Shown here: positions 1-64,000 of the stretch, in pieces
Layout: each line of letters begins with the position of its first letter
Numbering within the stretch: position 1 is the stretch's first letter
From: Anaerolineaceae bacterium
Lineage (GTDB): Bacteria; Chloroflexota; Anaerolineae; Anaerolineales; Anaerolineaceae
Direction: 5' to 3'
Assembly (NCBI GenBank): GCA_016841365.1
Contig: JAENZI010000001.1
Span: 248,001 to 312,000, forward strand
DNA: 64,000 bases
Program-made: the position numbers and the translations under genes
Notes under the pieces: model-generated
What the model was told of the DNA's origin: nothing
Database searches by the model: none
The model's input: only the letters and a program-made list of their open reading frames with translations

Positions 1-2
1 CG

Positions 3-554
3 GTGGGCGGCAACCTGGCAAGCCAAACAGCGGTCTGGCAATCCGGAGTCAACTTGAACCTTGATCTGACGGCATCAGGCGGTGTGGTGATCCCCACCGC
101 AACATCCAAGCCAACCGCGACGCGAACCGCCCAGCCTACGAACACAAAAACGTCCTCCGCACCAGCGTCGACATCAACACCTTATCCAACAGTGATCGCT
201 CCTACTGTTACCCAGCAGGTATTTGTGACATTGACACTCACAGCGACCGAGACTTCAACACAGGAGTTGGAGGAACAGCTTTCTGTAACACCCGAGCCTA
301 CGGGTGTGACACAAACAACAACATCTGAGGCGTTGGCATTGACCGAGGAAGCGATTGTGACAGACTCAATGGTTCCTCAAAATGAAAAAGCAGCAGGTGA
401 AGCAAGGGAAAACTCAACGTTGCCTGAAAATGAGGAAGAGCGCCCGAAAGCGACATGGCTGCATTTTTTCCTTCCGACGGGCATCTTGAGTGCGACCGGT
501 CTTGTTATCTGGGCGTTGCAAAAGAAAAAGCAATCTGACCAGGAGCTTTTATGA
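3..554 (+). CDS. C-terminal part of a Thr/Pro-rich cell-surface protein (5' end outside the window)
   Basis: The open frame runs in from the left edge, so the true start is not visible. The visible 183 residues are a low-complexity Thr/Pro/Ser-rich stalk (repeated PTAT, PTNT and TSTP-like segments), then an acidic stretch, and near the C-terminus FLPTG followed by a hydrophobic helix and a KKK tail. This is the layout of a surface protein held by one C-terminal membrane anchor. LPTG resembles a sortase sorting signal but lacks the X of LPXTG, so sorting is uncertain. The stop overlaps the next start as ATGA, so the two genes are translationally coupled. The extracellular domain is missing and its function cannot be named. 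Confidence 0.7.
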   Translation: MGGNLASQTAVWQSGVNLNLDLTASGGVVIPTATSKPTATRTAQPTNTKTSSAPASTSTPYPTVIAPTVTQQVFVTLTLTATETSTQELEEQLSVTPEPTGVTQTTTSEALALTEEAIVTDSMVPQNEKAAGEARENSTLPENEEERPKATWLHFFLPTGILSATGLVIWALQKKKQSDQELL

Positions 555-1267
555 AAAAGCCGGGCAGGTTAAGAGATAAAATGATGATGCGTTTTAGAAA
601 CGTAATGTTGATCCTAACGATTATGACAGGGTTTCTATTGATGAACCCCACCTGGGTTGCTGCAGAAGAGCCGCCTGCCTTGCCAAGCGTTTTTTATGGC
701 ACCGTTCAGGAGAACGGGGAAAATGTTGAAACAGGGACCATCATCAGTGTGAAGATGGATGGTGCCGTCGTCGCCAGCACAACAGTGCAATTAGATGGAG
801 ATGGTAACACTGTTTATTCAATGAATGTTCCTGGAAGTGAAGATATCGAAGGGGATGCCGTTAACTTTTTCATTGGCAGCCTGCAGGCTGATCATGACCC
901 AGCCGCGTGGCGATCGGGAACAATCAATGTTGTTGATGTGAGCATTACTACTGAAACGAATGAAGCACCTGTCGCTGTCGCTGATTCATTTGAGACGATG
1001 AAAAACAAACAACTCCTTTTGCCAGGGAATGAATTGACAGATAATGACACAGACGCTGACGGCGATAGTCTCTCTGTCGTCGCGGTTTTCAACCCACAAC
1101 ATGGGACAGTGCAACTGGCAGGGGGCACAATCACATTCACACCGGCGGCGGGTTTTGTGGGTGTTGCTGGCTTTGATTACAGGGTCAGCGATGGGGCATT
1201 AACCGACACGACGCATGTGACCATTGATGTCGTTGAAAAAGTATTTATCCCGTTATTTTTCAAGTAA
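551..1267 (+). CDS. Secreted protein with a bacterial Ig/cadherin-like domain
   Basis: A 238-residue exported protein. A positively charged start and a hydrophobic stretch form a signal peptide ending near VAAEE (about residue 39). Residues about 140-230 form a Big_9/cadherin-like tandem-repeat module: NEAPVAVADSF opening, NDTDADGDSLSV calcium-binding-like loop, then FTPAAGFVG and DYRVSDG. The protein ends in KVFIPLFFK, a short Y/F-x-P-L motif also found in two other secreted proteins in this window. AGGAG lies six bases before the ATG, which overlaps the upstream stop. A role in surface adhesion or as a structural partner of the upstream stalk protein is inferred from this coupling only. Confidence 0.75.
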   Translation: MKKPGRLRDKMMMRFRNVMLILTIMTGFLLMNPTWVAAEEPPALPSVFYGTVQENGENVETGTIISVKMDGAVVASTTVQLDGDGNTVYSMNVPGSEDIEGDAVNFFIGSLQADHDPAAWRSGTINVVDVSITTETNEAPVAVADSFETMKNKQLLLPGNELTDNDTDADGDSLSVVAVFNPQHGTVQLAGGTITFTPAAGFVGVAGFDYRVSDGALTDTTHVTIDVVEKVFIPLFFK

Positions 1268-1401
1268 AATTTACTGAGTATTATAGAATGACCTGCTGGT
1301 CTTAGATAGTTACTCCACTGCCTAATCTTTGATTGAGCGCGGAAGTTTTGATTAGGTATGTTAAATTCCCTTTTTAGGTTACCTGAAAGAAAGCCTGAGG
1401 C

Positions 1402-2667
1402 ATGACCACACCACATTTTGACTTATTCATTCAATTGCTCAGGTTTGAGTTGCTAGCGGGTGATGAAATCAAGCAATTCGCGCGCTTGAGCAGGGCTGAG
1501 TGGGAGATCTTGATTGGATTCGCTCGGCAGCATGATGTGATGTCTTTATTGTATGCAAGGCTGATGTCGTCCGGTAATCAAGTGGCAGCCCCGCAGGAAG
1601 TTTTGGAGGTACTGCATCAGGCACATCTGCGGAATGCTGCGGCTAACACAATATTATTATCAGAGGCGGGGGAGATTTTAAACACCCTTAACCAAGCGGG
1701 CGTGGATGCAATCGGGCTTAAGGGCTTGTATCTTATTGAACATGAATATGCCAATGTCGGTTTACGGTCGATGTCTGATATGGATATCCTGATCAGGAAG
1801 GTGGATATCCCGGAAGCACTGGAAGTGCTCAACACCCTTGGGTATCAACCATCAACTTATTTTCGGATAAAGGATGACAACAAAGATATCAAGCATGTGC
1901 CGCCATTGATCAAAGATAAAAACCTGTATTTGGAATTGCATTGGACGCTACTTGAGGAAAACGAGCCCTTTGACATTGATATCGAGGGATTATGGGGACG
2001 GGCAATCCCTGCAAAGATTGCCGGCGTTGACACCCTGGCGTTAAGTTTAGAAGACCTGATTTTACACCTGTGTATCCATCTGACTTATCAGCACCATCTA
2101 CAGCTTGGGTTGCGTGGTTTATACGATATTGCGCTGGTCATACAGCATCATGCGGATAAAGTAAATTGGAAAGCATTAGCCGAAAGGGCGGAAGGATGGC
2201 GTGCGGGGCGGGTTGTAGGGCTGACGTTTTATTTGTTCAAGCAATTATTCAATATGGATTTCCCGCAGGCTGAGACAAAATTCATGTCAGACGATCATAT
2301 CCCGGACAACATTAAGCAGCGTGCTTTGCAGCAGCTTTTGGAACGTGATGCGGGGAATATCTTCACCTTGACACCTGACATGGCGGAGTTTTCTTCTACT
2401 AAAGGGTTCTTAGCGAAGCTTAAACTTGCACTGTGCAGGGTCTTTTTACCAAAGAGCAAAATGGCGAGACTGTATCACGTCGATGCATATTCACCCAAGG
2501 TTTATTGTTATTATCCTGTGAGATTGTTTGAGTTGGTCCGCCGTTATTCTAAGACGGTTGTGCGAGTTTTACGCAGGGATGAGCAAATTCAAGCTAATGT
2601 TGAGCAAACCCGGTCAATAATGAGTTTAAAGCATTGGCTTGTAGAGAATGAGGATGGACTTTCTTGA
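1402..2667 (+). CDS. Nucleotidyltransferase-fold protein, NTP_transf_5 family
   Basis: A 421-residue soluble protein. The region around residues 100-135 carries the family signature: GLKGLYL, then RSMSDMDILI, where the two Asp residues would bind metal in a nucleotidyltransferase fold. This matches the NTP_transf_5 (PF14907) family, often found in exopolysaccharide and cell-surface gene clusters. Its substrate is unknown; members have been linked to polysaccharide or peptide modification. It lies upstream of a BY-kinase/Wzz gene, which fits a surface polymer locus. The ribosome binding site is weak (CTGAGG before the ATG). I am confident of the family, not of the reaction. Confidence 0.75.
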   Translation: MTTPHFDLFIQLLRFELLAGDEIKQFARLSRAEWEILIGFARQHDVMSLLYARLMSSGNQVAAPQEVLEVLHQAHLRNAAANTILLSEAGEILNTLNQAGVDAIGLKGLYLIEHEYANVGLRSMSDMDILIRKVDIPEALEVLNTLGYQPSTYFRIKDDNKDIKHVPPLIKDKNLYLELHWTLLEENEPFDIDIEGLWGRAIPAKIAGVDTLALSLEDLILHLCIHLTYQHHLQLGLRGLYDIALVIQHHADKVNWKALAERAEGWRAGRVVGLTFYLFKQLFNMDFPQAETKFMSDDHIPDNIKQRALQQLLERDAGNIFTLTPDMAEFSSTKGFLAKLKLALCRVFLPKSKMARLYHVDAYSPKVYCYYPVRLFELVRRYSKTVVRVLRRDEQIQANVEQTRSIMSLKHWLVENEDGLS

Positions 2668-2734
2668 CCTTCACCTGAATGTGCGTATTGAACAACAATT
2701 GTTAAGGGATTGAACCGAGTCTGCTATTGGCAAT

Positions 2735-2791
2735 GATACCACAAAAACCTGAGTGAGATTAATCTCAATTAAAAGAGCAGGTTGTGGTATC
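2735..2791 (+). promoter_or_regulatory. Long nested hairpin upstream of the BY-kinase gene
   Basis: GATACCAC (2735-2742) pairs with GTGGTATC (2784-2791), and after an AAA bulge AACCTG (2746-2751) pairs with CAGGTT (2778-2783). Inside lies the perfect palindrome TGAGATTAATCTCA (2754-2767). The stem is 14 pairs plus an apical hairpin. No T-tract follows, so it is not a simple intrinsic terminator. It sits about 115 bases before the BY-kinase start and may be a leader RNA element or a processing site. Confidence 0.45.
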
Positions 2792-2905
2792 CTTAAAAGT
2801 TGCAAATAAGGGAAATACACTGAAAAACCGCTCTGTAAGGGAAATTGTTTTGAGCAGATTGCTAACATATGCCCATCGTTTTCGCGGTTTACATGGAGTT
2901 GATTT

Positions 2906-4813
2906 ATGGATATTCGCAGGATCCTGACAATACTTAAGCGATGGTCTTGGTTGCTGATTCTGGGCGCGGTTCTTGGCGGTGTGTTAGGCTATTATTTCAG
3001 TGCCAAGCAAACACCAATGTATCGTACCAGCACCCGTTTTGTCGTTCTGAGACCCGCTTCCACGGGTTATTATGATTATTATGCCTACATAGATTACCAA
3101 CAGTGGATTTCTACCTATGAACAATTGCTGTCTTCTGAAGCTTTGTTGACGCAGGTGTCTGAGGAAGTAGGGTTCCCGGTTTATGCCGGCCAGGCAAATG
3201 CTGAACAGATCGAAGAGACGCAATTTGTGCGCCTGACAGTGACCCATGAGAATCCTGAAAGAGCGGCTTTGGTCGCTAATACGCTGGTCAGTGTGTTGAT
3301 TGAGCAGAATGAGCAACTGCAATCTGTGCGTTATGCAACGTCTGAGCAGAACATGCAACTGCGTGCCGACCAGGCGTTAGAGCAAATGCAGATCTTGCAG
3401 AATCAGATACAAGACCTATCTGTGACGATCTTAGATGATCAGATTGCAGAAGTTCAGACACAAATAGACGATCTGCAAACACAGGTTACCGATCTTGAAT
3501 TTAAATTGTCCGGGATCGATCCTTTGCTGGCGACTGAAGAACAACAATTGCAGCGTTTGCAATACCAGGCAGAGCTTGATCAGATTGAGCCTTTGTTAGC
3601 TTTATATCAAGAAATCTACACGGAACTGGTTGTGATGGGCGAACCGATGCAAAGTGAAACCACTTCATCTACCCAAATCAATCAACTGGAAAGAACGCTT
3701 GATCTTTATGAGCAAATTTATTTTTCAAGCATCAACAGCCTGGAAACTTTGAATTTGACACGTCTGCAGAGTTCACCGAATGTGGTCCAGGTAGAACCGG
3801 CGACTGTTCCCGGCCGGGCATTTTCACCGCGGTCTTTTGAAACGGGTGGTTTATATGCTGCAGCAGGTTTGGTGGCAATGGCAGGTGTGGTGTTCTTTAT
3901 TGAATATCTCGATGATACGATCAAGACGCCAGATGATGTCAAAAACATCCTGGGCCTGCCTGTGGTTGGGTTTGTGGCGGATATGAATAGCGGATCGAAG
4001 AAGAACAAGTATGACGGTAACGGCATTTTTGTGGCGGACCATCCGAGATCTCCGATTTCTGAGGCTTTCCGCTCAATGCGGACCAGCCTGGAATTTTACA
4101 GCGTTGATCAACCCCTTCGGCTGATTTTGGTGACCAGTTCAGGCCCTGAGGAAGGAAAGACCACGATAGCCTCAAATTTGGCCGCAATTTTAGCCAAGGG
4201 GAATAAGCGTGTGTTGTTATTGGATGCTGACCTCAGACGACCGCATGTGCATTCATATCTGAATTTATCCAACAGGGTGGGTCTTTCTGATCTAATCCGG
4301 GGAAGGATTGAGTTTGCTGATGTGCTCCAGACCTATGATGGCCTTGAGAAATTAAGCATTATCACTTCGGGCAGTCTGCCTCCAAATCCGGCTGAGCTGC
4401 TGTCCAGCAACAAAATGATCAGCATTATTGAGGATCTAAAGAAGAAATTTGACATCATCGTGATGGATACCCCGCCAGCAATTGTGACCGACGCGCAGGT
4501 TTTGGCTTCAAAGGCTGATGGCGTGATTTACGTTCTCCAGCCAGGGAAAACCCGCGCTGTTGCAGCGAAAATGCCGCTGGAAGAATTTGATCGGGTTGGC
4601 GCCAATATGATTGGGGTGATCATGAATCGAATTCCCCGCAGCCGCGGTTATTATTATGGCGGATACTCCTACTACGCACCAAGCTATTCCAGCAAGGATA
4701 AGTATTATCGTTTTGGGGATGGCGATGATTTAGATGAGGGGAATGAAGATGTGGATCGAGACACCAAACCATTTAATCAGAACGATTCCTCAACCCCAAA
4801 AACTGACTCATAG
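2906..4813 (+). CDS. Polysaccharide biosynthesis tyrosine autokinase (Wzz domain plus BY-kinase)
   Basis: A 635-residue inner-membrane protein controlling polymerisation and export of exopolysaccharide. Two transmembrane helices (about residues 12-30 and 315-335) flank an extracytoplasmic Wzz/GNVR region with coiled coil rich in Gln and Leu. The cytoplasmic part is a bacterial tyrosine kinase: Walker A GPEEGKTT near residue 413, Walker A' LLLDADLRRP near 436, Walker B IIVMDTPP near 517. The tail holds a tyrosine cluster (RGYYYGGYSYYAPSY) that is the expected autophosphorylation site. Fusion of the Wzz and kinase parts is the proteobacterial Wzc type, not the split CpsC/CpsD form. The matching phosphatase is two genes downstream. 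Confidence 0.92.
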   Translation: MDIRRILTILKRWSWLLILGAVLGGVLGYYFSAKQTPMYRTSTRFVVLRPASTGYYDYYAYIDYQQWISTYEQLLSSEALLTQVSEEVGFPVYAGQANAEQIEETQFVRLTVTHENPERAALVANTLVSVLIEQNEQLQSVRYATSEQNMQLRADQALEQMQILQNQIQDLSVTILDDQIAEVQTQIDDLQTQVTDLEFKLSGIDPLLATEEQQLQRLQYQAELDQIEPLLALYQEIYTELVVMGEPMQSETTSSTQINQLERTLDLYEQIYFSSINSLETLNLTRLQSSPNVVQVEPATVPGRAFSPRSFETGGLYAAAGLVAMAGVVFFIEYLDDTIKTPDDVKNILGLPVVGFVADMNSGSKKNKYDGNGIFVADHPRSPISEAFRSMRTSLEFYSVDQPLRLILVTSSGPEEGKTTIASNLAAILAKGNKRVLLLDADLRRPHVHSYLNLSNRVGLSDLIRGRIEFADVLQTYDGLEKLSIITSGSLPPNPAELLSSNKMISIIEDLKKKFDIIVMDTPPAIVTDAQVLASKADGVIYVLQPGKTRAVAAKMPLEEFDRVGANMIGVIMNRIPRSRGYYYGGYSYYAPSYSSKDKYYRFGDGDDLDEGNEDVDRDTKPFNQNDSSTPKTDS

Positions 4814-4901
4814 TGAGTTTTCATCGAGTTGACTTTGAAAAGGTTGATTGATGTTGTCTGATTTAATCCTGGGAAGCAGGAGATTGTAATTGGAATGATC
4901 T

Positions 4902-5828
4902 ATGCAAGCTGAGCGGGAAAAAACACCTCAATTATCTCCAGAGCAAAGCTGTCCGTTTTTGGGGATGAAGAACGACTCTGCCACTTTTTTGGCTTATCCA
5001 TCCAAGTGGAATACGTGCTACCGGGTTGAGCCAGTTAGCACGCCGGTATTTTCCCATCAGCGTAATTTTTGTTTACAAGCCTCCCATCATGATTGCCCTG
5101 TGTTTAAAGGCGAATTGGGTGAAAGGATGCCAGAAGCGTTGGTGCTTCCGGTTTCAGGAATGGCAAAACGCAAAAGACGAATTTTTGCTGTGATTGTCGG
5201 AAGTGTGCTCATTCTGTTATTAGTGATTGCAATAATTCTGAATGATCGTTTGTTCACCGGCGCGGCAAATTTGGTTGAAACACCGCTTTCAGAAGAATTA
5301 ACCCAATCAATAGCGATGGCAAATCAAGCGACATCAACCCCAGTAAAAATTTTTTCCACTACAATAACTGCTACTGATGGATTAATCAGTCAGACAGCAA
5401 CACTGACGGCACCATCAGAGACGTCTTTACCGACCATCAGCCCAACATCTGTACCCCTGGCTTTAGAAACGCCGATCGGAGACGAAATTCAATTTATAAT
5501 TCACCGGGTCGTGGAAGGTGAATCATTAGTGTTGTACGCCAATTGGTTTGAGACCAGTTCGGATGCGATCAGGGCAGTCAATTATGAGCTTTCAATTCCG
5601 TTGTGGGCAGGCACCCTGATTGTGATCCCGATTGATCAGAGCGATGTAACAGGCTTACCGGCATTTGAGGTTTACGAAGTATTGGGTGGCGATATTGTTC
5701 CGAGTGATCTTGCCGAGCAATTATCGATGGATTTAGAGGCGTTTTGCCGCTATAATAACATTGAGCCCGATCATGCGCTTCATGATGGGGAGTGGGTCCT
5801 GATCCCAAGAGAACGTATTGAGCCCTGA
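4902..5828 (+). CDS. Membrane-anchored LysM protein with an N-terminal four-cysteine segment
   Basis: A 308-residue protein. Residues 17-68 contain Cys17, Cys39, Cys57 and Cys65 in the pattern CPFLG, YPS..N.C, HQ..FCL, H..CPVF, which looks like a small metal-binding or Fe-S-type fold. A single transmembrane helix follows at about 90-115 after a KRKRR stop-transfer stretch, then a Thr/Ser-rich linker. The C-terminal half has one LysM-like module (FIIHRVVEGESL to IVIPI) and a second, diverged one (FEVYEVLGG to VLIPR), which would bind glycan outside the cell. The Cys segment would be cytoplasmic. It lies between the BY-kinase and its phosphatase, suggesting a cell-envelope role. Confidence 0.75.
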   Translation: MQAEREKTPQLSPEQSCPFLGMKNDSATFLAYPSKWNTCYRVEPVSTPVFSHQRNFCLQASHHDCPVFKGELGERMPEALVLPVSGMAKRKRRIFAVIVGSVLILLLVIAIILNDRLFTGAANLVETPLSEELTQSIAMANQATSTPVKIFSTTITATDGLISQTATLTAPSETSLPTISPTSVPLALETPIGDEIQFIIHRVVEGESLVLYANWFETSSDAIRAVNYELSIPLWAGTLIVIPIDQSDVTGLPAFEVYEVLGGDIVPSDLAEQLSMDLEAFCRYNNIEPDHALHDGEWVLIPRERIEP

Positions 5829-5851
5829 TAGAGTTTTGGATTATTGTTTTT

Positions 5852-6343
5852 ATGCTTTCAATTTTATTTGTGTGCACGGCTAACCGATTTCGTTCCCCAA
5901 TTGCATCCATTTATTTTGCCCGTGAAGTCGTAAGGCGCGGCGATGATGACAAGATCAGGGTGTCGAGCGCCGGCACCTGGGCTATGCCGGGTCAGCCTGT
6001 TATGCCTGACGCGCTTGATATTGCTAAAACTTATGGTCTGAACCTAAGTCTGCATAAATCGCGTCCAATCTCTGAAAAAATCTTACATTCAGCAAATTTG
6101 GTCTTAGTGATGACTTCGGGCCACAAAGAAGCGATTGAGCATGAGTTCCCTGAAGTTTCTGACAGGGTTCATTTGTTTTCAGTAGTTGCAGATGATACAA
6201 ATTTTGACATCCCTGACCCGTATGCTGGCGCAGACGTTCCGGTTGAAACAGTGATAAAAGAAATTTTTGGGTTGATCGACCGGGGGTATGAAAATATTGT
6301 TGATTTAACGTCAGAATTGAAGAAGGCGCAATCAAAAAACTAA
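5852..6343 (+). CDS. Low-molecular-weight protein tyrosine phosphatase
   Basis: A 163-residue cytoplasmic phosphatase. The P-loop CTANRFRS near the N-terminus gives the CX5R catalytic motif (nucleophile Cys plus Arg), and DIPDPYAG near residue 117 carries the general-acid Asp. Length and motif spacing match the Wzb/Etp/YwlE family. Placed 23 bases after the LysM gene and one gene after the BY-kinase, it is the likely enzyme that removes phosphate from the kinase tyrosine tail. The P-loop replaces the more usual GNxCRS with ANRFRS, but the catalytic residues are kept. Confidence 0.88.
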   Translation: MLSILFVCTANRFRSPIASIYFAREVVRRGDDDKIRVSSAGTWAMPGQPVMPDALDIAKTYGLNLSLHKSRPISEKILHSANLVLVMTSGHKEAIEHEFPEVSDRVHLFSVVADDTNFDIPDPYAGADVPVETVIKEIFGLIDRGYENIVDLTSELKKAQSKN

Positions 6344-6391
6344 TTTTTTCGCCATCTACAATAGCCGGGCGAACAACGATTAGTATCCATC

Positions 6392-6435
6392 AAAAAAATC
6401 ACCCCGGGAAATCCTTCCAGGGGTTTGTGATTTTT
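6392..6435. terminator. Bidirectional terminator-like hairpin between convergent genes
   Basis: ATCACCCC (6399-6406) pairs with GGGG and GTGAT, separated by TTT (end about 6431), with A-runs before and T-runs after. It lies between the phosphatase gene and the convergent aminotransferase gene and could end transcription on both strands. Confidence 0.55.
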
Positions 6436-6463
6436 AATCCAGATGATCTTTTAAAATACTGGC

Positions 6464-7594
6464 TTACGACAGGATTTTCTTAACGGTATTAACCACATAT
6501 TGTAGATTTTCATCACCCATTGTTGGGTAAAGGGGCAATGTAACTTCTCTCTTTGCAACTTCTTCAGTGAGGGGTAAGCTTTGCTGTCCGTATCTTTTCA
6601 CATAGTATGTGAATGTGTGGACTGGACGGTAATGGATGCTGGATTGAATGCCTGCGTCGCGCAATTGGGTCATAAATGCATGGCGGTTCACACCAGGGGG
6701 TAATAACACAGGGAAGATGTGATGGGAAGGTACACCCTGACCGGATTTACTGAAGGGCAACGTAAGGTTGAGATTTTGCAGCGCGTGCCAATAGGTGTGG
6801 GTCAGCCTGGCACGTTCAGCATTATTTTGCGGTAATTTCTGAAGCTGTTCCAATCCAAGTGCAGAGCGGATTTCATCAATGCGGTAGTTGTATCCGAGAT
6901 CAACTACATCATACGAGAAGGCATGCCCCTGATGGCGGTCATAAGTCAGAGAGGTCATCCCATGGGAGCGCAGCAGTTTGAATTTCTCAGCCAAATCTTC
7001 CCGTTGGCAGGCGATCATCCCGCCTTCACCGGTAGCAAGATTTTTGTTCGAAAAGAAACTGAAACAGCCGACATCGCCCCAGGTGCCCAAAGGCTTACCG
7101 TCAAAAATAGCACCAGGCGCATGGGCAGCATCTTCAATCACAGGCAAGTTATGTTCTGCTGCCAGGGACATGATCTCGTGCATGCGGCAGGGAAAGCCGG
7201 CATAGTGCATGACGATAATGGCTTTCGTTTTGGGTGTGATCTGCTGTGCGATCGATTGGGGATCGATTGTCAGATCCTCCGGGCTGATGATCTCTGCAAA
7301 TCGGACATCTGCACCGCAATAGAGCACAGCATTGGCAGTCGCCACAAAAGTGAGTGAGGGCACGATCACCTCGTCCCCGGGGCCGATGCCCAATGCCAGG
7401 CATGCCAGGTGAAGGGCTTGCGTGGCATTCGATACGGCGAAAGCGAATTTGCTGGATGCCATCTTGGCGAATTCATTTTCGAAATGTCTTGTGACCTCAC
7501 CCATGGTCAGCCACTTTGAGGAAAGCACAGCTTGGATCGCGTGGGTTTCTTCTTCACCAAAATCAAGATCTGCGAGGGGCACACGCCATTCCAT
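6464..7594 (-). CDS. DegT/DnrJ/EryC1/StrS family PLP-dependent sugar aminotransferase
   Basis: A 376-residue fold-type I aminotransferase of the family that aminates nucleotide-linked keto sugars. Visible marks are the FVATANAVLYCGA segment, EDAAHAPGA, and SFFSNKNLATGEGG, whose Lys would form the Schiff base with PLP. The C-terminal part ends in the usual small domain (IHYRPVHTF, LPLYP). The start is placed at the ATG after GGAGGTGTTA rather than at an in-frame GTG six bases upstream. It converges on the exopolysaccharide genes and probably makes an amino sugar for the same surface polymer; the substrate is not determined. Confidence 0.88.
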   Translation of the reverse strand: MEWRVPLADLDFGEEETHAIQAVLSSKWLTMGEVTRHFENEFAKMASSKFAFAVSNATQALHLACLALGIGPGDEVIVPSLTFVATANAVLYCGADVRFAEIISPEDLTIDPQSIAQQITPKTKAIIVMHYAGFPCRMHEIMSLAAEHNLPVIEDAAHAPGAIFDGKPLGTWGDVGCFSFFSNKNLATGEGGMIACQREDLAEKFKLLRSHGMTSLTYDRHQGHAFSYDVVDLGYNYRIDEIRSALGLEQLQKLPQNNAERARLTHTYWHALQNLNLTLPFSKSGQGVPSHHIFPVLLPPGVNRHAFMTQLRDAGIQSSIHYRPVHTFTYYVKRYGQQSLPLTEEVAKREVTLPLYPTMGDENLQYVVNTVKKILS

Positions 7595-7653
7595 TAACAC
7601 CTCCAGGTATTATGCGGGGTTATTGCAAAGTTGGATCTCACCCTGTAATTATA

Positions 7654-7684
7654 ATGCCCTTGCCGGTCAGATTGGCAAGGGCAT
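7654..7684 (-). terminator. Hairpin after the DUF1295 gene
   Basis: ATGCCCTTGCC (7654-7664) and GGCAAGGGCAT (7674-7684) form a perfect 11-pair stem with a nine-base loop, 15 bases after the stop of the minus-strand DUF1295 gene. The following bases on that strand are AT-rich but not a clean T-run, so termination may be partial and allow read-through into the aminotransferase gene. Confidence 0.5.
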
Positions 7685-7698
7685 TTGTACTTAAGGGA

Positions 7699-8577
7699 TT
7701 AATTCTTTGAGGGCGGACGGGGGATCAGGACCGGGGTGTTCTTTTTGTAGGTTTGGTAATTATCCTGGTCACCCCAGCGTTTGTCTGCCTTTTTCTCCAG
7801 CATCGGAACCCCGCTGATGACTGTTAACTGGATGATGACCCAAATTGGGGAGATCAGCGTTAACAAGGCCCAGCCTTTTAACACCGGGAGGGCAACGATT
7901 GCCACACCCAGCCAGATGACGATTTCACCAAAATAATTCGGATGGCGAGACCAAGCCCAAAGACCGGATTGAATGAATTTCCCTTCGTTTTCAGGGTTTG
8001 CCTTGAAGGCGCTTTTTTGCGTGTCGGATACCAATTCAAATAGGTAGCCAAATGCCCAAACCACAAAACCGATCAAAGCTAACCAGCCCAAGTCTTTGCG
8101 GACATTTGAGGTTATCGCAGCAAATGCGGCGGCAGCAGTAAAAGTGACCCACAGACCTTGAAGCGTCCAGGTGAGCAGGAAACGTGTAAAGGAAACTTTT
8201 ATTTCGTCAAACCGATCGTCTTTGCCCTGTTGCTGTACACGGAGAAACAGGAAAGTGCCCAGCCGGGTCGCCCAAATCACCACCATCACCAGCAGTAGGA
8301 TTGCCCGATCGTCAATTTTGGGGATAGCAAGCACAGCAAATGTCGTCAGTGAGAGATAAGTCAGACTGCCTGTCAGGTCGTAGAATTTCTCGCTTTTTTG
8401 GACATAGGCAAATACGAAAACAATCCATTGGATGAGAAATGCGCCGCCCACAAGGATCCAAAACAGGGGCACATTCCCCAATTTTGCGCCATTATACCCT
8501 CCCGCAAGGGCAACACCAATGGCGAGTGCGGTTGCCAAAATGATGCCGATGACACTTTTTATGTCTGATTTATTCAT
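7699..8577 (-). CDS. DUF1295 family membrane protein (steroid 5-alpha-reductase/ICMT fold)
   Basis: A 292-residue integral membrane protein with about seven hydrophobic helices. The diagnostic motif SRHPNYFGE near residue 208 is that of the DUF1295 and isoprenylcysteine methyltransferase/steroid reductase superfamily, where His and Glu take part in cofactor binding. The physiological substrate of bacterial DUF1295 members is generally unknown. The start is set at the ATG preceded by GGAG with a six-base spacer; an upstream in-frame TTG is less likely. Confidence 0.82.
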   Translation of the reverse strand: MNKSDIKSVIGIILATALAIGVALAGGYNGAKLGNVPLFWILVGGAFLIQWIVFVFAYVQKSEKFYDLTGSLTYLSLTTFAVLAIPKIDDRAILLLVMVVIWATRLGTFLFLRVQQQGKDDRFDEIKVSFTRFLLTWTLQGLWVTFTAAAAFAAITSNVRKDLGWLALIGFVVWAFGYLFELVSDTQKSAFKANPENEGKFIQSGLWAWSRHPNYFGEIVIWLGVAIVALPVLKGWALLTLISPIWVIIQLTVISGVPMLEKKADKRWGDQDNYQTYKKNTPVLIPRPPSKN

Positions 8578-8600
8578 TTCAATCTCCAATTCCTGTTCGA

Positions 8601-8618
8601 TTTGATAGTTTTATCAAA
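8601..8618. promoter_or_regulatory. Perfect palindrome upstream of the DUF1295 gene
   Basis: TTTGATA-GTTT-TATCAAA is a perfect 7-4-7 inverted repeat about 23 bases upstream of the DUF1295 start. It could be a regulator-binding site or an mRNA hairpin near the ribosome binding site. No regulator can be assigned. Confidence 0.3.
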
Positions 8619-8717
8619 ATTCTGATATCTTCCCAATCATAACTTGTGCTAATGGTTTAGATGGGTATTTGTCATGGCTTTAAGCTTATGATATCTAAAA
8701 ATGTTTAAATCATTTTC

Positions 8718-10145
8718 TTAGTTAATTGGGCAGCCCGGGTTGTTTCCGATATTTGGACTGGCTGAAGTTTCCAGATAGATGCCCCATTTGTTGCCAGAAC
8801 ATTGATTGCCGGAAGCACTACCTTTGGCTGTGTCGAAAAAGAAAATGGCTGCTTCGAGGTTGTTGTTAAGGATATTGTTTTCGAGAATGCCTTCAGCCTG
8901 ACCTGTGATGATGATCCCGCTTAAGTTGTTCCCGTAGATATTGTTTGACCTGGCTTCTATGTAAGTGTTTTCAGCTGCGCGGATGCCAACCTCAACATTG
9001 TTGTATATGGTGTTGTTTTCAAGATAACCTTTTGCCTGTTCCTGTACACTGATTCCGTGGAGTTTGTTGTTGTAGATTTCATTGCTATTGGCGATGAGTA
9101 CAGCGTTTTCAAATGCAATAAAACCAGATTGTTCATTATCGCGGGCGATGTTATTTTCAGCCGTTAGCTGTGCGGATTGGTCAACCGCAAACCCGCCCAA
9201 GCCATTTTCAAATGACTCGTTTTGATTGGCGGTGACGCTGGAATTGTCGTATGCCTTAAATCCAAAATCCGTATTGCCTATTGCAGTGTTATCTTCAAAA
9301 AATACAGAAGCCTCATCCTGGATGGAAAATCCGGTGGCGGCATTTATTTCACTGGCACAACCACGTACTTCACCACTGGATTGTTCCCAAAATCCAAGTC
9401 CATAAGCATTATTACTTCTGAAGGTGCTGCTCTCAATTAGCGCATACGATTGATCTGTAATAGCAAGTCCGTTTAGTTGATTCAGGTTAAACCAGCAGTT
9501 TTTTATCACCCCGTCGCTGTTCCCCTGGATGAGAAGTCCATTCCCTCCAGTCTCTTCATCTTCATTGTGTACACCTTTGCTGAATCGGCAGGCGCGGATT
9601 TCGAAAATGCCATCTTCAATAATCACAACATTAGCTTCTTCAGTTCCCTGGTATTCAAAACTGATCCCTTGCAGATTTATATTGCCTGGCCCAGTGAAGA
9701 TGAGAACACCATCTGCATGTGCGCTGGTTACAATTGTCTCATTGCTGCCAGAACCTTCAATGGTGACCGATTTTGAGATGCGCAGTGTCTCAGTCAGGCT
9801 GTAGGTGCCAGCTCCAAGGATGATTGTTGCGCCTTCCTCTACGTTTGCGATGGCATCTTGAATGGTAGGAAAATCACCCGTGCCATCAGGCATCACACGT
9901 ACTGTTCTGGGCATTACTGTTGCTGTTGGCAAAGGTTGTGAGGTTGGTGTCGCAGGCAGGGGTGCTGCCTGGGTTGCCACGGGATCAGCGAAGGGTTGGT
10001 TCGCAGCAATTCTTGTTTGCTCAACGGCTAATGCAATAAGTGTTTCTTCTAAGCCAGAAATTGTATTTGATGAACCACATGCAGAGCAGACGAGAAGCAG
10101 AATTGCTAGAGCAGTGAGCAGGATGAAGTGTGATGACTTGAACAT
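8718..10145 (-). CDS. Exported right-handed parallel beta-helix (PbH1/NosD-like) protein
   Basis: A 475-residue protein with an N-terminal hydrophobic export signal ending in VCSACGSS. The Cys suggests a lipoprotein, although the lipobox is imperfect. A short Pro/Thr linker follows, then DGTGDFPTIQDAI, the typical first strand region of pectinesterase-like beta-helices. From about residue 150 to the end there are many 22-24-residue coils rich in N, S and G (for example N.I.GNN..GI, ENNI..N), i.e. parallel beta-helix repeats as in NosD or periplasmic copper-binding families. No catalytic residues can be assigned; a carbohydrate-binding or surface role is a guess. GGAGAT precedes the ATG with good spacing. 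Confidence 0.82.
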   Translation of the reverse strand: MFKSSHFILLTALAILLLVCSACGSSNTISGLEETLIALAVEQTRIAANQPFADPVATQAAPLPATPTSQPLPTATVMPRTVRVMPDGTGDFPTIQDAIANVEEGATIILGAGTYSLTETLRISKSVTIEGSGSNETIVTSAHADGVLIFTGPGNINLQGISFEYQGTEEANVVIIEDGIFEIRACRFSKGVHNEDEETGGNGLLIQGNSDGVIKNCWFNLNQLNGLAITDQSYALIESSTFRSNNAYGLGFWEQSSGEVRGCASEINAATGFSIQDEASVFFEDNTAIGNTDFGFKAYDNSSVTANQNESFENGLGGFAVDQSAQLTAENNIARDNEQSGFIAFENAVLIANSNEIYNNKLHGISVQEQAKGYLENNTIYNNVEVGIRAAENTYIEARSNNIYGNNLSGIIITGQAEGILENNILNNNLEAAIFFFDTAKGSASGNQCSGNKWGIYLETSASPNIGNNPGCPIN

Positions 10146-10267
10146 TAGGTATCTCCACAGTGAATTAAGGTAAATTATGAGTTAGATTAATCATAAGTTT
10201 AATTATACACTTGAAGGTGAGGTAAGGTTGAGGAAATTTCTCGTGATGGTGAGCAAATTGCGTGCAG

Positions 10268-10276
10268 TGATATAAT
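10268..10276 (+). promoter_or_regulatory. Extended -10 promoter of the dynamin-like gene
   Basis: TGATATAAT matches an extended -10 element (TGN-TATAAT), 18 bases before the gene's start codon. No good -35 box is visible, as expected for extended -10 promoters. AAGGAG (10283-10288) is the ribosome binding site. Confidence 0.55.
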
Positions 10277-10294
10277 CAGCCTAAGGAGTTAATT

Positions 10295-12031
10295 ATGAAA
10301 ATATTAAATGAAACTCAAGAACAGGTGCTTCAGCGCGAACGGAACTTTCTCAACGATCTGCGGGTTGACCTAGCAGCATACAATGCTTCAAAGGATGACT
10401 TGGAAACGCTGGGACGCTCTATTTCTCAGTTGGACGATCTCTTTTTATTGGTGATGGTGGGCGAGTTCAATGCCGGAAAGAGTGCTGTGATCAACGCTTT
10501 GCTGGGGCAAAAACTGCTCAAGGAAGGTGTCACGCCGACCACCAGTAAGATCAATATTTTACGGTTTGGCGAAACCACTTCACATCGACTGGTGGAGGAA
10601 AACCAAGAAGTGATTCTGCTGCCTGTGGATCTGCTTTCTGAGGTCAGCATCGTTGATACGCCCGGGACGAATGCCATTATCCGCCAGCACGAGGAACTGA
10701 CGCGCCACTTTGTGCCGAGGGCAGACCTGGTGCTGTTCATCACTTCCGTGGATCGACCGTTCACTGAGAGCGAACGCGAATTTATGGGGCAGATTCGCGA
10801 CTGGGGCAAGAAGGTCGTGATTGTTTTGAACAAGGTGGATTTGCTGCAGGATGATGACGAACAGGCGCAGGTGGAAACATTTGTGCGCGACAATGCGAGT
10901 GAACTGCTGGGGGTGACACCGGAGATCTTCACTGTGAGTGCGCGGATGGCATTGCGGGCAAAGACTGGCGAACCTGCCCTGTGGGAGCACAGCAATTTTG
11001 GTGTGCTGGAGGATTACATTAAGAATACACTGGATCAGATCAGCCAGGTGAGGCTTAAGTTTCTCAACCCGCTGGGTGTGGCTGGACATTTGGTCGATCG
11101 CTATTATCAAGCTGCCCAGGCGCAGCGTGATGTGCTGGATAAGGACATGGAACTGCTTGGCAATGTTTCTCATCAGCAGGAAGTGTATCAGAGCGATAAG
11201 CAGAAGGAATTTGATCTGCGCATGGCAGAAATTGACAACATCTTTTATGAGATGGAACAGCGCGGGGATGAATTTTTCGAGGAAAGATTCAGGCTGGCGC
11301 GGGTATTGGATCTGGTTAAAAAGGACCGGATGCAGGAAGATTTCACCCGTGAAGTGGTGGCGGATGTGCCTCAGCGTGTTGAAAATAAAGTGGATGAATT
11401 GATTGACTGGTTAGTGGAATCTGACCTGCGCCAGTGGAAGGCTGTGACTTCTTATGTGGGGGAACGCCGGCAAGCGCATAAGGACCATATCATCGGCGAC
11501 GCGTTGAATGAAAACTTTAATTATGACCGCAGTCGCCTGTTGGATGCCATCGGGCGTGAGGCAGACAATGTGGTCAAAAATTACGATAAGCACATTGCAA
11601 CAGAGCAGATTGCCTTTGACGCACAAAACGCCGTGGCAGCCTCCCTGGCTGTTGAGGTTGGCGCAGTCGGGTTGGGAACCCTGATCACTGCCCTGGCGAC
11701 GACCGCTGCGGCGGATGTAACCGGGATTGTGGCGGCCAGCCTGGTAGCTGTTTTGGGGTTCTTTATCATCCCCGCCAGCCGACGCAAAGCTAAGAAAGAT
11801 TTGCACGAACGCTTGGGAAACCTGAGAAAAAGTTTAGTTTCTACCCTGAGTGAGGAATTTGAAAAGGAGATGGGACGCAGCCTGAAGAATATCGATGAGG
11901 CGATTGAACCCTATTCCCGCTTTGTGCGGACGGAAACTGCCCGGTCTGAAGAGGCGCTTGAAGAATTGGGCGAAGCCAAGCGTGAAATTGAAGAGCTGCG
12001 GACAGAAATTAACTCGTGGCAGATAGAATAA
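10295..12031 (+). CDS. Dynamin-family large GTPase
   Basis: A 578-residue bacterial dynamin-like protein. G1 P-loop GEFNAGKS (about residues 54-61), G2 TPTTSK, G3 VDTPGT and G4 NKVD are all present, so GTP binding and hydrolysis are expected. A long helical middle region is followed by a hydrophobic hairpin (about 455-495, Ala/Val/Leu-rich) that would insert into the membrane, and a final coiled-coil segment. Such proteins remodel or protect membranes, for example under stress or phage attack. It is a single-gene unit; many bacterial dynamins occur in pairs, so a lone copy may act as a homo-oligomer. Confidence 0.87.
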   Translation: MKILNETQEQVLQRERNFLNDLRVDLAAYNASKDDLETLGRSISQLDDLFLLVMVGEFNAGKSAVINALLGQKLLKEGVTPTTSKINILRFGETTSHRLVEENQEVILLPVDLLSEVSIVDTPGTNAIIRQHEELTRHFVPRADLVLFITSVDRPFTESEREFMGQIRDWGKKVVIVLNKVDLLQDDDEQAQVETFVRDNASELLGVTPEIFTVSARMALRAKTGEPALWEHSNFGVLEDYIKNTLDQISQVRLKFLNPLGVAGHLVDRYYQAAQAQRDVLDKDMELLGNVSHQQEVYQSDKQKEFDLRMAEIDNIFYEMEQRGDEFFEERFRLARVLDLVKKDRMQEDFTREVVADVPQRVENKVDELIDWLVESDLRQWKAVTSYVGERRQAHKDHIIGDALNENFNYDRSRLLDAIGREADNVVKNYDKHIATEQIAFDAQNAVAASLAVEVGAVGLGTLITALATTAAADVTGIVAASLVAVLGFFIIPASRRKAKKDLHERLGNLRKSLVSTLSEEFEKEMGRSLKNIDEAIEPYSRFVRTETARSEEALEELGEAKREIEELRTEINSWQIE

Positions 12032-12111
12032 CTTCAGATGAGATTGTCGAAAGTCTGCAAGTGACTTAGAATTATATTCTAATGTAAAAATAATTTTACT
12101 CATTCAAAATT

Positions 12112-12120
12112 TGATATAAT
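12112..12120 (+). promoter_or_regulatory. Extended -10 promoter of the small membrane protein gene
   Basis: TGATATAAT is an extended -10 element 56 bases before the small gene's ATG. The -35 region is AT-rich without a clear box. Confidence 0.5.
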
Positions 12121-12176
12121 AGGAATGTCTGAGCTTTCTATCAGACCTTATCATTCATTAGTAGAAAGAGGATATT

Positions 12177-12347
12177 ATGAAACTCAATGCTCCCACCCAA
12201 TTAGTCTGGATCATCGCTCTGGTCCTGGGCGTGCTTGCCTTTATCGGCATGCTCGTCAGCATCCCATTTATTTCGGCAAATGCCTTCTGGGTACTTTTTG
12301 TAGGCTGGCTGCTGCTCGTGCTGGCAACACTCCTGAAGGGTCTATAG
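12177..12347 (+). CDS. 56-residue protein with two membrane helices
   Basis: A small gene starting MKLNAPTQLVWIIALVLGVL and ending LATLLKGL. It has two hydrophobic helices (about residues 8-30 and 36-52) joined by a short turn. AGAAAGAGG precedes the ATG with proper spacing, an extended -10 promoter lies upstream, and a strong intrinsic terminator follows 14 bases after the stop. This complete transcription-unit structure makes a real gene likely despite the short length. I do not recognise a named family. It may be a small membrane regulator or a structural peptide. Confidence 0.7.
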   Translation: MKLNAPTQLVWIIALVLGVLAFIGMLVSIPFISANAFWVLFVGWLLLVLATLLKGL

Positions 12348-12360
12348 ACCCAAAGACGAA

Positions 12361-12390
12361 AAAGGGCTGCCGATTTCGGCAGCCCTTTTT
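12361..12390 (+). terminator. Intrinsic terminator after the small membrane protein
   Basis: AAAGGGCTGCCGA and TCGGCAGCCCTTT form a GC-rich stem with a tiny loop, followed by TTTTT. This is a textbook intrinsic terminator and, with its A-rich left side, may also work on the other strand. Confidence 0.9.
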
Positions 12391-12643
12391 GTGTTTAATG
12401 TCTTATGCGATTTATTTTCAAATTTCATAGTAATTAGATTAAGTAACCCCTAATTATTAGTGACATGAAGGGTGTCTTCCGTTAGCTGTATTATCTTGGT
12501 TTGACTGGTTTGCATGGAATAATCCTTATGAATGATTGGGCTGAATCTAATAATTGTGTTTACACTTATCGTTATAATAACCAGTAATCTGTCAGTCGCA
12601 TGATGGAATTGGAAAAACCAATCAAATTCTTTAGGTGGTGGCG
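12391..12643. other. AT-rich intergenic stretch
   Basis: Apart from a small ATTGG-AAAAA-CCAAT hairpin near 12607-12621, no gene, promoter pair or repeat is recognised here. Confidence 0.4.
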
Positions 12644-12841
12644 ATGATAGAGAGCACATTTCTCGCTGTAATCCTGGCTAGCGGATTGACCTGCCCGGTC
12701 ACAACTGCAGGAATTTATATGATCAATAAATATGCGGCATGGAGACATACGAATGTTGATTTTCTGGGTTTTACCTCTGGTGGGTTCCATGAGTATGTAG
12801 TAATAACCAATCACCAATTGGATATCTCTGAGTATTATTGA
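12644..12841 (+). pseudogene. Probable N-terminal remnant of a ZIP-family metal transporter
   Basis: The frame starts MIESTFLAVILASGLTCPVT and continues TTAGIYMINKYAAWRHTNV, which resembles the first helix and following loop of ZIP-family transporters (a TTxGIYVIxxxExWxxxN-like segment). After about 40 residues the resemblance stops and the frame ends, whereas a full transporter has about 250 residues and eight helices. The remainder is gone. The frame's stop lies just before the radical SAM gene. A truncated, decaying gene is the simplest reading; an independent small membrane protein is possible. Confidence 0.4.
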
Positions 12842-12852
12842 AAGGTGATGTG

Positions 12853-13830
12853 ATGAGCAAACGTGTTTTTGGTCCAGTTCCGTCCCGGCGTTTAGGTCGG
12901 TCGTTGGGGATTGACCCTGTTCCTTTGAAGACCTGTAATTGGAATTGTGTCTATTGCCAGCTTGGCCGTACTCGTCCTTTGCGGACTGAGCGCCGCTATA
13001 ACTATCCCAATCTTGAGATTCTTTCTGAGGTAAAGGATGCTCTTGCCATGCATAAACCTGGAGAAATCGACTGGGTGACATTTGTGGGGTCTGGCGAGAC
13101 AACACTGCATGCCGGCATGGGTGAGATGATCAGGGGGGTAAAAGCGATGACGGATATCCCTGTGGCGGTTATAACGAACGGATCGCTTTTATATATGCCA
13201 GAAGTCCGGGAGGAACTGGCTGCAGCAGATGCAGTCTTACCCTCTTTAGATGCCGGTGATCCTGTGCTTTACAGGCGGATTAACCGCCCACATCCCTCGT
13301 TGACATTTGAGCGATTGACCGGCGGTTTGATCGCATTTCGTGAATTTTATCCCCATAAATTGTGGGTTGAAGTGATGCTGGTGCGCGGCTTAAATGACAC
13401 CCAAGAAGCATTAATCGATATTGCCAGTTGGCTGAGAAAGATTAGGCCGGATGAGGTGCACGTGGTTCAGCCCACACGGCCTGCGGCTGAAGCCTGGGTT
13501 CGGCCACCGCAAGAAGATGGCCTGCAGAGAGCGCATGAAATATTAGGCGAAGTTGCAAAAATAGTGATGCCAGCGGTGGGTAAATTTGAATTCAGCGCTG
13601 AAAATGATCTGGTTGAAGCGATTGTAGGGATCATCACGCGTCATCCGATGAAAGAAACGGAGTTAATAGAATCACTAACGGCGTGGTCGCCCAGTAATGT
13701 GCGTGAAACGCTTGAAGCGCTGGCTGAAAGCGGCAAGGCGCAAATTGTCGTGCGCGAAGGTGTACGGTTTTGGAGCGCTGCTGAGGCTTTTTACGACACG
13801 GGCAATCATCGGGGGGATAATTCTGGCTAG
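12853..13830 (+). CDS. Radical SAM protein of the COG0731 type
   Basis: A 325-residue protein. The N-terminal KRVFGPVPSRRLGRSLGID leads to CNWNCVYC, the CX3CX2C motif that binds the [4Fe-4S] cluster and S-adenosylmethionine. The TIM-barrel part continues to about residue 225 (FVGSGETTLH carries the GGE-like SAM contact). Residues about 240-320 look like a winged-helix domain (HPMKETELIESL). COG0731 groups proteins related to Tyw1; the reaction here is unknown. AAGGTGA places the start at the second Met (MSKRV), not five codons upstream. The next gene, mutL, follows after about 100 bases. Confidence 0.8.
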   Translation: MSKRVFGPVPSRRLGRSLGIDPVPLKTCNWNCVYCQLGRTRPLRTERRYNYPNLEILSEVKDALAMHKPGEIDWVTFVGSGETTLHAGMGEMIRGVKAMTDIPVAVITNGSLLYMPEVREELAAADAVLPSLDAGDPVLYRRINRPHPSLTFERLTGGLIAFREFYPHKLWVEVMLVRGLNDTQEALIDIASWLRKIRPDEVHVVQPTRPAAEAWVRPPQEDGLQRAHEILGEVAKIVMPAVGKFEFSAENDLVEAIVGIITRHPMKETELIESLTAWSPSNVRETLEALAESGKAQIVVREGVRFWSAAEAFYDTGNHRGDNSG

Positions 13831-13885
13831 AATTGAAGGAAGAATAGGGCAGTTTTTTCCTTAATGTCCTACATCATAAAATAAG

Positions 13886-13917
13886 CCCGATTGTATCGGG
13901 TGCGTGTGGGTTATAAT
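13886..13917 (+). promoter_or_regulatory. Small hairpin and -10 box before mutL
   Basis: CCCGAT-TGT-ATCGGG forms a small hairpin, and TATAAT at 13912-13917 lies 15 bases before the mutL start codon. TTGTAT (13891-13896) could be the -35 box with a 15-base spacer. AGCGGAGG follows as ribosome binding site. Confidence 0.4.
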
Positions 13918-13932
13918 TCAAGCGGAGGATTT

Positions 13933-15678
13933 ATGCCCATTCGTATTTTGCCTGACCATATTGCATCTCAAATTGCTGCCGGCGAGGTGATTGAACGCCC
14001 TGCGTCCGTCGTCAAAGAGCTGGTGGAGAACGCGCTGGACGCCCATGCGGGCGAGATATTGGTCGAGATTCGAGGCGCAGGCAAGCGGTTGATCGCAGTC
14101 ACGGATAACGGCGCAGGCGTGCCTAAAGATGAACTAGGGCTCGCTGTTTCGCGCCATGCGACCAGCAAGCTCGCCCGGGCAGAGGATTTGTTCAGCATCC
14201 AGACGCTTGGTTTCCGCGGTGAAGCCCTGGCTTCGATCGGTTCGGTTTCGCGCATGGCGGTTGAATCGCGCCCATCGGATGCCGAAACAGGGAGCCGGCT
14301 GCAGGTGGAAGGCGGCAAGCTTTCGGACCTGCAGGAGATCGGCATGCCCCAAGGGACACGCGTGGTGGTGCAGGATTTGTTTTACAACGTCCCTGCCCGG
14401 CTGAAGTTTCTCAAGACAGATGCAACCGAGCGCCGCCAGATCGAAGCGCTGGTGACGCGCTATGCCCTGGCTTACCCGGAGGTGCGCTGGGAGCTGATCG
14501 TGGATGAGAAGCCCTCACTGCAGACCAGCGGCAACGGTGACCGGCGGGAGGTGCTCGCCAGCCTGTACGGCGTGGATGTTGCCAAGCAGATGCTGGCGGT
14601 GGATTTCAGGGAAGGGGATTATCACATCCACGGGTTCATCAGCCCGATTTCGTTGACGCGCTCCAACCGGCGCGAGATCACGGTGTTTGTGAATGGCCGC
14701 TGGGTCAAAGATGCCTCCGTGGCGGCCGCGATCATCAGGGCGTATCACACGCTGTTGATGGTGGGGCGCTACCCGATCGTGGTGCTGTTTTTGGAGATGC
14801 CTTCGGAAGCGGTGGATGTCAATGTGCACCCTGCCAAAGCCGAGGTGCGCTTCAGGGAGGGAGACCTCGTCTTCACGCGCACGCAGCGTGCTGTCAGACG
14901 GGCGCTGCTGGCTTATTCTCCTGTGCCAGACCTGCGGCCAAGGCAGTTTTGGGGATCGCATAACGACACAGAATCAGGGGCGGTGGACCCAGCCTGGCAG
15001 ATGGCAGCGGAGATCAGGACGGACGCCGAAGCCGGACTGAACCCCGACCAGCCCCGCATCCAGATCCACACGGGCACAGACGAGCACGACCGTCTGCCCT
15101 TATTACGCCTGATCGGGCAGGTGGCAGCCACTTACCTGGTGGCAGAAGGCCCCGACGGGTTGTACCTGATCGACCAGCACGCCGCGCATGAGCGGGTGCT
15201 GTTCGAGCAGTTGATGGCTCAACAGGCACAGAAAAGCGTGCCCGCCCAATCGCTGCTGGAACCGGTCAACGTGGTGCTGCCGCCGGAAAAAGCCCGTGTG
15301 CTGGAGGAGCAGTTACCTGTGCTGGATAAACTGGGGTTCGATGTCGAACCCTTTGGCCCCAATACCTTCACCGTACGGGCGATCCCGGCGTTGATCGTGG
15401 GCGGCGACCCGGAGGCCGCGTTGAACGTGGTGGTGGAGGACTTCGAGGAGGACGAAACCCCGCTGGCAGCAGAAATTGAAGCAAAGCTCACCGCCCGCAT
15501 CTGCAAGCGCATGGCGGTCAAAGGCGGGCAGACCCTCTCATCGGAAGAGCAGCGTGCCCTGCTGCGAAACCTTGAAAACTGCCAGTCACCCCGCACTTGC
15601 CCCCACGGACGGCCGACGATGATTCACCTTTCGGCGGACCTGCTGGAAAGGCAGTTTGGGCGGCGGGGGGCGAGGTAG
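13933..15678 (+). CDS. mutL: DNA mismatch repair protein MutL (endonuclease type)
   Basis: A 581-residue MutL. The GHKL ATPase motifs are complete: ENALDAHA, DNGAGV, SRHATSKL and GFRGEALASI. The C-terminal half carries DQHAAHERVLFE, matching the DQHA(X)2E(X)4E metal-binding motif of nicking MutL proteins, plus the conserved CPHGRP near the end, so it should be a latent endonuclease rather than the methyl-directed type of E. coli. The start is set at the ATG after GGAGGATTT, removing 14 upstream codons of an in-frame extension. No mutS lies in the window. pfkB follows six bases after the stop. Confidence 0.95.
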   Translation: MPIRILPDHIASQIAAGEVIERPASVVKELVENALDAHAGEILVEIRGAGKRLIAVTDNGAGVPKDELGLAVSRHATSKLARAEDLFSIQTLGFRGEALASIGSVSRMAVESRPSDAETGSRLQVEGGKLSDLQEIGMPQGTRVVVQDLFYNVPARLKFLKTDATERRQIEALVTRYALAYPEVRWELIVDEKPSLQTSGNGDRREVLASLYGVDVAKQMLAVDFREGDYHIHGFISPISLTRSNRREITVFVNGRWVKDASVAAAIIRAYHTLLMVGRYPIVVLFLEMPSEAVDVNVHPAKAEVRFREGDLVFTRTQRAVRRALLAYSPVPDLRPRQFWGSHNDTESGAVDPAWQMAAEIRTDAEAGLNPDQPRIQIHTGTDEHDRLPLLRLIGQVAATYLVAEGPDGLYLIDQHAAHERVLFEQLMAQQAQKSVPAQSLLEPVNVVLPPEKARVLEEQLPVLDKLGFDVEPFGPNTFTVRAIPALIVGGDPEAALNVVVEDFEEDETPLAAEIEAKLTARICKRMAVKGGQTLSSEEQRALLRNLENCQSPRTCPHGRPTMIHLSADLLERQFGRRGAR

Positions 15679-15684
15679 GCGCAC

Positions 15685-16608
15685 ATGGCACGGGTGTTTG
15701 TGAGCGGGCTGATCAACCTTGAAACCACGCTGGCCATTGACGGGTTCCCGCTGGAATACTTCCCGGTGCGCTACCCGTTTTTTGGAATCGAGACAACGGT
15801 CTCAGGCGTGGGGCTGAACATTGCCAGCGCGCTGACCCGGCTTGGGAATAATGTGGATTTTGCCTCGCTGATCGGGGGAGATGATAACGGCTTGCTCGCC
15901 AGGCGGGAACTTAAACGCCTGGGCATTCACGACCGGCTGGTGCTGGATGAAACCACAGCCACAGCCCAATCGGTGATTGTGTATGACCGGGAGGGGCGGC
16001 GCCAAATCCATACCGACCTCAAGGAACTTCAAGACCAGCGGTACCCTGTGGCTGCAGCGGAAGGCGCCCTCCGCGAGTGTGACCTGGCGGTGATCTGCAA
16101 CATTAATTTTGCACGGCCATTATTACGCTTAGCGCAAGACGCCGGCAAACCGATCGCCACGGATGTGCACGCCCTGGCGGATTTTGACGACCCCTACAAC
16201 CAGGATTTCATGGCTGCCACACAGATCCTGTTCCTGAGCGATGAAGCCCTGCCGGTCAGCCCGGAGGAAGCAGCAAAAACACTGATGCGCCGCTTAGCTC
16301 CGCAGATCGTGGTGATCGGGATGGGACGTGAAGGGGCGCTGCTGGCGACGCGGCAGGACGGCAAAATCGAGCGGATGCCGGCGGTGCACACCCGACCGGT
16401 GGTCAACACCATCGGCGCAGGGGATGCCCTGTTTTCCGCGTTCATTGACCGCTACCTGCGCTATGGCAATCCGCAGCGGGCACTGCGTGAGGCGATGGTC
16501 TTTGCCTCCTATAAAATCGGGGAAAAGGGGGCCGCGTCCGGCTTTTTGACGGGGGAGGAACTGGATGCGTGGGTCAGGCGGATGGGGGAATCGGGGGAGA
16601 TCGTGTAA
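15685..16608 (+). CDS. PfkB/ribokinase-family carbohydrate kinase
   Basis: A 307-residue kinase of the ribokinase fold. GVGLNIASALTRLG near residue 42 is the first PfkB signature region and NTIGAGDALFSAFID near residue 240 carries the GAGD motif with the catalytic Asp and anion hole. The substrate (ribose, fructose, adenosine or another) cannot be decided from sequence. It is six bases behind mutL and likely cotranscribed. Its last 100 bases overlap the 3' end of the convergent gene on the other strand. Confidence 0.87.
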   Translation: MARVFVSGLINLETTLAIDGFPLEYFPVRYPFFGIETTVSGVGLNIASALTRLGNNVDFASLIGGDDNGLLARRELKRLGIHDRLVLDETTATAQSVIVYDREGRRQIHTDLKELQDQRYPVAAAEGALRECDLAVICNINFARPLLRLAQDAGKPIATDVHALADFDDPYNQDFMAATQILFLSDEALPVSPEEAAKTLMRRLAPQIVVIGMGREGALLATRQDGKIERMPAVHTRPVVNTIGAGDALFSAFIDRYLRYGNPQRALREAMVFASYKIGEKGAASGFLTGEELDAWVRRMGESGEIV

Positions 16609-17963
16609 AGGTCTTTTAGCCAATCTGGCAGGGCGTGGGGTTTGGGCTTATGCCCGTAGAACAGGTCATCCAGTGCAATTGCCGCACGGCGGAAATTAGC
16701 AGACCGGCTGACACCAAGGCGGATAAGGTTGTGGAGGGGGGTGTCGGCGTGGGCATAGGGGCAGACGGCCATACAGCGCCCGCAATCGGTGCCGATCTGC
16801 GTCCAGTAGGTGTAGCATTTTTCGGGGTCGATCTTCCAGCGCAGGGTGCCGTCAGGGTAAGCCTGCCGCTCGCACAGAGGGATGGCTTGCGCAGGGCAGA
16901 CCTCAGCGCATTTCTTACAGATTGAACAGAAATCGAGCATGGCAGGGCTGTGGGCTGGCGCGTCTGGGACCAGCGGCAGGTCGGTGGTGACCACGGCCAG
17001 GCGTACGCGGGGGCCAAGGCGGGGCGTCATCAGCAGGATCATGCGCCCGATCTCACCCAGGCCGGCGTCTTTGGCGACCAGGGGCGCGATCACGCGATAG
17101 TTGCCGTCGATGGGGGCGCGGGCACTGTAGCCCAGGGCGCGGATAGCCGCCGCCAGGATCACGGCGATCGTGCCGGATTGGGCGTATTGCCGCGCTGATT
17201 CCATCACGGCGGGCGTGCGCGGACCGGTGTTGACCATCTCATGCGCCATCTCAACGGTGAAGGCGATGGCATAGGCGTGATCAAGGGCGACCGGCGCGCC
17301 GTAGGTGCCGCTCCCCCGCCCAATGTGGGAGTAGATGTGGTAGGGCTGCAGTGCGCATACCCCGACATCGTGTGCGCCGTGATAGGTTGCCAGACGTTTA
17401 ATAAAACGCGTCATCTGCTCGGGTGGGCGGGTGACCTTGCCCGGCGCAACGGGTCCGTCCACCGCATCACGCAGGGACTCGGTCAGGAAGAAGCCGCCGA
17501 CGGGGGATCCGGATAGGAGCGGGTCGTGGTGTACCGCACCGAGCGCCAGCAAGCCCGGGTTGGCGCGGAAGGCATCGTCCGGTGCCTGGTGTTCGGGATG
17601 ATCGCGGTAGTATTCGTTATACCTGGCTGTGCTGGGCTGAAGGCGGGCGCGGGCGAAGATGATCGTGCGCTCATCCACGCGCCGGGTTGGCGGCGGTGAG
17701 GGCTGGACCGGTTTGCCCTTGGGCAGGAAGAACAGGACCAGGCTGAGGAGGGCGGTCAGGGCAAGCACTGCCGCAGCGATCTGCTGGGCAAGGGTTGGGG
17801 CAAACAGGAGGAGGGTGAAGGTGACCAGGGAAGCCAGGGCAAACCACACGGCACGGCGTGCCGCCCGGGTGTGCCCTTCACGCAGGGAGGTGAGGGCGAA
17901 GGCGGCAAAGCCCGAGGTGAGCAGTAAGCCGGTGACGGCGAGGAGGATTTCAAGAGGTGTCAT
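16509..17963 (-). CDS. Reductive-dehalogenase homologue with N-terminal membrane helices (TM-RdhA type)
   Basis: A 484-residue protein. The first about 90 residues form three hydrophobic helices; there is no twin-arginine signal. The rest resembles the RdhA corrinoid domain: IRALGYSARAP, AGLGEIGRM, GPRVRLAVVTTDLPL, then two ferredoxin-type clusters, CSICKKCAEVCP (about residues 344-355) and C..YWTQIGTDCGRCMAVCP (388-402). Known RdhA enzymes remove halogens from organohalides using cobamide and two [4Fe-4S] clusters; homologues with N-terminal helices have been described from genomes but are functionally open. QueG (epoxyqueuosine reductase) is a related alternative but lacks the membrane part. 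The start at ATG 17963 is chosen over an extension reaching into the tRNA. The C-terminal tail overlaps the convergent kinase gene by 100 bases. Confidence 0.72.
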   Translation of the reverse strand: MTPLEILLAVTGLLLTSGFAAFALTSLREGHTRAARRAVWFALASLVTFTLLLFAPTLAQQIAAAVLALTALLSLVLFFLPKGKPVQPSPPPTRRVDERTIIFARARLQPSTARYNEYYRDHPEHQAPDDAFRANPGLLALGAVHHDPLLSGSPVGGFFLTESLRDAVDGPVAPGKVTRPPEQMTRFIKRLATYHGAHDVGVCALQPYHIYSHIGRGSGTYGAPVALDHAYAIAFTVEMAHEMVNTGPRTPAVMESARQYAQSGTIAVILAAAIRALGYSARAPIDGNYRVIAPLVAKDAGLGEIGRMILLMTPRLGPRVRLAVVTTDLPLVPDAPAHSPAMLDFCSICKKCAEVCPAQAIPLCERQAYPDGTLRWKIDPEKCYTYWTQIGTDCGRCMAVCPYAHADTPLHNLIRLGVSRSANFRRAAIALDDLFYGHKPKPHALPDWLKDLYTISPDSPIRLTHASSSSPVKKPDAAPFSPIL

Positions 17964-18012
17964 GTGTGGTTTGCCTTTGTGTAGGTTTGGATCAATTATA
18001 CACGAAGGGTTC

Positions 18013-18040
18013 TTGTCTTCAGGCGGGGTGGTGGTATAAT
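18013..18040 (+). promoter_or_regulatory. Promoter of tRNA-Pro
   Basis: TTGTCT (18013-18018), a 16-base spacer and TATAAT (18035-18040) preceded by TG at the extended -10 position. The predicted start falls just before the tRNA. Confidence 0.6.
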
Positions 18041-18049
18041 GGTGTTCTG

Positions 18050-18123
18050 CGGGGCGTGGCACAGCCCGGTAGTGCGCACGGTTCGGGTCCGTGAGGTCAG
18101 CGGTTCAAATCCGCTCGCCCCGA
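18050..18123 (+). tRNA. tRNA-Pro (CGG)
   Basis: A complete cloverleaf: acceptor CGGGGCG with CGCCCCG, D-stem GCAC/GTGC, anticodon stem CACGG/CCGTG with loop TTCGGGT (anticodon CGG at 18084-18086), and T-arm AGCGG-TTCAAAT-CCGCT. The 3' CCA is not encoded. Its 3' part is copied twice downstream, around a serine hydrolase gene. Confidence 0.95.
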
Positions 18124-18129
18124 CAGGAG

Positions 18130-18156
18130 AACACCTCTGGAAACAGGGGTGTTTTT
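18130..18156 (+). terminator. Terminator of tRNA-Pro (first of three copies)
   Basis: AACACCTCTG and CAGGGGTGTT form a ten-pair stem (one G-T pair) with a GAAA tetraloop, followed by TTT. The same terminator recurs at 18291-18317 and 19874-19900. Confidence 0.85.
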
Positions 18157-18217
18157 AGTTTGGTGCTTGGTTCGGGCATGCTGCGCGAAGGTCAGTCGTT
18201 TCCTGCCGCGAACGCTT

Positions 18218-18317
18218 CAGGGCAGGCAAATCCGCTCGCCCTGACGTGAAACAGAACCCCCAAAGCAAGGTCTATGGGGGCTGACAGGAGAACACCTCTG
18301 GAAACAGGGGTGTTTTT
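18218..18317 (+). repeat. Direct repeat, left copy: tRNA-Pro 3' end, CCCCC hairpin and terminator
   Basis: Starts CAGGGCAGGCAAATCCGCTC, contains the tRNA T-arm/acceptor 3' sequence, then a CCCCCA...TGGGGG hairpin, and ends with the tRNA terminator. It is nearly identical to 19801-19898, with only a few differences (such as TCTATG for TCGATG). The two copies flank the serine hydrolase gene in direct orientation. Confidence 0.85.
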
Positions 18318-18430
18318 AGTTAGATACTGAAGTGAAATGGGGGGTGCTGCACGAGGTCAGCGGTTTCCTACCGCTGACGCTTCAGAACAGGCAATTTCGC
18401 ATGCCTTGGCAGTTTTTTTAAAAAAGAGGT

Positions 18431-18470
18431 CTTGCTTACGATGTTCCTCTTCATAAGCAAGCCTATTTTT
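18431..18470 (+). terminator. Terminator-like hairpin in the tRNA-Pro island
   Basis: CTTGCTTA (18431-18438) pairs with TAAGCAAG (18454-18461), followed by CCTATTTTTT. It would stop any read-through before the serine hydrolase gene. Confidence 0.6.
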
Positions 18471-18688
18471 TACCAATTATGTAAAATTTCTCTTACCTGA
18501 CGGATATTTCAGAACTTAAACGATCAGGATCGTGATTTGAATACTTATAGAGCACTTTTTCCTTTTGCAGATGATGAACTTACCCAATAATTTGTGACAA
18601 TCTTCCTTACTCCAACCATCTGAAATTGGGTAGGCTGAACCAAGATAGAAGAACACTCAACAAATCGCTCAACCCGAAGGAGTAAATA

Positions 18689-19762
18689 ATGAAAAAGTGC
18701 ATGTTTATCATCGGACTCACGCTTATGGTCATTACGACAGGCTGCAATACGATGACGGGAGAGCATGACCCTGCCGCTGATTCTGAATGGCCTTGGGAGA
18801 CTGTCACCCCGGAGAGTCAGGGCATTCGTTCAGATGACTTGACGCGCATGGTCAAATACATCGAAGAGAACAGATTGGAGATTGATAGCATCATCATCTA
18901 TAAAGATGGAACAATCCCGTTCGAGATGTACTTCGACCCGTATAACAAGGACTTTACACACAACTTAAAATCCACAAGCAAGGGCGTGATCTCCGCGCTG
19001 ATCGGCATCGCTTTGCGAGAGGGATACATTGAGAGCCTCGACGCGAGCGTTCTCTCTTACTTCCCCGAGTACAAACCGAGCGATCCCATGATCTCGGAGA
19101 TCACCATTCGAGATCTGCTCACCATGTCGTCCGGATTAAAGTGGAGCGAAAATGGTCTCAACAGTATGTACACGTTCTTTGTCAGCAAACGCATTGTTCC
19201 GAGAATTCTGAAGCTCCCCATGGTGTCTGAGCCTGGATCAACGTTCAACTACAACACCGGGTTGACGCATCTCTTGTCGGCGATCATCTCGAGGGCATCG
19301 GGAATGAGCACTTTGGCGTTCGCTGAGGAGTATCTGTTCAGACCGCTCAATATCCACAACGTTCAATGGGAGCAGGATAGAAACGGGGTTTATATCGGCG
19401 GATCAGAACTGTTCATGACGCCCCGGGCTATGATGAAGTTCGGCGTGATGTACCTGCAAAATGGAATGTATGCGGGTCAGCAAGTTGTTCCCGCAGCGTG
19501 GGTACGAGAATCGACCACAACGCAGATTGCAGGATCGTTCCATGGTGCACAAATAAAATATGGTTACCTCTGGTGGCTCGATATTGGGAACCCGCTCTTT
19601 ACCTATCTCGAGGGTGAGGACGCATTCCTCGCAATGGGTGTTCATGGTCAGAGAATATTCATTGATCCGGACCTGAATATGGTCGTTGTGATCACTGCAG
19701 ATCAGGAAGATGAGTCCCAGTGCGATATCCTGATACGGGACTTCATTCTGCCGGCTCAGTAG
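18689..19762 (+). CDS. Serine hydrolase lipoprotein, class C beta-lactamase/esterase fold
   Basis: A 357-residue protein. A lipoprotein signal peptide ends in ITTGC (Cys near residue 19). The catalytic STSK (SxxK motif, Ser nucleophile and Lys) lies near residue 101, inside LKSTSKGVISALIG. The second motif region reads FNYNTGLTHLL, with Thr where the usual YxN has Asn, and a C-terminal HG (MGVHGQR) stands for the KTG-like strand. These marks fit the beta-lactamase-related family (PF00144), which includes esterases and peptidases more often than true resistance enzymes. GAAGGAG precedes the ATG. Direct repeats of the tRNA-Pro 3' end flank the gene, suggesting it arrived as cargo. Confidence 0.85.
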   Translation: MKKCMFIIGLTLMVITTGCNTMTGEHDPAADSEWPWETVTPESQGIRSDDLTRMVKYIEENRLEIDSIIIYKDGTIPFEMYFDPYNKDFTHNLKSTSKGVISALIGIALREGYIESLDASVLSYFPEYKPSDPMISEITIRDLLTMSSGLKWSENGLNSMYTFFVSKRIVPRILKLPMVSEPGSTFNYNTGLTHLLSAIISRASGMSTLAFAEEYLFRPLNIHNVQWEQDRNGVYIGGSELFMTPRAMMKFGVMYLQNGMYAGQQVVPAAWVRESTTTQIAGSFHGAQIKYGYLWWLDIGNPLFTYLEGEDAFLAMGVHGQRIFIDPDLNMVVVITADQEDESQCDILIRDFILPAQ

Positions 19763-19800
19763 GGTGCCCGGTAGTCTGAGGTTCGCAGCATCGAACGATT

Positions 19801-19898
19801 CAGGGCAGGCAAATCCGCTCGCCCTGGCGTGAAACAGAACCCCCAAAGCAAGGTCGATGGGGGCCGACAGGAGAACACCTCTGGAAACAGGGGTGTTT
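19801..19898 (+). repeat. Direct repeat, right copy, also the terminator of the serine hydrolase gene
   Basis: Near-identical to 18218-18317, starting CAGGGCAGGCAAATCCGCTC and ending in the AACACCTCTG-GAAA-CAGGGGTGTT hairpin plus TTT. It begins 38 bases after the serine hydrolase stop. Confidence 0.85.
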
Positions 19899-19983
19899 TG
19901 TTTTAACCTCTTTCTAAAAATAAAATAATATGATAAATTTATTTTTATTTTATTCAAGCTTAATATTGAAATAGGAGATTAGG

Positions 19984-20427
19984 ATGGGTTATATTGAACA
20001 GAATCTCAATGAAAACGAGATTGTGATTTATAAAGCCAATGTATCATGGGCAGTATTTTTCCGGCCAATAATCATTTTGGTATTGCTGATATGGCTGAGT
20101 TCGAAAGTGCATGAGATTGTCGTTGTCCTTGTTGTTATTTTGGGTTTGCTTGTGTTTTTGCGGATATTCATAGCAATTGTCACGACTGAGTTTGCCCTGA
20201 CAAATCGAAGGATCATCGCAAAAAGAGGATTTCTAAACCGGGAAACGATGGAAATTCTCTTGGAGAAGGTCGAAAGCATTAATATTTCGCAGCCTTTGGA
20301 TGGAAGAATTTTTGGATTCGGAACCGTCACAGTTGTTGGAAGCGGCGGCTCTAAAAATGTTTTTCCATCGATCAGTCATCCTTTTGAACTGCAGAAACAG
20401 GTAAACCACCAAATTTCTAAGGGATAG
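19984..20427 (+). CDS. PH-domain (bPH2/YdbT-type) membrane protein
   Basis: A 147-residue protein. Two closely spaced hydrophobic segments (about residues 22-60) are followed by a bacterial pleckstrin-homology-like domain with the typical signature TNRRIIAKRGFLNRET, then LEKVESINISQP and FGFGTVTVVGSGG. Families with this domain (PF03703) sit at the membrane and have no assigned enzymatic role. It is AT-rich like its neighbours in the tRNA-Pro island and converges with the methyltransferase gene. Confidence 0.82.
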   Translation: MGYIEQNLNENEIVIYKANVSWAVFFRPIIILVLLIWLSSKVHEIVVVLVVILGLLVFLRIFIAIVTTEFALTNRRIIAKRGFLNRETMEILLEKVESINISQPLDGRIFGFGTVTVVGSGGSKNVFPSISHPFELQKQVNHQISKG

Positions 20428-20482
20428 ATTGTGGAATTCTACTAAAAAAGCCTTTAGATAAGAAACCTTTTTATGTGAAGAA

Positions 20483-22084
20483 TTAATCATCCAACAACGT
20501 TGGTTGATGCCCTTCCCTACGCTCATGCCGTGGCGCTCGCCGGTATGTCTGGTTCACCTGACGGATTGGCGGCATGTCAATTTGTGCGCCATCCAGTAGT
20601 TCTTCGATGGTTAAAATTTGCACGCGTGGGTGTTTCCCCCAGGGAGAATCATAGAACCCCGCACTTGCGGCTTCTGATCGCATTGGCTGTGTTGGTTCAT
20701 GCAATGTTATGAGAACACCGATTTGTGCATTTTCACGGTCTAAAACACCAACAAGGTCGCGGATGTGGCTTACGCCAGTATGCCCGCCCTTAACCGAAAT
20801 GATCACCTGTTTTGTTTTTCCAGAGTCATCATCATGGAAGTAGAGACGCCCATCAATGCCGCGATCCGCACCCTTCTTGGGGTCAGCGGGTCGAGCACCG
20901 ACTAACCCTAATGCCCACCACTCAAACTGGAATTTGTCTTTTTCAGCTAATTCTTGCGCACCTTCTAAAGTAGTTGGTTCGCCAATCACCTCGTAATTCA
21001 ACTCATCTCCAAATTGGTCTGCCATTCTATGCTTTATTAAACCAATTGCAAGATGAGTAATATCTATTCCAATCCAAGTTCTGTTTAAGTTCTGGGCTGC
21101 TGCAATAGCAGTTCCACACCCACAAAAGGGATCTAAAACAACCTCGCCGACATTTGATGAAGTTTCAACAATTCTTTCAAGTAAAGCCTGGGGTTTTTGA
21201 GTTGGATATCCTAGTCTTTCTGAGTCTGAACCTTGAAGGGTAAGAATATCAGACCAAACATCATCTATAGGTGTGCCATTCTGTTCGTCTAAATATCGTT
21301 TTTGTGCGGGTACTGCCCCGGGTTTGGATTGAACCACTAACCCATCCTCATATGCTTTTTGCATTCTTTCTCTAGTCCATCTCCATACCCTTGTCACCCC
21401 AAGAAACTCGTACGTCAGATTCGGACGATTTTTATTAGGGTTTGTTAAATCTCCAAGCCTGTAAACTCTACCGTCAGAATCTTTGTATTTGTAGAATTTC
21501 CTTACATATTCAGGATCGTGAGGTAAATATTGGGGATTCCATACCCAATCGTCAGATTTTGTATATCTAAATATAATATCGTGATCTTTTGCATAATTTG
21601 TAAAAGCTAAACTCTTTGCATTCGTTCTTTTCCAGACAATTTCATTTCGATAATTTTGAATTCCAAAAATGGAATCCAGTAAAATTTTCAAATAATGACT
21701 AGCGGTTGGATCACAATGTAAATATAGACTCCCAGTATTTTTAAGCACCCTATGTAATTCGGCTAATCTTGGCGCCATCATTGTCAGATACGCCGTCATA
21801 TTACTGTCTCCCAATAACATCCGAAACGCTCTCAATGCATCTGCAATAGCTCCCCCTTGTTCCACTGTTAACTCATAAGTTCGTGCTGCTTCTTCATCCC
21901 ATTGCCAGGTGTCCTCAAATGCCTGAATCTGTGCGCTGGATTGCGATCCATTTTGCTGCGAAAACAGAACGTTATAAGTTGCATTGGAATTGAACGGTGG
22001 ATCTAAATAGATTAAATCCACCGATTCATCTTTGATGTAGCGTCTCAGTATGTCAAGATTATCCCCGTAATAAAGCCGATTCAT
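20483..22084 (-). CDS. DNA methyltransferase fused to an Mrr-like nuclease domain
   Basis: A 533-residue protein. Residues 28-31 (DPPF) are the catalytic motif IV of an N6-adenine or N4-cytosine methyltransferase, and DPFCGCGT at 318-325 is the AdoMet-binding motif I; this motif order is the beta class. The target-recognition part lies between. Residues about 385-500 form a second domain with GADRGIDG (Asp411) and IISVKGG (Lys432), the pattern of a PD-(D/E)xK nuclease of the Mrr_cat type, with Ser430 where Glu or Gln is common. The chain could methylate and cut DNA by itself (type IIG-like), or the nuclease part may recognise modified DNA. No separate restriction gene is adjacent. It is AT-rich and lies in the tRNA-Pro island, so horizontal transfer is likely. 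Confidence 0.82.
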   Translation of the reverse strand: MNRLYYGDNLDILRRYIKDESVDLIYLDPPFNSNATYNVLFSQQNGSQSSAQIQAFEDTWQWDEEAARTYELTVEQGGAIADALRAFRMLLGDSNMTAYLTMMAPRLAELHRVLKNTGSLYLHCDPTASHYLKILLDSIFGIQNYRNEIVWKRTNAKSLAFTNYAKDHDIIFRYTKSDDWVWNPQYLPHDPEYVRKFYKYKDSDGRVYRLGDLTNPNKNRPNLTYEFLGVTRVWRWTRERMQKAYEDGLVVQSKPGAVPAQKRYLDEQNGTPIDDVWSDILTLQGSDSERLGYPTQKPQALLERIVETSSNVGEVVLDPFCGCGTAIAAAQNLNRTWIGIDITHLAIGLIKHRMADQFGDELNYEVIGEPTTLEGAQELAEKDKFQFEWWALGLVGARPADPKKGADRGIDGRLYFHDDDSGKTKQVIISVKGGHTGVSHIRDLVGVLDRENAQIGVLITLHEPTQPMRSEAASAGFYDSPWGKHPRVQILTIEELLDGAQIDMPPIRQVNQTYRRAPRHERREGHQPTLLDD

Positions 22085-22202
22085 TTTTAAGTCCTTAACA
22101 CTTATTGAAAATGGGGTAACGAAAAATCCCCTGAATTCATCATCTTTGATTACTATTTCTATTTTATCAGAAAATTTGAGTAATAATTAGGAATTGTTGA
22201 GT

Positions 22203-22221
22203 AATGGTCATTAAGACCATT
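22203..22221. promoter_or_regulatory. Palindrome upstream of the methyltransferase gene
   Basis: AATGGTC-ATTAA-GACCATT is a perfect 7-5-7 inverted repeat, with a further TGGTC directly after. It lies about 120 bases before the methyltransferase-nuclease start and could be an operator. Confidence 0.3.
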
Positions 22222-22286
22222 GGTCTAGTAAATTATCTTGTAATTTTTCTACAAATTCTCTTTGAACAATTGATTAGTTACGTTAA

Positions 22287-22440
22287 TTAAGTACCTATTC
22301 CAGGGATCACTTTTTTCCCGTTTGCCAGCAACTCCTCTCCATTGGTTACCTTCGCCTGCGGGTTGGTGACCTCTAAATTAAGGGTGAAGGTGATTGGGCC
22401 GGCCATGCCCCCCGCCGTGGGTGCTTGAAATCCACTTGCC
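22287..22440 (-). pseudogene. Remnant of the CxxC membrane protein gene (3' fragment)
   Basis: On the minus strand this encodes MAGPITFTLNLEVTNPQAKV followed by NGEELLANG, which matches the C-terminus of the protein at 23002-23700 (VGPITYTLNLEVTNP then VIKGQELLAQ) with an internal deletion of about ten codons and changes throughout. The membrane and zinc-ribbon parts are absent. It is a degenerate partial duplication; the GNAT gene lies between the remnant and the intact gene. Confidence 0.7.
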
Positions 22441-22523
22441 GGTATTCATGAAAACAGCTGGCTGAAAATCATAAAAAATTGTAGAATATCCAGTTAATAA
22501 CGGATATCAAGGAGAAGAAAGCG

Positions 22524-22943
22524 ATGGCGCAGAAAGATTATCAAATCGAGCAGCTTGATTCGCCCGCTTGGGATGTGATCGGCCAGGCAATCAACGATTA
22601 TAACGAACAGCAAGCGGGGGATGACCACGCCAAGCGGCTGTGCTATGTGGTTAAATCTGCAGCGGGAGAGATCGTGGGGGGCGTGATCGGGATCACCTAT
22701 TGGGATTGGCTGTCGGTGGACCTGATGTGGGTGCGCGCAGATTTGCGGGGCAGGGGGTATGGTCAGCGCCTGCTTGACATGATTGAGGAAGCAGGGCGCC
22801 GGCAGGGCGCGAAGTACGCCTTTCTGGACACCTTCAGCTTTCAGGCGCCCGGGTTTTATGAAAAGCAGGGCTACCGTGTGTTTGGCGCGCTGGAAGGCTT
22901 CCCTTCAGGACAAACACGGTACTATATGACCAAAGCGCTGTAA
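22524..22943 (+). CDS. GNAT-family N-acetyltransferase
   Basis: A 139-residue acetyltransferase. The acetyl-CoA binding motif A is visible as LMWVRADLRGRGYGQRLLDM (R-G-x-G-Y-G), followed by AFLDTFSFQAPGFYEKQGYR, the typical motif B region. Substrate unknown; small single-domain members usually acetylate amines or protein N-termini. AGGAGAAG precedes the ATG. It converges with the minus-strand membrane protein gene. Confidence 0.87.
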   Translation: MAQKDYQIEQLDSPAWDVIGQAINDYNEQQAGDDHAKRLCYVVKSAAGEIVGGVIGITYWDWLSVDLMWVRADLRGRGYGQRLLDMIEEAGRRQGAKYAFLDTFSFQAPGFYEKQGYRVFGALEGFPSGQTRYYMTKAL

Positions 22944-23001
22944 AACGATGCTGATCTGATGGGCGATCAATTGCAATGATTGCGCCGCAATTATGGCTCG
23001 A

Positions 23002-23700
23002 TCAAACGGTTTGTGCCAGCAGCTCCTGCCCTTTGATCACCCTTGCCTGGGGGTTGGCCTGCAAGAAGCGCCGGGCGCTCTCGGGGTTGGTGACCTCCAA
23101 ATTGAGGGTGTAGGTGATCGGGCCGACCATTTGTTGGCCACCGTGGGTGGTGACGTTTGAGATGGTCACGCCGTAATGCCCGCTGCTTTTGGAATAGTCC
23201 TTTAATTTGGGGTTGAGCTTGGCGATGATGGCTTTGATCCCCAACCCGAGCACCATGAAGAGGCTCAACAGGAAGAACGGCAGACCGAACAACAGCAGCA
23301 GCAATTCGCCGAACTCCAGGCCCTCTTTAAAATAGATCAGCGCAGTTATCACCAGCCCGCCCCCAATCCCGAGGATGAAGGCAACGATATTGATGATGGC
23401 AAACGACTTGACCGGCGCTATATGTTCGGGGCAGTAGGGCAGTTTGAAGGTGTATTTGCCCATCAATTTAGCGCCTTTGCTGTCAACCACATCCCCCAGC
23501 ATGGGTGTGCCGAATTTTTGGCCGCGGCCCCAATACTGGATCTTATATTGCCCCTTTTGGATAAAGTGATGTTCTGAATGGGTATCTACCGGTGCACCGC
23601 AATAAAAACAGGGCGGCGTCGCGGTAAACATTTCATCCATGGTGTATCCCCCAAATAGCGCGCCGGCCAGCGGCACCTGGATCGTGATCTTCTTGCTCAT
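23002..23700 (-). CDS. Membrane protein with an N-terminal Cys pair
   Basis: A 232-residue protein I do not recognise. Residues about 30-60 contain PPCFYCGAPV, a CxxC half of a zinc-ribbon-like fold, and nearby His residues. Two hydrophobic helices lie at about 103-125 and 132-155. The C-terminal part is polar and ends VIKGQELLAQTV. A decayed copy of its 3' end lies at 22287-22440. A Met near the window's 23700 follows a GGAGA ribosome binding site on the minus strand. Confidence 0.65.
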   Translation of the reverse strand: MSKKITIQVPLAGALFGGYTMDEMFTATPPCFYCGAPVDTHSEHHFIQKGQYKIQYWGRGQKFGTPMLGDVVDSKGAKLMGKYTFKLPYCPEHIAPVKSFAIINIVAFILGIGGGLVITALIYFKEGLEFGELLLLLFGLPFFLLSLFMVLGLGIKAIIAKLNPKLKDYSKSSGHYGVTISNVTTHGGQQMVGPITYTLNLEVTNPESARRFLQANPQARVIKGQELLAQTV

Positions 23701-23935
23701 GGTCTCCTCCGAGAAAAATGTATGCTTGGATTTTGGGGGTCAGTGGGTATGTGCGATGGCTTTCCAAAGCGGGTGGGTTAAACTAATTATATATTAATAT
23801 TTGTCAAGATCTGTTTGAATTTATTGCAATTTAGGTAGTTCCGGTCTGTTCGCCTGTGCCGTCTTGCATTGAAGATCAGGTAGAATCAGGTTAAGTTTGA
23901 GTGGGGAGACAGTCTGTATGTGTAGAAAGGAAACG

Positions 23936-24550
23936 ATGGCAGAGGATAAGCTTGAGACCTATAAGCGCAAGCGCGATTTCAATAAAACCAGCGAGCCGGG
24001 GGATGAGTCGGTTGAATTTGACTGGGCGGATGAGGGGCCGATCTTTGTGATCCAGAAGCACGACGCCACCAACCTGCATTACGACTTCCGGATCGAGGCG
24101 GGGGGCGTGCTCCTGTCGTGGGCGGTGCCGAAGGGGCCATCCACCGATCCGAGCGTCAAACGGCTGGCCGTGCCCACCGAAGACCATCCCCTGGGATATG
24201 CCGATTTTGAGGGCGTGATCCCCGAGGGCGAGTACGGCGGCGGGACGATCATGGTCTGGGATCGGGGGACCTACCGCAACCAGAATGAAGCCGATGAGGA
24301 AAGCTATGAGCCGCCGACGATTGAGGAACAATATGAGGACGGGCATATTACGATCTGGCTGGCGGGCGAAAAGCTGCAGGGCGGTTACGCGCTGATCCGC
24401 ACGGGCGGCGGTAAGAAACCACGCTGGCTGCTGATCAAGATGGATGATGAGGGCGCAGATGCGCGCCGCAACCCGACCTCCACTGAGCCGGATTCGGTCA
24501 AAACCAGGCGGAGCCTGGAAGCAATCCGTGAGGACGCCGAAAAGGGTTAG
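23936..24550 (+). CDS. LigD-type 3'-phosphoesterase domain protein
   Basis: A 204-residue stand-alone version of the phosphoesterase module of the end-joining ligase LigD. Marks are FVIQKHDATNLHYDFRIE (metal-binding His and Asp), WAVPKGPS, and GEYGGGTIMVWDRG. The module trims 3' phosphates and ribonucleotides from broken DNA ends. No ligase, polymerase or Ku gene is adjacent. The start is at the ATG preceded by GAAAGG, not at an in-frame Met 13 codons upstream. Confidence 0.87.
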   Translation: MAEDKLETYKRKRDFNKTSEPGDESVEFDWADEGPIFVIQKHDATNLHYDFRIEAGGVLLSWAVPKGPSTDPSVKRLAVPTEDHPLGYADFEGVIPEGEYGGGTIMVWDRGTYRNQNEADEESYEPPTIEEQYEDGHITIWLAGEKLQGGYALIRTGGGKKPRWLLIKMDDEGADARRNPTSTEPDSVKTRRSLEAIREDAEKG

Positions 24551-24652
24551 GGCTGAGCGCAGCGATTTAGTGGTGATTTACTTCGTATAGCCATTTGATA
24601 AATTTGTGTGATGTGAATTGTGCAGTAATTTGCGTTGACAGACTTAAAGCGA

Positions 24653-24677
24653 AATGCGGTGCCAGTGGCACCGCATT
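24653..24677. terminator. Terminator between the phosphoesterase and cold shock genes
   Basis: AATGCGGTGCC-AGT-GGCACCGCATT is a perfect 11-pair stem with a three-base loop, flanked by AT-rich sequence on both sides. It lies 23 bases after the cold shock gene stop and probably serves both converging genes. Confidence 0.75.
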
Positions 24678-24699
24678 CTCTATTTAATTATGATATCAG

Positions 24700-24915
24700 T
24701 TATTCAATAACGTCAACGTTCTGGGCCTGGGGGCCTTTATCGCCTTCGACGACTTCGAACTCTACCCGTTGACCTTCGCGAAGGGTGCGGAACCCATCAG
24801 CTTTGATCGCAGAGAAGTGAACGAATACATCTTTCTCTTCGTTATCGCGAGCGATGAAGCCGTAGCCTTTTTCGCCATTGAACCACTTGACGACGCCAAG
24901 TTCTCGTTCTGCCAT
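24700..24915 (-). CDS. CspA-family cold shock protein
   Basis: A 71-residue single cold-shock domain. [15 protein letters not shown] carries RNP1 and DVFVHFSAI carries RNP2; the chain ends at the usual length. It binds single-stranded RNA and DNA and acts as an RNA chaperone. The upstream minus-strand region (24916-25110) is AT-rich and long enough for the extended 5' leader common in cold shock mRNAs. AGGAGG precedes the start. Confidence 0.95.
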
Positions 24916-25114
24916 GCTTGGAAACCTCCTTTATTCAAAATTCCTACTTAACCTGCTAACGTACGTTCCAAACAAGATCAAAACGAGCAATACCTTATCG
25001 AACTTCCGTTAACCTACTTCACTAATATACTACGGTATTTAATTGTCGTCAATATATTTTAATTGTTCAATATATATCAAAAACTATCAAGATTTACAGA
25101 TGAGTATCTCGTGG

Positions 25115-25465
25115 TTATTCTTCGGGTTGGGATGGATCTGCTGCCTGGGCGGCTCTTGACGCTTGGCGCTGTTTGCGGCCCTCCAGAACTTCAACGATGC
25201 CGGCCAGCAGCAGCATGACCGCGCCGCCTTCGTCCAGGTTGCCGACGATGGGCAGGTTGTCCGGGATGAGCTCAAGCAGCCCCAGGGTGGGGTTGAGCAG
25301 ATAAACGCCGCCGATCAGCCCCATCAGATAAACAGCCCAACGCGGCCAGCCGCGCTTGGAGAGGGGTTCGCTAAACATCCTGACAAAGCCTGATTTCGGC
25401 TCAGCCGGTTGGTTTGTCTGCGGGGCAGTTCCCTGATTTTGAGGCACAAGTTTGTTATCACTCAT
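25115..25465 (-). CDS. DUF1232 (YkvA-like) membrane protein
   Basis: A 116-residue protein. The centre reads YLLNPTLGLLELIPDNLP followed by IVGNLDEGG, which follows the DUF1232 pattern (YLxxPxDLIPDxxPVxGxxDD). One or two short hydrophobic stretches suggest membrane association, and both ends are polar and low in complexity. Function unknown. Confidence 0.75.
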   Translation of the reverse strand: MSDNKLVPQNQGTAPQTNQPAEPKSGFVRMFSEPLSKRGWPRWAVYLMGLIGGVYLLNPTLGLLELIPDNLPIVGNLDEGGAVMLLLAGIVEVLEGRKQRQASRAAQAADPSQPEE

Positions 25466-25531
25466 TTGTATTCTCCAGATGGATATTGATCATTTCTGTA
25501 TGCTTAATCATAACACCAACCGGGGTGCCGC

Positions 25532-26926
25532 TTACGGCCAAAAGGTGGGCAAATGGTTGCGGTAGGTTGTGAGGTAGTCGTCAAGCACCTGGCGGGCAAC
25601 GTCCATGTCGGGGATGACGGGGTCGAGCAGCAGGGCTTGCAATGCGAGCTGGCGGTCACCTTCAACGACAGCGTCCACGGTCAGATGGCTGATGGTGATC
25701 TCCCGGCGCAGCAATTCTGCGATGCCTTCGGGCATGGGTCCCACAACCAGCCCAGATGCGCCGTCCGCGTTCAATACCCCGGGCAGCTCGATGATGGCAC
25801 CCTGCGGCAGGTTGGGGATCTGCCCGGCGTTAGGGATGTTGACCGCTTCCCACACAAAATCGCTGTCGAGCTGGATGTTTTCAATCACCTCCAGAGCGCC
25901 TTCGCTAAAGGTGGGGATGAAGTCTGCGGGATTTTGCCTGGTTTGGGTGGCTTTCTCCAGTTCGACCCACTTGTCGTCACGTTCCCGGCTATGATCGTGC
26001 CACTCATAGAGTTCAAGGTCATACTTGAGCCAGGGCTTCGTCTGGGAGTCGCTCACCCAGGGCAGGTATTCGCACAGATGCTCGTCGCCCGGGATGGGGA
26101 ACAGCCCAAAGGCGTCAAACACGCGCCGGGTGAGAGGTTCAAAGTCGTCCGGAAGTGCTTCCCAGCGTTTGCGGAACAGGGGGTAGAGGTCTTCACCTGT
26201 GAGGCGGTCCCTGATAGCGAGCATCCAGGTGAAGTGATTGACGCCTGCTGCGGTGATTTTGATTTTTTCCAGCGCCTGCAGTGCTGTGGCAGCCATCCCG
26301 GAGGAATATTTCGGGCTGGCGTGGGTGCTGGTGAAGTTCAGGGGCACATCGATGCCCAGGTCGGCGGCTAAGGCTTTGCCCGCCATGGCATAGCCCGCGC
26401 CGAGCTGATGGCACAACCCGATGACCTTGATCTTGCTGTGCCGGTGGACGGCGGCACAGATGCGCTGCATGGGGTTGGTGAAATTGATGAACCAGGCATC
26501 GGGGCACAGGGCTTCCATATCCCAGGCGATTTCGAGCACCGGCATGATGTTGCGTGCGGCGTGGGCAAACCCGCCCGGGCCGCTGTTTTCAGCGTAGGGC
26601 TGCCTGACGCCATATTTGAGCGGGATGGTATAGTCCGATTCCCACAGACCTTCGCGGGGGCCGATCTCGATGGCGTTGATCACAAATTTGGCGTCCTGCA
26701 GGGCATCGTGATGGTGGCGGGAGGCGCTCAGGCGCATCTGGCTGCCCCAGGCGTCGTTCAGCCAGGAGATAAGATTGAACATGACCTCGAGGTGTTCTTC
26801 GTTGCGGTCCACCAGCACAAGTTCACTGCCTTTGAGGACAGGGCTGCGTAAGAGGGAAACCAGCGTCGACAGCCCGAAGGAATAACTGCCTGCGCCGACA
26901 CACACAATTTTGGTAGGATGGGACAT
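25532..26926 (-). CDS. Glycoside hydrolase family 4 protein
   Basis: A 464-residue NAD+ and Mn2+-dependent glycosidase (alpha-glucosidase/galacturonidase type). VCVGAGSYSFG begins the Rossmann NAD-binding part; NFTNPM, GLCHQLGAGY (metal-binding Cys) and GVNHFTWML (metal-binding His) are the GH4 signatures. GH4 enzymes cleave by oxidation and elimination, so both alpha and beta linkages are possible and the sugar cannot be decided. AGGAGGATCCT before the ATG fixes the start; an upstream frame extension runs through the neighbouring gene and is not real. Confidence 0.9.
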   Translation of the reverse strand: MSHPTKIVCVGAGSYSFGLSTLVSLLRSPVLKGSELVLVDRNEEHLEVMFNLISWLNDAWGSQMRLSASRHHHDALQDAKFVINAIEIGPREGLWESDYTIPLKYGVRQPYAENSGPGGFAHAARNIMPVLEIAWDMEALCPDAWFINFTNPMQRICAAVHRHSKIKVIGLCHQLGAGYAMAGKALAADLGIDVPLNFTSTHASPKYSSGMAATALQALEKIKITAAGVNHFTWMLAIRDRLTGEDLYPLFRKRWEALPDDFEPLTRRVFDAFGLFPIPGDEHLCEYLPWVSDSQTKPWLKYDLELYEWHDHSRERDDKWVELEKATQTRQNPADFIPTFSEGALEVIENIQLDSDFVWEAVNIPNAGQIPNLPQGAIIELPGVLNADGASGLVVGPMPEGIAELLRREITISHLTVDAVVEGDRQLALQALLLDPVIPDMDVARQVLDDYLTTYRNHLPTFWP

Positions 26927-26939
26927 AGGATCCTCCTGA

Positions 26940-29201
26940 TCAGACGGATGAAGCCGAAAGGTAGGCGTCAATCGCTTTGGCAGCCTGTCGCCCCGCGCCC
27001 ATGGCACGGATGACGGTTGCCCCGCCGGTGACGATATCTCCGCCAGCGTATACGCCGGGCTTGCTGGTGGCCAGGGTGTCTTCATCAACGATGATATTGC
27101 CCCAACGGTTGAACGCCAGGTCTTGCGTGGTGCGCTGCAGGATGGGGTTGGAGCCGTTCCCCACCGCGACCACCACCACATCCACCGGCACGGTAAACTC
27201 AGAGCCTTCAACCGGCAAAGGGCGGCGCCTTCCGGATTGGTCTGGCTGACCGAGTTCCATGCGGATCAGGCGCATTTCCTTGAGCCATCCCTGGCCATCG
27301 CCGATGAACGCCACCGGGTTGTTGAGAAAATGAAATTCGATGCCCTCTTCTTGGGCGTGTTTGATCTCTTCGCTGCGTGCGGGCATTTCTTGCTCGGTGC
27401 GCCTATAGAAGATGCTGGCTTTTTTCGCACCCAGGCGCAGAGCAACACGCACCGAATCAAGGGCGGTGTTGCCGCCGCCGATCACAGCCACATGCTTGTT
27501 TTTGCAGTTGATAATGGGTGTATCGTATTCGGGGAATTTGTACGCCTTCATCAGGTTGACGCGGGTCAGAAATTCGTTAGCGGAGTAGACGCCCACCAGG
27601 TTTTCACCGGGGATGTTCATGAAATTGGGCAGGCCGGCGCCGACGCCGATGAAAACTGCATCAAAGCCCTCGGTGGTCAGCAGTTCATCAATGGTGTAGG
27701 TCACACCGATCACGGTGTTGGGCTGGAATTTGACGCCCTGGGCGGCCAGCGATTGCACTTCACCGTGAACGATTTCTTTCGGCAAGCGGAACTCGGGGAT
27801 GCCGTAGATCAGCACGCCGCCGTAATCGTGAAAAGCTTCGAAGATAGTCACATCGTGCCCCATGCGGACTAAGTCGCCCGCGCAAGCCAGTCCTGAAGGG
27901 CCTGAGCCGATTACAGCGACTTTTCTGCCGGTTTTTGGGGGCGTTGCAGGGGTATCGGGCGCCAGGAGGGGGTGCAGGCGCTCATAATCGGTCACAAAAC
28001 GGGCTAAATCGCCAATGGCGACGGGTTCACCGCGCCGTGAGAGGATGCAGGCACCTTCGCACTGCTCGGATTGGGGGCAGACCCGGCTGCAGACTTCCGC
28101 CAGGACGTTGTCCTGTTTGATCAGCCGGGAGGCCTGGATGTATTCGCCCTCCAGGATTAACTGGATGAATTCGGGGATGCGCACGCCAACCGGGCAGCCG
28201 TCAATGCACACGGGGTTTTTGCAGTCCAGGCAGCGCTGCGCCTCACGCAGAGCCAGCGCTTCGGTAAACCCGAGGCTAACCTCGTCAAAGTCGGTGATAC
28301 GTTCAGCCGGGTTGCGCTCTTGCATGGGCTGGCGCAAGGCGGCTTTTTGTTCGCTCTGGTTGGCACGCTCGATGGCTTGGGCGGCTTTCTCGAGGGAACA
28401 TTCCTCTTCGTGGTGATAAGCCTGGTTGCGGTTGATGAGCGTTCCGAAGTCCACCAGGTGGGCGTCGAACTCCGGTCCGTCCACGCAGGTGAATTTGACA
28501 GCATCACCGATGTTGACCCGGCAGCCGCCGCACATACCGGTGCCGTCCACCATGATCGAGTTGAGGCTGACCACGGTTTTGATCTGGTGGGGGCGGGTCA
28601 TCTCTGCCACGGCTTGCATCATGGCTAAGGGACCTACGGCGAGAACGTAATCAATGGGCCTGTTATCATCGAGCATACGCTGTAGCTGCTCAGTCACAAA
28701 CCCTTCCGAGCAATACGAGCCGTCATCCGTACAGACGTAAACTTCATCCGCAAATTGGCGCAACTCTTTTTCAAGGATCAGCAAGGCTTGTGTTTGAGCG
28801 CCGACGATGGCGGTCACGTGGTTGCCTGCGGCCTTGAGCGCTTTTGCTTGGGGGAAGCTGACTGCGTTGCCGACACCCCCGCCGATCACCACCACGCGGC
28901 CGAAGTAATCGATCTCAGAAGGGTTGCCCAGTGGGCCGACCAGGTCCTGGATGGTGTCGCCGGCTTTGAGCTGGTTGATTTCGCGGGTGGATTTGCCGAT
29001 GCCCTGAACAATCAGGGTGATTATGCCGGCTTGTTTGTCCGTATCGACAATGGTCAATGGGATGCGCTCGCCTTTTTCCGATGTGCGGACGATCACAAAT
29101 TGACCGGGCTGATGTTTTTGTGCGATCAGCGGTGAGTCTAAAACGAATTGTTTGATGTCAGGTGCGATAAATTCCGCACCAAGGATGGGTGTTTGTGCCA
29201 T
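26940..29201 (-). CDS. Fused NfnA-NfnB type ferredoxin:NADP+ oxidoreductase (sulfide dehydrogenase-like)
   Basis: A 753-residue fusion. Residues 1 to about 280 are a ferredoxin-NADP+ reductase/PyrK-like module (NfnA, SudB) with a [2Fe-2S] site in GTGMCGGCRVNIG. From about 285 it matches NfnB/GltD: two cysteine groups, CLDCKNPVCIDGCP (about 322-337) and CSRVCPQSEQCEGAC (368-384), for two [4Fe-4S] clusters, then FAD motif AVIGSGPSGLACAG and NADPH motif AVIGGGNTALD. NfnAB balances NADH, NADPH and ferredoxin by electron bifurcation in anaerobes. A single-chain form is less common than two genes. A glutamate synthase small subunit is the alternative, but no gltB is adjacent. It ends 13 bases before the GH4 start. 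Confidence 0.87.
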   Translation of the reverse strand: MAQTPILGAEFIAPDIKQFVLDSPLIAQKHQPGQFVIVRTSEKGERIPLTIVDTDKQAGIITLIVQGIGKSTREINQLKAGDTIQDLVGPLGNPSEIDYFGRVVVIGGGVGNAVSFPQAKALKAAGNHVTAIVGAQTQALLILEKELRQFADEVYVCTDDGSYCSEGFVTEQLQRMLDDNRPIDYVLAVGPLAMMQAVAEMTRPHQIKTVVSLNSIMVDGTGMCGGCRVNIGDAVKFTCVDGPEFDAHLVDFGTLINRNQAYHHEEECSLEKAAQAIERANQSEQKAALRQPMQERNPAERITDFDEVSLGFTEALALREAQRCLDCKNPVCIDGCPVGVRIPEFIQLILEGEYIQASRLIKQDNVLAEVCSRVCPQSEQCEGACILSRRGEPVAIGDLARFVTDYERLHPLLAPDTPATPPKTGRKVAVIGSGPSGLACAGDLVRMGHDVTIFEAFHDYGGVLIYGIPEFRLPKEIVHGEVQSLAAQGVKFQPNTVIGVTYTIDELLTTEGFDAVFIGVGAGLPNFMNIPGENLVGVYSANEFLTRVNLMKAYKFPEYDTPIINCKNKHVAVIGGGNTALDSVRVALRLGAKKASIFYRRTEQEMPARSEEIKHAQEEGIEFHFLNNPVAFIGDGQGWLKEMRLIRMELGQPDQSGRRRPLPVEGSEFTVPVDVVVVAVGNGSNPILQRTTQDLAFNRWGNIIVDEDTLATSKPGVYAGGDIVTGGATVIRAMGAGRQAAKAIDAYLSASSV

Positions 29202-29341
29202 ATGCGCCTTTATAGTGATTGATTGACAACGGGTTGATTATAAGTTGTTTTAAGTGAATTGGATATTGAAGTTGGTCACATCAGAAGGGTTAATCTGTCA
29301 CTTGTTTATGGATGACGTTCTGATGTTGTAGGTGAGCGATC

Positions 29342-30280
29342 TCAATCCCCCAAAATGATCGGCCTGACCTTGAAGCACCAGAACGAGGGCGGTTCAGATG
29401 AAGGTGCAGGCTGAGGTTGCTGCAGGCAATACAAGCCTGGTTCAAGGCTCGCTGCCGGCTGGATCAGGATGGTATCGTTCTTTTTCGTGGTGTAAGTGAT
29501 GGAAATGTAATCCCCGGTTTCGTAGATCAACTGAATCCGCTCGGGGTCAATTTGTGATTGAAAGAAGACGATCATCGGGTTTGCATTGGTGCTGACGGGG
29601 ATGCCGATATCCTGAGAGGGGAGCCCCACGTGTTGTTGGATATCCTGGTAGATATTGTCTTCAAAGAGAAATGCGCCTGGGTAAGGCGGCTCGGTGACAC
29701 GCGCCTGATCACCGCCGGTCAGTGCTTTGAGAAATGGCAGTTGAAAGTCGAACAGGGCGCTGGCTACCAGTAAACCGATAAAACAAAACACCACCACTAC
29801 CACACCCAGCATAGAGATTTCAAAGGGGGTTAGCTTTGGCAGTTTTTGCAGCGATTTTCGCTGAGGGGTTTTCTTCTCAGGGCGGGTATCTTCTTCTGTT
29901 GCGATCGATTCGAGCGTGTCGACGGATGATTGTGACCAGGTGGAGGTCAACATCTGTCGGGTGGCCTGTCTTGAGGCCGGGAAAGGCGTAATGGGGTGGG
30001 TATGATCGGAGAGATGCTCGTTATTGACGCTGGCTTCATCCCGTTTTCGCTTCTTGAGATATGCCATGCCGCGCTGAGCAGGGATGTTGTTCGGATCAAT
30101 TTCAAGGGCTTTTTCGAGGAAGATTTCCTGCTTATCAAGGTCATCAATGATGGCAGCAACCCAAACCCATACATCTGCGTTTTGGGGTTCTTCAATGATC
30201 GCATCCTTCAGAAATTTAAGCGCTTCTTGCGTGCGACCCGCTTTTGCAGCGTTGATCCCTTGTTGTAATGAGAAGGCCAT
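29342..30280 (-). CDS. TPR-containing membrane protein
   Basis: A 312-residue protein. The N-terminal 85 residues form about two tetratricopeptide repeats (AAKAGRTQEALKFLKDAI, EIFLEKALEIDPNNIPAQRG). A polar linker precedes one transmembrane helix (about residues 158-180, LGVVVVVFCFIGLLVAS), and the last 130 residues lie outside the cell and end CFKVRPIILGD. The N-terminal TPR part would be cytoplasmic and contact a partner. AGGGAG places the start at MAFSLQQG, 26 codons inside the open frame. Function unknown. Confidence 0.75.
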   Translation of the reverse strand: MAFSLQQGINAAKAGRTQEALKFLKDAIIEEPQNADVWVWVAAIIDDLDKQEIFLEKALEIDPNNIPAQRGMAYLKKRKRDEASVNNEHLSDHTHPITPFPASRQATRQMLTSTWSQSSVDTLESIATEEDTRPEKKTPQRKSLQKLPKLTPFEISMLGVVVVVFCFIGLLVASALFDFQLPFLKALTGGDQARVTEPPYPGAFLFEDNIYQDIQQHVGLPSQDIGIPVSTNANPMIVFFQSQIDPERIQLIYETGDYISITYTTKKNDTILIQPAASLEPGLYCLQQPQPAPSSEPPSFWCFKVRPIILGD

Positions 30281-30452
30281 GCTCGCTCCCTGAGGTTGGA
30301 TGATAACTTGATGATGACTTGTAGCAAGCCGAAAGATTATAGGAATGATTTTTATCATCCTACCTTTTCCATTTTACCACAGGCGAATGCGTTTGAAAGC
30401 GATCGGGGCGAATTGTCGTATAATTCAGAGGTGAAAATCAAGGAGCAGCTGC

Positions 30453-30944
30453 ATGAAACTCGGCGTATTGTCTGACACGCATGATAACCTTTCTAACCTG
30501 ATTACGGTTCTGGATGCGTTCCGTGATCAAAAAATCGAAACAGTGATCCATTGCGGTGATCTGACCAGCCTCGAGATGGTCTCTCATTTTGAGGGCTTCA
30601 GGGTGATTTACACCATGGGCAATATGGATTTTATGACTGGTGCTATCAAGAATCGTCTTGAGAAGATGCGGGAGGACAATTTTGCCGGAATGATTTTTCG
30701 CGGCAAGCTGGGCGGCGTATCTGTGGCAGCTGCTCACAGCCATATTGATGGGCAGTTGATGGATTTGATCAGGGAGAAGCGCTATAACTGGATCTTTCAT
30801 GGGCATACGCACCAAAAACGGCACGAGGTGATAAAAGGGGTGCACATCGTCAACCCCGGCGCGCTGGGCGGGCTGGGGCGGGAGCCGCGCACTTATTGCA
30901 TTGTTGACCTGGATGAAGAGCAAGTGGAATTTTTTAAGGTTTAA
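30453..30944 (+). CDS. YfcE/MJ0936-family metallophosphodiesterase
   Basis: A 163-residue calcineurin-like phosphoesterase. Motifs SDTHDN, HCGDL, a GNMD (the usual GNCD), and HGHTHQ plus NPGALG are all in order, giving the two-metal site. Relatives hydrolyse phosphodiesters in vitro; the natural substrate is unknown. AAGGAG lies seven bases before the ATG, and TATAAT at 30419-30424 is a plausible -10 box. It begins a three-gene plus-strand unit. Confidence 0.9.
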   Translation: MKLGVLSDTHDNLSNLITVLDAFRDQKIETVIHCGDLTSLEMVSHFEGFRVIYTMGNMDFMTGAIKNRLEKMREDNFAGMIFRGKLGGVSVAAAHSHIDGQLMDLIREKRYNWIFHGHTHQKRHEVIKGVHIVNPGALGGLGREPRTYCIVDLDEEQVEFFKV

Positions 30945-30966
30945 TGTTTGGAGATAAGCCTGACCT

Positions 30967-31353
30967 ATGGATTATGAGACCCTGTGTGATTACCTGGAAC
31001 GAAAGATTGGCGCCCGGCGGGACATGCCCTTTGGAGTAAATACGCTGGTATTTAAGGTTTTAGATAAGATATTCGCCTTGGTGGCGTGGCAGTCAGAGCC
31101 GCTGAGCATCTCACTGAAGGTTGACCCCATCGAGGGGATGTTCTTGTGCCGGCAATATGAAGCGATTGTGGCCGGTTATCACCTGAATAAGAAACACTGG
31201 ATCACCGTGACGCTGAATGGCAGTGTTCCGGATGAAGCACTGCGTGCAATGATGGATGATTCTTATGCCTTGGTGATCAAAGGGATGACACGCAATGCTA
31301 AAAGCAAATTGAGAAAAATGGGATGGCAGGAAGATGGCAAAGAAACTGGATAA
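30967..31353 (+). CDS. MmcQ/YjbR-family protein
   Basis: A 128-residue protein of the MmcQ/YjbR fold, often annotated as DNA-binding because of a CyaY-like surface. Typical segments are LPFGVNTLVFKV-like at the N-terminus (here DMPFGVNTLVFKV), FALVAW, ISLKVDP, and the helix ending YHLNKKHWITV. Function not established. Its end overlaps the next start by 20 bases, so the genes are coupled. Confidence 0.8.
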   Translation: MDYETLCDYLERKIGARRDMPFGVNTLVFKVLDKIFALVAWQSEPLSISLKVDPIEGMFLCRQYEAIVAGYHLNKKHWITVTLNGSVPDEALRAMMDDSYALVIKGMTRNAKSKLRKMGWQEDGKETG

Positions 31354-31888
31354 GATCATTGTGATTGACCTGGAGGCAACCTGCTGGGAAGGGGCGCCGC
31401 CTGAGGGCGAAGAGAGCGAGATCATTGAGATCGGGTTATGTGTGCTGGATGTTCCAACTGGCGGACGATCTGACAAGCGCGGGATATTGGTCAGGCCGCA
31501 GCGCTCTCAGTTGAGTAATTTTTGCATCAGACTGACCACACTCACGCCGGAGATGCTGTCGACAGGCCTGGCATTTGCAGAGGCTTGCACGCTGCTGCGG
31601 GATGAATACGATTCCTGGCGATATACCTGGGCAAGTTATGGCGATTATGACCGTTTGATGTTAGCGGCGCAGTGTGAGGCATGGGGTGTTCCCTATCCCT
31701 TTGGCAGCTCACACATCAATGTCAAGAATCTGCTGGCATTGCATTTAGGGCTGGAGCACGAGGTAAATCTTGTGCGGGGGACAGCGTTGGTCGGCTTACC
31801 CTTTGAGGGCACGATTCACCGCGGGGTTGACGACGCCTGGAATATTGCGGCGGTGCTTTCCAGGGTGTTGCTTGGGCGGGATCGGTAA
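31334..31888 (+). CDS. DEDDh 3'-5' exonuclease (ERI1/KapD-like)
   Basis: A 184-residue exonuclease. VIDLEATCW carries the first Asp and Glu, YGDYDRLML the middle Asp, and HRGVDDAWNIA the final His and Asp of the DEDDh active site. The family includes Eri-1 and KapD proteins acting on RNA or single-stranded DNA ends. Its last 93 bases, which include the essential HRGVDD segment, overlap the 3' end of the convergent polymerase gene. Confidence 0.87.
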   Translation: MAKKLDKIIVIDLEATCWEGAPPEGEESEIIEIGLCVLDVPTGGRSDKRGILVRPQRSQLSNFCIRLTTLTPEMLSTGLAFAEACTLLRDEYDSWRYTWASYGDYDRLMLAAQCEAWGVPYPFGSSHINVKNLLALHLGLEHEVNLVRGTALVGLPFEGTIHRGVDDAWNIAAVLSRVLLGRDR

Positions 31889-34102
31889 AGACAACTGGCT
31901 GAGATCGGTGTGCACTTTTTCAGTCAATGTTTCTTCGTCCAGCCCCCAGGCTTCCAGCACAATGCCTGCCGCCCGCAAGAGCAAGCGCTGATAGCGTGCA
32001 ACATCCACGCTGCGCGGGTTAGGTTTCTGGGGCCTATCCCAGGCGAAAACGCCGGGTTTGCCCAGCGTGTAGAGGAAAGGCACGCGCTGCCCGGGGCGCA
32101 AGTCTTTGCCGGCGGCTTTGAGTTGCATCACCGCCCGGGCCGCGGGGGAGGGTGTGCGGTAGGCTTCCAGTTTGCGCCCCAGCCGCTGACGCACAAGCAG
32201 TTCTGAAAGGCCAATATCGCCCTGGTGCAGCGCCCTGATGCGCTTTTGCAGATACGCCACCGCGTCGGGCAGTGCTGTTTCGGGATTCTCTTTGCTGGCG
32301 AGCAATTCCAACAGGTGCATCTGTGTTTCGGCTACAAACGGCGTGCTGTCACACCGCCGGGCGTCTATCCCGCGGACCTTGATTGAACCGTCCTGAAAAA
32401 CGCCAAAATAGCGGTTAGCCACCGGACGCTGTTTGTTTTGGCGCGAGCCGACGAACACCACCCAGCGGTAGATACCGTCCAGTGAGATGGGCAGGCCGGT
32501 CCTTTCCTGAATTTCGAGCAGCAGGGGGTTGATGTCTTTCGGTTGTGTATTGTCGGGGTGCTGCACCCATAAGCCATCCACATAAAGCTGAATGACCTTA
32601 TAGCCCATATCTTCCGCGGCTTCTTTGGCACGCAGCAGCGCCTCACGCCCATACGCGGTGACGGCCTGGTGCGCTTCGATCCGGCCGAAGCGGGCATTTT
32701 TATAGCCCAGATAGCCGAAACAGGTCACCAGCAGCCACTTGAGCGCGGAAGCCCGACGTTTAAAATTTTTGCGGAAGGGGTCCCAGTGGGGTGTGCAGGC
32801 CAGGTGCTTTTTCATCTCCACCCGTTTTTCCAGCAAGGGGCGCAGCGCCTTGGGGATCAGCCCGTCTTGACTGGTGTCGATCGCCAACCCCAGTGCTGGC
32901 ACAATATTGTCAGTGTCGGGCTGGGTGAGGATCGTCTCGGGGGAGATGTTGAAGTGGACCATGATTGCGGGGTAGAGCGAAACAAAATCGATCTCTGCCA
33001 CATTTTTGTGCACGCCAATCTGCGGCTGGTAAACCAGCCCGCCCTGGTCAGCGGTGAACAGGTCTGCCGCGGGTTTGAGCATTTCAGCCTGCTGTTTTTG
33101 CCAGGGCACGAGAATACCCTCGCGCAGGGCGGTCAGCATCTCAATGGATGAGATGCCTGTGCCGGGTGAAACGCGGGAGGAGGTTTGCAGGGGCAGTGAA
33201 GTCACCCGGCTGACCTCGATGGTGCCGTCCAGTTCATAATCTTTCCAGAGCACAGCGTTCTGCCGGTCGATGTGACAGCGCCCAAACAGGTGAATTTGCT
33301 GGCCGCGGAAGACAATCTGGCCATATGAAAAATAGGTGCGTTCTTCATGCCATGCCACACCGCGCCCCGCTTCACGGTTCAGCCCCAGCGGGATATGGTG
33401 CTTTTCGGACTGTTGGAGCAGTTTTGGCAGCAGCCAGGTGTCACCGTAATCGGTGAGCAGCACATCGGGGTCGTGGCGCTGGATCAGGGCGCGCAGGTTG
33501 ACCAGCAGCGGGCGCCAGGTTTGCAGGCTGAGTTGGTATTGATTGCCCTCCATGCTGATATTGAGATAGTGGGGGCGGGCGTGGTGCGGGGGCACATCCG
33601 GCGCCAACGTCATGGTGCGTAAGGGGATGGGGGTTGGTTTCAGCGTCCAGGCATCCTCAAGCACATCAATTTCTTTAAGCTGGCCAGTTTCGTCTGCCAT
33701 GACCTGGCAATGCGCCAGCGGGAAAGCGCCTGTTTCGGCTGCAAAACGCAGCGCGATGTGCAGGTCTGCATCGGCATATTCAAGGTGCGGGAACTCGGCG
33801 GCTGTTTGGCTGAAGACTTTACGCGCCTCGTAGGGGTTTTGCACGGTGATTCCCAACGCGGTGACCGATTGACGTTTGAAGACGTCCATCCGCTGTGTGC
33901 GGCTCAGGCTGATCTCGGTAGGGCGGCGGTTGAGATGCTGCCAGAGCGCTCTTAACTCAGCATCACTTCCCAGGGCGTAAAAGGTGACCGGGAAATGCCG
34001 CGTCAGGCGGTGGCGCGCACCTGACTCATCGATGAAATACAACACCAGGCCTTCGCGCGGGTCTTCGAAAAGATCGAGCAGCCAGCCGGCAAACTCAAGC
34101 AT
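31796..34102 (-). CDS. B-family DNA polymerase of the PolB2 type with altered motif C
   Basis: A 768-residue B-family polymerase. Motif A DFVSLYPAIM (Asp372) and a motif B-like segment KWLLVTCFGYLGYKNARFG (Lys455 onward) are clear. Motif C reads YVDGLWV (507-513): the first Asp (509) is kept but the second catalytic Asp of the usual DTD is Leu511. The exonuclease part (about 165-300) also lacks a clear DxE motif. Altered catalytic motifs are known for the PolB2 group, whose archaeal members (Dpo2) are linked to damage tolerance. The C-terminal tail has QLSLPI (736-741), like the clamp-binding hexapeptide of Hda. It is third in an operon with a small protein (8-base overlap) and a RecA-like protein, preceded by an SOS-box-like site. 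Its 3' end overlaps the exonuclease gene by 93 bases. Confidence 0.82.
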   Translation of the reverse strand: MLEFAGWLLDLFEDPREGLVLYFIDESGARHRLTRHFPVTFYALGSDAELRALWQHLNRRPTEISLSRTQRMDVFKRQSVTALGITVQNPYEARKVFSQTAAEFPHLEYADADLHIALRFAAETGAFPLAHCQVMADETGQLKEIDVLEDAWTLKPTPIPLRTMTLAPDVPPHHARPHYLNISMEGNQYQLSLQTWRPLLVNLRALIQRHDPDVLLTDYGDTWLLPKLLQQSEKHHIPLGLNREAGRGVAWHEERTYFSYGQIVFRGQQIHLFGRCHIDRQNAVLWKDYELDGTIEVSRVTSLPLQTSSRVSPGTGISSIEMLTALREGILVPWQKQQAEMLKPAADLFTADQGGLVYQPQIGVHKNVAEIDFVSLYPAIMVHFNISPETILTQPDTDNIVPALGLAIDTSQDGLIPKALRPLLEKRVEMKKHLACTPHWDPFRKNFKRRASALKWLLVTCFGYLGYKNARFGRIEAHQAVTAYGREALLRAKEAAEDMGYKVIQLYVDGLWVQHPDNTQPKDINPLLLEIQERTGLPISLDGIYRWVVFVGSRQNKQRPVANRYFGVFQDGSIKVRGIDARRCDSTPFVAETQMHLLELLASKENPETALPDAVAYLQKRIRALHQGDIGLSELLVRQRLGRKLEAYRTPSPAARAVMQLKAAGKDLRPGQRVPFLYTLGKPGVFAWDRPQKPNPRSVDVARYQRLLLRAAGIVLEAWGLDEETLTEKVHTDLSQLSLPIPPKQHPGKHRRNIPGVVNPAVNRALKG

Positions 34103-34358
34103 GCATTTCCTGTAATGCTTCGATGATCTTACGCAGACGTGTGACCTCTTTATGCTCTTCGAGCAGCATAGCCATCAGGAAGGTTTCGAAGGGCAGGGCA
34201 TGGGCGGCATAGGCTGCGGCAGAAATGTGTTTTTGCGCGGCCGTGAACAGGTCGTCAAAAGCAAGCTGATCGCTTCGGCGCAGGGCACGCCGGAAGCGCG
34301 CCAGCGAGGCCTCTTCGTTGAGCATGAGTTGTGTTGCGGAAGGAAGTGTGCGTCCCAT
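34095..34358 (-). CDS. 87-residue helical protein of the polymerase operon
   Basis: An almost wholly helical, charged protein (RFRRALRRSDQLAF and LEEHKEVTRLRKIIEAL). No known domain is recognised. AAGGAGAACC precedes the ATG. Its end overlaps the PolB start by eight bases and it begins 38 bases after the RecA-like gene, so it belongs to the same operon and may be an accessory subunit bridging the other two proteins. Confidence 0.72.
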   Translation of the reverse strand: MGRTLPSATQLMLNEEASLARFRRALRRSDQLAFDDLFTAAQKHISAAAYAAHALPFETFLMAMLLEEHKEVTRLRKIIEALQEMHA

Positions 34359-34396
34359 AAGGGTTCTCCTTGTGTTTGTTTGGTGATTGGATACGG

Positions 34397-34945
34397 TTAA
34401 AATAACGGTAATTGGTGCTCAGGTAAGGTGGGTGTTTCAAGCTCCCAGATGTCGTGCGCGGTTGAAAGCAGCGGCGTGAGAAGCTGCTCGTTTTCTTCAG
34501 CAGCGGTCGTGCGCGTGCGCGCCCAGACGGCAACAGGGGCATGTTCACTGAGTCGCCTGAGCAGCCCCAGGCTGTTTTCGAGCAGGCGCTGGCGTTTGGA
34601 AAAATTGACGTTCTCATCCAGGAAAGTTGAGAGCATATCCAGGATGATGATGGGCGTGCCATCTCTTGGCAGTTCCGCCAGCATGGCAACCATCTGGTAG
34701 CAGGTGAAGGCGCGTGAGAGCCAGATCTGTTTCAACGCGGCCTGCACATGATGGGTTTGCCGCCGGAGTTCACGAGCGAGGGTATAGCCGTCAAAGCAAT
34801 TGCCGCCGTCAACCACGATCACCCGCCCGCGCAGTGCCAGGGCGGCTAACATTGACATTAAGCTGTGACGGACTCCTTTGGGGGCAACGACCAGCGAAAT
34901 CTTGCCCGTTTTAGGGAGCGGGAAAGGGGTAATGTGTTGTTCCAT
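34397..34945 (-). CDS. RecA/RadB-like protein without a Walker A motif (ImuA-like role suggested)
   Basis: A 182-residue RecA-fold protein. ISLVVAPKGVRHSLM stands where Walker A should be but lacks GKT, so ATP binding is doubtful. VIVVDGGNCFDGY, SRAFTCYQMV (like the RAF segment of RadA/RadB) and Walker B-like PIIILDMLSTF follow. The chain ends exactly in QLPLF, which fits the sliding-clamp binding pentapeptide QL(S/D)LF. Size, missing ATPase motif and neighbouring polymerase recall ImuA and SulA-like partners of mutagenic polymerases. The promoter holds TATACT and a GAAC-N4-GTGC site. Family placement is by motif only. Confidence 0.65.
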   Translation of the reverse strand: MEQHITPFPLPKTGKISLVVAPKGVRHSLMSMLAALALRGRVIVVDGGNCFDGYTLARELRRQTHHVQAALKQIWLSRAFTCYQMVAMLAELPRDGTPIIILDMLSTFLDENVNFSKRQRLLENSLGLLRRLSEHAPVAVWARTRTTAAEENEQLLTPLLSTAHDIWELETPTLPEHQLPLF

Positions 34946-34958
34946 GCCTGTATGTTAC

Positions 34959-34977
34959 AGTATAGAACAAATGTGCG
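34959..34977 (-). promoter_or_regulatory. SOS-box-like operator with -10 box, RecA-like/PolB2 operon
   Basis: Plus-strand AGTATAGAACAAATGTGCG. AGTATA (34959-34964) is TATACT, the -10 box, on the minus strand; GAAC-AAAT-GTGC (34965-34976) directly upstream is one base from GAAC-N4-GTTC. Sixteen bases, including the -10, are shared with the site at 40736-40753 apart from one change. The 5' leader would be only about six bases. Confidence 0.6.
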
Positions 34978-35028
34978 ATATGGTGAATCGGGGTTAAAAA
35001 GGGGTCAAAAAGGGGTTAATCGGAAGGG

Positions 35029-35439
35029 TTAATCTTCGGTCCACTCGCTGAAGTCCCAATCTGCTAAGGCCTGGCGCAGTTCAGCCTTGCTGTGCAGGTC
35101 AAAACGATGGAGCAGGTTGCGCATGTGGGCTTTGACGGTCTGGGGGGAGATCTGCAGGCGGGCTGCGATCTGGCGGTTGGTGAAGTTGAGGCAGGCCAGC
35201 GCGGCAACCTGTTGTTGACGTGGTGTCAAGGCTCGCCAGCGCTCCAGGTGTGTTTCCGCCACCTGGCGGTCAACCAGGGCGCTTTCCAATAAGTCCTGGG
35301 CAGCCTCTTGCAGGGAGGCATCCGCGCTGGCAGCGATTTGCGCCAGGTATTGCGCATGAGCCGGGTTCAGTTCCAATACCAGTAACTGGGTGCGTTCCGC
35401 GGGGTTGATCCAATGTAAAAATTGTTTGAGCAGTGTCAT
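35029..35439 (-). CDS. LuxR-type helix-turn-helix regulator
   Basis: A 136-residue protein. The C-terminal part is a LuxR/GerE DNA-binding domain: LTPRQQQVAALACLNFTNRQ, then IAARLQISPQTVKAHMRNLL. The N-terminal 60 residues are helical and contain no receiver or sensor domain I recognise. The gene's promoter contains a perfect GAAC-N4-GTTC palindrome overlapping the -10 box and the start codon lies six bases after it, implying a leaderless mRNA under damage control. It sits 84 bases upstream of the RecA-like gene, in the same direction. Its targets are unknown. Confidence 0.8.
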   Translation of the reverse strand: MTLLKQFLHWINPAERTQLLVLELNPAHAQYLAQIAASADASLQEAAQDLLESALVDRQVAETHLERWRALTPRQQQVAALACLNFTNRQIAARLQISPQTVKAHMRNLLHRFDLHSKAELRQALADWDFSEWTED

Positions 35440-35445
35440 AACATT

Positions 35446-35470
35446 AGTATAATAGAACTTGTGTTCTATT
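35446..35470 (-). promoter_or_regulatory. Perfect SOS-box-like palindrome with overlapping -10 box
   Basis: AATAGAACTTGTGTTCTATT (35451-35470) is a perfect 8-4-8 inverted repeat with the GAAC-N4-GTTC core of Gram-positive-type LexA boxes. The minus-strand -10 TATACT (35446-35451) touches it, and the regulator's ATG follows after six bases. Confidence 0.72.
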
Positions 35471-35496
35471 ACAAGAGGGAGTTTTCTTCTCAGCGT

Positions 35497-35526
35497 TTGA
35501 CTTAAAACTTAAAAAACGGATATAAT
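35497..35526 (+). promoter_or_regulatory. Promoter of the RSH unit
   Basis: TTGACT (35497-35502), an 18-base spacer and TATAAT (35521-35526). Transcription would begin near 35533. Confidence 0.65.
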
Positions 35527-35544
35527 TTGAATTTATAGGATTGA

Positions 35545-35667
35545 GTGGCTTCGAATCAGTATTACGCCGAAAAATCACTGGAAGCCATGAATCAAGCTAT
35601 CGTTTTGAATCCTTCTAAGTCCGGTTTGTTAATTGCGCCTTTGATCAAGGACTTGTTCTATGGTTAA
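35545..35667 (+). CDS. Possible 40-residue leader protein coupled to the RSH gene
   Basis: A short frame with a GTG start preceded by AGGATTGA, about 12 bases after the predicted transcription start. It encodes ASNQYYAEKSLEAMNQAIVL then NPSKSGLLIAPLIKDLFYG, with the look of one TPR-like helical pair. Its TAA overlaps the RSH start region (ATG at 35660), so ribosomes ending here could restart on the RSH gene. It may be a leader peptide controlling RSH translation or a small partner protein. The reading is uncertain because it rests on one frame and context. Confidence 0.42.
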   Translation: MASNQYYAEKSLEAMNQAIVLNPSKSGLLIAPLIKDLFYG

Positions 35668-37516
35668 TGTAGAGTATGTAAGTGAGATCCGTCCAAAGAT
35701 TGCGGATGAATTCAATCTTACAGGGGATTTTAAACCGCGAACCTCCGCTATTGCCAAAGCCTATGACCTCGGTAAGGAATTGCATCGGGGCCAGGTGAGG
35801 ATGAGCGGCGAGCCCTATTTTGAGACGCATTGCGTTTGGATTGCTGATTTCATTGACCGGTTGGTTCAAAATGAAGCCTGGACCATTGCAGCACTGCTGC
35901 ATGATGCTGTTGAGGATCAGGGTGAAAGCCTTGAGCAGATCCAGAGTCATTTCCCAGGCCTTTTAGGCCGTCATGTTGCTTACCTGGTGGATGGGGTCAC
36001 CAAAATGAGCAACCCTCGAGACGGCCGCTCTCGAGAACTTGAAACGCTCCGGAAGATCGCAAGATTTCGCGACCCCGGGGTTTTTCTTATTAAGCTGGCT
36101 GATAAAAGCCATAATATCATGACGCTTGAACACATGCCGCCCCAGAAGCAGCAGCAAAAAGCGACAGAAGCGATTCGCGCCTATGGAAAGCTGGCAGGGA
36201 TCTTGAATTGTTACCGCTGGCGCAGGTGGCTGGAAGATATGGCGTTTCCTTATTCCGAACCGGATGCCTATCAGTTCGTGCGCCCGAAAATTGATGCAGA
36301 CCCACGGCTCGATGTGGGTTTTATCAATGGTATGTTAACCCGGCTGGCTGAGGTAATGGAAAAGGAGGGTTTACCTGGAGAGCTACGCATCATCGTCAAT
36401 GGTTATTGGCAGGCATGGCAAAAACTAAGCCGAATGGCACGCGACCGCCGGACGTCGTTGGATAACTTCTCGGCGGTTAATGACATTGTCAGTTTCAGGA
36501 TGATCGTTGATGAGACGAGCGTGGAAGGTGTTTATCGTTTACTCTCCCGAGTCAACCGAATGTTCAGCCGGAATTTGGACCACGGCCGCTTTGACGATTA
36601 CATCGCCAGTCCGCAGCGTGGTTACCGGGCGCTGCAAGTGACCGCCTGGATGCCAGACATGGGTGCCATTGAGATTGCTATTACAACTAAGGCAATGGAG
36701 GGCGAAAACTTATGGGGCGTCGTCTATGCATTGCAGCATGGCGAACCCATCACCCAATATAAACCGGTTCAAATCTTCACGCCCACCGGCGGTACCCGGT
36801 TCCTACCGGATGGCTCAACAGTGCTGGATGCGGTGGCTTCTATCCAGGATTATCTGCTTGATAAAATTAACCGGGTGGAGATTAACGGTATCCCGCGGGC
36901 GTTAAATGCACCGGTCAACCCCGGGGATGTGGTCAGGGTTGTGACCCAGGGTAAACGTATGGTTCCTTCGGAAGATTGGCTGGGCTTCTGTAATCTTTCG
37001 ACAGCCCGTCTGTTGCGCTCTGTTTTGGTGACTGTCGCGCTCAAACAAAAGGCTGAAGAAGGGCGAAAGATGATCCGTCCGATCCTGGTCAAACGCGGGA
37101 TTGTCGATCTGGAGGATGTGCAGGTGCAAGAACGGGTGAAATTTGAGAACCTGCTGAGTGCGTTAGCCGCTGCCAGCCTGGATGATTTGTATTCCGCATT
37201 GGGCGGCGGGACGATTTTAATCAAGGATTTTGAAGAAGCCTTAGATGAGGTCGGGATCATGCGTGAGGTCTTGGAATGGACGACCATCAATTTGATCGGC
37301 CCTGAAAACACAAACCGGCCGGGTGTTTTGTCTCATCTGGCTGGCGTGGTATCAAAATTTGGGGGCAATATCATCCGCACAGTCAATAATACATTCAATG
37401 ACGGTTCTTTTACGCTGCGCTGGGTGATCAAAGGACTGGAGCCTGAGAAGAAGGATGACCTTAGGAATGCCTTCTTAAATTGTGATATCGCACTGACTCA
37501 TGTCGAGATTGTTTAA
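35660..37516 (+). CDS. RSH-family (p)ppGpp enzyme with intact HD and degenerate synthetase domain
   Basis: A 618-residue Rel/SpoT homologue. The HD hydrolase domain (about 20-170) is intact: HRGQ, ALLHDAVEDQ and LADKSHNI. The synthetase domain (about 215-335) is recognisable but altered: GRFDDYIASPQRGYRALQ replaces the usual FKDYI..P..NGYQSLH, and EIAITT replaces EVQIRT. A TGS domain (about 375-435) and a C-terminal ACT domain (NRPGVLSHLAGVVSKFGGNI) follow. The pattern suggests a hydrolase-dominant enzyme that removes (p)ppGpp, as in SpoT. No ribosome binding site is evident just upstream; translation may depend on the overlapping small frame. Confidence 0.85.
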   Translation: MVNVEYVSEIRPKIADEFNLTGDFKPRTSAIAKAYDLGKELHRGQVRMSGEPYFETHCVWIADFIDRLVQNEAWTIAALLHDAVEDQGESLEQIQSHFPGLLGRHVAYLVDGVTKMSNPRDGRSRELETLRKIARFRDPGVFLIKLADKSHNIMTLEHMPPQKQQQKATEAIRAYGKLAGILNCYRWRRWLEDMAFPYSEPDAYQFVRPKIDADPRLDVGFINGMLTRLAEVMEKEGLPGELRIIVNGYWQAWQKLSRMARDRRTSLDNFSAVNDIVSFRMIVDETSVEGVYRLLSRVNRMFSRNLDHGRFDDYIASPQRGYRALQVTAWMPDMGAIEIAITTKAMEGENLWGVVYALQHGEPITQYKPVQIFTPTGGTRFLPDGSTVLDAVASIQDYLLDKINRVEINGIPRALNAPVNPGDVVRVVTQGKRMVPSEDWLGFCNLSTARLLRSVLVTVALKQKAEEGRKMIRPILVKRGIVDLEDVQVQERVKFENLLSALAAASLDDLYSALGGGTILIKDFEEALDEVGIMREVLEWTTINLIGPENTNRPGVLSHLAGVVSKFGGNIIRTVNNTFNDGSFTLRWVIKGLEPEKKDDLRNAFLNCDIALTHVEIV

Positions 37517-37556
37517 GACGATCTGCGGTTTATTAATTAATACGCCAGCGATTTAT

Positions 37557-39197
37557 TTATTCTCCCACAGCCATCAAAACAAAATTTTCTAAATCGAGCA
37601 TATACCATTGACCGCTTTCTGAGCCGATCAACAAACCATCATCCGTTCTCTCAACGATCGAAAGGGGACCGCTGTCGTCTGGTGCGAAGATCGTCATAGG
37701 CGTAATTGCCGTTGCGTCTGGAGATAAAAGAAGGGCATATAAGACGCCTTGTTGTGGTCTTTCAGGCGCTGAACCTGCGGCTACCTGGAGATAACCCTCC
37801 GCAGTAAGATCTTGCCAGGTGGTGGTGATGTTTGCAGCGTAGGGCAACCCCGCAATGGCACCTCCCTCTGTGATTCCATTTCTAAAATTCGTTGTAATTT
37901 CGTTCGAGGTGGAATTTCGAATCGGAGCGTTCTTTGGCGCTGGGTTTGTCTGGGAGATCTGAATATTTTGGTTGAGGGATTCGTAAATTTGCAGTTTGTG
38001 CTCAAGTGAGTCTGACATGACCTGGCTGAGGGAGGGCGTCTGCAGGTCTGATCTCAAGGCAGCGATGTCATTTTCAACCGGGTGCGATGTGATTTCATCA
38101 AAATTGGGTAGGAGGTCAACGCCAGGGCTGGTGATCTCATTTTGTAATATCCAGTGAATGTCGGTTTTCCAGCGTAAAATTTGGGCAGTGGATGGATACT
38201 TATTCAGTTCATCGGTGAGCTGCTGATAGGCTTGTTCGGGGGAATTGTCAGTGCCATCACACCAGGTGAATTGCTGGCAATAATCGTACTGCGTAAATAC
38301 ACCGGTGAAATCCATGCGGTGACCATGCTGACTGACGCTGTATTGGCTGAGGTAAGCCCATTGCTTGGCATGCACACCGTTTGTCAGGTAAATCAACGGC
38401 AAAGGCAGGGCGGATGGCGAGCCCCAGGAGATGAACCACACATCTTCCATTTCCCATTCAGGAAAGGCGGATGTGCCACAATTGTATGTGGGTTTGTCTT
38501 CGTAAGGACAGCCGGCGGCATCACCAAAATTGAACAAAAATGTGTTCCCGATCTCTTCAAATCCGGCGATCCAATCACGTGTCCATTCAGGGGAGTTCCA
38601 ACCCAGTTCCATATTACTGGCACCATAAAATTGCACCTGGTGGAAGATCCCTGCATTCTGAGCCCATTGATTCAAATTGGTCAACAGGTTCGCCCAGGCT
38701 TTGCCATGTGCAGTGGCTTTAGTGGTTGTGTTACAGGAAGTGGGTTTGTTGTTTGTCCCCACGCCAATCACCAAGTTTGATTCCACGTCAACCCCGGAGC
38801 AGGTGTAGTAACCCAATGCAAATTGTTTGGTTGCATTTGCAACATCAGCAATTGAGGCTGGACCGTAGCCGAACAAATCCGCCCCAAAACCGATGGTATC
38901 ATTGCAGATTGGGTAACTAAAATCCAACACTGCCACGTTGTCCTGGGCACCAGGTTCTCCAGCATCACGGGTTCCTAATTTGCATCCGAGGCTGTAAATG
39001 TAATTGCTGTCGAGAGTGGTCATATAATAGCTGGTCGCGGCCAAAGGTTGATAATCATGCCGGAACAAGGGGTAGTAATAGGTTTTGCTATCCTGGGCTT
39101 GACCCGTAGCATTGTGTGAGGCATCAAGGGGTAGAAAAATAAACCCTGCCACCAGCGCGGTGATGATCAGCGATTGAAAAATATTTCGTTTATTCAT
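37557..39197 (-). CDS. Secreted protein of unknown function, third gene of the rSAM/DUF6504 unit
   Basis: A 546-residue exported protein. The signal peptide ends near NATGQA, followed closely by TYYYPLFRHDY, a Y-x-P-L motif. The middle part is rich in Trp, Asn, Gly and Cys (for example LGYYTCSGVDV, QFYGASNMELGWNSPEWT, FGDAAGCPYEDKPTYNCG) and resembles TIM-barrel glycosidase-like proteins in texture, but no catalytic motif is certain. It starts three bases after the DUF6504 stop, with the ribosome binding site inside that gene, so it is cotranscribed with DNA-repair-type genes, which is unexpected. I cannot assign a function. Confidence 0.65.
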   Translation of the reverse strand: MNKRNIFQSLIITALVAGFIFLPLDASHNATGQAQDSKTYYYPLFRHDYQPLAATSYYMTTLDSNYIYSLGCKLGTRDAGEPGAQDNVAVLDFSYPICNDTIGFGADLFGYGPASIADVANATKQFALGYYTCSGVDVESNLVIGVGTNNKPTSCNTTTKATAHGKAWANLLTNLNQWAQNAGIFHQVQFYGASNMELGWNSPEWTRDWIAGFEEIGNTFLFNFGDAAGCPYEDKPTYNCGTSAFPEWEMEDVWFISWGSPSALPLPLIYLTNGVHAKQWAYLSQYSVSQHGHRMDFTGVFTQYDYCQQFTWCDGTDNSPEQAYQQLTDELNKYPSTAQILRWKTDIHWILQNEITSPGVDLLPNFDEITSHPVENDIAALRSDLQTPSLSQVMSDSLEHKLQIYESLNQNIQISQTNPAPKNAPIRNSTSNEITTNFRNGITEGGAIAGLPYAANITTTWQDLTAEGYLQVAAGSAPERPQQGVLYALLLSPDATAITPMTIFAPDDSGPLSIVERTDDGLLIGSESGQWYMLDLENFVLMAVGE

Positions 39198-39200
39198 CCT

Positions 39201-39566
39201 TCAACCCTCCACTTCCTCAAGCTCAGCTAATAGAAACCAATGTCCTGATCGATCCTGGGCATTCTTTGGCTCACGGTCATAATAGATCCTGAAGCATTTT
39301 TTATCTTTCGTCTGAACATCGAAATAAAATTTGCCAACACCCCAGGATCCGCGTTGACGGGCAACCTGGGCGTGCTGCGGCTGCATATTCTTAGCCATCC
39401 TCCCTCGACGGGAGAAATCCTTCCACTCTGCCAGGCAATTTATAATTAGGATGTATTGATCTTGCCAGGTGAACCCGTTGGGGCAAGGCGGTTTTTTGCT
39501 GTGCTCAGGTAGTTCGATAAATTGGACGTCAATTGGTTCGGAGATAAAATGCTTTATGGATCGCAT
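39201..39566 (-). CDS. DUF6504-like protein
   Basis: A 121-residue protein. FIELPEHSKKPPCPNGFTWQ, then NCLAEWKDFSRRGRM and RIYYDREPKNAQ, match the DUF6504 pattern, a domain often found next to or fused to Y-family polymerases and other SOS genes. It overlaps the rSAM gene end by 13 bases. Function unknown, but neighbours point to DNA damage response. Recognition is by pattern from memory. Confidence 0.6.
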   Translation of the reverse strand: MRSIKHFISEPIDVQFIELPEHSKKPPCPNGFTWQDQYILIINCLAEWKDFSRRGRMAKNMQPQHAQVARQRGSWGVGKFYFDVQTKDKKCFRIYYDREPKNAQDRSGHWFLLAELEEVEG

Positions 39567-40729
39567 GAGAATAAGCCCGGTTGGTGTGCTGGTCTGTGAC
39601 CGTCTAACAAGATAAACCTTGCTGCTCTTGCTGTTGGGATGCCCAACTTTCGTAAGGTTGTGATATCTCGAATCTTACCATGAGATCGCATTTGGCAGAT
39701 TTTTTGTGCTGTGACCGGTCCAATCCCCGGGATTTTGAGGAGTTGTTGATAATCCGCGCGGTTAATTTCAACGGGTAATTCTGCAAGGTTTGCTTCAGCC
39801 CAGGCAAGCTTTGGGTCAATCTGCAGGTTGAGATTGCCATTTTTGATAAATTGCAGTTCTTCTAAATCAAATTGATAATCTCTGAGAAGATAAAAGGCTT
39901 GATAAAGGCGGTGCTGTCGTCGCGGGTCCGGTTTAGGCAAGTGCTCAAAGGGCGTGTTTATCACAGGTGAGAAACTGGAATAGTATGCCCTGGTGATGTG
40001 AAAATTATTTTTGATGTTATAAGTGGTCTGAAGCAAATCGAGATCCGTTTCGCCCACGGCACCAACCACAAATTGGGTGCAGCTTGACGGCCAAGTGTTC
40101 TTCCAGGCAAGATACGGGGGAAAAGTTCTGCGGATTTCTTCGATCAATCTCAAAGGCTCAAGCAGATCATGGAAAAAGACCTTGTGGGGTGCCAGTTTGT
40201 TGAGGCTGTGTTCGTTTGGACCTTCCAGGTTGATTGAAACACGATCAGCGAGCTGCATTGCTCGAAAGATCTGGTCCTTTTCTGCACCGGGCATGATCTT
40301 GAGATGGATGTAGTGCTGGTAATGGTATTTTTCCCGCAGGATTTCAGCGGTGGCAATGATTCTGTCCTGTGTGCGGATACCTCCACCAGTGATGCCTGAG
40401 CTGAGGAAAACACCTTTCGCAACCCCAGCATCGCATAACATGACGATCGCTCGCGCTAATTCATCGGGCGTTAGGCTGGCACGAGGCGTGTCTCTTCCAG
40501 AGCGAAAGCAGCAATAATTGCAGTCATTCTCGCAGACTGAGGTCTGCATGGTTTTGAGCAGCGGGATTGATTTCCCATTTGGCAATTGCGCCTGGGTGAC
40601 CGGGAATTGGTCCTTAAGTTGGTTTAGGTGGTCACAATCTGCGTTTAGTTTGGCGGTCAGGTTAACGTCTTCAGCAACCTCATAGGCCATATTAGCTGAG
40701 AACAACTGTAATTTTTCCAAAACATTCAT
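39554..40729 (-). CDS. Radical SAM DNA repair/modification-type protein with helix-hairpin-helix end
   Basis: A 391-residue protein. CENDCNYCCFRSGRD gives the CX3CX2C radical SAM motif. The barrel continues to about residue 300 (GVFLSSGITGGG, HLKIMPGAEKD). Residues about 325-375 form a helix-hairpin-helix DNA-binding unit (LLKIPGIGPVTAQKICQM). This is the layout of the putative DNA modification/repair radical SAM family linked to uracil-DNA glycosylase genes. The last residues include QPGLF, loosely matching a clamp-binding motif. The start is the ATG six bases after the -10 box, not an upstream TTG. A perfect GAAC-N4-GTTC site lies in its promoter. Confidence 0.82.
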   Translation of the reverse strand: MNVLEKLQLFSANMAYEVAEDVNLTAKLNADCDHLNQLKDQFPVTQAQLPNGKSIPLLKTMQTSVCENDCNYCCFRSGRDTPRASLTPDELARAIVMLCDAGVAKGVFLSSGITGGGIRTQDRIIATAEILREKYHYQHYIHLKIMPGAEKDQIFRAMQLADRVSINLEGPNEHSLNKLAPHKVFFHDLLEPLRLIEEIRRTFPPYLAWKNTWPSSCTQFVVGAVGETDLDLLQTTYNIKNNFHITRAYYSSFSPVINTPFEHLPKPDPRRQHRLYQAFYLLRDYQFDLEELQFIKNGNLNLQIDPKLAWAEANLAELPVEINRADYQQLLKIPGIGPVTAQKICQMRSHGKIRDITTLRKLGIPTARAARFILLDGHRPAHQPGLFSCDP

Positions 40730-40735
40730 AAGGAT

Positions 40736-40753
40736 AGTATAGAACAAATGTTC
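40736..40753 (-). promoter_or_regulatory. SOS-box-like operator with -10 box, rSAM/DUF6504 unit
   Basis: Plus-strand AGTATAGAACAAATGTTC. TATACT (minus strand, 40736-40741) is the -10 box; GAAC-AAAT-GTTC (40742-40753) is a perfect core. The ATG (40727-40729) follows the -10 after six bases (ATCCTT), so the mRNA should be leaderless. Confidence 0.7.
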
Positions 40754-40940
40754 ATTATTTGCAACAAAAAATGACTGTTTTACATCAAATAGGATTATTT
40801 GGATTTAAATCTCATTTGCAGGAGAATCATAATGCTTAAATTGGAGTAATTGTTTTGCTTACATATGAATCTCGAATAATGCGATTAATTTGCCTTCTTG
40901 TCCTAAGAATTTTTTAATTCCACGTAAATTGATTATAAAA

Positions 40941-40969
40941 TTGACAAAACCTTGCAAAGTTACTATAAT
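40941..40969 (+). promoter_or_regulatory. Consensus sigma-70 promoter of an XRE-cupin gene
   Basis: TTGACA (40941-40946), exactly 17 bases, TATAAT (40964-40969): a perfect consensus promoter 35 bases before the start codon. Confidence 0.85.
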
Positions 40970-41003
40970 TTTGGGTGGTCAAACCTAACAGACAGGACAA
41001 TTT

Positions 41004-41639
41004 ATGGAACACGAAAAGCAGCCGGAAAGAACATCTTTTTTTGAGTCGTTTGGATTTAAGTCAGTCTCTGTGGGCAGGCGTTTAAGGCTGCTTCGGCGTG
41101 AAAAAGGCTATTCCATTAAAGCGCTGGCTGAAGAGAGCGGGTTGGCGGTGAACACCCTGAGCCTGATTGAGAATGAAAAATCCTCTCCAAGTGTGAGCAC
41201 GCTTGAGCAGCTTGCGAAAACATTGGGGATACCGCTTACAGCGTTTTTTGAGCCCTTAGGCAGTAATAAAAGACTGATTCATACCAAGGCTGGTGAAAGA
41301 GACACAAAGCTGTTAAACGGTATCCATGTTGAAGATTGCGGTATTGAATTAGAAGGGAACCCCTTACAACCCTTTGTGGTCACCCTGAACCCAGGCGAAA
41401 GTAGCGGGACAGATCTTATCGAGCATACTGGTTATGAATTTGTTTTTTGCCTTTCTGGTGAATTGACTTACACCGTCGACGGTAAAAAATATCTGATCAA
41501 AAAGGGGGATAGCCTGTTCTTTTTTGCTGAAAAACAGCATCAATGGAAGAATAGCAGCCAGTCACCTGCTGAATATTTACTGCTTCTGATACCGGAAGAA
41601 AACCCAAGCACACTTGGGAAAATCCACTTTGATCTTTAA
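41004..41639 (+). CDS. XRE-family regulator with cupin sensor domain
   Basis: A 211-residue repressor-type protein. The N-terminal helix-turn-helix covers about residues 25-80 (LRLLRREKGYSIKALAEESG, NTLSLIENEKSSPSVSTLEQ). The C-terminal cupin beta-barrel begins near 120 (PGESSGTDLIEHTGYEFVF, LTYTVDGKKYLIKKGDSLFF, HQWKN) and would bind a small ligand. Relatives (PuuR/SutR-type) control polyamine, amino acid or sulfur genes. It has a perfect consensus promoter, so expression is strong or tightly self-controlled. A second protein of this type is at 49578-50177. Confidence 0.87.
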   Translation: MEHEKQPERTSFFESFGFKSVSVGRRLRLLRREKGYSIKALAEESGLAVNTLSLIENEKSSPSVSTLEQLAKTLGIPLTAFFEPLGSNKRLIHTKAGERDTKLLNGIHVEDCGIELEGNPLQPFVVTLNPGESSGTDLIEHTGYEFVFCLSGELTYTVDGKKYLIKKGDSLFFFAEKQHQWKNSSQSPAEYLLLLIPEENPSTLGKIHFDL

Positions 41640-42076
41640 ACATACCATTGATCGGGAAAAGATTACGGGCGATATGAAACGATTCTTTCTGCTTATCATC
41701 ACTGCCACAATTTTCCTGATTGTTGTATGGCAATAATTGTCCATCGATTTATTGCTGCTATTGAATTAATGCCAGAAATTCAAAACAAATCGGTGTTGCC
41801 TTCTATAACCACTCCGAAAGATTCACAGATCTCAGGAGCCTTCCGAGCATTTTTTCTGAAGATTGCCATCATCGCATTGAGGTGCATGAGAAAATCACGA
41901 AAATAATGCAAGAAAAAGCTGCTGTGATCAAGTTTGGTATGGGGGTCGTGTTTTTTGTATTGGGCGGTTAGCTGCTACTCTCGTTGAATCTCTGATCTGC
42001 ATCAAGTTCGGCTGATTGCATCTATGATAAAATCTGTGGTACGAATTTTGCACGATTATGTTCAAAGGATTTAATT
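41640..42076. other. Gene-poor stretch with short frames
   Basis: No convincing gene. Short frames exist: a 20-residue hydrophobic peptide (41674-41736, MKRFFLLIITATIFLIVVWQ) and a 45-residue frame (41769-41906, ending RAFFLKIAIIALRCMRKSRK). A second frame over the same bases also reads protein-like, ending VIKFGMGVVFFVLGG near 41970, which may mean a frameshifted remnant of a membrane protein gene. Confidence 0.35.
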
Positions 42077-42748
42077 ATGTGCGGACGGTTTACACTTACG
42101 CTTGACCCTGGAGAAATTCAGGAGTTATTGAACCTGGGACCTTTTGTTCACATCGTTCAGCCGCGATACAATATTGCGCCATCCCAGCCTGTGCCAATTG
42201 TTAAAGACGCTCAAGAACGATCTGTTGAGCTTTACCAATGGGGATTGGTCCCTTTTTGGGCGGATGACCCGAAAATCGGTTATAAAATGATCAATGCGCG
42301 GTCAGAAACGATTGATGAAAAGCCTTCATTTCGTGCGGCTTTTAAATATCGGCGCTGTTTGATCCTTGCGGATGGTTTTTTTGAATGGCATGCGTCAGAA
42401 AAGGGTGCCTCAAAAACGCCCTATCTATTTAAACTGAAGAACGATCATCCCTTTACCTTTGCAGGGCTTTATGAGCATTGGCAGTCACCCGAGGGCGGTG
42501 AACTGCACACCTGCACAATACTTACCTGCCCGCCGAATGAGCTGGTGAGTGATTATCATAACCGGATGCCGGTGATGCTGGGAGAAGATGCCCGTTGGGC
42601 ATGGTTGGACCAGGAACTTGAACCACCAGCGTTGTTGGATTTATTGTCGCCCTACCCGGCAGATGAGATGAAGTGTTTCCCGGTTTCACGCGAGGTGAAT
42701 TCACCTCAAAATGACCGGCCGGAAGTTCTGGAACCCCAAACAATGTAG
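42077..42748 (+). CDS. SRAP-family protein (SOS response-associated peptidase, YedK/HMCES)
   Basis: A 223-residue SRAP protein. It begins MCGRFTL, so Cys2 becomes the reactive N-terminal residue that crosslinks to abasic sites in single-stranded DNA. PRYNIAPSQPVPIV, INARSETI (the Asn and Glu region) and CLILADGFFEWH follow, with HNRMPVML near the C-terminus. The family protects abasic sites during replication. It lies near the SOS-box genes, but no GAAC-N4-GTTC site is visible in its own upstream region. Confidence 0.93.
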   Translation: MCGRFTLTLDPGEIQELLNLGPFVHIVQPRYNIAPSQPVPIVKDAQERSVELYQWGLVPFWADDPKIGYKMINARSETIDEKPSFRAAFKYRRCLILADGFFEWHASEKGASKTPYLFKLKNDHPFTFAGLYEHWQSPEGGELHTCTILTCPPNELVSDYHNRMPVMLGEDARWAWLDQELEPPALLDLLSPYPADEMKCFPVSREVNSPQNDRPEVLEPQTM

Positions 42749-42787
42749 ACGAACATTATTCGAACCCATTTTTTGAAAGAAGGATCT

Positions 42788-44956
42788 GTGAAGAGAATTG
42801 CCCGTTTATTATCCCTTTTGCTTTTAACCCTGATTGTACTAAGTGGGCATGTCAAACCTGGCGCGATCGTCGATGCGCAAACTGGCTTTCATTATTATTT
42901 CCCGCTTGTTGTGGTAGATCCAAATGATGTCAGGTTCAACTCGATTGGTCCTTCTGGCGGGACGGTGACCTGCATCAAGATTGATCCGAATAATTCAGAT
43001 GTGGTCTATACCGGCACATGGGGGAACGGGATTTATAAAAGCGAAGATCGGGGTGTGACATGGATGCACATCAGCGAAGGCTTTCAGGCAGGGTTTGTGT
43101 TTGATCTATCGATCGACCCGAAAAATTCTAATCACATTTTGGCTTCTGCCTACCGTTTTGGCGTGTATGAGAGCAAAGATGGCGGTGCCTCCTGGTATCG
43201 GGCAGGTGGTATGCCGGATGAAACCGTTGTTTACGCAATCGATTTCAACCCAAATAATCCCAGCATTGTTTACGCTGCAGTGCGTGAAGCGACAATCTAC
43301 AGTCCAACCTTGCATTATCCCGGCGGTGTTTACAAATCGATCAATGGCGGTTCAAATTGGTTCAGAATGAGCAACGGGTTGGCGGATGACTATGTGTATG
43401 ATGTTGCGATTGACCCTAATAATGTCAACGTACTTTACACAGCCATGCACAAGACCGGCGTTTATAAAAGTATTGACGGGGCAAACACCTGGTTTTCTGT
43501 CAATAATAATATTCATTATAAGGATGTACGATCGATCGCCATCAATCCAGATAATTCCACCATCTACGCAGGGATGTATGACGGCAAAGGTGTGGCGATT
43601 TCAGCCAATGGTGGTGCCAGCTGGACGCCGCTTGGGTCTTCTTTGAGCCAAGAGCTGTATGTTTATCATCTCAAACTCGACCCTTATGATCAGAAAGCGC
43701 TGTACCTGGCGACCCCGACTGGGCTTCACCGATGCACAGGCAATCCTTACCCGGTTGCGACTTCAAGCTGCGGTTTGATTGCGCATTCGAATGTTTACGT
43801 GTATGACCTGGCGTTGGATGAGCAAAGTGCGGACTCAGCGGGGAAGATCACGACGATTTACACGGGTCTATTGGATCACGGTCTTTATAAAAGCACGGAT
43901 AGCGGCACGTCCTTCGCGCCAAGCTATATTGGCATACGTGCGAACACAATTGTTTCTGTGCTGAATGACCCCACGCAGCTGTCAATCTTGTATGCCAGTG
44001 CGTTTGGCAGGGGCGTATATAAATCCACCAATGCAGGGCAGAGCTGGGTGCCTATCAACACGGGGCTTGGCAGCCGAAATGTCAATCAGCTTATTTTTAG
44101 ACCTGGGAACCCAAATGTGATTTATGCTGCCACACAAAACGCAGGCATCTTTATCACGAATAACGCTGGAGCGACCTGGTCTTCGGTCAATAATGGAATC
44201 AGTGCTGCGGGGGTTCAATTTGATATTGTGCCAGAAACGCCCAGCACAGCGGTATTTGACCATCCTACGGCTTATGCCTGGATGGACCCTGTCGACATCG
44301 AAGCGATGCGGGTTGGGAAGGATGATCCAACCACAATGGAGATTTTTTCCGGCTTCCCTGATATTCTGAGCATTGGTATTGACCCTGCAAATCCGGCAAG
44401 AATGGTGGCTGGAACCGCCGGACAGGGCATCTTGAAAAGCGACGATTATGGTGCCACCTGGAGTCAGTCCGGGGTTACATCATGGAATATTTACGACTTT
44501 TTGGTGGACCCTGCGCAATCGGTTTATACGCATTATGCCGGCATATCTGGTTTAGGCATTTTGGCGTCTGACAACAGCCGTTATGGGTGGACAATGACCA
44601 ACACAGGTATGCATTCTGGCGTTGATGTGTTCGGATTGGATATGATAGCCCCGGGCAAGTATTATGCTGCAACCGATAGCGGCATGTATCGCACAGACAA
44701 TGCTGGCGGTTTATGGTCCTCAAAAGGGCTTTCGGGGATAGTGCTCAATGACGTTTTAGTCGACCCGACTGCTTCGAATATCGTTTGGGCGGCCGGCTCA
44801 GATGGCCTGTATCGTTCGTTCAACGGCGGCGGTTTATGGCGGGGAGTCGGCTATGAAAATTTGAACAACCGCTTTCTGACGATCGCTGACGGCTATGGTG
44901 AATCGTCAGTGTATTTCGGGATGAGCGGCGGTAATATTTATGTGATTGAGCCATAA
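42788..44956 (+). CDS. Secreted beta-propeller protein with BNR/sortilin-like Asp-box repeats
   Basis: A 722-residue exported protein. A signal peptide (ARLLSLLLLTLIVLSGHV) is followed by FHYYFPLVVVDPND, again with the Y-x-P-L motif. The rest is many repeats of the type YAGTWGNGIYKSEDRGVTW, i.e. IDPxNxxxxYAG...GVYKSxDGGxxW, the Asp-box/VPS10-like propeller repeat. Such proteins bind glycans or form surface structures; enzymatic activity is not indicated. GTG at 42788 preceded by AGAAGGA is preferred to an upstream TTG. Confidence 0.85.
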   Translation: MKRIARLLSLLLLTLIVLSGHVKPGAIVDAQTGFHYYFPLVVVDPNDVRFNSIGPSGGTVTCIKIDPNNSDVVYTGTWGNGIYKSEDRGVTWMHISEGFQAGFVFDLSIDPKNSNHILASAYRFGVYESKDGGASWYRAGGMPDETVVYAIDFNPNNPSIVYAAVREATIYSPTLHYPGGVYKSINGGSNWFRMSNGLADDYVYDVAIDPNNVNVLYTAMHKTGVYKSIDGANTWFSVNNNIHYKDVRSIAINPDNSTIYAGMYDGKGVAISANGGASWTPLGSSLSQELYVYHLKLDPYDQKALYLATPTGLHRCTGNPYPVATSSCGLIAHSNVYVYDLALDEQSADSAGKITTIYTGLLDHGLYKSTDSGTSFAPSYIGIRANTIVSVLNDPTQLSILYASAFGRGVYKSTNAGQSWVPINTGLGSRNVNQLIFRPGNPNVIYAATQNAGIFITNNAGATWSSVNNGISAAGVQFDIVPETPSTAVFDHPTAYAWMDPVDIEAMRVGKDDPTTMEIFSGFPDILSIGIDPANPARMVAGTAGQGILKSDDYGATWSQSGVTSWNIYDFLVDPAQSVYTHYAGISGLGILASDNSRYGWTMTNTGMHSGVDVFGLDMIAPGKYYAATDSGMYRTDNAGGLWSSKGLSGIVLNDVLVDPTASNIVWAAGSDGLYRSFNGGGLWRGVGYENLNNRFLTIADGYGESSVYFGMSGGNIYVIEP

Positions 44957-44972
44957 TCTACAAAATTCCTGC

Positions 44973-45001
44973 TTGACCGTATGCCTATTGGATGGTAGAA
45001 T
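44973..45001 (+). promoter_or_regulatory. Promoter of tRNA-Glu
   Basis: TTGACC (44973-44978), 17 bases, TAGAAT (44996-45001) preceded by TGG at the extended -10 position; the tRNA begins 21 bases later. Confidence 0.75.
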
Positions 45002-45021
45002 TTCTTTCGCTTAATTGATAT

Positions 45022-45094
45022 GCCCCCATCGTCTAGGGGACCAGGACGTAGCCCTTTCAAGGCTAAGACCGGGGTTCGAATCCCCGTGGGGGCA
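45022..45094 (+). tRNA. tRNA-Glu (TTC)
   Basis: Acceptor GCCCCCA with TGGGGGC, anticodon stem TAGCC/GGCTA with loop CTTTCAA (anticodon TTC at 45056-45058), T-arm GGGGT-TCGAATC-CCCGT and discriminator A. The CCA end is not encoded. Confidence 0.95.
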
Positions 45095-45095
45095 T

Positions 45096-45126
45096 AAAAC
45101 GGCTCAAATCTATGAGCCGTTTTTTC
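45096..45126 (+). terminator. Terminator of tRNA-Glu
   Basis: AAAACGGCTCA pairs with TGAGCCGTTTT around a six-base loop, followed by a T-run. Confidence 0.9.
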
Positions 45127-45225
45127 TTTATACTATCGAAATTTTGTGGACTTTTAGCTATAGTGGGTTTTTAATTCTGTTGGGGTAGAATAATTCCTGA
45201 ACTGATTTGGATACAGGTTAATCTT

Positions 45226-45867
45226 ATGGCAGACATCCAATTGATCCCAGCCCGACGGATTGAAACTGAATTTATCGAGAAGAATTCGCGCTTTATCACA
45301 AATGCTGCACCAGTGTTCAGTGTTGATGATGCCAAAGCATTTATTGCAGAAATTGAATCAAAGTATCCTGATGCAAGCCACCACGTGCCCGTTTACTTGA
45401 TTGGGCATGGTAGCTCAACCGTGGCACATTGTTCTGATAATGGTGAGCCTTCAGGGACGGCAGGCCAACCAGCGATGGCAGTGCTGCAGGGCAGCGGTTT
45501 GGGGGATATTGCGATCGTGATCACACGTTATTTTGGCGGAACGAAACTGGGGACAGGGGGGTTGGTGCGCGCTTACAGTGATAGTGTCAGGCTGTTAATA
45601 GAGAATCTGCCCCTGGCGAAAAAAGTTTCTACAACCACGCTGATGTTTGTGATCCCTTATGCCTTATATGAACAGACGCAGTTGATCATCCACAATTATT
45701 TTGGTTTGGTGAGCGATGAGGCATTTGGGGCGGATGTGACATTGACGGTGCGGTTGGCGAATGAGCACCTGGAAGCTTTTAAAAAACAAATGGCAGAGCT
45801 GACCCGCGGTAAGGTTGAATTTATTTTGATCGAAAAGAATGATCAAACGATCATGCCGATCCGATAA
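45226..45867 (+). CDS. IMPACT/YigZ-family protein
   Basis: A 213-residue protein of the YigZ/YvyE family. The N-terminal domain has KNSRFI near residue 20, HHVPVYLIG, DNGEPSGTAGQP and TRYFGGTKLGTGGLVRAYSD, all diagnostic. The C-terminal ferredoxin-like part (about 140-205) is the usual DUF1949 domain. The family is linked to translation control by its eukaryotic relative IMPACT; its bacterial task is not settled. A bidirectional terminator follows. Confidence 0.92.
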   Translation: MADIQLIPARRIETEFIEKNSRFITNAAPVFSVDDAKAFIAEIESKYPDASHHVPVYLIGHGSSTVAHCSDNGEPSGTAGQPAMAVLQGSGLGDIAIVITRYFGGTKLGTGGLVRAYSDSVRLLIENLPLAKKVSTTTLMFVIPYALYEQTQLIIHNYFGLVSDEAFGADVTLTVRLANEHLEAFKKQMAELTRGKVEFILIEKNDQTIMPIR

Positions 45868-45871
45868 CAAA

Positions 45872-45908
45872 AAACGCTGAGGATTGGTGCCTCAGCGTTT
45901 CTTTTTTT
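45872..45908. terminator. Bidirectional terminator
   Basis: AAACGCTGAGG and CCTCAGCGTTT form an 11-pair stem with a seven-base loop, A-run before and CTTTTTTT after. It separates the convergent YigZ and ABC exporter genes. Confidence 0.88.
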
Positions 45909-45919
45909 AAATTTCAAAG

Positions 45920-47647
45920 TTAAAGTTTTTCTTGCACGGTGTAAAGCCGCTGGTACAAGCCGTCATTTTTCAGTAGTTCTTCATGCTTGCCCATTTCGAC
46001 GATCTCTTTGCCTTCTAAAACGACAATCTTGTCGGCGTTGCGGATGGTTGAGAGGCGGTGTGCGATGATGATGGTGGTACGGCCTTTCATCAAGCGTTCC
46101 AAAGCCTGCTGGATCAGCAACTCAGTTTCCGTGTCCACAGATGAGGTCGCTTCATCCAAGATCAAGATAGGGGTGTTCTTCAGCACAGCACGAGCTATCG
46201 AGATACGCTGGCGTTGACCGCCCGAAAGTTTAACGCCGCGCTCGCCGATTATGGTATCGAAGCCTTCTGGCAGCGCCATGATGAAGTCGTATGCGTTTGC
46301 TACTTTGGTCGCTTCAACGATTTCTGCATCCGTCGCTTTCGGGTTGCCAAACAGGATATTTTCTCTAACAGATCCATGGAAGAGAAAGACATCCTGCAGA
46401 ACGATGCTGATGTTCTTGCGTAATTCTTCCAGTTCAATATTGCGGATATCAATCCCGTCGAGTTTGATCGAACCGGTTTTCACATCGTAGAATCTTGGTA
46501 TCAGGCTGACCAGAGTTGATTTTCCGACACCTGTGGGGCCGACCAGTGCCGCTACATTCGATGCCGGGATATCCAGGTTGATGTTTTCGAGCACCGTCTC
46601 GCCATCACTGTAGCTGAAACTGACATCGTAGAGTTGCAGGTGCCCCTGGATATTGGCGGGTAAGGGAACTGGTTTGGCAGGTGTAGCAACCTCAGGTTCC
46701 TCCGATAAAAGTTCGTCCACCCGATCAAACCCTGCCATTGCCTCCTGAACATGCTCCCACGACATGCCAAGCGCACGGATGGGTTGGTAGAACATTTCGA
46801 GATAAAGGAAGAAGGCCACCAGGTCTGCCACTGGCAAAACACCTTGCAAAGCCATTTGACCGCCAAAAAAGATCACCACCAGTTGGCCGATAGAGGTGGA
46901 AAAATCAATGAATGGTTGGAAAATTGCCATCAACCGTAGCGCTGTCAGCATGGATAAGCGATATCTTTCAATCCCTAATTCGACGCGTTCAAGCTGTTCA
47001 CTTTCGCGGTTGAAGGCTTTGATTTCTCGAATACCAGCAATGCTGTCGTTGAGCACCGCGTTTAATTCACCGACTTCTTTTTGCCGGCGACGAAACGCTG
47101 GGCGGACAACTTTAGCAAACCCAACCAGCGAGATGATCACAAGGGGGATAGGTGCCATACTGTAGAGTGTCAGGCGCCAATTGAGGCTTGCCAAAACAGC
47201 GGTAATGGCGAAAAAAGTGATGATGTTCACGAACACATCGGGAATCGCATGGGCGATCATTCGCTCGAACAGGTCGGTATCGTTGACCACCCGTGACATC
47301 AACTGCCCAGTCTGTTTATCTTCATAAAAGTGGAGGGAGAGCCGCTGCAGGTGCTCGTAAACATATTTACGAGCATCAGAAACGACGCCCCAACCGGCAA
47401 TGTGCGCCATGTAACTGCGCAGGAATTGCACGACGCCGCGTGCCATAAAAGTCACTAATGCCAGCAGAGTCAACCTTGTAACGGTCGAAAGGGTTTCTGG
47501 AGAAAGCTGCTGTTCAGTGACCAGTGAAACCAGGGTCCGCACCAGCCAGGGGATCAATAATTGGGCACCGACCAGGATCAACATGCTGATAATCGTGATC
47601 ACCAAGGCCCATGTATACTTTTTAGCAAATCGTAATAATAATTTCAT
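45920..47647 (-). CDS. ABC exporter half-transporter (membrane plus ATPase domain)
   Basis: A 575-residue ABC-B type exporter. Six hydrophobic helices fill residues about 10-310. The ATPase part has Walker A GPTGVGKST, Q-loop, signature LSGGQRQRIS, Walker B ILILDEATSSVD with catalytic Glu, and the switch His (AHRLS). All motifs are canonical, so a homodimer with two active sites is expected. The start at ATG 47647 is preferred to an upstream GTG; TATAAT lies nine bases before it, giving a very short leader. Substrate unknown (drug, lipid or peptide). Confidence 0.92.
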   Translation of the reverse strand: MKLLLRFAKKYTWALVITIISMLILVGAQLLIPWLVRTLVSLVTEQQLSPETLSTVTRLTLLALVTFMARGVVQFLRSYMAHIAGWGVVSDARKYVYEHLQRLSLHFYEDKQTGQLMSRVVNDTDLFERMIAHAIPDVFVNIITFFAITAVLASLNWRLTLYSMAPIPLVIISLVGFAKVVRPAFRRRQKEVGELNAVLNDSIAGIREIKAFNRESEQLERVELGIERYRLSMLTALRLMAIFQPFIDFSTSIGQLVVIFFGGQMALQGVLPVADLVAFFLYLEMFYQPIRALGMSWEHVQEAMAGFDRVDELLSEEPEVATPAKPVPLPANIQGHLQLYDVSFSYSDGETVLENINLDIPASNVAALVGPTGVGKSTLVSLIPRFYDVKTGSIKLDGIDIRNIELEELRKNISIVLQDVFLFHGSVRENILFGNPKATDAEIVEATKVANAYDFIMALPEGFDTIIGERGVKLSGGQRQRISIARAVLKNTPILILDEATSSVDTETELLIQQALERLMKGRTTIIIAHRLSTIRNADKIVVLEGKEIVEMGKHEELLKNDGLYQRLYTVQEKL

Positions 47648-47727
47648 AGCCTGTAAATTATACACGCTACAGTCAATATATCAAAATAAGGTTCAGTAAG
47701 GTTTTGTAAAAGAATTGTTATTAAAAT

Positions 47728-47766
47728 AAAAGATGGCCCTATTTCTTGTGTATAAGACCATCTTTT
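47728..47766 (-). terminator. Terminator of the DUF333 lipoprotein gene
   Basis: AAAAGATGG (47728-47736) and CCATCTTTT (47758-47766) form an outer stem with an inner TCTT/AAGA stem; on the minus strand the hairpin is followed by an AT-rich T-run (ATTTT). A second hairpin CCTGAGA...TCTCAGG (47834-47857) lies nearer the stop. Confidence 0.65.
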
Positions 47767-47873
47767 TATTGTTTCTCATTGTCTTGGATCACTCATTCAA
47801 CATCAATTGAGATTTCCAAGGATGAAATTTTACCCTGAGAGATCACAATTTCTCAGGTCAAAGCGAAAAATGG

Positions 47874-48923
47874 CTAATCAAACTCAATCGCGTTTAGAAA
47901 TTGTTCATAAAGCGCCCAGTCTTCTTGATTATTTGTGTGCAGAATCACAATGCTGAAGATCTGGCCGGTCTTCGCGAAGTAGAACAGATCTGAAGGGTAG
48001 GCTTGTTCGCTTGTGTTTTGACGGAGGTGAATAGCACTTTCTCCTGCAATCGTTATGTCGTCTTGACGTTCACCCACCAATAACTCGTTTTGCTCAAGCC
48101 AGTCTTCCAGTGCGGCGCCGTCAGGTAATGTATATTCCGGACGATTTGTGGGATGGTTGAAGAATATCACCGGCCAATATTCGTCATCCTCCAGTTGACC
48201 CTGGATGGTAATGGTCATATTTGGGTCACCTTGTGATGTGACAGTCGCGCTTTCGGGGATGTGCAGACGGTAACCTAAATCCTCATTTTCATAGATTTGC
48301 CAGCCAGCGTCATCTGTGCCTGATAAGGCATAAGCCCCGCCGATCTGGCATTCGTTTCGATAATAGGCCCATTCTTCACAGACAGATCCATCCTCGAACT
48401 GGCATAGGCCGATTTGGCTGCCGTACTCATCGGTAACGATCTGCAATGTCCCTTGATTGTCTTCGCAGTAGGCTGAGGCCGGGTTGGGCATATCTGCATT
48501 GGGTGTCAGGCTGTCGCCAGGTTTGCATTCACCGCGATAGAATGCCCATTCGTCACACTCACTGCCATCCTCGAATAAGCAGTAACCCACCTGGCTGCCA
48601 TCCTCGCTTGTGCGGATTTCTACGATGCCGCCATTTTCTTCGCAGAAGACTGCGGCTGGGTTGGGCATGTCTGCATTTGGGGTCAGGCTATCTCCTGGTT
48701 GACATTCGCCGCGATAGAATGCCCATTCTTCGCATTCGCTGCCGTCTTCGAACAGGCAATAACCCACCTGGCTGCCATCCTCATTCGTGCGGATTTCGAG
48801 TTTGCCGTCATTTTCTTCACAGAAGACAGAGGCTGGGTTGGGCATATCTGCATTGTTCTGACATGAAGAAAGTAATACTGCTACCAATATTATGCTAATT
48901 AGGCGAAAAATTTTTGCTGACAT
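47874..48923 (-). CDS. Lipoprotein with three tandem DUF333 repeats
   Basis: A 349-residue protein. A lipoprotein signal ends in LLSSCQNN (Cys near residue 21). Three copies of the DUF333 module follow, each about 57 residues: NPASVFCEENDGKLEIRTNE, then GSQVGYCLFEDGSECEEWAF and YRGEC. Each has four conserved Cys that could form disulfides. The last about 150 residues form a separate domain (DLGYRLHIPESATV, PVIFFNHPTNRPEYTLPDG). DUF333 was once called putative hemolysin, without firm proof. Repeats 1 and 2 are more alike than repeat 3, pointing to a recent internal duplication. Confidence 0.8.
   Translation of the reverse strand: MSAKIFRLISIILVAVLLSSCQNNADMPNPASVFCEENDGKLEIRTNEDGSQVGYCLFEDGSECEEWAFYRGECQPGDSLTPNADMPNPAAVFCEENGGIVEIRTSEDGSQVGYCLFEDGSECDEWAFYRGECKPGDSLTPNADMPNPASAYCEDNQGTLQIVTDEYGSQIGLCQFEDGSVCEEWAYYRNECQIGGAYALSGTDDAGWQIYENEDLGYRLHIPESATVTSQGDPNMTITIQGQLEDDEYWPVIFFNHPTNRPEYTLPDGAALEDWLEQNELLVGERQDDITIAGESAIHLRQNTSEQAYPSDLFYFAKTGQIFSIVILHTNNQEDWALYEQFLNAIEFD
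48484..48845 (-). repeat. Internal direct repeats encoding DUF333 modules
   Basis: Two near-identical units of about 177 bases (centred near 48570 and 48745) encode modules 1 and 2, each with the linker GDSLTPNADMPNP; a third, more diverged unit precedes the C-terminal domain. High DNA similarity makes the region prone to repeat-number change. Confidence 0.6.
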
Positions 48924-49214
48924 ATTATCCTCCTTGGATAAATATGAAAATCACCCAATTTAATATTGCTGTTAGAAGTTAATAAAACGATTGCAGCACT
49001 CATAAGACGAATGCACCGACCAAGAAGTTCCAACACGCGGGCAAACTGGAAATAATGGAAAATATTTAGATGTAAACTCGGCAGGAATTATATTAAGTGT
49101 GTATTTATTCTATTTTATATCATTGCGTACTGATTTACAATCCCCGAAGGTAAATGATTTTGGTATATGATGGGAAATAAGATAAATTCGGAGTGTGGTC
49201 TAACCCATAAACAA

Positions 49215-49333
49215 TGAAAAAACCGCCCGGGGTTGAGCGGTTCTTTCACTTAGGGAGAGAAATATTGTGGAGACTGTAAGATCTTGTTGGTCTTACATAT
49301 GATTCCTCTGGAGGAAGAATCACGACAATTTGT
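49215..49333 (-). ncRNA. Probable small structured RNA with its own promoter and terminator
   Basis: Minus-strand transcription from about 49333 would give a 115-nt RNA. It contains three consecutive hairpins: a GATTC...GAATC hairpin (about 49301-49320), TGTAAGA...TCTTACA (49275-49297) and the terminator AACCGC...GCGGTT (49221-49242) followed by TTTTTT on that strand. No reading frame of useful length exists (the only ATG is followed by TAA). It matches no RNA family I recognise. It might also be a leader that attenuates the lipoprotein gene about 290 bases further on. Confidence 0.55.
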
Positions 49334-49339
49334 ATCTAA

Positions 49340-49368
49340 ATAATACAATATATGATTGGCTTTGTCAA
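49340..49368 (-). promoter_or_regulatory. Near-consensus promoter of the small RNA
   Basis: On the minus strand TTGACA (49363-49368), exactly 17 bases, TATTAT (49340-49345). This is one of the best promoters in the window, with no protein gene directly after it. Confidence 0.75.
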
Positions 49369-49447
49369 GTTAATTCTTAGAGCAATTTTTTATGAAAATC
49401 AATCGGAAATAAACAAAAATTGGGTGAGCAGGCGTTTATTGAGAACT

Positions 49448-49490
49448 GGAATCAACTGATCCTGCAGTTGAGGCAGGATCAGTTGATTCC
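49448..49490. repeat. Perfect 18-base inverted repeat
   Basis: GGAATCAACTGATCCTGC (49448-49465) and its exact reverse complement (49473-49490) enclose AGTTGAG. No T-run follows on either strand. It lies about 90 bases after the 3' end of the XRE-cupin gene. Confidence 0.7.
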
Positions 49491-49577
49491 CTATAGGTTA
49501 ATCATTTGGCGTTCTGTGTTGACTCAATTTCCGTCAATGCAAGCACTGAGCGAGAAGATATGCCACTCTTGTTACTT

Positions 49578-50177
49578 TTACGAGATTTCGCTGAATGAAA
49601 GTGTATTGCCCTGTCGGTCGAGGTGCTGGGTGGTAGCGGAAGCAACGATCAGCAGGTTCAGCGGTTCATCATCGCTGGCATTCTTCAACACAGTGCCTTT
49701 GAAGCTTGTCAGGTGCGCGCTATCGCCAACCGATAACCGGATTGGTTTCTTGTTGGGCAGCTCAATGAGGAGTTCACCTTGTTTGACCAGGATGAAGGTT
49801 TCACCTTTTTGCAATTGGATCACTTTGTTGTGTGGGGCAGGGGGAATTTGCGCCATAATTGCTTTGAATGTCAGGTTGTCTTCAGGGGAGAGCAGGAAAA
49901 GATTCTGCTGATCTGAAGGTGAAAACCTGTTCCAATCAAGGACTTGGTCCGCCTTAACAATAAAAGCTTCTTCCTCTTCGATATCTTGAAAGATTTGGAA
50001 CAACCGCACATTATAGAAGTTTGCTAATTTGTTAAGATTTTCTACGGATATTGATGCTTTATCGCGTTCGATCAGTGAAATGAATGAGATGGAAAGATCT
50101 GCGCCTTCCGCGACTTCATTGAGTTTGTAGCCTTTTTGGTGTCTTAATTCACGTAATTTTTGACCTAATGTTGCCAT
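49578..50177 (-). CDS. XRE-family regulator with cupin domain (second)
   Basis: A 199-residue regulator with the same layout as 41004-41639. The helix-turn-helix covers residues about 5-65 (KLRELRHQKGYKLNEVAEGA, SFISLIERDKASISVENLNK). The cupin part begins near 110 (MAQIPPAPHNKVIQLQKGET, GELLIELPNKKPIRLSVGD). AAAGGAA before the ATG at 50177 fixes the start. The ligand and targets are unknown. It is divergent from the DtxR-type gene, whose start lies 157 bases away. Confidence 0.85.
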   Translation of the reverse strand: MATLGQKLRELRHQKGYKLNEVAEGADLSISFISLIERDKASISVENLNKLANFYNVRLFQIFQDIEEEEAFIVKADQVLDWNRFSPSDQQNLFLLSPEDNLTFKAIMAQIPPAPHNKVIQLQKGETFILVKQGELLIELPNKKPIRLSVGDSAHLTSFKGTVLKNASDDEPLNLLIVASATTQHLDRQGNTLSFSEIS

Positions 50178-50273
50178 TTTGGGTTCCTTTCTTATAATTT
50201 TCATAATTTTACCTGTAAAATCAATATAATGGAATAGGCTATTGGCGTTTGTATAAGGTTATTTTCCCATTTC

Positions 50274-50301
50274 TTGACGTTAAGATCAAAGCGGTTACAA
50301 T
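50274..50301 (+). promoter_or_regulatory. Promoter of the DtxR-family gene
   Basis: TTGACG (50274-50279), 16 bases, TACAAT (50296-50301), 33 bases before the start codon. Confidence 0.65.
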
Positions 50302-50333
50302 GAAAACAAGATTTAATGGGACAGGATTAGAAA

Positions 50334-51014
50334 ATGAACGAGCAAGAGCGCCCAAGCCCTACGGTTGAAGATTATTTAGGACTGATCTATACCCTCGCCA
50401 GAGATGGCGAGCGCGTGATTGGCGCACGCTTGGCTGAAGCCTTCGATGTGAGTGCACCTACTGTCACAGCCACCCTAAAGCGGATGAGCCGTGATGGTTG
50501 GATTGTGATCGGTGAAGAACGTGACATTACTCTGACATCTGAAGGGCAGCGTATGGCGGAAAGCGTGATCCGACGGCACATGCTGACCGAATGGATGCTT
50601 TCACGCGTGCTCAAACTCCCCCTTTCGGAACTGCATCGAGAAGCCCATCAGATTGAACACAGTCTGTCGCCAGAAGTCGAAGAGCGCCTGCAATCTGAAA
50701 TGGAAGACCCAAGGTTCTGCCCCCACGGCAACCCGCTGCCCGGGTTTGAAGAGGATGTACGTGCGTATTGGGCGCTATGTGATGTTGCACCGGGGACTGT
50801 GGTGGTGCTGCGCCGCATCCATGAAAGCCTTGAAGACCAGTATGAAGCATTATCTTTTCTTGAAGCGAAGGGACTGATGCCAGGTGCGGAGATCCGCGTC
50901 AAAGAGGTTATGCCATACAATGACACCGTCTGCGTTGTGGCAGGCGGCCAGGAAGTCATATTAGGATTGGCGCTGGCTTCGAAGCTATTTGTTTTACCTC
51001 TTGAAACTGATTAA
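50334..51014 (+). CDS. DtxR/MntR-family metal-dependent regulator
   Basis: A 226-residue regulator. The winged helix lies at about residues 8-70 (VEDYLGLIYTLARDGE, LAEAFDVSAPTVTATLKRMS). The dimerisation and metal part follows with RRHMLTEWML, LHREAHQIEHSLS and the CPHGNPLPG loop; the His, Glu and Cys residues would bind Fe2+ or Mn2+. The last 75 residues form an SH3-like FeoA-type domain. The length is that of the long DtxR/IdeR form. It probably represses metal uptake; no transporter gene is adjacent. Confidence 0.9.
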   Translation: MNEQERPSPTVEDYLGLIYTLARDGERVIGARLAEAFDVSAPTVTATLKRMSRDGWIVIGEERDITLTSEGQRMAESVIRRHMLTEWMLSRVLKLPLSELHREAHQIEHSLSPEVEERLQSEMEDPRFCPHGNPLPGFEEDVRAYWALCDVAPGTVVVLRRIHESLEDQYEALSFLEAKGLMPGAEIRVKEVMPYNDTVCVVAGGQEVILGLALASKLFVLPLETD

Positions 51015-51093
51015 CTGACAAAATAACAGCGATATCACAGCCGCTTTAACTTTGGGAAAATTCACTATTTGTTGTAGACAATGGGTGGGTTTT

Positions 51094-51879
51094 TCAGTTG
51101 TGCACCATTTCATAAAGCCTGGGGACTTGTGTTTGTAATACATTGATATCTGTCCTCCAGACGAAACTATTCCCGACGCCGCCGTATTCAAAGGCGACCA
51201 CGGCTGGTTTTCTCCACTCCCCTGAGCGGATCTGCTTGAGCGCCCAGTCGAGAAGTGACCAGTCGGTGTCATCCAGCTCAAAGTGGTCTGTCAACACCCC
51301 ACCGAATGGCTTGATACCTGTGATGTGCATCTCCACCAGGCGATCTGTCGGCAGGGATTGGATGTAATCTTTGACATTTACCCCAAGCGTGTGCGCTGTG
51401 ATCCTTGCATGCGCCAGGTCGAGCAGGAACATGCAGTTGGTGTCAGTGATCACCTGTGAAAAAATTTTGCTATCAACGGATGGACGAAGGTAGGGAGTCG
51501 TTGGTGTGTAGGGGTAGTGTTCCAGCGCAACGGATTCCGTCCCAAGATGCTCAATCATGGTCTGGATTTCGTCACGCCAGAGCTGGTTGATATGGCGGAT
51601 TTCACCAGGTTGATCGGGGTCAAAATAACGGGGAGTCACTAGGTGCGTGTTGACATGGGGCGTGCTGGTTTGTTTTTTCAGCCGTTTTATTCGAGAAAAA
51701 TCTACTTTGAAGGTATTGCCCAGCCCTGCTTCTAAATCGTAGTGAATGGTGATCGGGCCATAAGGCTGGGCTTCTTGCAGCATGCCTACCCAATCCGGGC
51801 ACTTGATCAAATCCGTTTCAACAGCACGCGCTTCAAGCAAGCGAATGAGGGGATTGGAAAAATTAACAGCAAATTTCAT
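51094..51879 (-). CDS. DUF692 (MNIO-type) TIM-barrel protein
   Basis: A 261-residue TIM-barrel protein. VNTHLVTPRYFD, LEHYPYTPTTPY, FLLDLAHARITAH, EMHITGIKPFGG and TDHFELDDTDW follow the DUF692 pattern, where His, Glu and Asp residues bind two or three iron atoms. Characterised members (MbnB, TglH) oxidise cysteine-containing peptides in RiPP pathways. No precursor peptide was recognised nearby, so this could be a solitary member or have a distant substrate. It overlaps the upstream cupin gene by four bases (ATGA), so the two are coupled. Confidence 0.65.
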   Translation of the reverse strand: MKFAVNFSNPLIRLLEARAVETDLIKCPDWVGMLQEAQPYGPITIHYDLEAGLGNTFKVDFSRIKRLKKQTSTPHVNTHLVTPRYFDPDQPGEIRHINQLWRDEIQTMIEHLGTESVALEHYPYTPTTPYLRPSVDSKIFSQVITDTNCMFLLDLAHARITAHTLGVNVKDYIQSLPTDRLVEMHITGIKPFGGVLTDHFELDDTDWSLLDWALKQIRSGEWRKPAVVAFEYGGVGNSFVWRTDINVLQTQVPRLYEMVHN

Positions 51880-52256
51880 GCAAACTGATCCTGTGAAACC
51901 TCGAAAGAATCCTCCGGATACCAGGCTGGTACGCAGACTGCGAGAAAGACAAGATCCTCTTCTTTTTCATTAGAGATTTGGTGAACTTCAGGCGGTTCGA
52001 TCAGTATCGCTTCACCCTGTTTGAGGGCAAAGGTTTGTTCGTTGACCTTCATCACGGCTTCACCTTTGAGGATAAAATAGGATTCCTCCGATATTTTATG
52101 ATAATGCGGCTTAGAAGCATTGCCTTGCATGATCGTGATCAATGCCAGGCTGTGACCCGGCATCCCGCCAGCCCGGTTGCCAAGCAGTTCCTGGATATTT
52201 TCACCGTTTGGGTTTTCGAGCACGGGCGGGAGGTTAGATTTCGTGGTGATGTGCAT
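51876..52256 (-). CDS. Cupin-domain protein coupled to the DUF692 gene
   Basis: A 126-residue single cupin. Motif 1 reads PHYHKISEESYFILKGE with metal-binding His and Glu, and motif 2 is GEAILIEPPEVHQI. AAAGGAAATTTT precedes the ATG. Its stop overlaps the DUF692 start. It may store or sense the same metal or substrate as the DUF692 protein; the function is not known. Confidence 0.82.
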   Translation of the reverse strand: MHITTKSNLPPVLENPNGENIQELLGNRAGGMPGHSLALITIMQGNASKPHYHKISEESYFILKGEAVMKVNEQTFALKQGEAILIEPPEVHQISNEKEEDLVFLAVCVPAWYPEDSFEVSQDQFA

Positions 52257-52401
52257 AAAATTTCCTTTTATTGTCAGATTGAACGTCCCAATCATAACAG
52301 ATTTGCTTTACGGCTGGAAGTGCACAATCCGCTATGCACAAGTCTGATCAGGTAAATAAAGTTCGTGTTGTGGCAGGTGTTCGCATTCGATTGTGCATCG
52401 A

Positions 52402-54258
52402 TCAGGGCTGCGGTGCTAAATAGTAGGTGCTATCCTTTCCTTCCATGGTCCAGCCGGTGAGACCAGGTGGGATTGATTCTACCCGCCACCAGTTTGCATT
52501 ATTCGCGCAACGCGGCCCCTCGAGGATCGTCATCCAATCTCCGGGTTGAATTTTTCCGATGATTTCGCCCGATAGACTGGGCTCCTTTCTGATGAAATTC
52601 GCCAGGTCCGGCTCTTCCATCACTTTAGCTTTTTTGCCCTCTACCAGGCGGGTTGGCAATGCGCCGCCGCATATTTGGCGGGTCGTGAGCGGCAGGATCC
52701 AAAATTCTTTTCCATCTGATTCGGGCGTCCATCCTGTTTTATCGCGGGTTGTGCGCACTTCCCACAAAATCCAGCCATAATTACAGGCAGGTCCGCCCAC
52801 GATTTCCAGCACTTCACCTGGCTGTACCTCGCCGATGATGTTGTTGGTTGGGTGTGTGTCCGGGTCACTGCGCAGTTTATTGGTGCCGCCAGTGTAAGAG
52901 ACAAAGGCTGAATCACCGATATGCAGTTGGGAGGCAGCACAGTTCGGCAACGGCCAAAACAGCTTTGGCGTGGGTGTGATGTAGCCCGAGGTTACTGTCG
53001 TGGGCTGCTTGGTTGAGGTCGCCGCACGGGTTTGGGTCGGCGCGGATGTTTTTGTCGGCGGTTGGGTTACTGCTGGCGGGGAGGTGGGATTCTGCGCTGC
53101 CGTTTGTACTGAGGGTTGGTTTTCTTGAGCCACCGGCAAGACATCGGCTCCCGCAATTTGTTCTTCTTCACGCGTCTGTTGAGAGATTGGTATCACCTGG
53201 GGGATATTTGCGCCTCTTCCACCGCTGAAAGCACTGCCAAGGCCGATGGTCAGGGCGATCACGGCTATCCCGATGCCGAGGTAACCCCATATAGGAAAGC
53301 CAACATGTTTTTGAGGCTGAGGGGGGGTGTTTGGCGGATTGAAAACGGGCGGGTTTGCCGGCTGGGAGACGGGTGGTTGTTTTTTGGGCGGTGGTGGAAC
53401 GGCATTAGGAGCGATCAAGCTCAGCTCCATCGCATTGAGCAACTCCAGTGCTTTATGATAACGGTTTGCAGGGTTCTTCTCAAGGCACTTCATGATCAGC
53501 GCTTCGATTTTTGGTGAAAGCGATGGGTTGTAGTGCCGTGGTGAGGGCGGTGTGAGATTCACCTGTTCCCAGCGCACCCTGGCACCTGTTGTGCCGGTGA
53601 CCTGTGCGTGATCGCCGGTAAAAGGTCTTTCGCCGCCGGTGACCATTTCATATAGAACGATCCCCAGGGAATAGATATCACTCTGTATCGAAGGCAATTC
53701 GCCTCTGACCATTTCTGGCGCCATGTAGGCGGGTGTGCCAAAACCGACCATGGTCATCGTGGCGGCATCGGTCATGCGCGCGATGCCAAAGTCGGTTAAT
53801 TTCACCTCACCCGCCTCATTGATCATGATGTTTGCAGGTTTGATGTCGCAGTGGACATGATTCTGCTGGTGCGCAAAATGCAGGGCTGAACACACCGAGC
53901 GCATCACATGGGTGACAAAGGCTTCGTTGAGAGGTTTGCCCCTGGCACGGAAGATCTCGGACTGCAGGGTTGTGCCTTCGATGTATTCCATCAGGATGAA
54001 GACGGTCATGCCGTCCGTTTCGATGCCGTAATAACGGACGATATTGGGATGCTGTAAGGCTTCCAGTGTCTGCGCTTCTGCCCGAAAGCGGCGCAAGAAA
54101 ACACGGTCTTGAGAAAGGTCCTGCCGTAAGACTTTCAAAGCCAAATAAGTGGAACGTTTGGTGTCCCAGGCTTTATAGACTTCGGCCATGCCGCCTTTAC
54201 CGAGGTCGCTGTCGATGCGGTAGCGGTTGGAGAGTGTTTTACCGATCAGATTTGCCAT
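52402..54258 (-). CDS. Ser/Thr protein kinase with C-terminal SH3-like domains
   Basis: A 618-residue membrane kinase. The catalytic domain (about 10-270) has GKGGMAEVY, the Lys of ALKVLR, HCDIKPANIMI, TDFGIARM and AYMAPEM, so it should be active. A Pro-rich linker, one transmembrane helix (about 330-350) and a Thr-rich stalk follow. The outer part has two SH3b-like modules (about 470-535 and 555-618, e.g. LRSDPDTHPTNNIIGEVQPG, GEIIGKIQPGDWMTILEGP), likely binding cell wall. MANLIG is chosen as the start by comparison with the paralogue next door; no good ribosome binding site is seen. Confidence 0.9.
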   Translation of the reverse strand: MANLIGKTLSNRYRIDSDLGKGGMAEVYKAWDTKRSTYLALKVLRQDLSQDRVFLRRFRAEAQTLEALQHPNIVRYYGIETDGMTVFILMEYIEGTTLQSEIFRARGKPLNEAFVTHVMRSVCSALHFAHQQNHVHCDIKPANIMINEAGEVKLTDFGIARMTDAATMTMVGFGTPAYMAPEMVRGELPSIQSDIYSLGIVLYEMVTGGERPFTGDHAQVTGTTGARVRWEQVNLTPPSPRHYNPSLSPKIEALIMKCLEKNPANRYHKALELLNAMELSLIAPNAVPPPPKKQPPVSQPANPPVFNPPNTPPQPQKHVGFPIWGYLGIGIAVIALTIGLGSAFSGGRGANIPQVIPISQQTREEEQIAGADVLPVAQENQPSVQTAAQNPTSPPAVTQPPTKTSAPTQTRAATSTKQPTTVTSGYITPTPKLFWPLPNCAASQLHIGDSAFVSYTGGTNKLRSDPDTHPTNNIIGEVQPGEVLEIVGGPACNYGWILWEVRTTRDKTGWTPESDGKEFWILPLTTRQICGGALPTRLVEGKKAKVMEEPDLANFIRKEPSLSGEIIGKIQPGDWMTILEGPRCANNANWWRVESIPPGLTGWTMEGKDSTYYLAPQP

Positions 54259-54440
54259 AACAGTTTGCCCTATGATTAATATCCCATCCCACTCAGAAAA
54301 AATGATTGGGATGCAATGGTTCAACGCTTAATATAATTTAATATTCTAATCGATATTTTATTTTATAAAGCCTGAGATTTAATCCAAAAAACGTGATTGG
54401 CGTAATCTTCCAATGAGTTTAGATGCTTTAGATCGAGATA

Positions 54441-57077
54441 TCAATTGTTTGCATCAATGACACACCGAAAGCCGTCGTTATCGTCGGTATAAGTTGGCAG
54501 ATTTCGAAAGCGGCCAGAGACAGGCAGTTCTGAGGTTGTGCTTGCCCAGGACCCGCCCCGCAACACACGGTGTGTACCATCGGGAGGTCCTTGTGGGTTG
54601 GTATCTGGTGAAACGTTGTAGTAAGTGTTGCTGTACCAGTCTGCTGTCCACTCCCAAACATTCCCGACCATATCCAGCGCGCCATAAGGACTTGCACCTG
54701 CAGGATATTGACCCACCGGTTTGGTTCCCCCGATGCAGCCTTTATAATTTGCCAGGCTGCAATTTGGGGCTGCATCACCCCAGGGGTACTTGAGGTTTTC
54801 CTGACTGCTGGCTGCTTTCTCCCACTCGGCTTCCGTCGGGAGCCTCCCTCCAGCCCAAGCACAATAGGCCGAGGCATCGTACCAGCTCATGTGCACTACG
54901 GGATGATTATCCAAACTCTGAATATTGCTCCCTGGACCTCTGGGTGCGGACCAGTTGGCAGCGTTAATTTCTTCCCATTTTGTCCCGGTAAACACCCAGC
55001 TCTCACCCGCTTGCTCCGCCGTCGTCTGGTACCCTGTGGCATCCACAAAAGCGGCGAATTGCTGATTGGTGACCTCATATTTATAGATCCAGTAGGAATC
55101 TAAATAAACACTGTGTTCAGGTTTTTCATTGTCCCATGCATCCTGCTCTTCACTCCCCATCAAGAACCAGCCTGCGTCAACGAAGACCAAATCAGCGTCA
55201 TCCTTAGCGGTTAAACGCATTGTGTCTGTTGGCGTTATTGCTTGTGTATGTGTTAATTCAATTGCTTGCTTATCCTCAGACACATATTCAGCCGGGAAAC
55301 TTGCACCAAAGGTGTATTTGGAATGCAAATCTGCATTATCTGTAAACCAGTAATAATAAACCCGGCCGTCAGCCGTGCGGCCAATGTCTTTAGGACCGGA
55401 TTGTCCGGGCCAATTGTTAGGCAAATAATAAATCCCTTCCTCTTCGCTGACACCTGGAGGCAAGACGACTGTGACGGCATATTCAGTTGAAACGCTTAGA
55501 TCGTATTGGGTGCTAAAATAGTTCGGAGTGAAGCTGATACCGATGTAATTATCCTGACCCCCCTGATAAATAGGATTAAGAACGTTTTGTATGTCCGAAA
55601 TCCAAAGATTTACAAGCCCAGACTCCCCTGGCTGAATTGCGTTTGAGTCAAGATCAAGGGCGATACCGTTGTTGACAAACGGCGATTTCTCAATTTGTGT
55701 GATGGGTTGATTGTCTACATCTGCCTGGATTGACTTCAAATCAAAACTTTCAGAGGGCAAACTGATATCAATATATTGAATTGGCTCTGAGGATGGATCG
55801 ATATCGAAATCATAGACATAATTTAGTGAGAGTGAACCATCTTCTTCAATATAAATAATCACTTCCGAAAAGACTATCTCAAACTGGTAAAGCTCCTCTA
55901 ACCGACCAGAGGTTTTTAAAATCCGTTGTGTTGGAGACTCAGCAATAGATTGAAAGCCAGCTGCATTATTGGGTGGGGGTTGAGAAGAGATTGTAGTTTT
56001 TCCCCTGGTTAGTTGCAAGATTAAAACAATAACCAACGGAATAATTATTAATCCTAATGCAAAGAGCCATTTATCCCCTGGCTTTTTTATGTCAGGTAAG
56101 CCGGCTGGTTGATATCGCTCAGGTTCAGCGATCCTTTGAGGACGATAGGCTGTGGATTTTGGATGCTGTGGAACCGTTATTTGTGGCTGAGGTGATTTAT
56201 TAACAGGGGTGTAAAGGAAATTCTCCAGCGCGATTTCGAGCGCGTTGGCAAATTCTAATGTGGATGCATAACGCTTTTCAGGCGCTTTAGCAAGGCACTT
56301 CAGGATGACTGTCTCTAGAGCCGGTGTGATATTGGGATTAACGGACCTGGGGGCTGGCGGCGTGAGGTTGACCTGCTCCCAGCGCACTTTTTCGCTGATG
56401 GGACCGGTGATCGGTGCTCGCTCCCCGGTGAATGGCCTTTCACCCCCTGTGACCATCTCAAATAAGACAATGCCCAGCGAATAAATATCACTTGCGGGGG
56501 TCGGGTCCTGCCCAAGGATCAATTCGGGTGCCATGTAGGCAGGTGTGCCAAACCCGACCATGGTCGCCGTCGCTGCATCTGTCATTCGTGCAATGCCAAA
56601 ATCTGTCAGGAGCGCTTGACCCTGCTGGTTGATCATGATGTTGCCGGGCTTGATATCACAATGGACCATACCCTGGCGGTGGGCGTAATGGAGGGCGCTG
56701 CAAATGGGCCGGATGATGCTCAGGATTTGATTGGGGTCTATCCCTGCGCCTTGATTGAAGATCACTTCCTGAAGGGTGGTGCCTTCGATGAAATCAAGCA
56801 GCATAAAAGCCAGGGATTCCTCCCGCGCCATGCCGTAGAAACGGACAATGTTCGGGTGCTGCAACCCTGCCAGAGCATCAGCCTCGCGCTGAAAGCGGCG
56901 TAAGAAAATCTTGTCCATCGCAAGAGATTTGAGGAGGACTTTCGCAGCCATGTGGATCATGCGGTCGGAGTCCCATATCTTATATACCTCCGCCATGCCA
57001 CCGCGGCCTAAAAATTCCACGACATGATAACGATTTGACAGGGTCTTTCCGACGAGATCTGCTATGGTATCCTCCAC
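54441..57077 (-). CDS. Ser/Thr protein kinase fused to an FGE/SUMF1-like domain
   Basis: An 878-residue kinase paralogous to its downstream neighbour. The kinase domain has GRGGMAEVY, HCDIKPGNIMI, TDFGIARM and AYMAPEL. One transmembrane helix lies at about 345-365 (LGLIIIPLVIVLILQL). A beta-sandwich-like part follows, then from about 645 a formylglycine-generating-enzyme-like fold (FLMGSEEQDAWDNEKPEHSV, GGRLPTEAEWEKAA, GNVWEWTADWY, HRVLRGGSW, GFRCV). The catalytic Cys pair of true FGE is absent after RGGSW, so this domain probably binds rather than modifies. The start is unusual: GGAGG fits an ATA codon at 57063-57065 that aligns with the paralogue's Met, while the GTG at 57077 has no ribosome binding site. 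Confidence 0.88.
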   Translation of the reverse strand: MEDTIADLVGKTLSNRYHVVEFLGRGGMAEVYKIWDSDRMIHMAAKVLLKSLAMDKIFLRRFQREADALAGLQHPNIVRFYGMAREESLAFMLLDFIEGTTLQEVIFNQGAGIDPNQILSIIRPICSALHYAHRQGMVHCDIKPGNIMINQQGQALLTDFGIARMTDAATATMVGFGTPAYMAPELILGQDPTPASDIYSLGIVLFEMVTGGERPFTGERAPITGPISEKVRWEQVNLTPPAPRSVNPNITPALETVILKCLAKAPEKRYASTLEFANALEIALENFLYTPVNKSPQPQITVPQHPKSTAYRPQRIAEPERYQPAGLPDIKKPGDKWLFALGLIIIPLVIVLILQLTRGKTTISSQPPPNNAAGFQSIAESPTQRILKTSGRLEELYQFEIVFSEVIIYIEEDGSLSLNYVYDFDIDPSSEPIQYIDISLPSESFDLKSIQADVDNQPITQIEKSPFVNNGIALDLDSNAIQPGESGLVNLWISDIQNVLNPIYQGGQDNYIGISFTPNYFSTQYDLSVSTEYAVTVVLPPGVSEEEGIYYLPNNWPGQSGPKDIGRTADGRVYYYWFTDNADLHSKYTFGASFPAEYVSEDKQAIELTHTQAITPTDTMRLTAKDDADLVFVDAGWFLMGSEEQDAWDNEKPEHSVYLDSYWIYKYEVTNQQFAAFVDATGYQTTAEQAGESWVFTGTKWEEINAANWSAPRGPGSNIQSLDNHPVVHMSWYDASAYCAWAGGRLPTEAEWEKAASSQENLKYPWGDAAPNCSLANYKGCIGGTKPVGQYPAGASPYGALDMVGNVWEWTADWYSNTYYNVSPDTNPQGPPDGTHRVLRGGSWASTTSELPVSGRFRNLPTYTDDNDGFRCVIDANN

Positions 57078-57220
57078 TGATCGGGCAGTGATAATGTGGG
57101 GAAAGAGATGTTTAAATTTTGATGAACCACCTCTAAATTTTGTTTAATTATAACGTGAAAATTTCCGATTTTCCCCGTAATAAGAGATAATCCGGTGCAT
57201 CGTATAAAAAAATGATATCA

Positions 57221-57252
57221 AAAAAGCAACCTGTTAATCAAGGTTGCTTTTT
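57221..57252. terminator. Bidirectional terminator after the ABC exporter pair
   Basis: AAAAAGCAACCT and AGGTTGCTTTTT form a 12-pair stem with an eight-base loop and T-runs on both sides, 34 bases after the stop of the ABC operon. Confidence 0.88.
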
Positions 57253-57285
57253 ATTTTTTTTATCCTTACGCAACGATCTTGTTCA

Positions 57286-59109
57286 TCAACTGGACTCGAC
57301 CGGCTGAGGTTTGTTGAGAATGTCATACTGCGCTTCGAGTTCATGGCGGAACTGCTGGGTGTAAAGGTTGTAATACTTGCCCTTCTTCCGGATCAGTTCA
57401 CTGTGGGTGCCCATTTCTTGGATATGCCCATCCTCGATGACGATTATTTTGTCGGCTCGTTTGATGGTGGAAAGGCGGTGGGCAATCACAAAGCTTGTCC
57501 GATTTTCCATCAGGCGGTCCATCCCGCGCTGGATGAGGGCCTCAGTGAGGGTGTCCACCGAGCTGGTGGCTTCGTCCATGATGAACAATTCTGGCTGTGC
57601 CAGGATAGCCCGAGCAATGCTGATCAGTTGTTTTTGCCCGACGGAAAGCAGGTTGCCGCCTTCGCCGACATCCTGTTCGTAGCCTCGATCAAATTGCATG
57701 ATGAAATCGTGCGCACCGGCCAGTTTCGCCGCTTTTTCGATGTCTTCATCTGTCGAGGTCAGGTTGCCATAGCGGATGTTATCGCGGATTGAGCCTGAGA
57801 ACAGGTGGGGGGTCTGCAGCACCACGCCAATTCGGGATTGGATGTCCTCCAACTTCATATCCTGATAGTCGACATCATTGAAGTAGATCTTACCGCGGGT
57901 TGGCTCATAGAACCGGCAAAGCAGGTTGACGATGGTCGTCTTTCCACCGCCCGTCGGCCCTACCAGCGCCACCATTTCACCCTGTTTGACGTGGAAGCTC
58001 AAACCCTTGATCACGGGGTCATCTTCTTCGTAATAAAAATGAACATCTTCAAAGCGGATGTCGCCTTCTATGGTTTCGGTTTCGATCGTATTTGTCCGGT
58101 TTTTAACATCCGGTTCGGTGTCGATCAGGCCGAAAATGCGCTCAGCCGAAGCAACTGCGTTTTGCATCTGTGCGTAGACCCGGGCGATATCTTGAATGGG
58201 CCACATGATGAAGGTGATATAGGACACAAAAGCCTGGATACCGCCGATGGTCATGCCACCGAGTTGCACTTGCATCCCGCCGCGCCAAAGGACAACGCCC
58301 AAACCAAGCGCACTGATCACCTGAACGGTGGGGAGGAATAGGGCGGACAGCCAGGCGGCCTTGAAGCTGGCGTGATACATGCCATCCGTCAGCTCGGAAA
58401 ATTCTTCTAGATTGTCCTCTTCACGCGAGAGGGCTTTGATCACGCGTACACCGGTGATGGTTTCATTGAATGCGCCCGTGATCTTCGAGTTCATTTTTCG
58501 TGATTGGCGGTAGTAGTAGAGGATCCGGGTGCGAAAGCGGAAGGCAACCAAAATCAGGATGGGCAGCATGATGATCACGATCAGCGCCAGATTGGCATTG
58601 ATGATGAACATGAATATGGCAGCCGTGGCGATGTTGATCACTGCCCAGGTGACATCGAGGATGCCCCAGGTTAACAAGTCTGAGAGGCGTTCGGTATCGG
58701 ATGTCAGTCGTGACATGATCCACCCGACAGGTGTTTCGCTGAAATAGGATAGCGAAAGCTGCTGCAGGTGGTTGAACATCTGCTTGCGTAAATCGTAGCG
58801 CACGCGTTCAGCCAAGACACCGACCAGATAGATAAAGCCAAACGCTGATGCAGCCTGGACCAGAATCAAACTGCCGTAGATGATGATGGTCCTGACAATG
58901 GCTTCACGGCTGCCGGCGATAATGCCCTCATCAATGATCCGCTTGCTGAGGAAAGTGGTGTAGGAATCAATAATGGAAACGAGTGCGATGCACAGGAGGA
59001 AACCCACTGCCCACTTCCAGTGCGGTTTCAACAACCCGAGCACCCTTCTGAAGATGTGGCTTGTCAGTTTGCCATATTCCTTTTCTTCTAATTCGTTATA
59101 GGTTGACAC
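57286..59109 (-). CDS. Heterodimeric ABC exporter subunit with catalytic Glu
   Basis: A 607-residue exporter half: six helices (about 35-320) and an ATPase domain with Walker A GPTGGGKTT, signature LSVGQKQLIS (degenerate, usual LSGGQ), Walker B LFIMDEATSSVD with Glu, and AHRLS. It overlaps the partner gene by 14 bases. Since each ATP site uses the Walker motifs of one subunit and the signature of the other, its Walker motifs with the partner's LSGGQ form the active site, as in TM287/288 and BmrCD exporters. Substrate unknown. Confidence 0.92.
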   Translation of the reverse strand: MSTYNELEEKEYGKLTSHIFRRVLGLLKPHWKWAVGFLLCIALVSIIDSYTTFLSKRIIDEGIIAGSREAIVRTIIIYGSLILVQAASAFGFIYLVGVLAERVRYDLRKQMFNHLQQLSLSYFSETPVGWIMSRLTSDTERLSDLLTWGILDVTWAVINIATAAIFMFIINANLALIVIIMLPILILVAFRFRTRILYYYRQSRKMNSKITGAFNETITGVRVIKALSREEDNLEEFSELTDGMYHASFKAAWLSALFLPTVQVISALGLGVVLWRGGMQVQLGGMTIGGIQAFVSYITFIMWPIQDIARVYAQMQNAVASAERIFGLIDTEPDVKNRTNTIETETIEGDIRFEDVHFYYEEDDPVIKGLSFHVKQGEMVALVGPTGGGKTTIVNLLCRFYEPTRGKIYFNDVDYQDMKLEDIQSRIGVVLQTPHLFSGSIRDNIRYGNLTSTDEDIEKAAKLAGAHDFIMQFDRGYEQDVGEGGNLLSVGQKQLISIARAILAQPELFIMDEATSSVDTLTEALIQRGMDRLMENRTSFVIAHRLSTIKRADKIIVIEDGHIQEMGTHSELIRKKGKYYNLYTQQFRHELEAQYDILNKPQPVESS

Positions 59110-60916
59110 TTGAAATTTCCTTTTCTAATTCAACTTCGATGCGTGTCTGGATATCAAAGATATCCCGATACATGCCGCTTTGTTTCATAAGTTCCTCGTG
59201 GGTGCCTTTCTGCACGATTTTGCCATGATCGAACACAAGGATCAAATCGGCATCCATCACACTTTGAATGCGGTGCGCGATGATGAAGGTTGTGCGATTC
59301 TGCATCAGGTGATCCAGCGCCCCTCGGATCTGCGCTTCGGTTTCGGTATCCACGCTGGATGTTGAGTCATCCAGAATCAGGATGCGGGGGTTCTTGAGCA
59401 GGGCACGGGCAATGGCCACACGCTGCTTTTGTCCGCCGGAAAGTGTCACGCCGCGCTCACCAACCAGCGTGTCATATCCTCTCGGGAATTCTTCAATCAC
59501 ATCGTGGATGGCGGCGAATTCGGCAGCCTGGATGATCTCATCCTCAGTAACTTTGCGATGGACACCATAAGTGATGTTTTCCCGAATGGTGCGTGAAAAC
59601 AAAAAGGGTTCCTGTTCGACGATCCCGATTTGTGATCGTAAATATTTACGGGAATACTTGGTGATATCCACACCATCCAGGGTGATTACACCACTGGTGG
59701 GGTCGTAGAAGCGGGGCAGCAGGTTTACCAGGGTGGTCTTACCAGAGCCCGTGGAACCGAGCAGGGCAATGATGTCGCCAGGTTTGCAGGTGAAGTTGAT
59801 ATCTTGCAGCACCGGGTTGTCTTTTTCGTATTCGAAATAAACCTGGTCAAAGATGATCTCACCCTGCACACTACCTTCGGGGTGATATTCACCATCGGTC
59901 AGGGGTTCACGTTCCTGCTTAAGCATCTCAGCAACACGGCTGTAAGAGACCATACCAGTCGAGGTTTGGACGATCAACCGTCCCAGGTTGCGCATTGGCC
60001 AAATGATCCATACCACCAGCGAAGAAAAAGCCATATATGTACCGACGGTGATCGTGCCTTCTAAGGCCATGATTGCGCCCAGGAAAAAAGCCGCCAGCAT
60101 TTGAACGCCGCACACAATGTCAGAAACAGGCCAGAAGAGAGAGTGAATCGACAATAGTTTTTTGCCTAAGCGGAATTTCTGCCAATTTTCTTTATCGAAT
60201 TTATAGCTTTCATATCCCTGGCGGGCAAAAGCTTTGACCACCCGCACGCCTGTCAGGTTCTCCTGCAGTCTGTTGCTGAGTGTCGCTTCTTGTTCCTGGT
60301 ATTCCTCATAGGCTTTTGAGACCCGCGAGAAGAAGAAAATGGATACACCAATGATGATCGGGATGGCAATCACGGAATATAAAGCCAGGCGGGTGTTTAA
60401 TTGGAGAAGTGCGGTGAAGTTGATGATGAAGATCAGCAGGATGCGGCCAATGCCGATTGCTTGTTCGCCGAAAAAGCGGTTGATCGCATCCACATCAGAG
60501 GTGGAACGTGCGATCAGATCGCCTGTCTTGGATTCAGCATGGTAAGCGTAGGGCAGGCGCTGCAGGTGGTCAAAAAGGAAATTGCGTAAGCGCCGGGTTG
60601 ATGATTCAGCCGTTTTTGAAGAAAGCCAGCCGGAGATGAAGGCGAAAGCACCCTGGGAGAGCGCTAAACCGATGAATATCAGGATAATAATGACCAGGTG
60701 TGAGCCGTAATCACCCGCAATGACAACTTCGTCAATGAATCGCTGCAAAACCAGGGAGATGCCGGTTCGCGAGACAGTTGAGACGGCAAGCGCAATAATG
60801 GCGATGATATAAAGCCAATGATAGCCTTTCATCAAACGCAAGAGACCGAACAGGCGGTTCTTTGTCAGCGTTTTAGTAATATCAAGATCATAATATTTGT
60901 TTTTAGACACAGGCAT
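59096..60916 (-). CDS. Heterodimeric ABC exporter subunit with degenerate Walker B
   Basis: A 606-residue exporter half: six helices and an ATPase domain with Walker A GSTGSGKTT, canonical signature LSGGQKQRVA, and Walker B LILDDSTSSVD, with Asp where the catalytic Glu should be; AHRIQ contains the switch His. Its Walker site, paired with the partner's LSVGQ, makes the degenerate, slowly hydrolysing site. This is the first gene of the pair. The upstream region holds a TTGTTC-CC-GAACAA palindrome. Confidence 0.92.
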   Translation of the reverse strand: MPVSKNKYYDLDITKTLTKNRLFGLLRLMKGYHWLYIIAIIALAVSTVSRTGISLVLQRFIDEVVIAGDYGSHLVIIILIFIGLALSQGAFAFISGWLSSKTAESSTRRLRNFLFDHLQRLPYAYHAESKTGDLIARSTSDVDAINRFFGEQAIGIGRILLIFIINFTALLQLNTRLALYSVIAIPIIIGVSIFFFSRVSKAYEEYQEQEATLSNRLQENLTGVRVVKAFARQGYESYKFDKENWQKFRLGKKLLSIHSLFWPVSDIVCGVQMLAAFFLGAIMALEGTITVGTYMAFSSLVVWIIWPMRNLGRLIVQTSTGMVSYSRVAEMLKQEREPLTDGEYHPEGSVQGEIIFDQVYFEYEKDNPVLQDINFTCKPGDIIALLGSTGSGKTTLVNLLPRFYDPTSGVITLDGVDITKYSRKYLRSQIGIVEQEPFLFSRTIRENITYGVHRKVTEDEIIQAAEFAAIHDVIEEFPRGYDTLVGERGVTLSGGQKQRVAIARALLKNPRILILDDSTSSVDTETEAQIRGALDHLMQNRTTFIIAHRIQSVMDADLILVFDHGKIVQKGTHEELMKQSGMYRDIFDIQTRIEVELEKEISSVNL

Positions 60917-61056
60917 TCCTCTCCAATTTCGAAAATCAGCAAAAGTCGTCTGGGTGACTGATGTTTTGCCTTAAAGCAGTTATGTATAGGCACCAGAAGA
61001 TGAAGAAACATCTTGCAGTTCCGTTGAAGTCACGTTAGTGAGGTTTGCGAATTGAT

Positions 61057-61070
61057 TTGTTCCCGAACAA
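61057..61070. promoter_or_regulatory. Perfect palindrome upstream of the ABC exporter operon
   Basis: TTGTTC-CC-GAACAA is a perfect 6-2-6 inverted repeat about 140 bases before the first exporter gene. It contains GTTC and GAAC in the reverse order from the SOS-box-like sites, so it is probably a different operator. Confidence 0.35.
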
Positions 61071-61128
61071 TAAAGTGTACCGTGAAGCTTAACACCTGTC
61101 AATCAATACAAAATTATTAGTTTTGAGA

Positions 61129-61887
61129 CTAAGGCTTTTGTAACTTAGGCCCATTGATAAAGGCTAAGGCATGCTCAAACGCCTGATCCAATTCCTGATC
61201 GATCAGGATCACATGACTGCTTTTAGGCATGTGCAGGTGGCATTTATGGACCGACTCGGTGCCACCGAGGATAATCTTTGCGGAATCGGGTGCAATCGTG
61301 GTGTCATAAGCGCCGGTGAAAACCAGTAGGGGTTGCTTGATCTTGCCGAGCTGTGTCCGTGCATGCTTTTGCATCTGATACATCTCTGCCGCCGCTTTTA
61401 GAGGATAGAGGGTATACCCCTTCCACGGAAGGCCGTCATCATCGCCGCTTTTTTCTAAATGAGGTTTGAAGAGCGAAAGCAATTTGGAAAACCACAGGTT
61501 CTTAACCTTGATTGCCGGTGCAAAGAGCATAAGCCCGGCAATTTCTGGGTGCTGTGTAGCCAATTCGATTGCCAACACCGCGCCCATCGATTCACCTATG
61601 ACATAAATCTGACCACATTGCCGTAAGAGCGTTTCATAGGATTGCTTGACCTTTTGCAGCCACTGATGCCAGGTGGCACGGTTGAGGTCGTCGGGGTGGG
61701 TGCCATGTCCCGGGAGGAGCGGCGCTGAAATGCTGAACCCGGCTGAATGCAATTTCTCAGCCATCAAGCGAACTTCGGCGGTTGTGGCGGTGAATCCATG
61801 GATCAGGAGGACGCCGGTGTTATTGCCCTGCCAATTGATATCATCTCCTTCTAGATGGGCGTTTTTCATAAAGTTTTTATTCGGCAT
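61129..61887 (-). CDS. Alpha/beta hydrolase (carboxylesterase/monoglyceride lipase type)
   Basis: A 252-residue hydrolase. VLLIHGFTATTAEVRLMAEKL carries the oxyanion-hole HGF, GESMGA the nucleophile Ser (G-x-S-x-G) near residue 99, FTGAYDTTI the acid Asp near 197, and SSHVIL the catalytic His near 228. It resembles the Est30/monoacylglycerol lipase group. GAGGT fixes the start at MPNKN. Its start overlaps the LarA-family gene by 11 bases, so it is the last gene of an operon. Confidence 0.9.
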   Translation of the reverse strand: MPNKNFMKNAHLEGDDINWQGNNTGVLLIHGFTATTAEVRLMAEKLHSAGFSISAPLLPGHGTHPDDLNRATWHQWLQKVKQSYETLLRQCGQIYVIGESMGAVLAIELATQHPEIAGLMLFAPAIKVKNLWFSKLLSLFKPHLEKSGDDDGLPWKGYTLYPLKAAAEMYQMQKHARTQLGKIKQPLLVFTGAYDTTIAPDSAKIILGGTESVHKCHLHMPKSSHVILIDQELDQAFEHALAFINGPKLQKP

Positions 61888-63148
61888 GTTTTACCTCGGT
61901 CATGGTTCTGGTAGAGGCTGGCATCACAGCGATCCGCGCCTCATCGGATAGTCTTGCCAGCATCCAGTCTATTAGCGGCTGGAGCAGGTCAGGCGTGCTG
62001 GGGGTTAGTTTCCAATCTTTGATCGTTTGCGGTTCAATGTCTGAAACAACGATCACATTCAGCCTGACAGCTTCTCTCGCAATTTGAAACGCTTTGTGAG
62101 GTCCAATCTTAAAGAAGCCTTCTTCAAAATCCCGCAGGATTGAACGGTGCGATTCCGCCTTGGAAACATAGTTTTCATAGGATTGACTGCCGGAACCCTC
62201 CGGGCAGGCTGCCAGCAGGATCACCCAGCCGTTATCCCGCGTGATGCGTGCAGCGTGAGTCAGCCCCTTTTGTGCTTGATACAGATTGATGTCTTTTGGG
62301 GCTCCGCCGGGGGATGCAATCACCAAATCGTAAGGATGGGAGACTGTCACACCAAAAATCTCCCCGATGAGGGGGATGGCTGATTTCATCACTAGTGCTG
62401 GATCGCCAAAAAACGCGTTTAAAATCTGTTTTTCCTCGTTCAGGATGGTTCCCAGCGCAAAGTGAATATCCATCTTCTGACCGATTTCTTCAACATCCTG
62501 GCGCATCGGGTTGATGTGAAAAACCCCCGATTTTGCCTGAGGATGTTTCAGCATGGCATGGTTGGTGTTGATTGTCTCACGACCAGCGAGCCCGATGGCT
62601 GCGGTCTTAACCCCGCCCGAGAAGCCCATAAAGTGATGCGGTTCGATGTTGCCGACGACAATTTTGAGATCGCAGTTGAAAAAATCTGCGTTGACTTTGA
62701 TAGGCGTTTTGTGGTTGGTCGTCCCAAGGTCTGTCATTGGTGATTGATCGCAATCATGGACGATGACCTGATAATTTTCGATGATGTCTTCTCTGAGGAT
62801 CAGGATTAAATCAGATGGCGGCATTGGGGCGTGGGTGCCTGAGCTGACGAACAGGGTGATATTGTCCCGGTCAAAGCCCAGCGAGTGCAAGTGGTCGATC
62901 AGCGCATAAAGCGGGTTGGGTTGAGGAAGAGGGCGTGTTTTGTCATTGATGGCAATTCCAATTGAGTGCACGTCCGCAAAAGATTCCAGTTTCCGCCTGC
63001 CGAGGGGGTGTATGAAGGCTTGTCTGAGGGTTGATTCAACATCCTCAAGGGGATGAACTTCTTCTGGCAGAAGTTCGTCAGTTACGAAGTTTTGTGGGAT
63101 GCGGAAAGATAATTTTGTCTTGCCATAAGGCAGTGAGAATTCGGTCAC
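61877..63148 (-). CDS. LarA-family protein (nickel-pincer lactate racemase type)
   Basis: A 423-residue LarA/DUF2088 protein. INDKTRPLP, FVSSGTHAPMP, the HDCD segment, GNIEPHHFMGFSGGVKT and ETINTNHAM are the family signatures; the His residues and the Lys of GGVKT take part in binding the nickel-pincer nucleotide cofactor. Relatives racemise lactate or other 2-hydroxyacids. No larB, larC or larE gene lies in the window. The start is a GTG preceded by AGGAG; it overlaps the upstream stop as GTGA. Confidence 0.88.
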   Translation of the reverse strand: MTEFSLPYGKTKLSFRIPQNFVTDELLPEEVHPLEDVESTLRQAFIHPLGRRKLESFADVHSIGIAINDKTRPLPQPNPLYALIDHLHSLGFDRDNITLFVSSGTHAPMPPSDLILILREDIIENYQVIVHDCDQSPMTDLGTTNHKTPIKVNADFFNCDLKIVVGNIEPHHFMGFSGGVKTAAIGLAGRETINTNHAMLKHPQAKSGVFHINPMRQDVEEIGQKMDIHFALGTILNEEKQILNAFFGDPALVMKSAIPLIGEIFGVTVSHPYDLVIASPGGAPKDINLYQAQKGLTHAARITRDNGWVILLAACPEGSGSQSYENYVSKAESHRSILRDFEEGFFKIGPHKAFQIAREAVRLNVIVVSDIEPQTIKDWKLTPSTPDLLQPLIDWMLARLSDEARIAVMPASTRTMTEVKHAE

Positions 63149-64000
63149 GTGATTGCTCCTGTGCTGCGAAGGTGTGATAGCGAGGTTTGGGCTCCCTGTA
63201 GGGAAAGCTCAAAAATGATTGGGCCATCGAAGTTTACTTTTAATAAATGGTCAAGCAACCATTTAGAATCAAGGTCGCCTGTTCCCAGGGGTTGATGGTC
63301 TTTACCATAGCCCAGCTCACCTGTTTTCATATAATTCAGGGAGTCATGCAAGTGTATCTCTGCCAGGCGGGGGAAGCAAGCAGTAAGGGCATCTTCTAAC
63401 GGTGCCTCACCAGAGAAACCCGCCAGAACATGGCCAGTGTCTAAACAAATAGAGAGATCAAGCAGTTCCGCAATCTCCAATGTAAGGTCCAAGGGGAATT
63501 CGATAGTCTCGATTGCGATTTGGCGGGAATCGATGCCCGTTTCTTCCAGTATCGTTTGAATCGAGCTGATTGCGCCACCCTGGAATTGTTTGAGCGCGAG
63601 GGATTTTGCGGCAGGAGGCAGGTCCATGCGATAGAATTCTGCGGCTAATGCCCCGGTGGCATGCAGTACGTAAAGTTCGGGCTTAAGGGGTTCGACGGCA
63701 TCCATGATTTCTAAAATCGCATCGACAGAGCCTAACCTGACAGGCTCTAATGGTGTGGAAGGTTCCACAGACCAAATTGGCAGGTGAAGCGTGTAAGAGA
63801 GGTCAAGGTTTTGTTTGAGGGCTGACAAGCGCTGAATATTTTTCTCTTCATACGCGGTCGGAAAGAACAACCCAAGATCGCCGCCTAACTCGATGTGCTG
63901 AAAACCCTGTTTTGCGAGGCCGCAAACCAGTTGACTGCGGTCAAAATTTAGGATGCCTTCGACGGCATCCCGTCCCGTAATGTTTGATGGAACGAGCTGC
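63145..64000 (-). CDS. CbiR-like TIM-barrel protein (5' end outside the window)
   Basis: The frame is open to the right edge, reading back from an in-frame TTG near 63870 through GFQHIELGGDLG and SNITGRDAVEG, so the start is beyond 64000. It is a xylose-isomerase-like TIM barrel: LSYTLHLPIW, ELYVLHATG, IAIETIEFPLDL, LSICLDTGHVLAGF and RLAEIHLHD give the metal-binding His, Glu, Asp pattern. The layout recalls CbiR, a cobamide-remodelling phosphodiesterase, but a general sugar phosphate isomerase/epimerase or AP-endonuclease-like protein is possible. It is coupled to the LarA-family gene by GTGA. Confidence 0.6.
   Translation of the reverse strand, partial: QLVPSNITGRDAVEGILNFDRSQLVCGLAKQGFQHIELGGDLGLFFPTAYEEKNIQRLSALKQNLDLSYTLHLPIWSVEPSTPLEPVRLGSVDAILEIMDAVEPLKPELYVLHATGALAAEFYRMDLPPAAKSLALKQFQGGAISSIQTILEETGIDSRQIAIETIEFPLDLTLEIAELLDLSICLDTGHVLAGFSGEAPLEDALTACFPRLAEIHLHDSLNYMKTGELGYGKDHQPLGTGDLDSKWLLDHLLKVNFDGPIIFELSLQGAQTSLSHLRSTGAIT

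Follow-up and report, generated by a model that had tools for sequence, protein, structure and literature searches.

What does the minus-strand operon in our window (the whole 64,000-nucleotide stretch of an Anaerolineae genome that was analysed) encode, and to which known mutasome is it related? A first-pass annotation had read its polymerase, a RecA-family protein without an ATP site and a small partner as a mutasome-like operon behind an SOS-type promoter, resembling ImuA-ImuB-DnaE2 in its logic. ImuA-ImuB-DnaE2 is an SOS-induced system with a RecA-fold accessory protein and a clamp-binding accessory subunit. Our analysis confirmed the genes and the reported box, and identified the features below.

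31796-34102, minus strand: polB2, a B-family polymerase of the PolB2/G2 type (768 aa) with lost exonuclease motifs, from Pfam, NCBIfam and the 5mdn_A profile.
32573-32590, minus strand: altered motif C, QLYVDG (residues 505-510), from the 5mdn_A alignment; Tyr507 replaces the first Asp and Asp509 is kept.
34095-34358, minus strand: PPB2-like small protein (87 aa) with the N-terminal arm MGRT, from position, length and MGRT.
34397-34945, minus strand: iRadA (182 aa), which has a Rad51/RadA fold and lacks Walker A, from profiles, an AlphaFold model and Foldseek.
34400-34414, minus strand: predicted beta-clamp motif QLPLF at the iRadA C-terminus, by the motif definition in the available part of PMC11791011.
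34965-34976, minus strand: second, weaker LexA-box-like site before iRadA, GCACATTTGTTC, one mismatch from GAAC-N4-GTTC; this is the box of the first-pass annotation.
35029-35439, minus strand: lead gene, a 136-aa LuxR/NarL-type HTH protein with a C-terminal WDFSEW tail, from Pfam GerE (7.5e-14), a structure model and a fold search.
35446-35474, minus strand: promoter-like hexamers flanking the perfect box, TTGTAA (35474-35469) and TATACT (35451-35446), found by eye.
35455-35466, minus strand: perfect LexA-type box, GAACACAAGTTC, lying before the HTH gene between the two hexamers of the operon promoter, whose spacer is 17 nt; from its sequence and conserved position.

The ORF listing of the window places three collinear frames on the minus strand, for the iRadA-like protein, the 87-aa protein and the PolB2-like polymerase, the last two overlapping by 8 nt. 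The polymerase matches Pfam DNA_pol_B (E = 2.1e-32), and its best NCBIfam matches are the type B polymerase PRK05761 models (6.7e-111), which it hits below their cut-offs. PolB2 is patchy in the class (42 of 396 Anaerolineae genomes), and a draw across the phylum (24/400) listed no PolB2 outside the window's class. Our class survey covered 38 of the 47 PolB2 match rows, the remainder being the row of the window itself plus 8 rows for fragments or second pieces, and its counts are out of 36 or 35 because G247b and G130 were too short and G207 has no detectable iRadA or HTH gene. Three-gene linkage in related genomes, a check that had been proposed for this operon, proved to be conserved: iRadA-PPB2-PolB2 occurs on the same strand and in the same order in 33 of the 36 surveyed operons with more than 2 kb of upstream sequence, the three exceptions being one iRadA-PPB2 fusion (by eye), one operon with undetected PPB2 and one with undetected iRadA. 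In the available text of PMC11791011 this is the sole bacterial gene order described, and the gene set has already been published as the PolB2 mutasome in PMC11791011 and PMC4104785, as the accessible portions of both describe it. The G2 group of that system (Timinskas 2025, PMC11791011), again as described in the available text, matches the window in genes, order, sizes, MGRT arm and missing first Asp, and likewise has an inactive exonuclease, a RadA without an ATP site and a beta-clamp motif on iRadA. The window operon is a bacterial copy of this published mutasome and not a relative of ImuA-ImuB-DnaE2. What is new here is a LexA-type box at the head of Anaerolineae PolB2 operons, in most of which a small LuxR-type HTH gene precedes iRadA.

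The relation of iRadA to RecA/Rad51 is weak by single sequence, where neither Pfam Rad51 (E = 0.045) nor NCBIfam RadA (E = 0.0024) reaches its cut-off, better by a profile of 11 relatives that matches RadA chains (best E = 1.2e-4) and clear by predicted fold. The AlphaFold model (pLDDT 81, pTM 0.79) has a RadA as its top Foldseek match (E = 2.2e-8, TM 0.64) and a Rad51-like core that lacks the N-terminal domain and the ATPase site. At the expected Walker A position the protein reads KISLVVAPKGV, with no GKT or GKS; this stretch and the Rad51 fold bear out the earlier description of a RecA/RadB-like protein without Walker A. The C-terminus reads HQLPLF in 10 of the 11 sequences from the window and its close relatives and QPALF in the eleventh (L012), and across the class survey the pattern Q-x(1,2)-[LMF]-F is found at 21 of 35 iRadA C-termini and absent from 14. 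The 87-aa protein has no Pfam or NCBIfam match above cut-off and nothing credible among PDB sequences (best E = 0.42), and the first-pass annotation had assigned its gene to no recognised family. Rather, its position, length and MGRT start fit the described PPB2/arCOG07300. The MGRT start is present in 11/11 middle proteins of the window and 10 close relatives and in 29/34 of those in the class survey.

How is the operon controlled? The SOS-box-like promoter reported previously does contain a box, at 34965-34976, but this is the weaker second site and the perfect box at 35455-35466 had been missed. Among close relatives the iRadA-proximal box is perfect in L003, L004 and L008, carries one mismatch in L010 and is missing from L006, L007, L009 and L011; since a box with at most one mismatch lies between the HTH gene and iRadA in just 6 of 27 surveyed operons, we rejected it as the main SOS element. 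At the operon head, GAAC-N4-GTTC with at most one mismatch is found in 32 of 35 Anaerolineae PolB2 operons (expected: 3.4 from shuffles, 3.1 from same-locus windows) and a perfect box in 25 of 35 (0.11 expected), the three operons without one being G340, G202 and G352. A similar layout of hexamers and box recurs in several surveyed operons. In L005 (perfect box) and L012 (one mismatch), the two close relatives that lack the HTH gene, the promoter-box unit lies directly before iRadA. In the window's own genome, the box upstream of lexA is perfect and that upstream of recA has the single change of the window's weaker site on its other half. The box derives its evidential weight from this conserved position and not from the motif alone: the pattern GAACNNNNGTTCTA with at most one mismatch has 97 matches in the genome versus 230 for the reversed control, showing no enrichment, and several sites in the 17 genome stretches around box matches are intragenic (e.g. 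L019, L028, L030, L033). A motif-only case for SOS control was rejected on these numbers. From its placement, the operon promoter looks to be directly SOS-controlled through a candidate LexA site, to which LexA would bind, with the genes downstream probably co-transcribed.

The HTH gene appears to head the window operon, and its product probably has a ribbon-helix-helix-like N-terminus. Of the 10 close relatives for which upstream sequence is available, 8 have it in the same place, and the tail pattern is present in at least 17 of 27 HTH proteins when the last 30 residues are scanned, a lower bound because G358 has WDFSDW further in. A role in anti-phage defence was set aside, its PADLOC matches pairing the HTH protein with CARF-named models and the polymerase domain with a model labelled homing endonuclease. 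One could argue that the HTH gene sits beside these operons by chance or is a mere local autoregulator unrelated to mutasome function, given that it is absent, reversed or undetected in 9 of 36 operons, that it occurs unlinked too and that in families f25, f42 and f46 the gene at this position shares mainly the LuxR-type HTH domain and differs in its N-terminus (by eye). We find this doubtful: a LuxR-type HTH gene comes first, before iRadA, in 27 of the 36 operons (26 have a LexA-type box ahead of it), whereas the next long ORF upstream mostly varies between families (by eye). Further, 22 of the 24 genomes (out of 396) with the main HTH type are PolB2-positive, versus 2.5 expected (P = 1.8e-22), a figure inflated by genome relatedness. 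The HTH protein may instead be a second-tier regulator that is made together with the mutasome. Elsewhere, the main HTH type precedes TIR-domain genes behind LexA boxes, and these TIR genes possibly act by self-harm. This raises a more ambitious idea, namely that the HTH protein is a genuine fourth component of an SOS programme in Anaerolineae, a LexA-released second-tier regulator heading PolB2 mutasome and, in some genomes, additionally or alternatively TIR-gene cassettes and timing or selecting lesion bypass versus cell death; as a joint claim we regard it as unlikely. In a variant, the HTH protein would bind the mutasome or mutasome DNA through its C-terminal WDFSxW tail.

The first-pass annotation had correctly recognised a B-family polymerase with an altered motif C and left open whether it was a lesion-bypass enzyme or a scaffold for another polymerase. 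In the alignment to 5mdn_A (profile match 2.8e-55), the ExoI residues DIE face APD, the ExoII residues N and D face W and L, and VIYGDTDSLFV of motif C faces VIQLYVDGLWV. YVD is invariant in 10/10 PolB2 sequences and the motif A residue Asp372 is kept. Asp279-Arg280, also invariant in 10/10, fits the published D(K/R) motif, and we infer this identity from its position before the palm. Sulfolobus PolB2 motif C is described as having Ile in the available text of PMC11791011 and as an HxxxD pattern in that of PMC8764526, unlike the Tyr of the window protein. A catalytically dead PolB2 might act as an ImuB-like scaffold that recruits another polymerase to lesions, and the missing first Asp would suit such a role. 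A candidate polymerase is encoded by a second DnaE-type gene of the same genome (1036 aa), near whose start lies a LexA-type box with one mismatch. No ImuB was found in this genome. In G382 a DnaE-type gene and the operon are divergent, and the stretch that separates them holds two box-like sites. Yet both the second motif C Asp and Asp372 are retained, and a second DnaE is not general, as 21 of the 37 PolB2-positive genomes scored have a single DnaE-type match. Three genomes listed as 99% complete (G202, G263 and G280) have PolB2, one DnaE-type match and no Y-family match. Moreover, the Sulfolobus PolB2 that lacks the first Asp incorporates nucleotides as well as the replicase and is an active extender according to the available text of PMC8764526, which makes the scaffold half of the earlier proposal the less likely one. 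We consider a dead scaffold quite improbable. The second DnaE, on another contig, scores best with a DNA polymerase III alpha model, passes the superfamily model TIGR00594 alone and does not reach the cut-off of NF004225, a model for error-prone polymerases, or of any other listed equivalog or subfamily model; we therefore withheld the label DnaE2.

Membership of the ImuA-ImuB-DnaE2 family in the strict sense is extremely improbable and was rejected: the operon shares an SOS-type promoter, a RecA-fold partner and a clamp-binding partner with that system, but its polymerase is B-family by Pfam and NCBIfam and not DnaE2, it includes no Y-family gene corresponding to the inactive Y-family protein ImuB, and the genome, 97.99% complete, yields no ImuB and a single Y-family (IMS) match, a DinB elsewhere. 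In other genomes of the class, ImuB-like genes adjoin DnaE separately (G254, G085, G002), and two of these also have PolB2 (G254, G085). Of the earlier analogy, the mutasome-like logic stands, and the published comparison is instead with Pol V (UmuD'2C-RecA). Pol V likewise combines a RecA-family partner with a small subunit that extends an arm into the active site, and differs in its Y-family catalytic subunit, ATP-competent RecA and UmuD' small subunit.

We consider it highly probable that this Anaerolineae operon encodes a PolB2 mutasome under LexA control, which is induced by damage and extends primers past lesions. DNA damage would activate RecA and lead to LexA cleavage, and transcription from the promoter at 35446-35474 would then yield the HTH protein, iRadA, PPB2 and PolB2. 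By analogy with the published family, a PPB2 trimer and iRadA would hold the polymerase, with PolB2 and iRadA binding each other as in a Rad51 filament and the MGRT arm of one PPB2 entering the cleft between them, while the C-terminal QLPLF of iRadA would dock on the beta clamp. Without proofreading, PolB2 would extend distorted primer ends past lesions, favouring survival at the cost of mutation. Our literature search found no bench experiment on a bacterial PolB2, and the evidence for the proposed activity and complex comes from archaeal data together with published models. In S. islandicus, according to PMC7390963, damage induces Dpo2 (PolB2) and targeted mutagenesis depends on this polymerase alone.

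The Sulfolobus Dpo2 operon, which is damage-induced according to the literature, shares the altered motif C, PPB2 and an inactive RadA; there, the available text of PMC11791011 describes Orc1/Cdc6 enrichment and PCNA motifs, in place of the LexA-type box and beta-clamp motif seen here. Leptospirillum LFML04_0990-0993 (PolB2, arCOG07300, inactive RadA and lexA; Makarova 2014, available part of PMC4104785) has the same three families and an SOS association, with lexA in the locus itself, whereas lexA of the window's genome lies on another contig (C9) and it is a LexA-type box that makes the connection. The SOS link in the accessible portion of PMC11791011 is an enrichment of lexA nearby. Neither a LuxR-type HTH lead gene nor a LexA-type box at the operon head was found in the available main text of that paper, where luxR has 0 occurrences, and no title or abstract beginning in our literature search had a LexA box or HTH gene of PolB2 operons as its subject.

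PMC11791011 presents the PolB2 mutasome as the first prokaryotic translesion polymerase of the B family to be multimeric. The window locus provides a well-defined bacterial case, with a LexA-type-box promoter, complete partners and a clamp motif, and in G202, G263 and G280 PolB2 looks like the sole recognised translesion polymerase. Finally, the HTH lead genes and the TIR genes behind LexA boxes raise the question of whether SOS mutagenesis and self-destruction may share a regulator.

The three genes named in the first-pass annotation were recovered as collinear ORFs of 182, 87 and 768 aa, all on the minus strand, and a fourth gene precedes them:

35466-35455, minus strand: perfect LexA-type box GAACACAAGTTC, upstream of the 136-aa HTH gene
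35439-35029, minus strand: HTH lead gene, 136 aa, upstream of iRadA
34976-34965, minus strand: SOS-box-like site of the first-pass annotation, GCACATTTGTTC
34945-34397, minus strand: iRadA, 182 aa
34358-34095, minus strand: PPB2-like protein, 87 aa
34102-31796, minus strand: polB2, B-family polymerase, 768 aa
31334-31888, plus strand: RNase_T-type exonuclease gene, convergent with polB2

The 87-aa gene and polB2 overlap by 8 nt, and the 3' end of polB2 shares 93 nt (31796-31888) with the convergent exonuclease gene. About 7 kb from the operon lies a gene with an MCGRFT start (42077-42748) that we take to be SRAP/YedK-like. SRAP genes are described as enriched near polB2 (PMC11791011).

The 768-aa polymerase matches Pfam DNA_pol_B (2.1e-32) and type B polymerase models (6.7e-111, under the curated cut-off). 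A profile alignment to 5mdn_A sets QLYVDG opposite YGDTDS, which bears out the altered motif C: Tyr507 replaces the first Asp, and Asp509 is the second. At the positions of PolB2 and 5mdn_A that we take to be ExoI, ExoII and motif C, APD stands opposite ExoI DIE, and Trp and Leu stand opposite the Asn and Asp of ExoII, so PolB2 is predicted to lack proofreading. The iRadA sequence resembles RadA weakly in Pfam, NCBIfam and profile searches; the best fold-search matches of its AlphaFold model (pLDDT 81, pTM 0.79) are RadA, DMC1 and RAD51 structures (first E 2.2e-8, TM 0.64). With this Rad51/RadA fold and no Walker A in the sequence, the description of a RecA-like protein without Walker A proved apt. 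Neither Pfam nor NCBIfam gives a match above cut-off for the 87-aa protein, but its MGRT start is invariant in 11/11 sequences (the window and 10 close relatives). The three-gene set is already in print (PMC11791011, Timinskas 2025).

The conserved linkage proposed as a check was found in related genomes. Scanning genome contigs returned 11 loci, mostly Anaerolineaceae. Ten of them extend upstream of polB2, and the three genes keep the same order in every one; the other, L013, has polB2 in two frames and no upstream sequence. PolB2 Asp279-Arg280 is invariant (10/10) and matches the published D(K/R) motif, and iRadA ends in HQLPLF in 10 of 11, with QPALF in L012. Profile searches found PolB2 in 42/396 genomes of the class Anaerolineae, and in 24/400 of a draw from the phylum, all 24 within the window's own class or closer. 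Upstream sequence was taken for 38 of 47 PolB2 match rows and exceeded 2 kb in 36; in 33 of these 36 operons iRadA and then PPB2 were recognised on one strand. By eye, genome G320 carries an apparent iRadA-PPB2 fusion; upstream of polB2, PPB2 was not detected in G204 nor iRadA in G207. The two sample sets overlap, since G351 and G243 are apparently loci L004 and L003.

The window operon shares every sequence feature tested with the published PolB2 mutasome, including iRadA HQLPLF and PolB2 Asp279-Arg280; these features and the promoter sites are observed in the operon itself. The three families are reported as linked in archaea and several bacteria, sometimes with lexA (PMC4104785), and among bacterial B-family polymerases PolB2 is listed as group G2, whose exonuclease is inactive (PMC12926913). 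The three-gene system here is a further member of a described kind. In the texts read and the paper listings searched, we found no description of a LexA box as operon control element or of the HTH lead gene.

Boxes of the GAAC-N4-GTTC type precede lexA (GAACGTATGTTC) and recA (GAACATATGTGC) of the window's genome, the type given for Bacillus subtilis and Gram-positive bacteria (PMC3323433). The box at 35466-35455 sits in a 17-nt spacer with TTGTAA on one side and TATACT on the other. In the class survey 32 of 35 operon heads have a box at ≤1 mismatch (expected: 3.4 in shuffled sequence, 3.1 in real windows of the same loci), and 25 of 35 a perfect one (0.11 expected); none was found in G340, G202 or G352. 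At L005 (perfect box) and L012 (one mismatch), where the 136-aa HTH gene is absent, the promoter-box unit lies directly before iRadA. Taken by itself, the motif shows no enrichment in the window's genome (97 matches vs 230 for the reversed pattern). The internal site of the first-pass annotation recurs at ≤1 mismatch in only 6 of 27 HTH-gene operons. The boxes are putative LexA sites, and the operon is most likely LexA-controlled.

A second perfect box in the window (40742-40753) overlaps the start of a gene (40747-39554) of radical-SAM/HhH look by eye; a gene of this look also lies upstream of polB2 in L005, L010 and L011. Elsewhere in this genome, a small HTH-type gene (by eye; L027 1088-1556, contig C16) follows a perfect box, and two one-mismatch boxes lie upstream of a gene (L025 994-1667, contig C15) whose product is, by eye, maybe a secreted lytic-transglycosylase-like protein.

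We consider it very probable that the operon encodes a LexA-controlled PolB2 mutasome in which PolB2, bound by iRadA and a PPB2 trimer, would extend primer ends beyond lesions, with iRadA as tether to the beta clamp. For the complex, its docking on the clamp, the activity and the mutagenesis we extrapolate from archaeal work and published models. The first-pass annotation also allowed that the polymerase is a scaffold for another polymerase; we regard a dead-scaffold role as improbable. Sulfolobus PolB2 is reported to be induced by damage and required for targeted mutagenesis, and to be an extender that is active with the first Asp missing (PMC7390963, PMC8764526).

As for other polymerases, we identified a single DinB-type Y-family gene and two DnaE-type genes in the window's genome; ImuB was not found in it. 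Close to the start of the second DnaE (L018 625-3735, contig C17; 1036 aa, containing QLALF) lies a LexA-type box with one mismatch (L034, about 1044). In G382 (L071, G382:C59:216500-221333) a DnaE-type gene and an HTH-led PolB2 operon diverge from a shared upstream region that holds two LexA-box-like sites. Our census took 37 of the 42 PolB2-positive genomes (5 fragment-only left out) and 23 chosen PolB2-negative ones: Y-family matches were absent from 6/37 and 6/23, and 21/37 PolB2-positive genomes had a single DnaE-type match. G202, G263 and G280 (99% complete) combine PolB2 and one DnaE-type match with zero Y-family matches. Weaker IMS matches near a DnaE match point to ImuB-like genes adjoining DnaE in G254, G085 and G002.

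The 136-aa lead protein is a LuxR/NarL-type HTH protein (Pfam GerE 7.5e-14) with a WDFSxW tail at its C-terminus. Its fold search returned response-regulator HTH structures (best E 4.4e-4) from a model of pLDDT 75.7 and pTM 0.55, the five models spanning 57.5 to 75.7. The N-terminus may be ribbon-helix-helix-like, a reading that found no Pfam support. An HTH gene of this kind comes first, on the same strand, in 27/36 operons, and a box precedes 26. By eye, it is mostly of one type in families f1, f2 and f38; in f25, f42 and f46 the resemblance is largely confined to the HTH domain, the N-termini diverge, and some look membrane-anchored. The next long ORF upstream mostly differs, by eye, from family to family. 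The main type (alignment matches at E ≤1e-14) occurs in 24/396 genomes, 22 of them PolB2-positive vs 2.5 expected (P 1.8e-22, uncorrected for kinship; G362 was scored positive on a fragment), and G388, one of the two exceptions, has iRadA on the same short contig.

Unlinked HTH copies stand behind a perfect LexA-type box in G271, G340, G027 and G320 and behind a one-mismatch box in G362, G202 and G352. In the first four a TIR-domain gene follows directly (TIR_2 E 2.7e-22 to 1.7e-26):

L111 2228-3217: HTH-TIR locus, perfect LexA-type box at HTH start
L115, minus strand, HTH 3736-4149, TIR 3177-3674: HTH-TIR locus, perfect LexA-type box at HTH start
L116 2551-3506: HTH-TIR locus, perfect LexA-type box at HTH start
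L117 2679-3684: HTH-TIR locus, perfect LexA-type box at HTH start

G340, G027 and G320 carry both the PolB2 and the HTH-TIR cassettes; the class profile search gave no PolB2 match in G271. The stand-alone HTH and TIR genes possibly form an SOS-induced TIR module in these four Anaerolineae genomes. Because unlinked copies are boxed and a TIR gene comes next in four, the HTH protein seems to be under LexA control and to accompany more than one damage-induced cassette, and our best guess is that it acts as a second-tier regulator.
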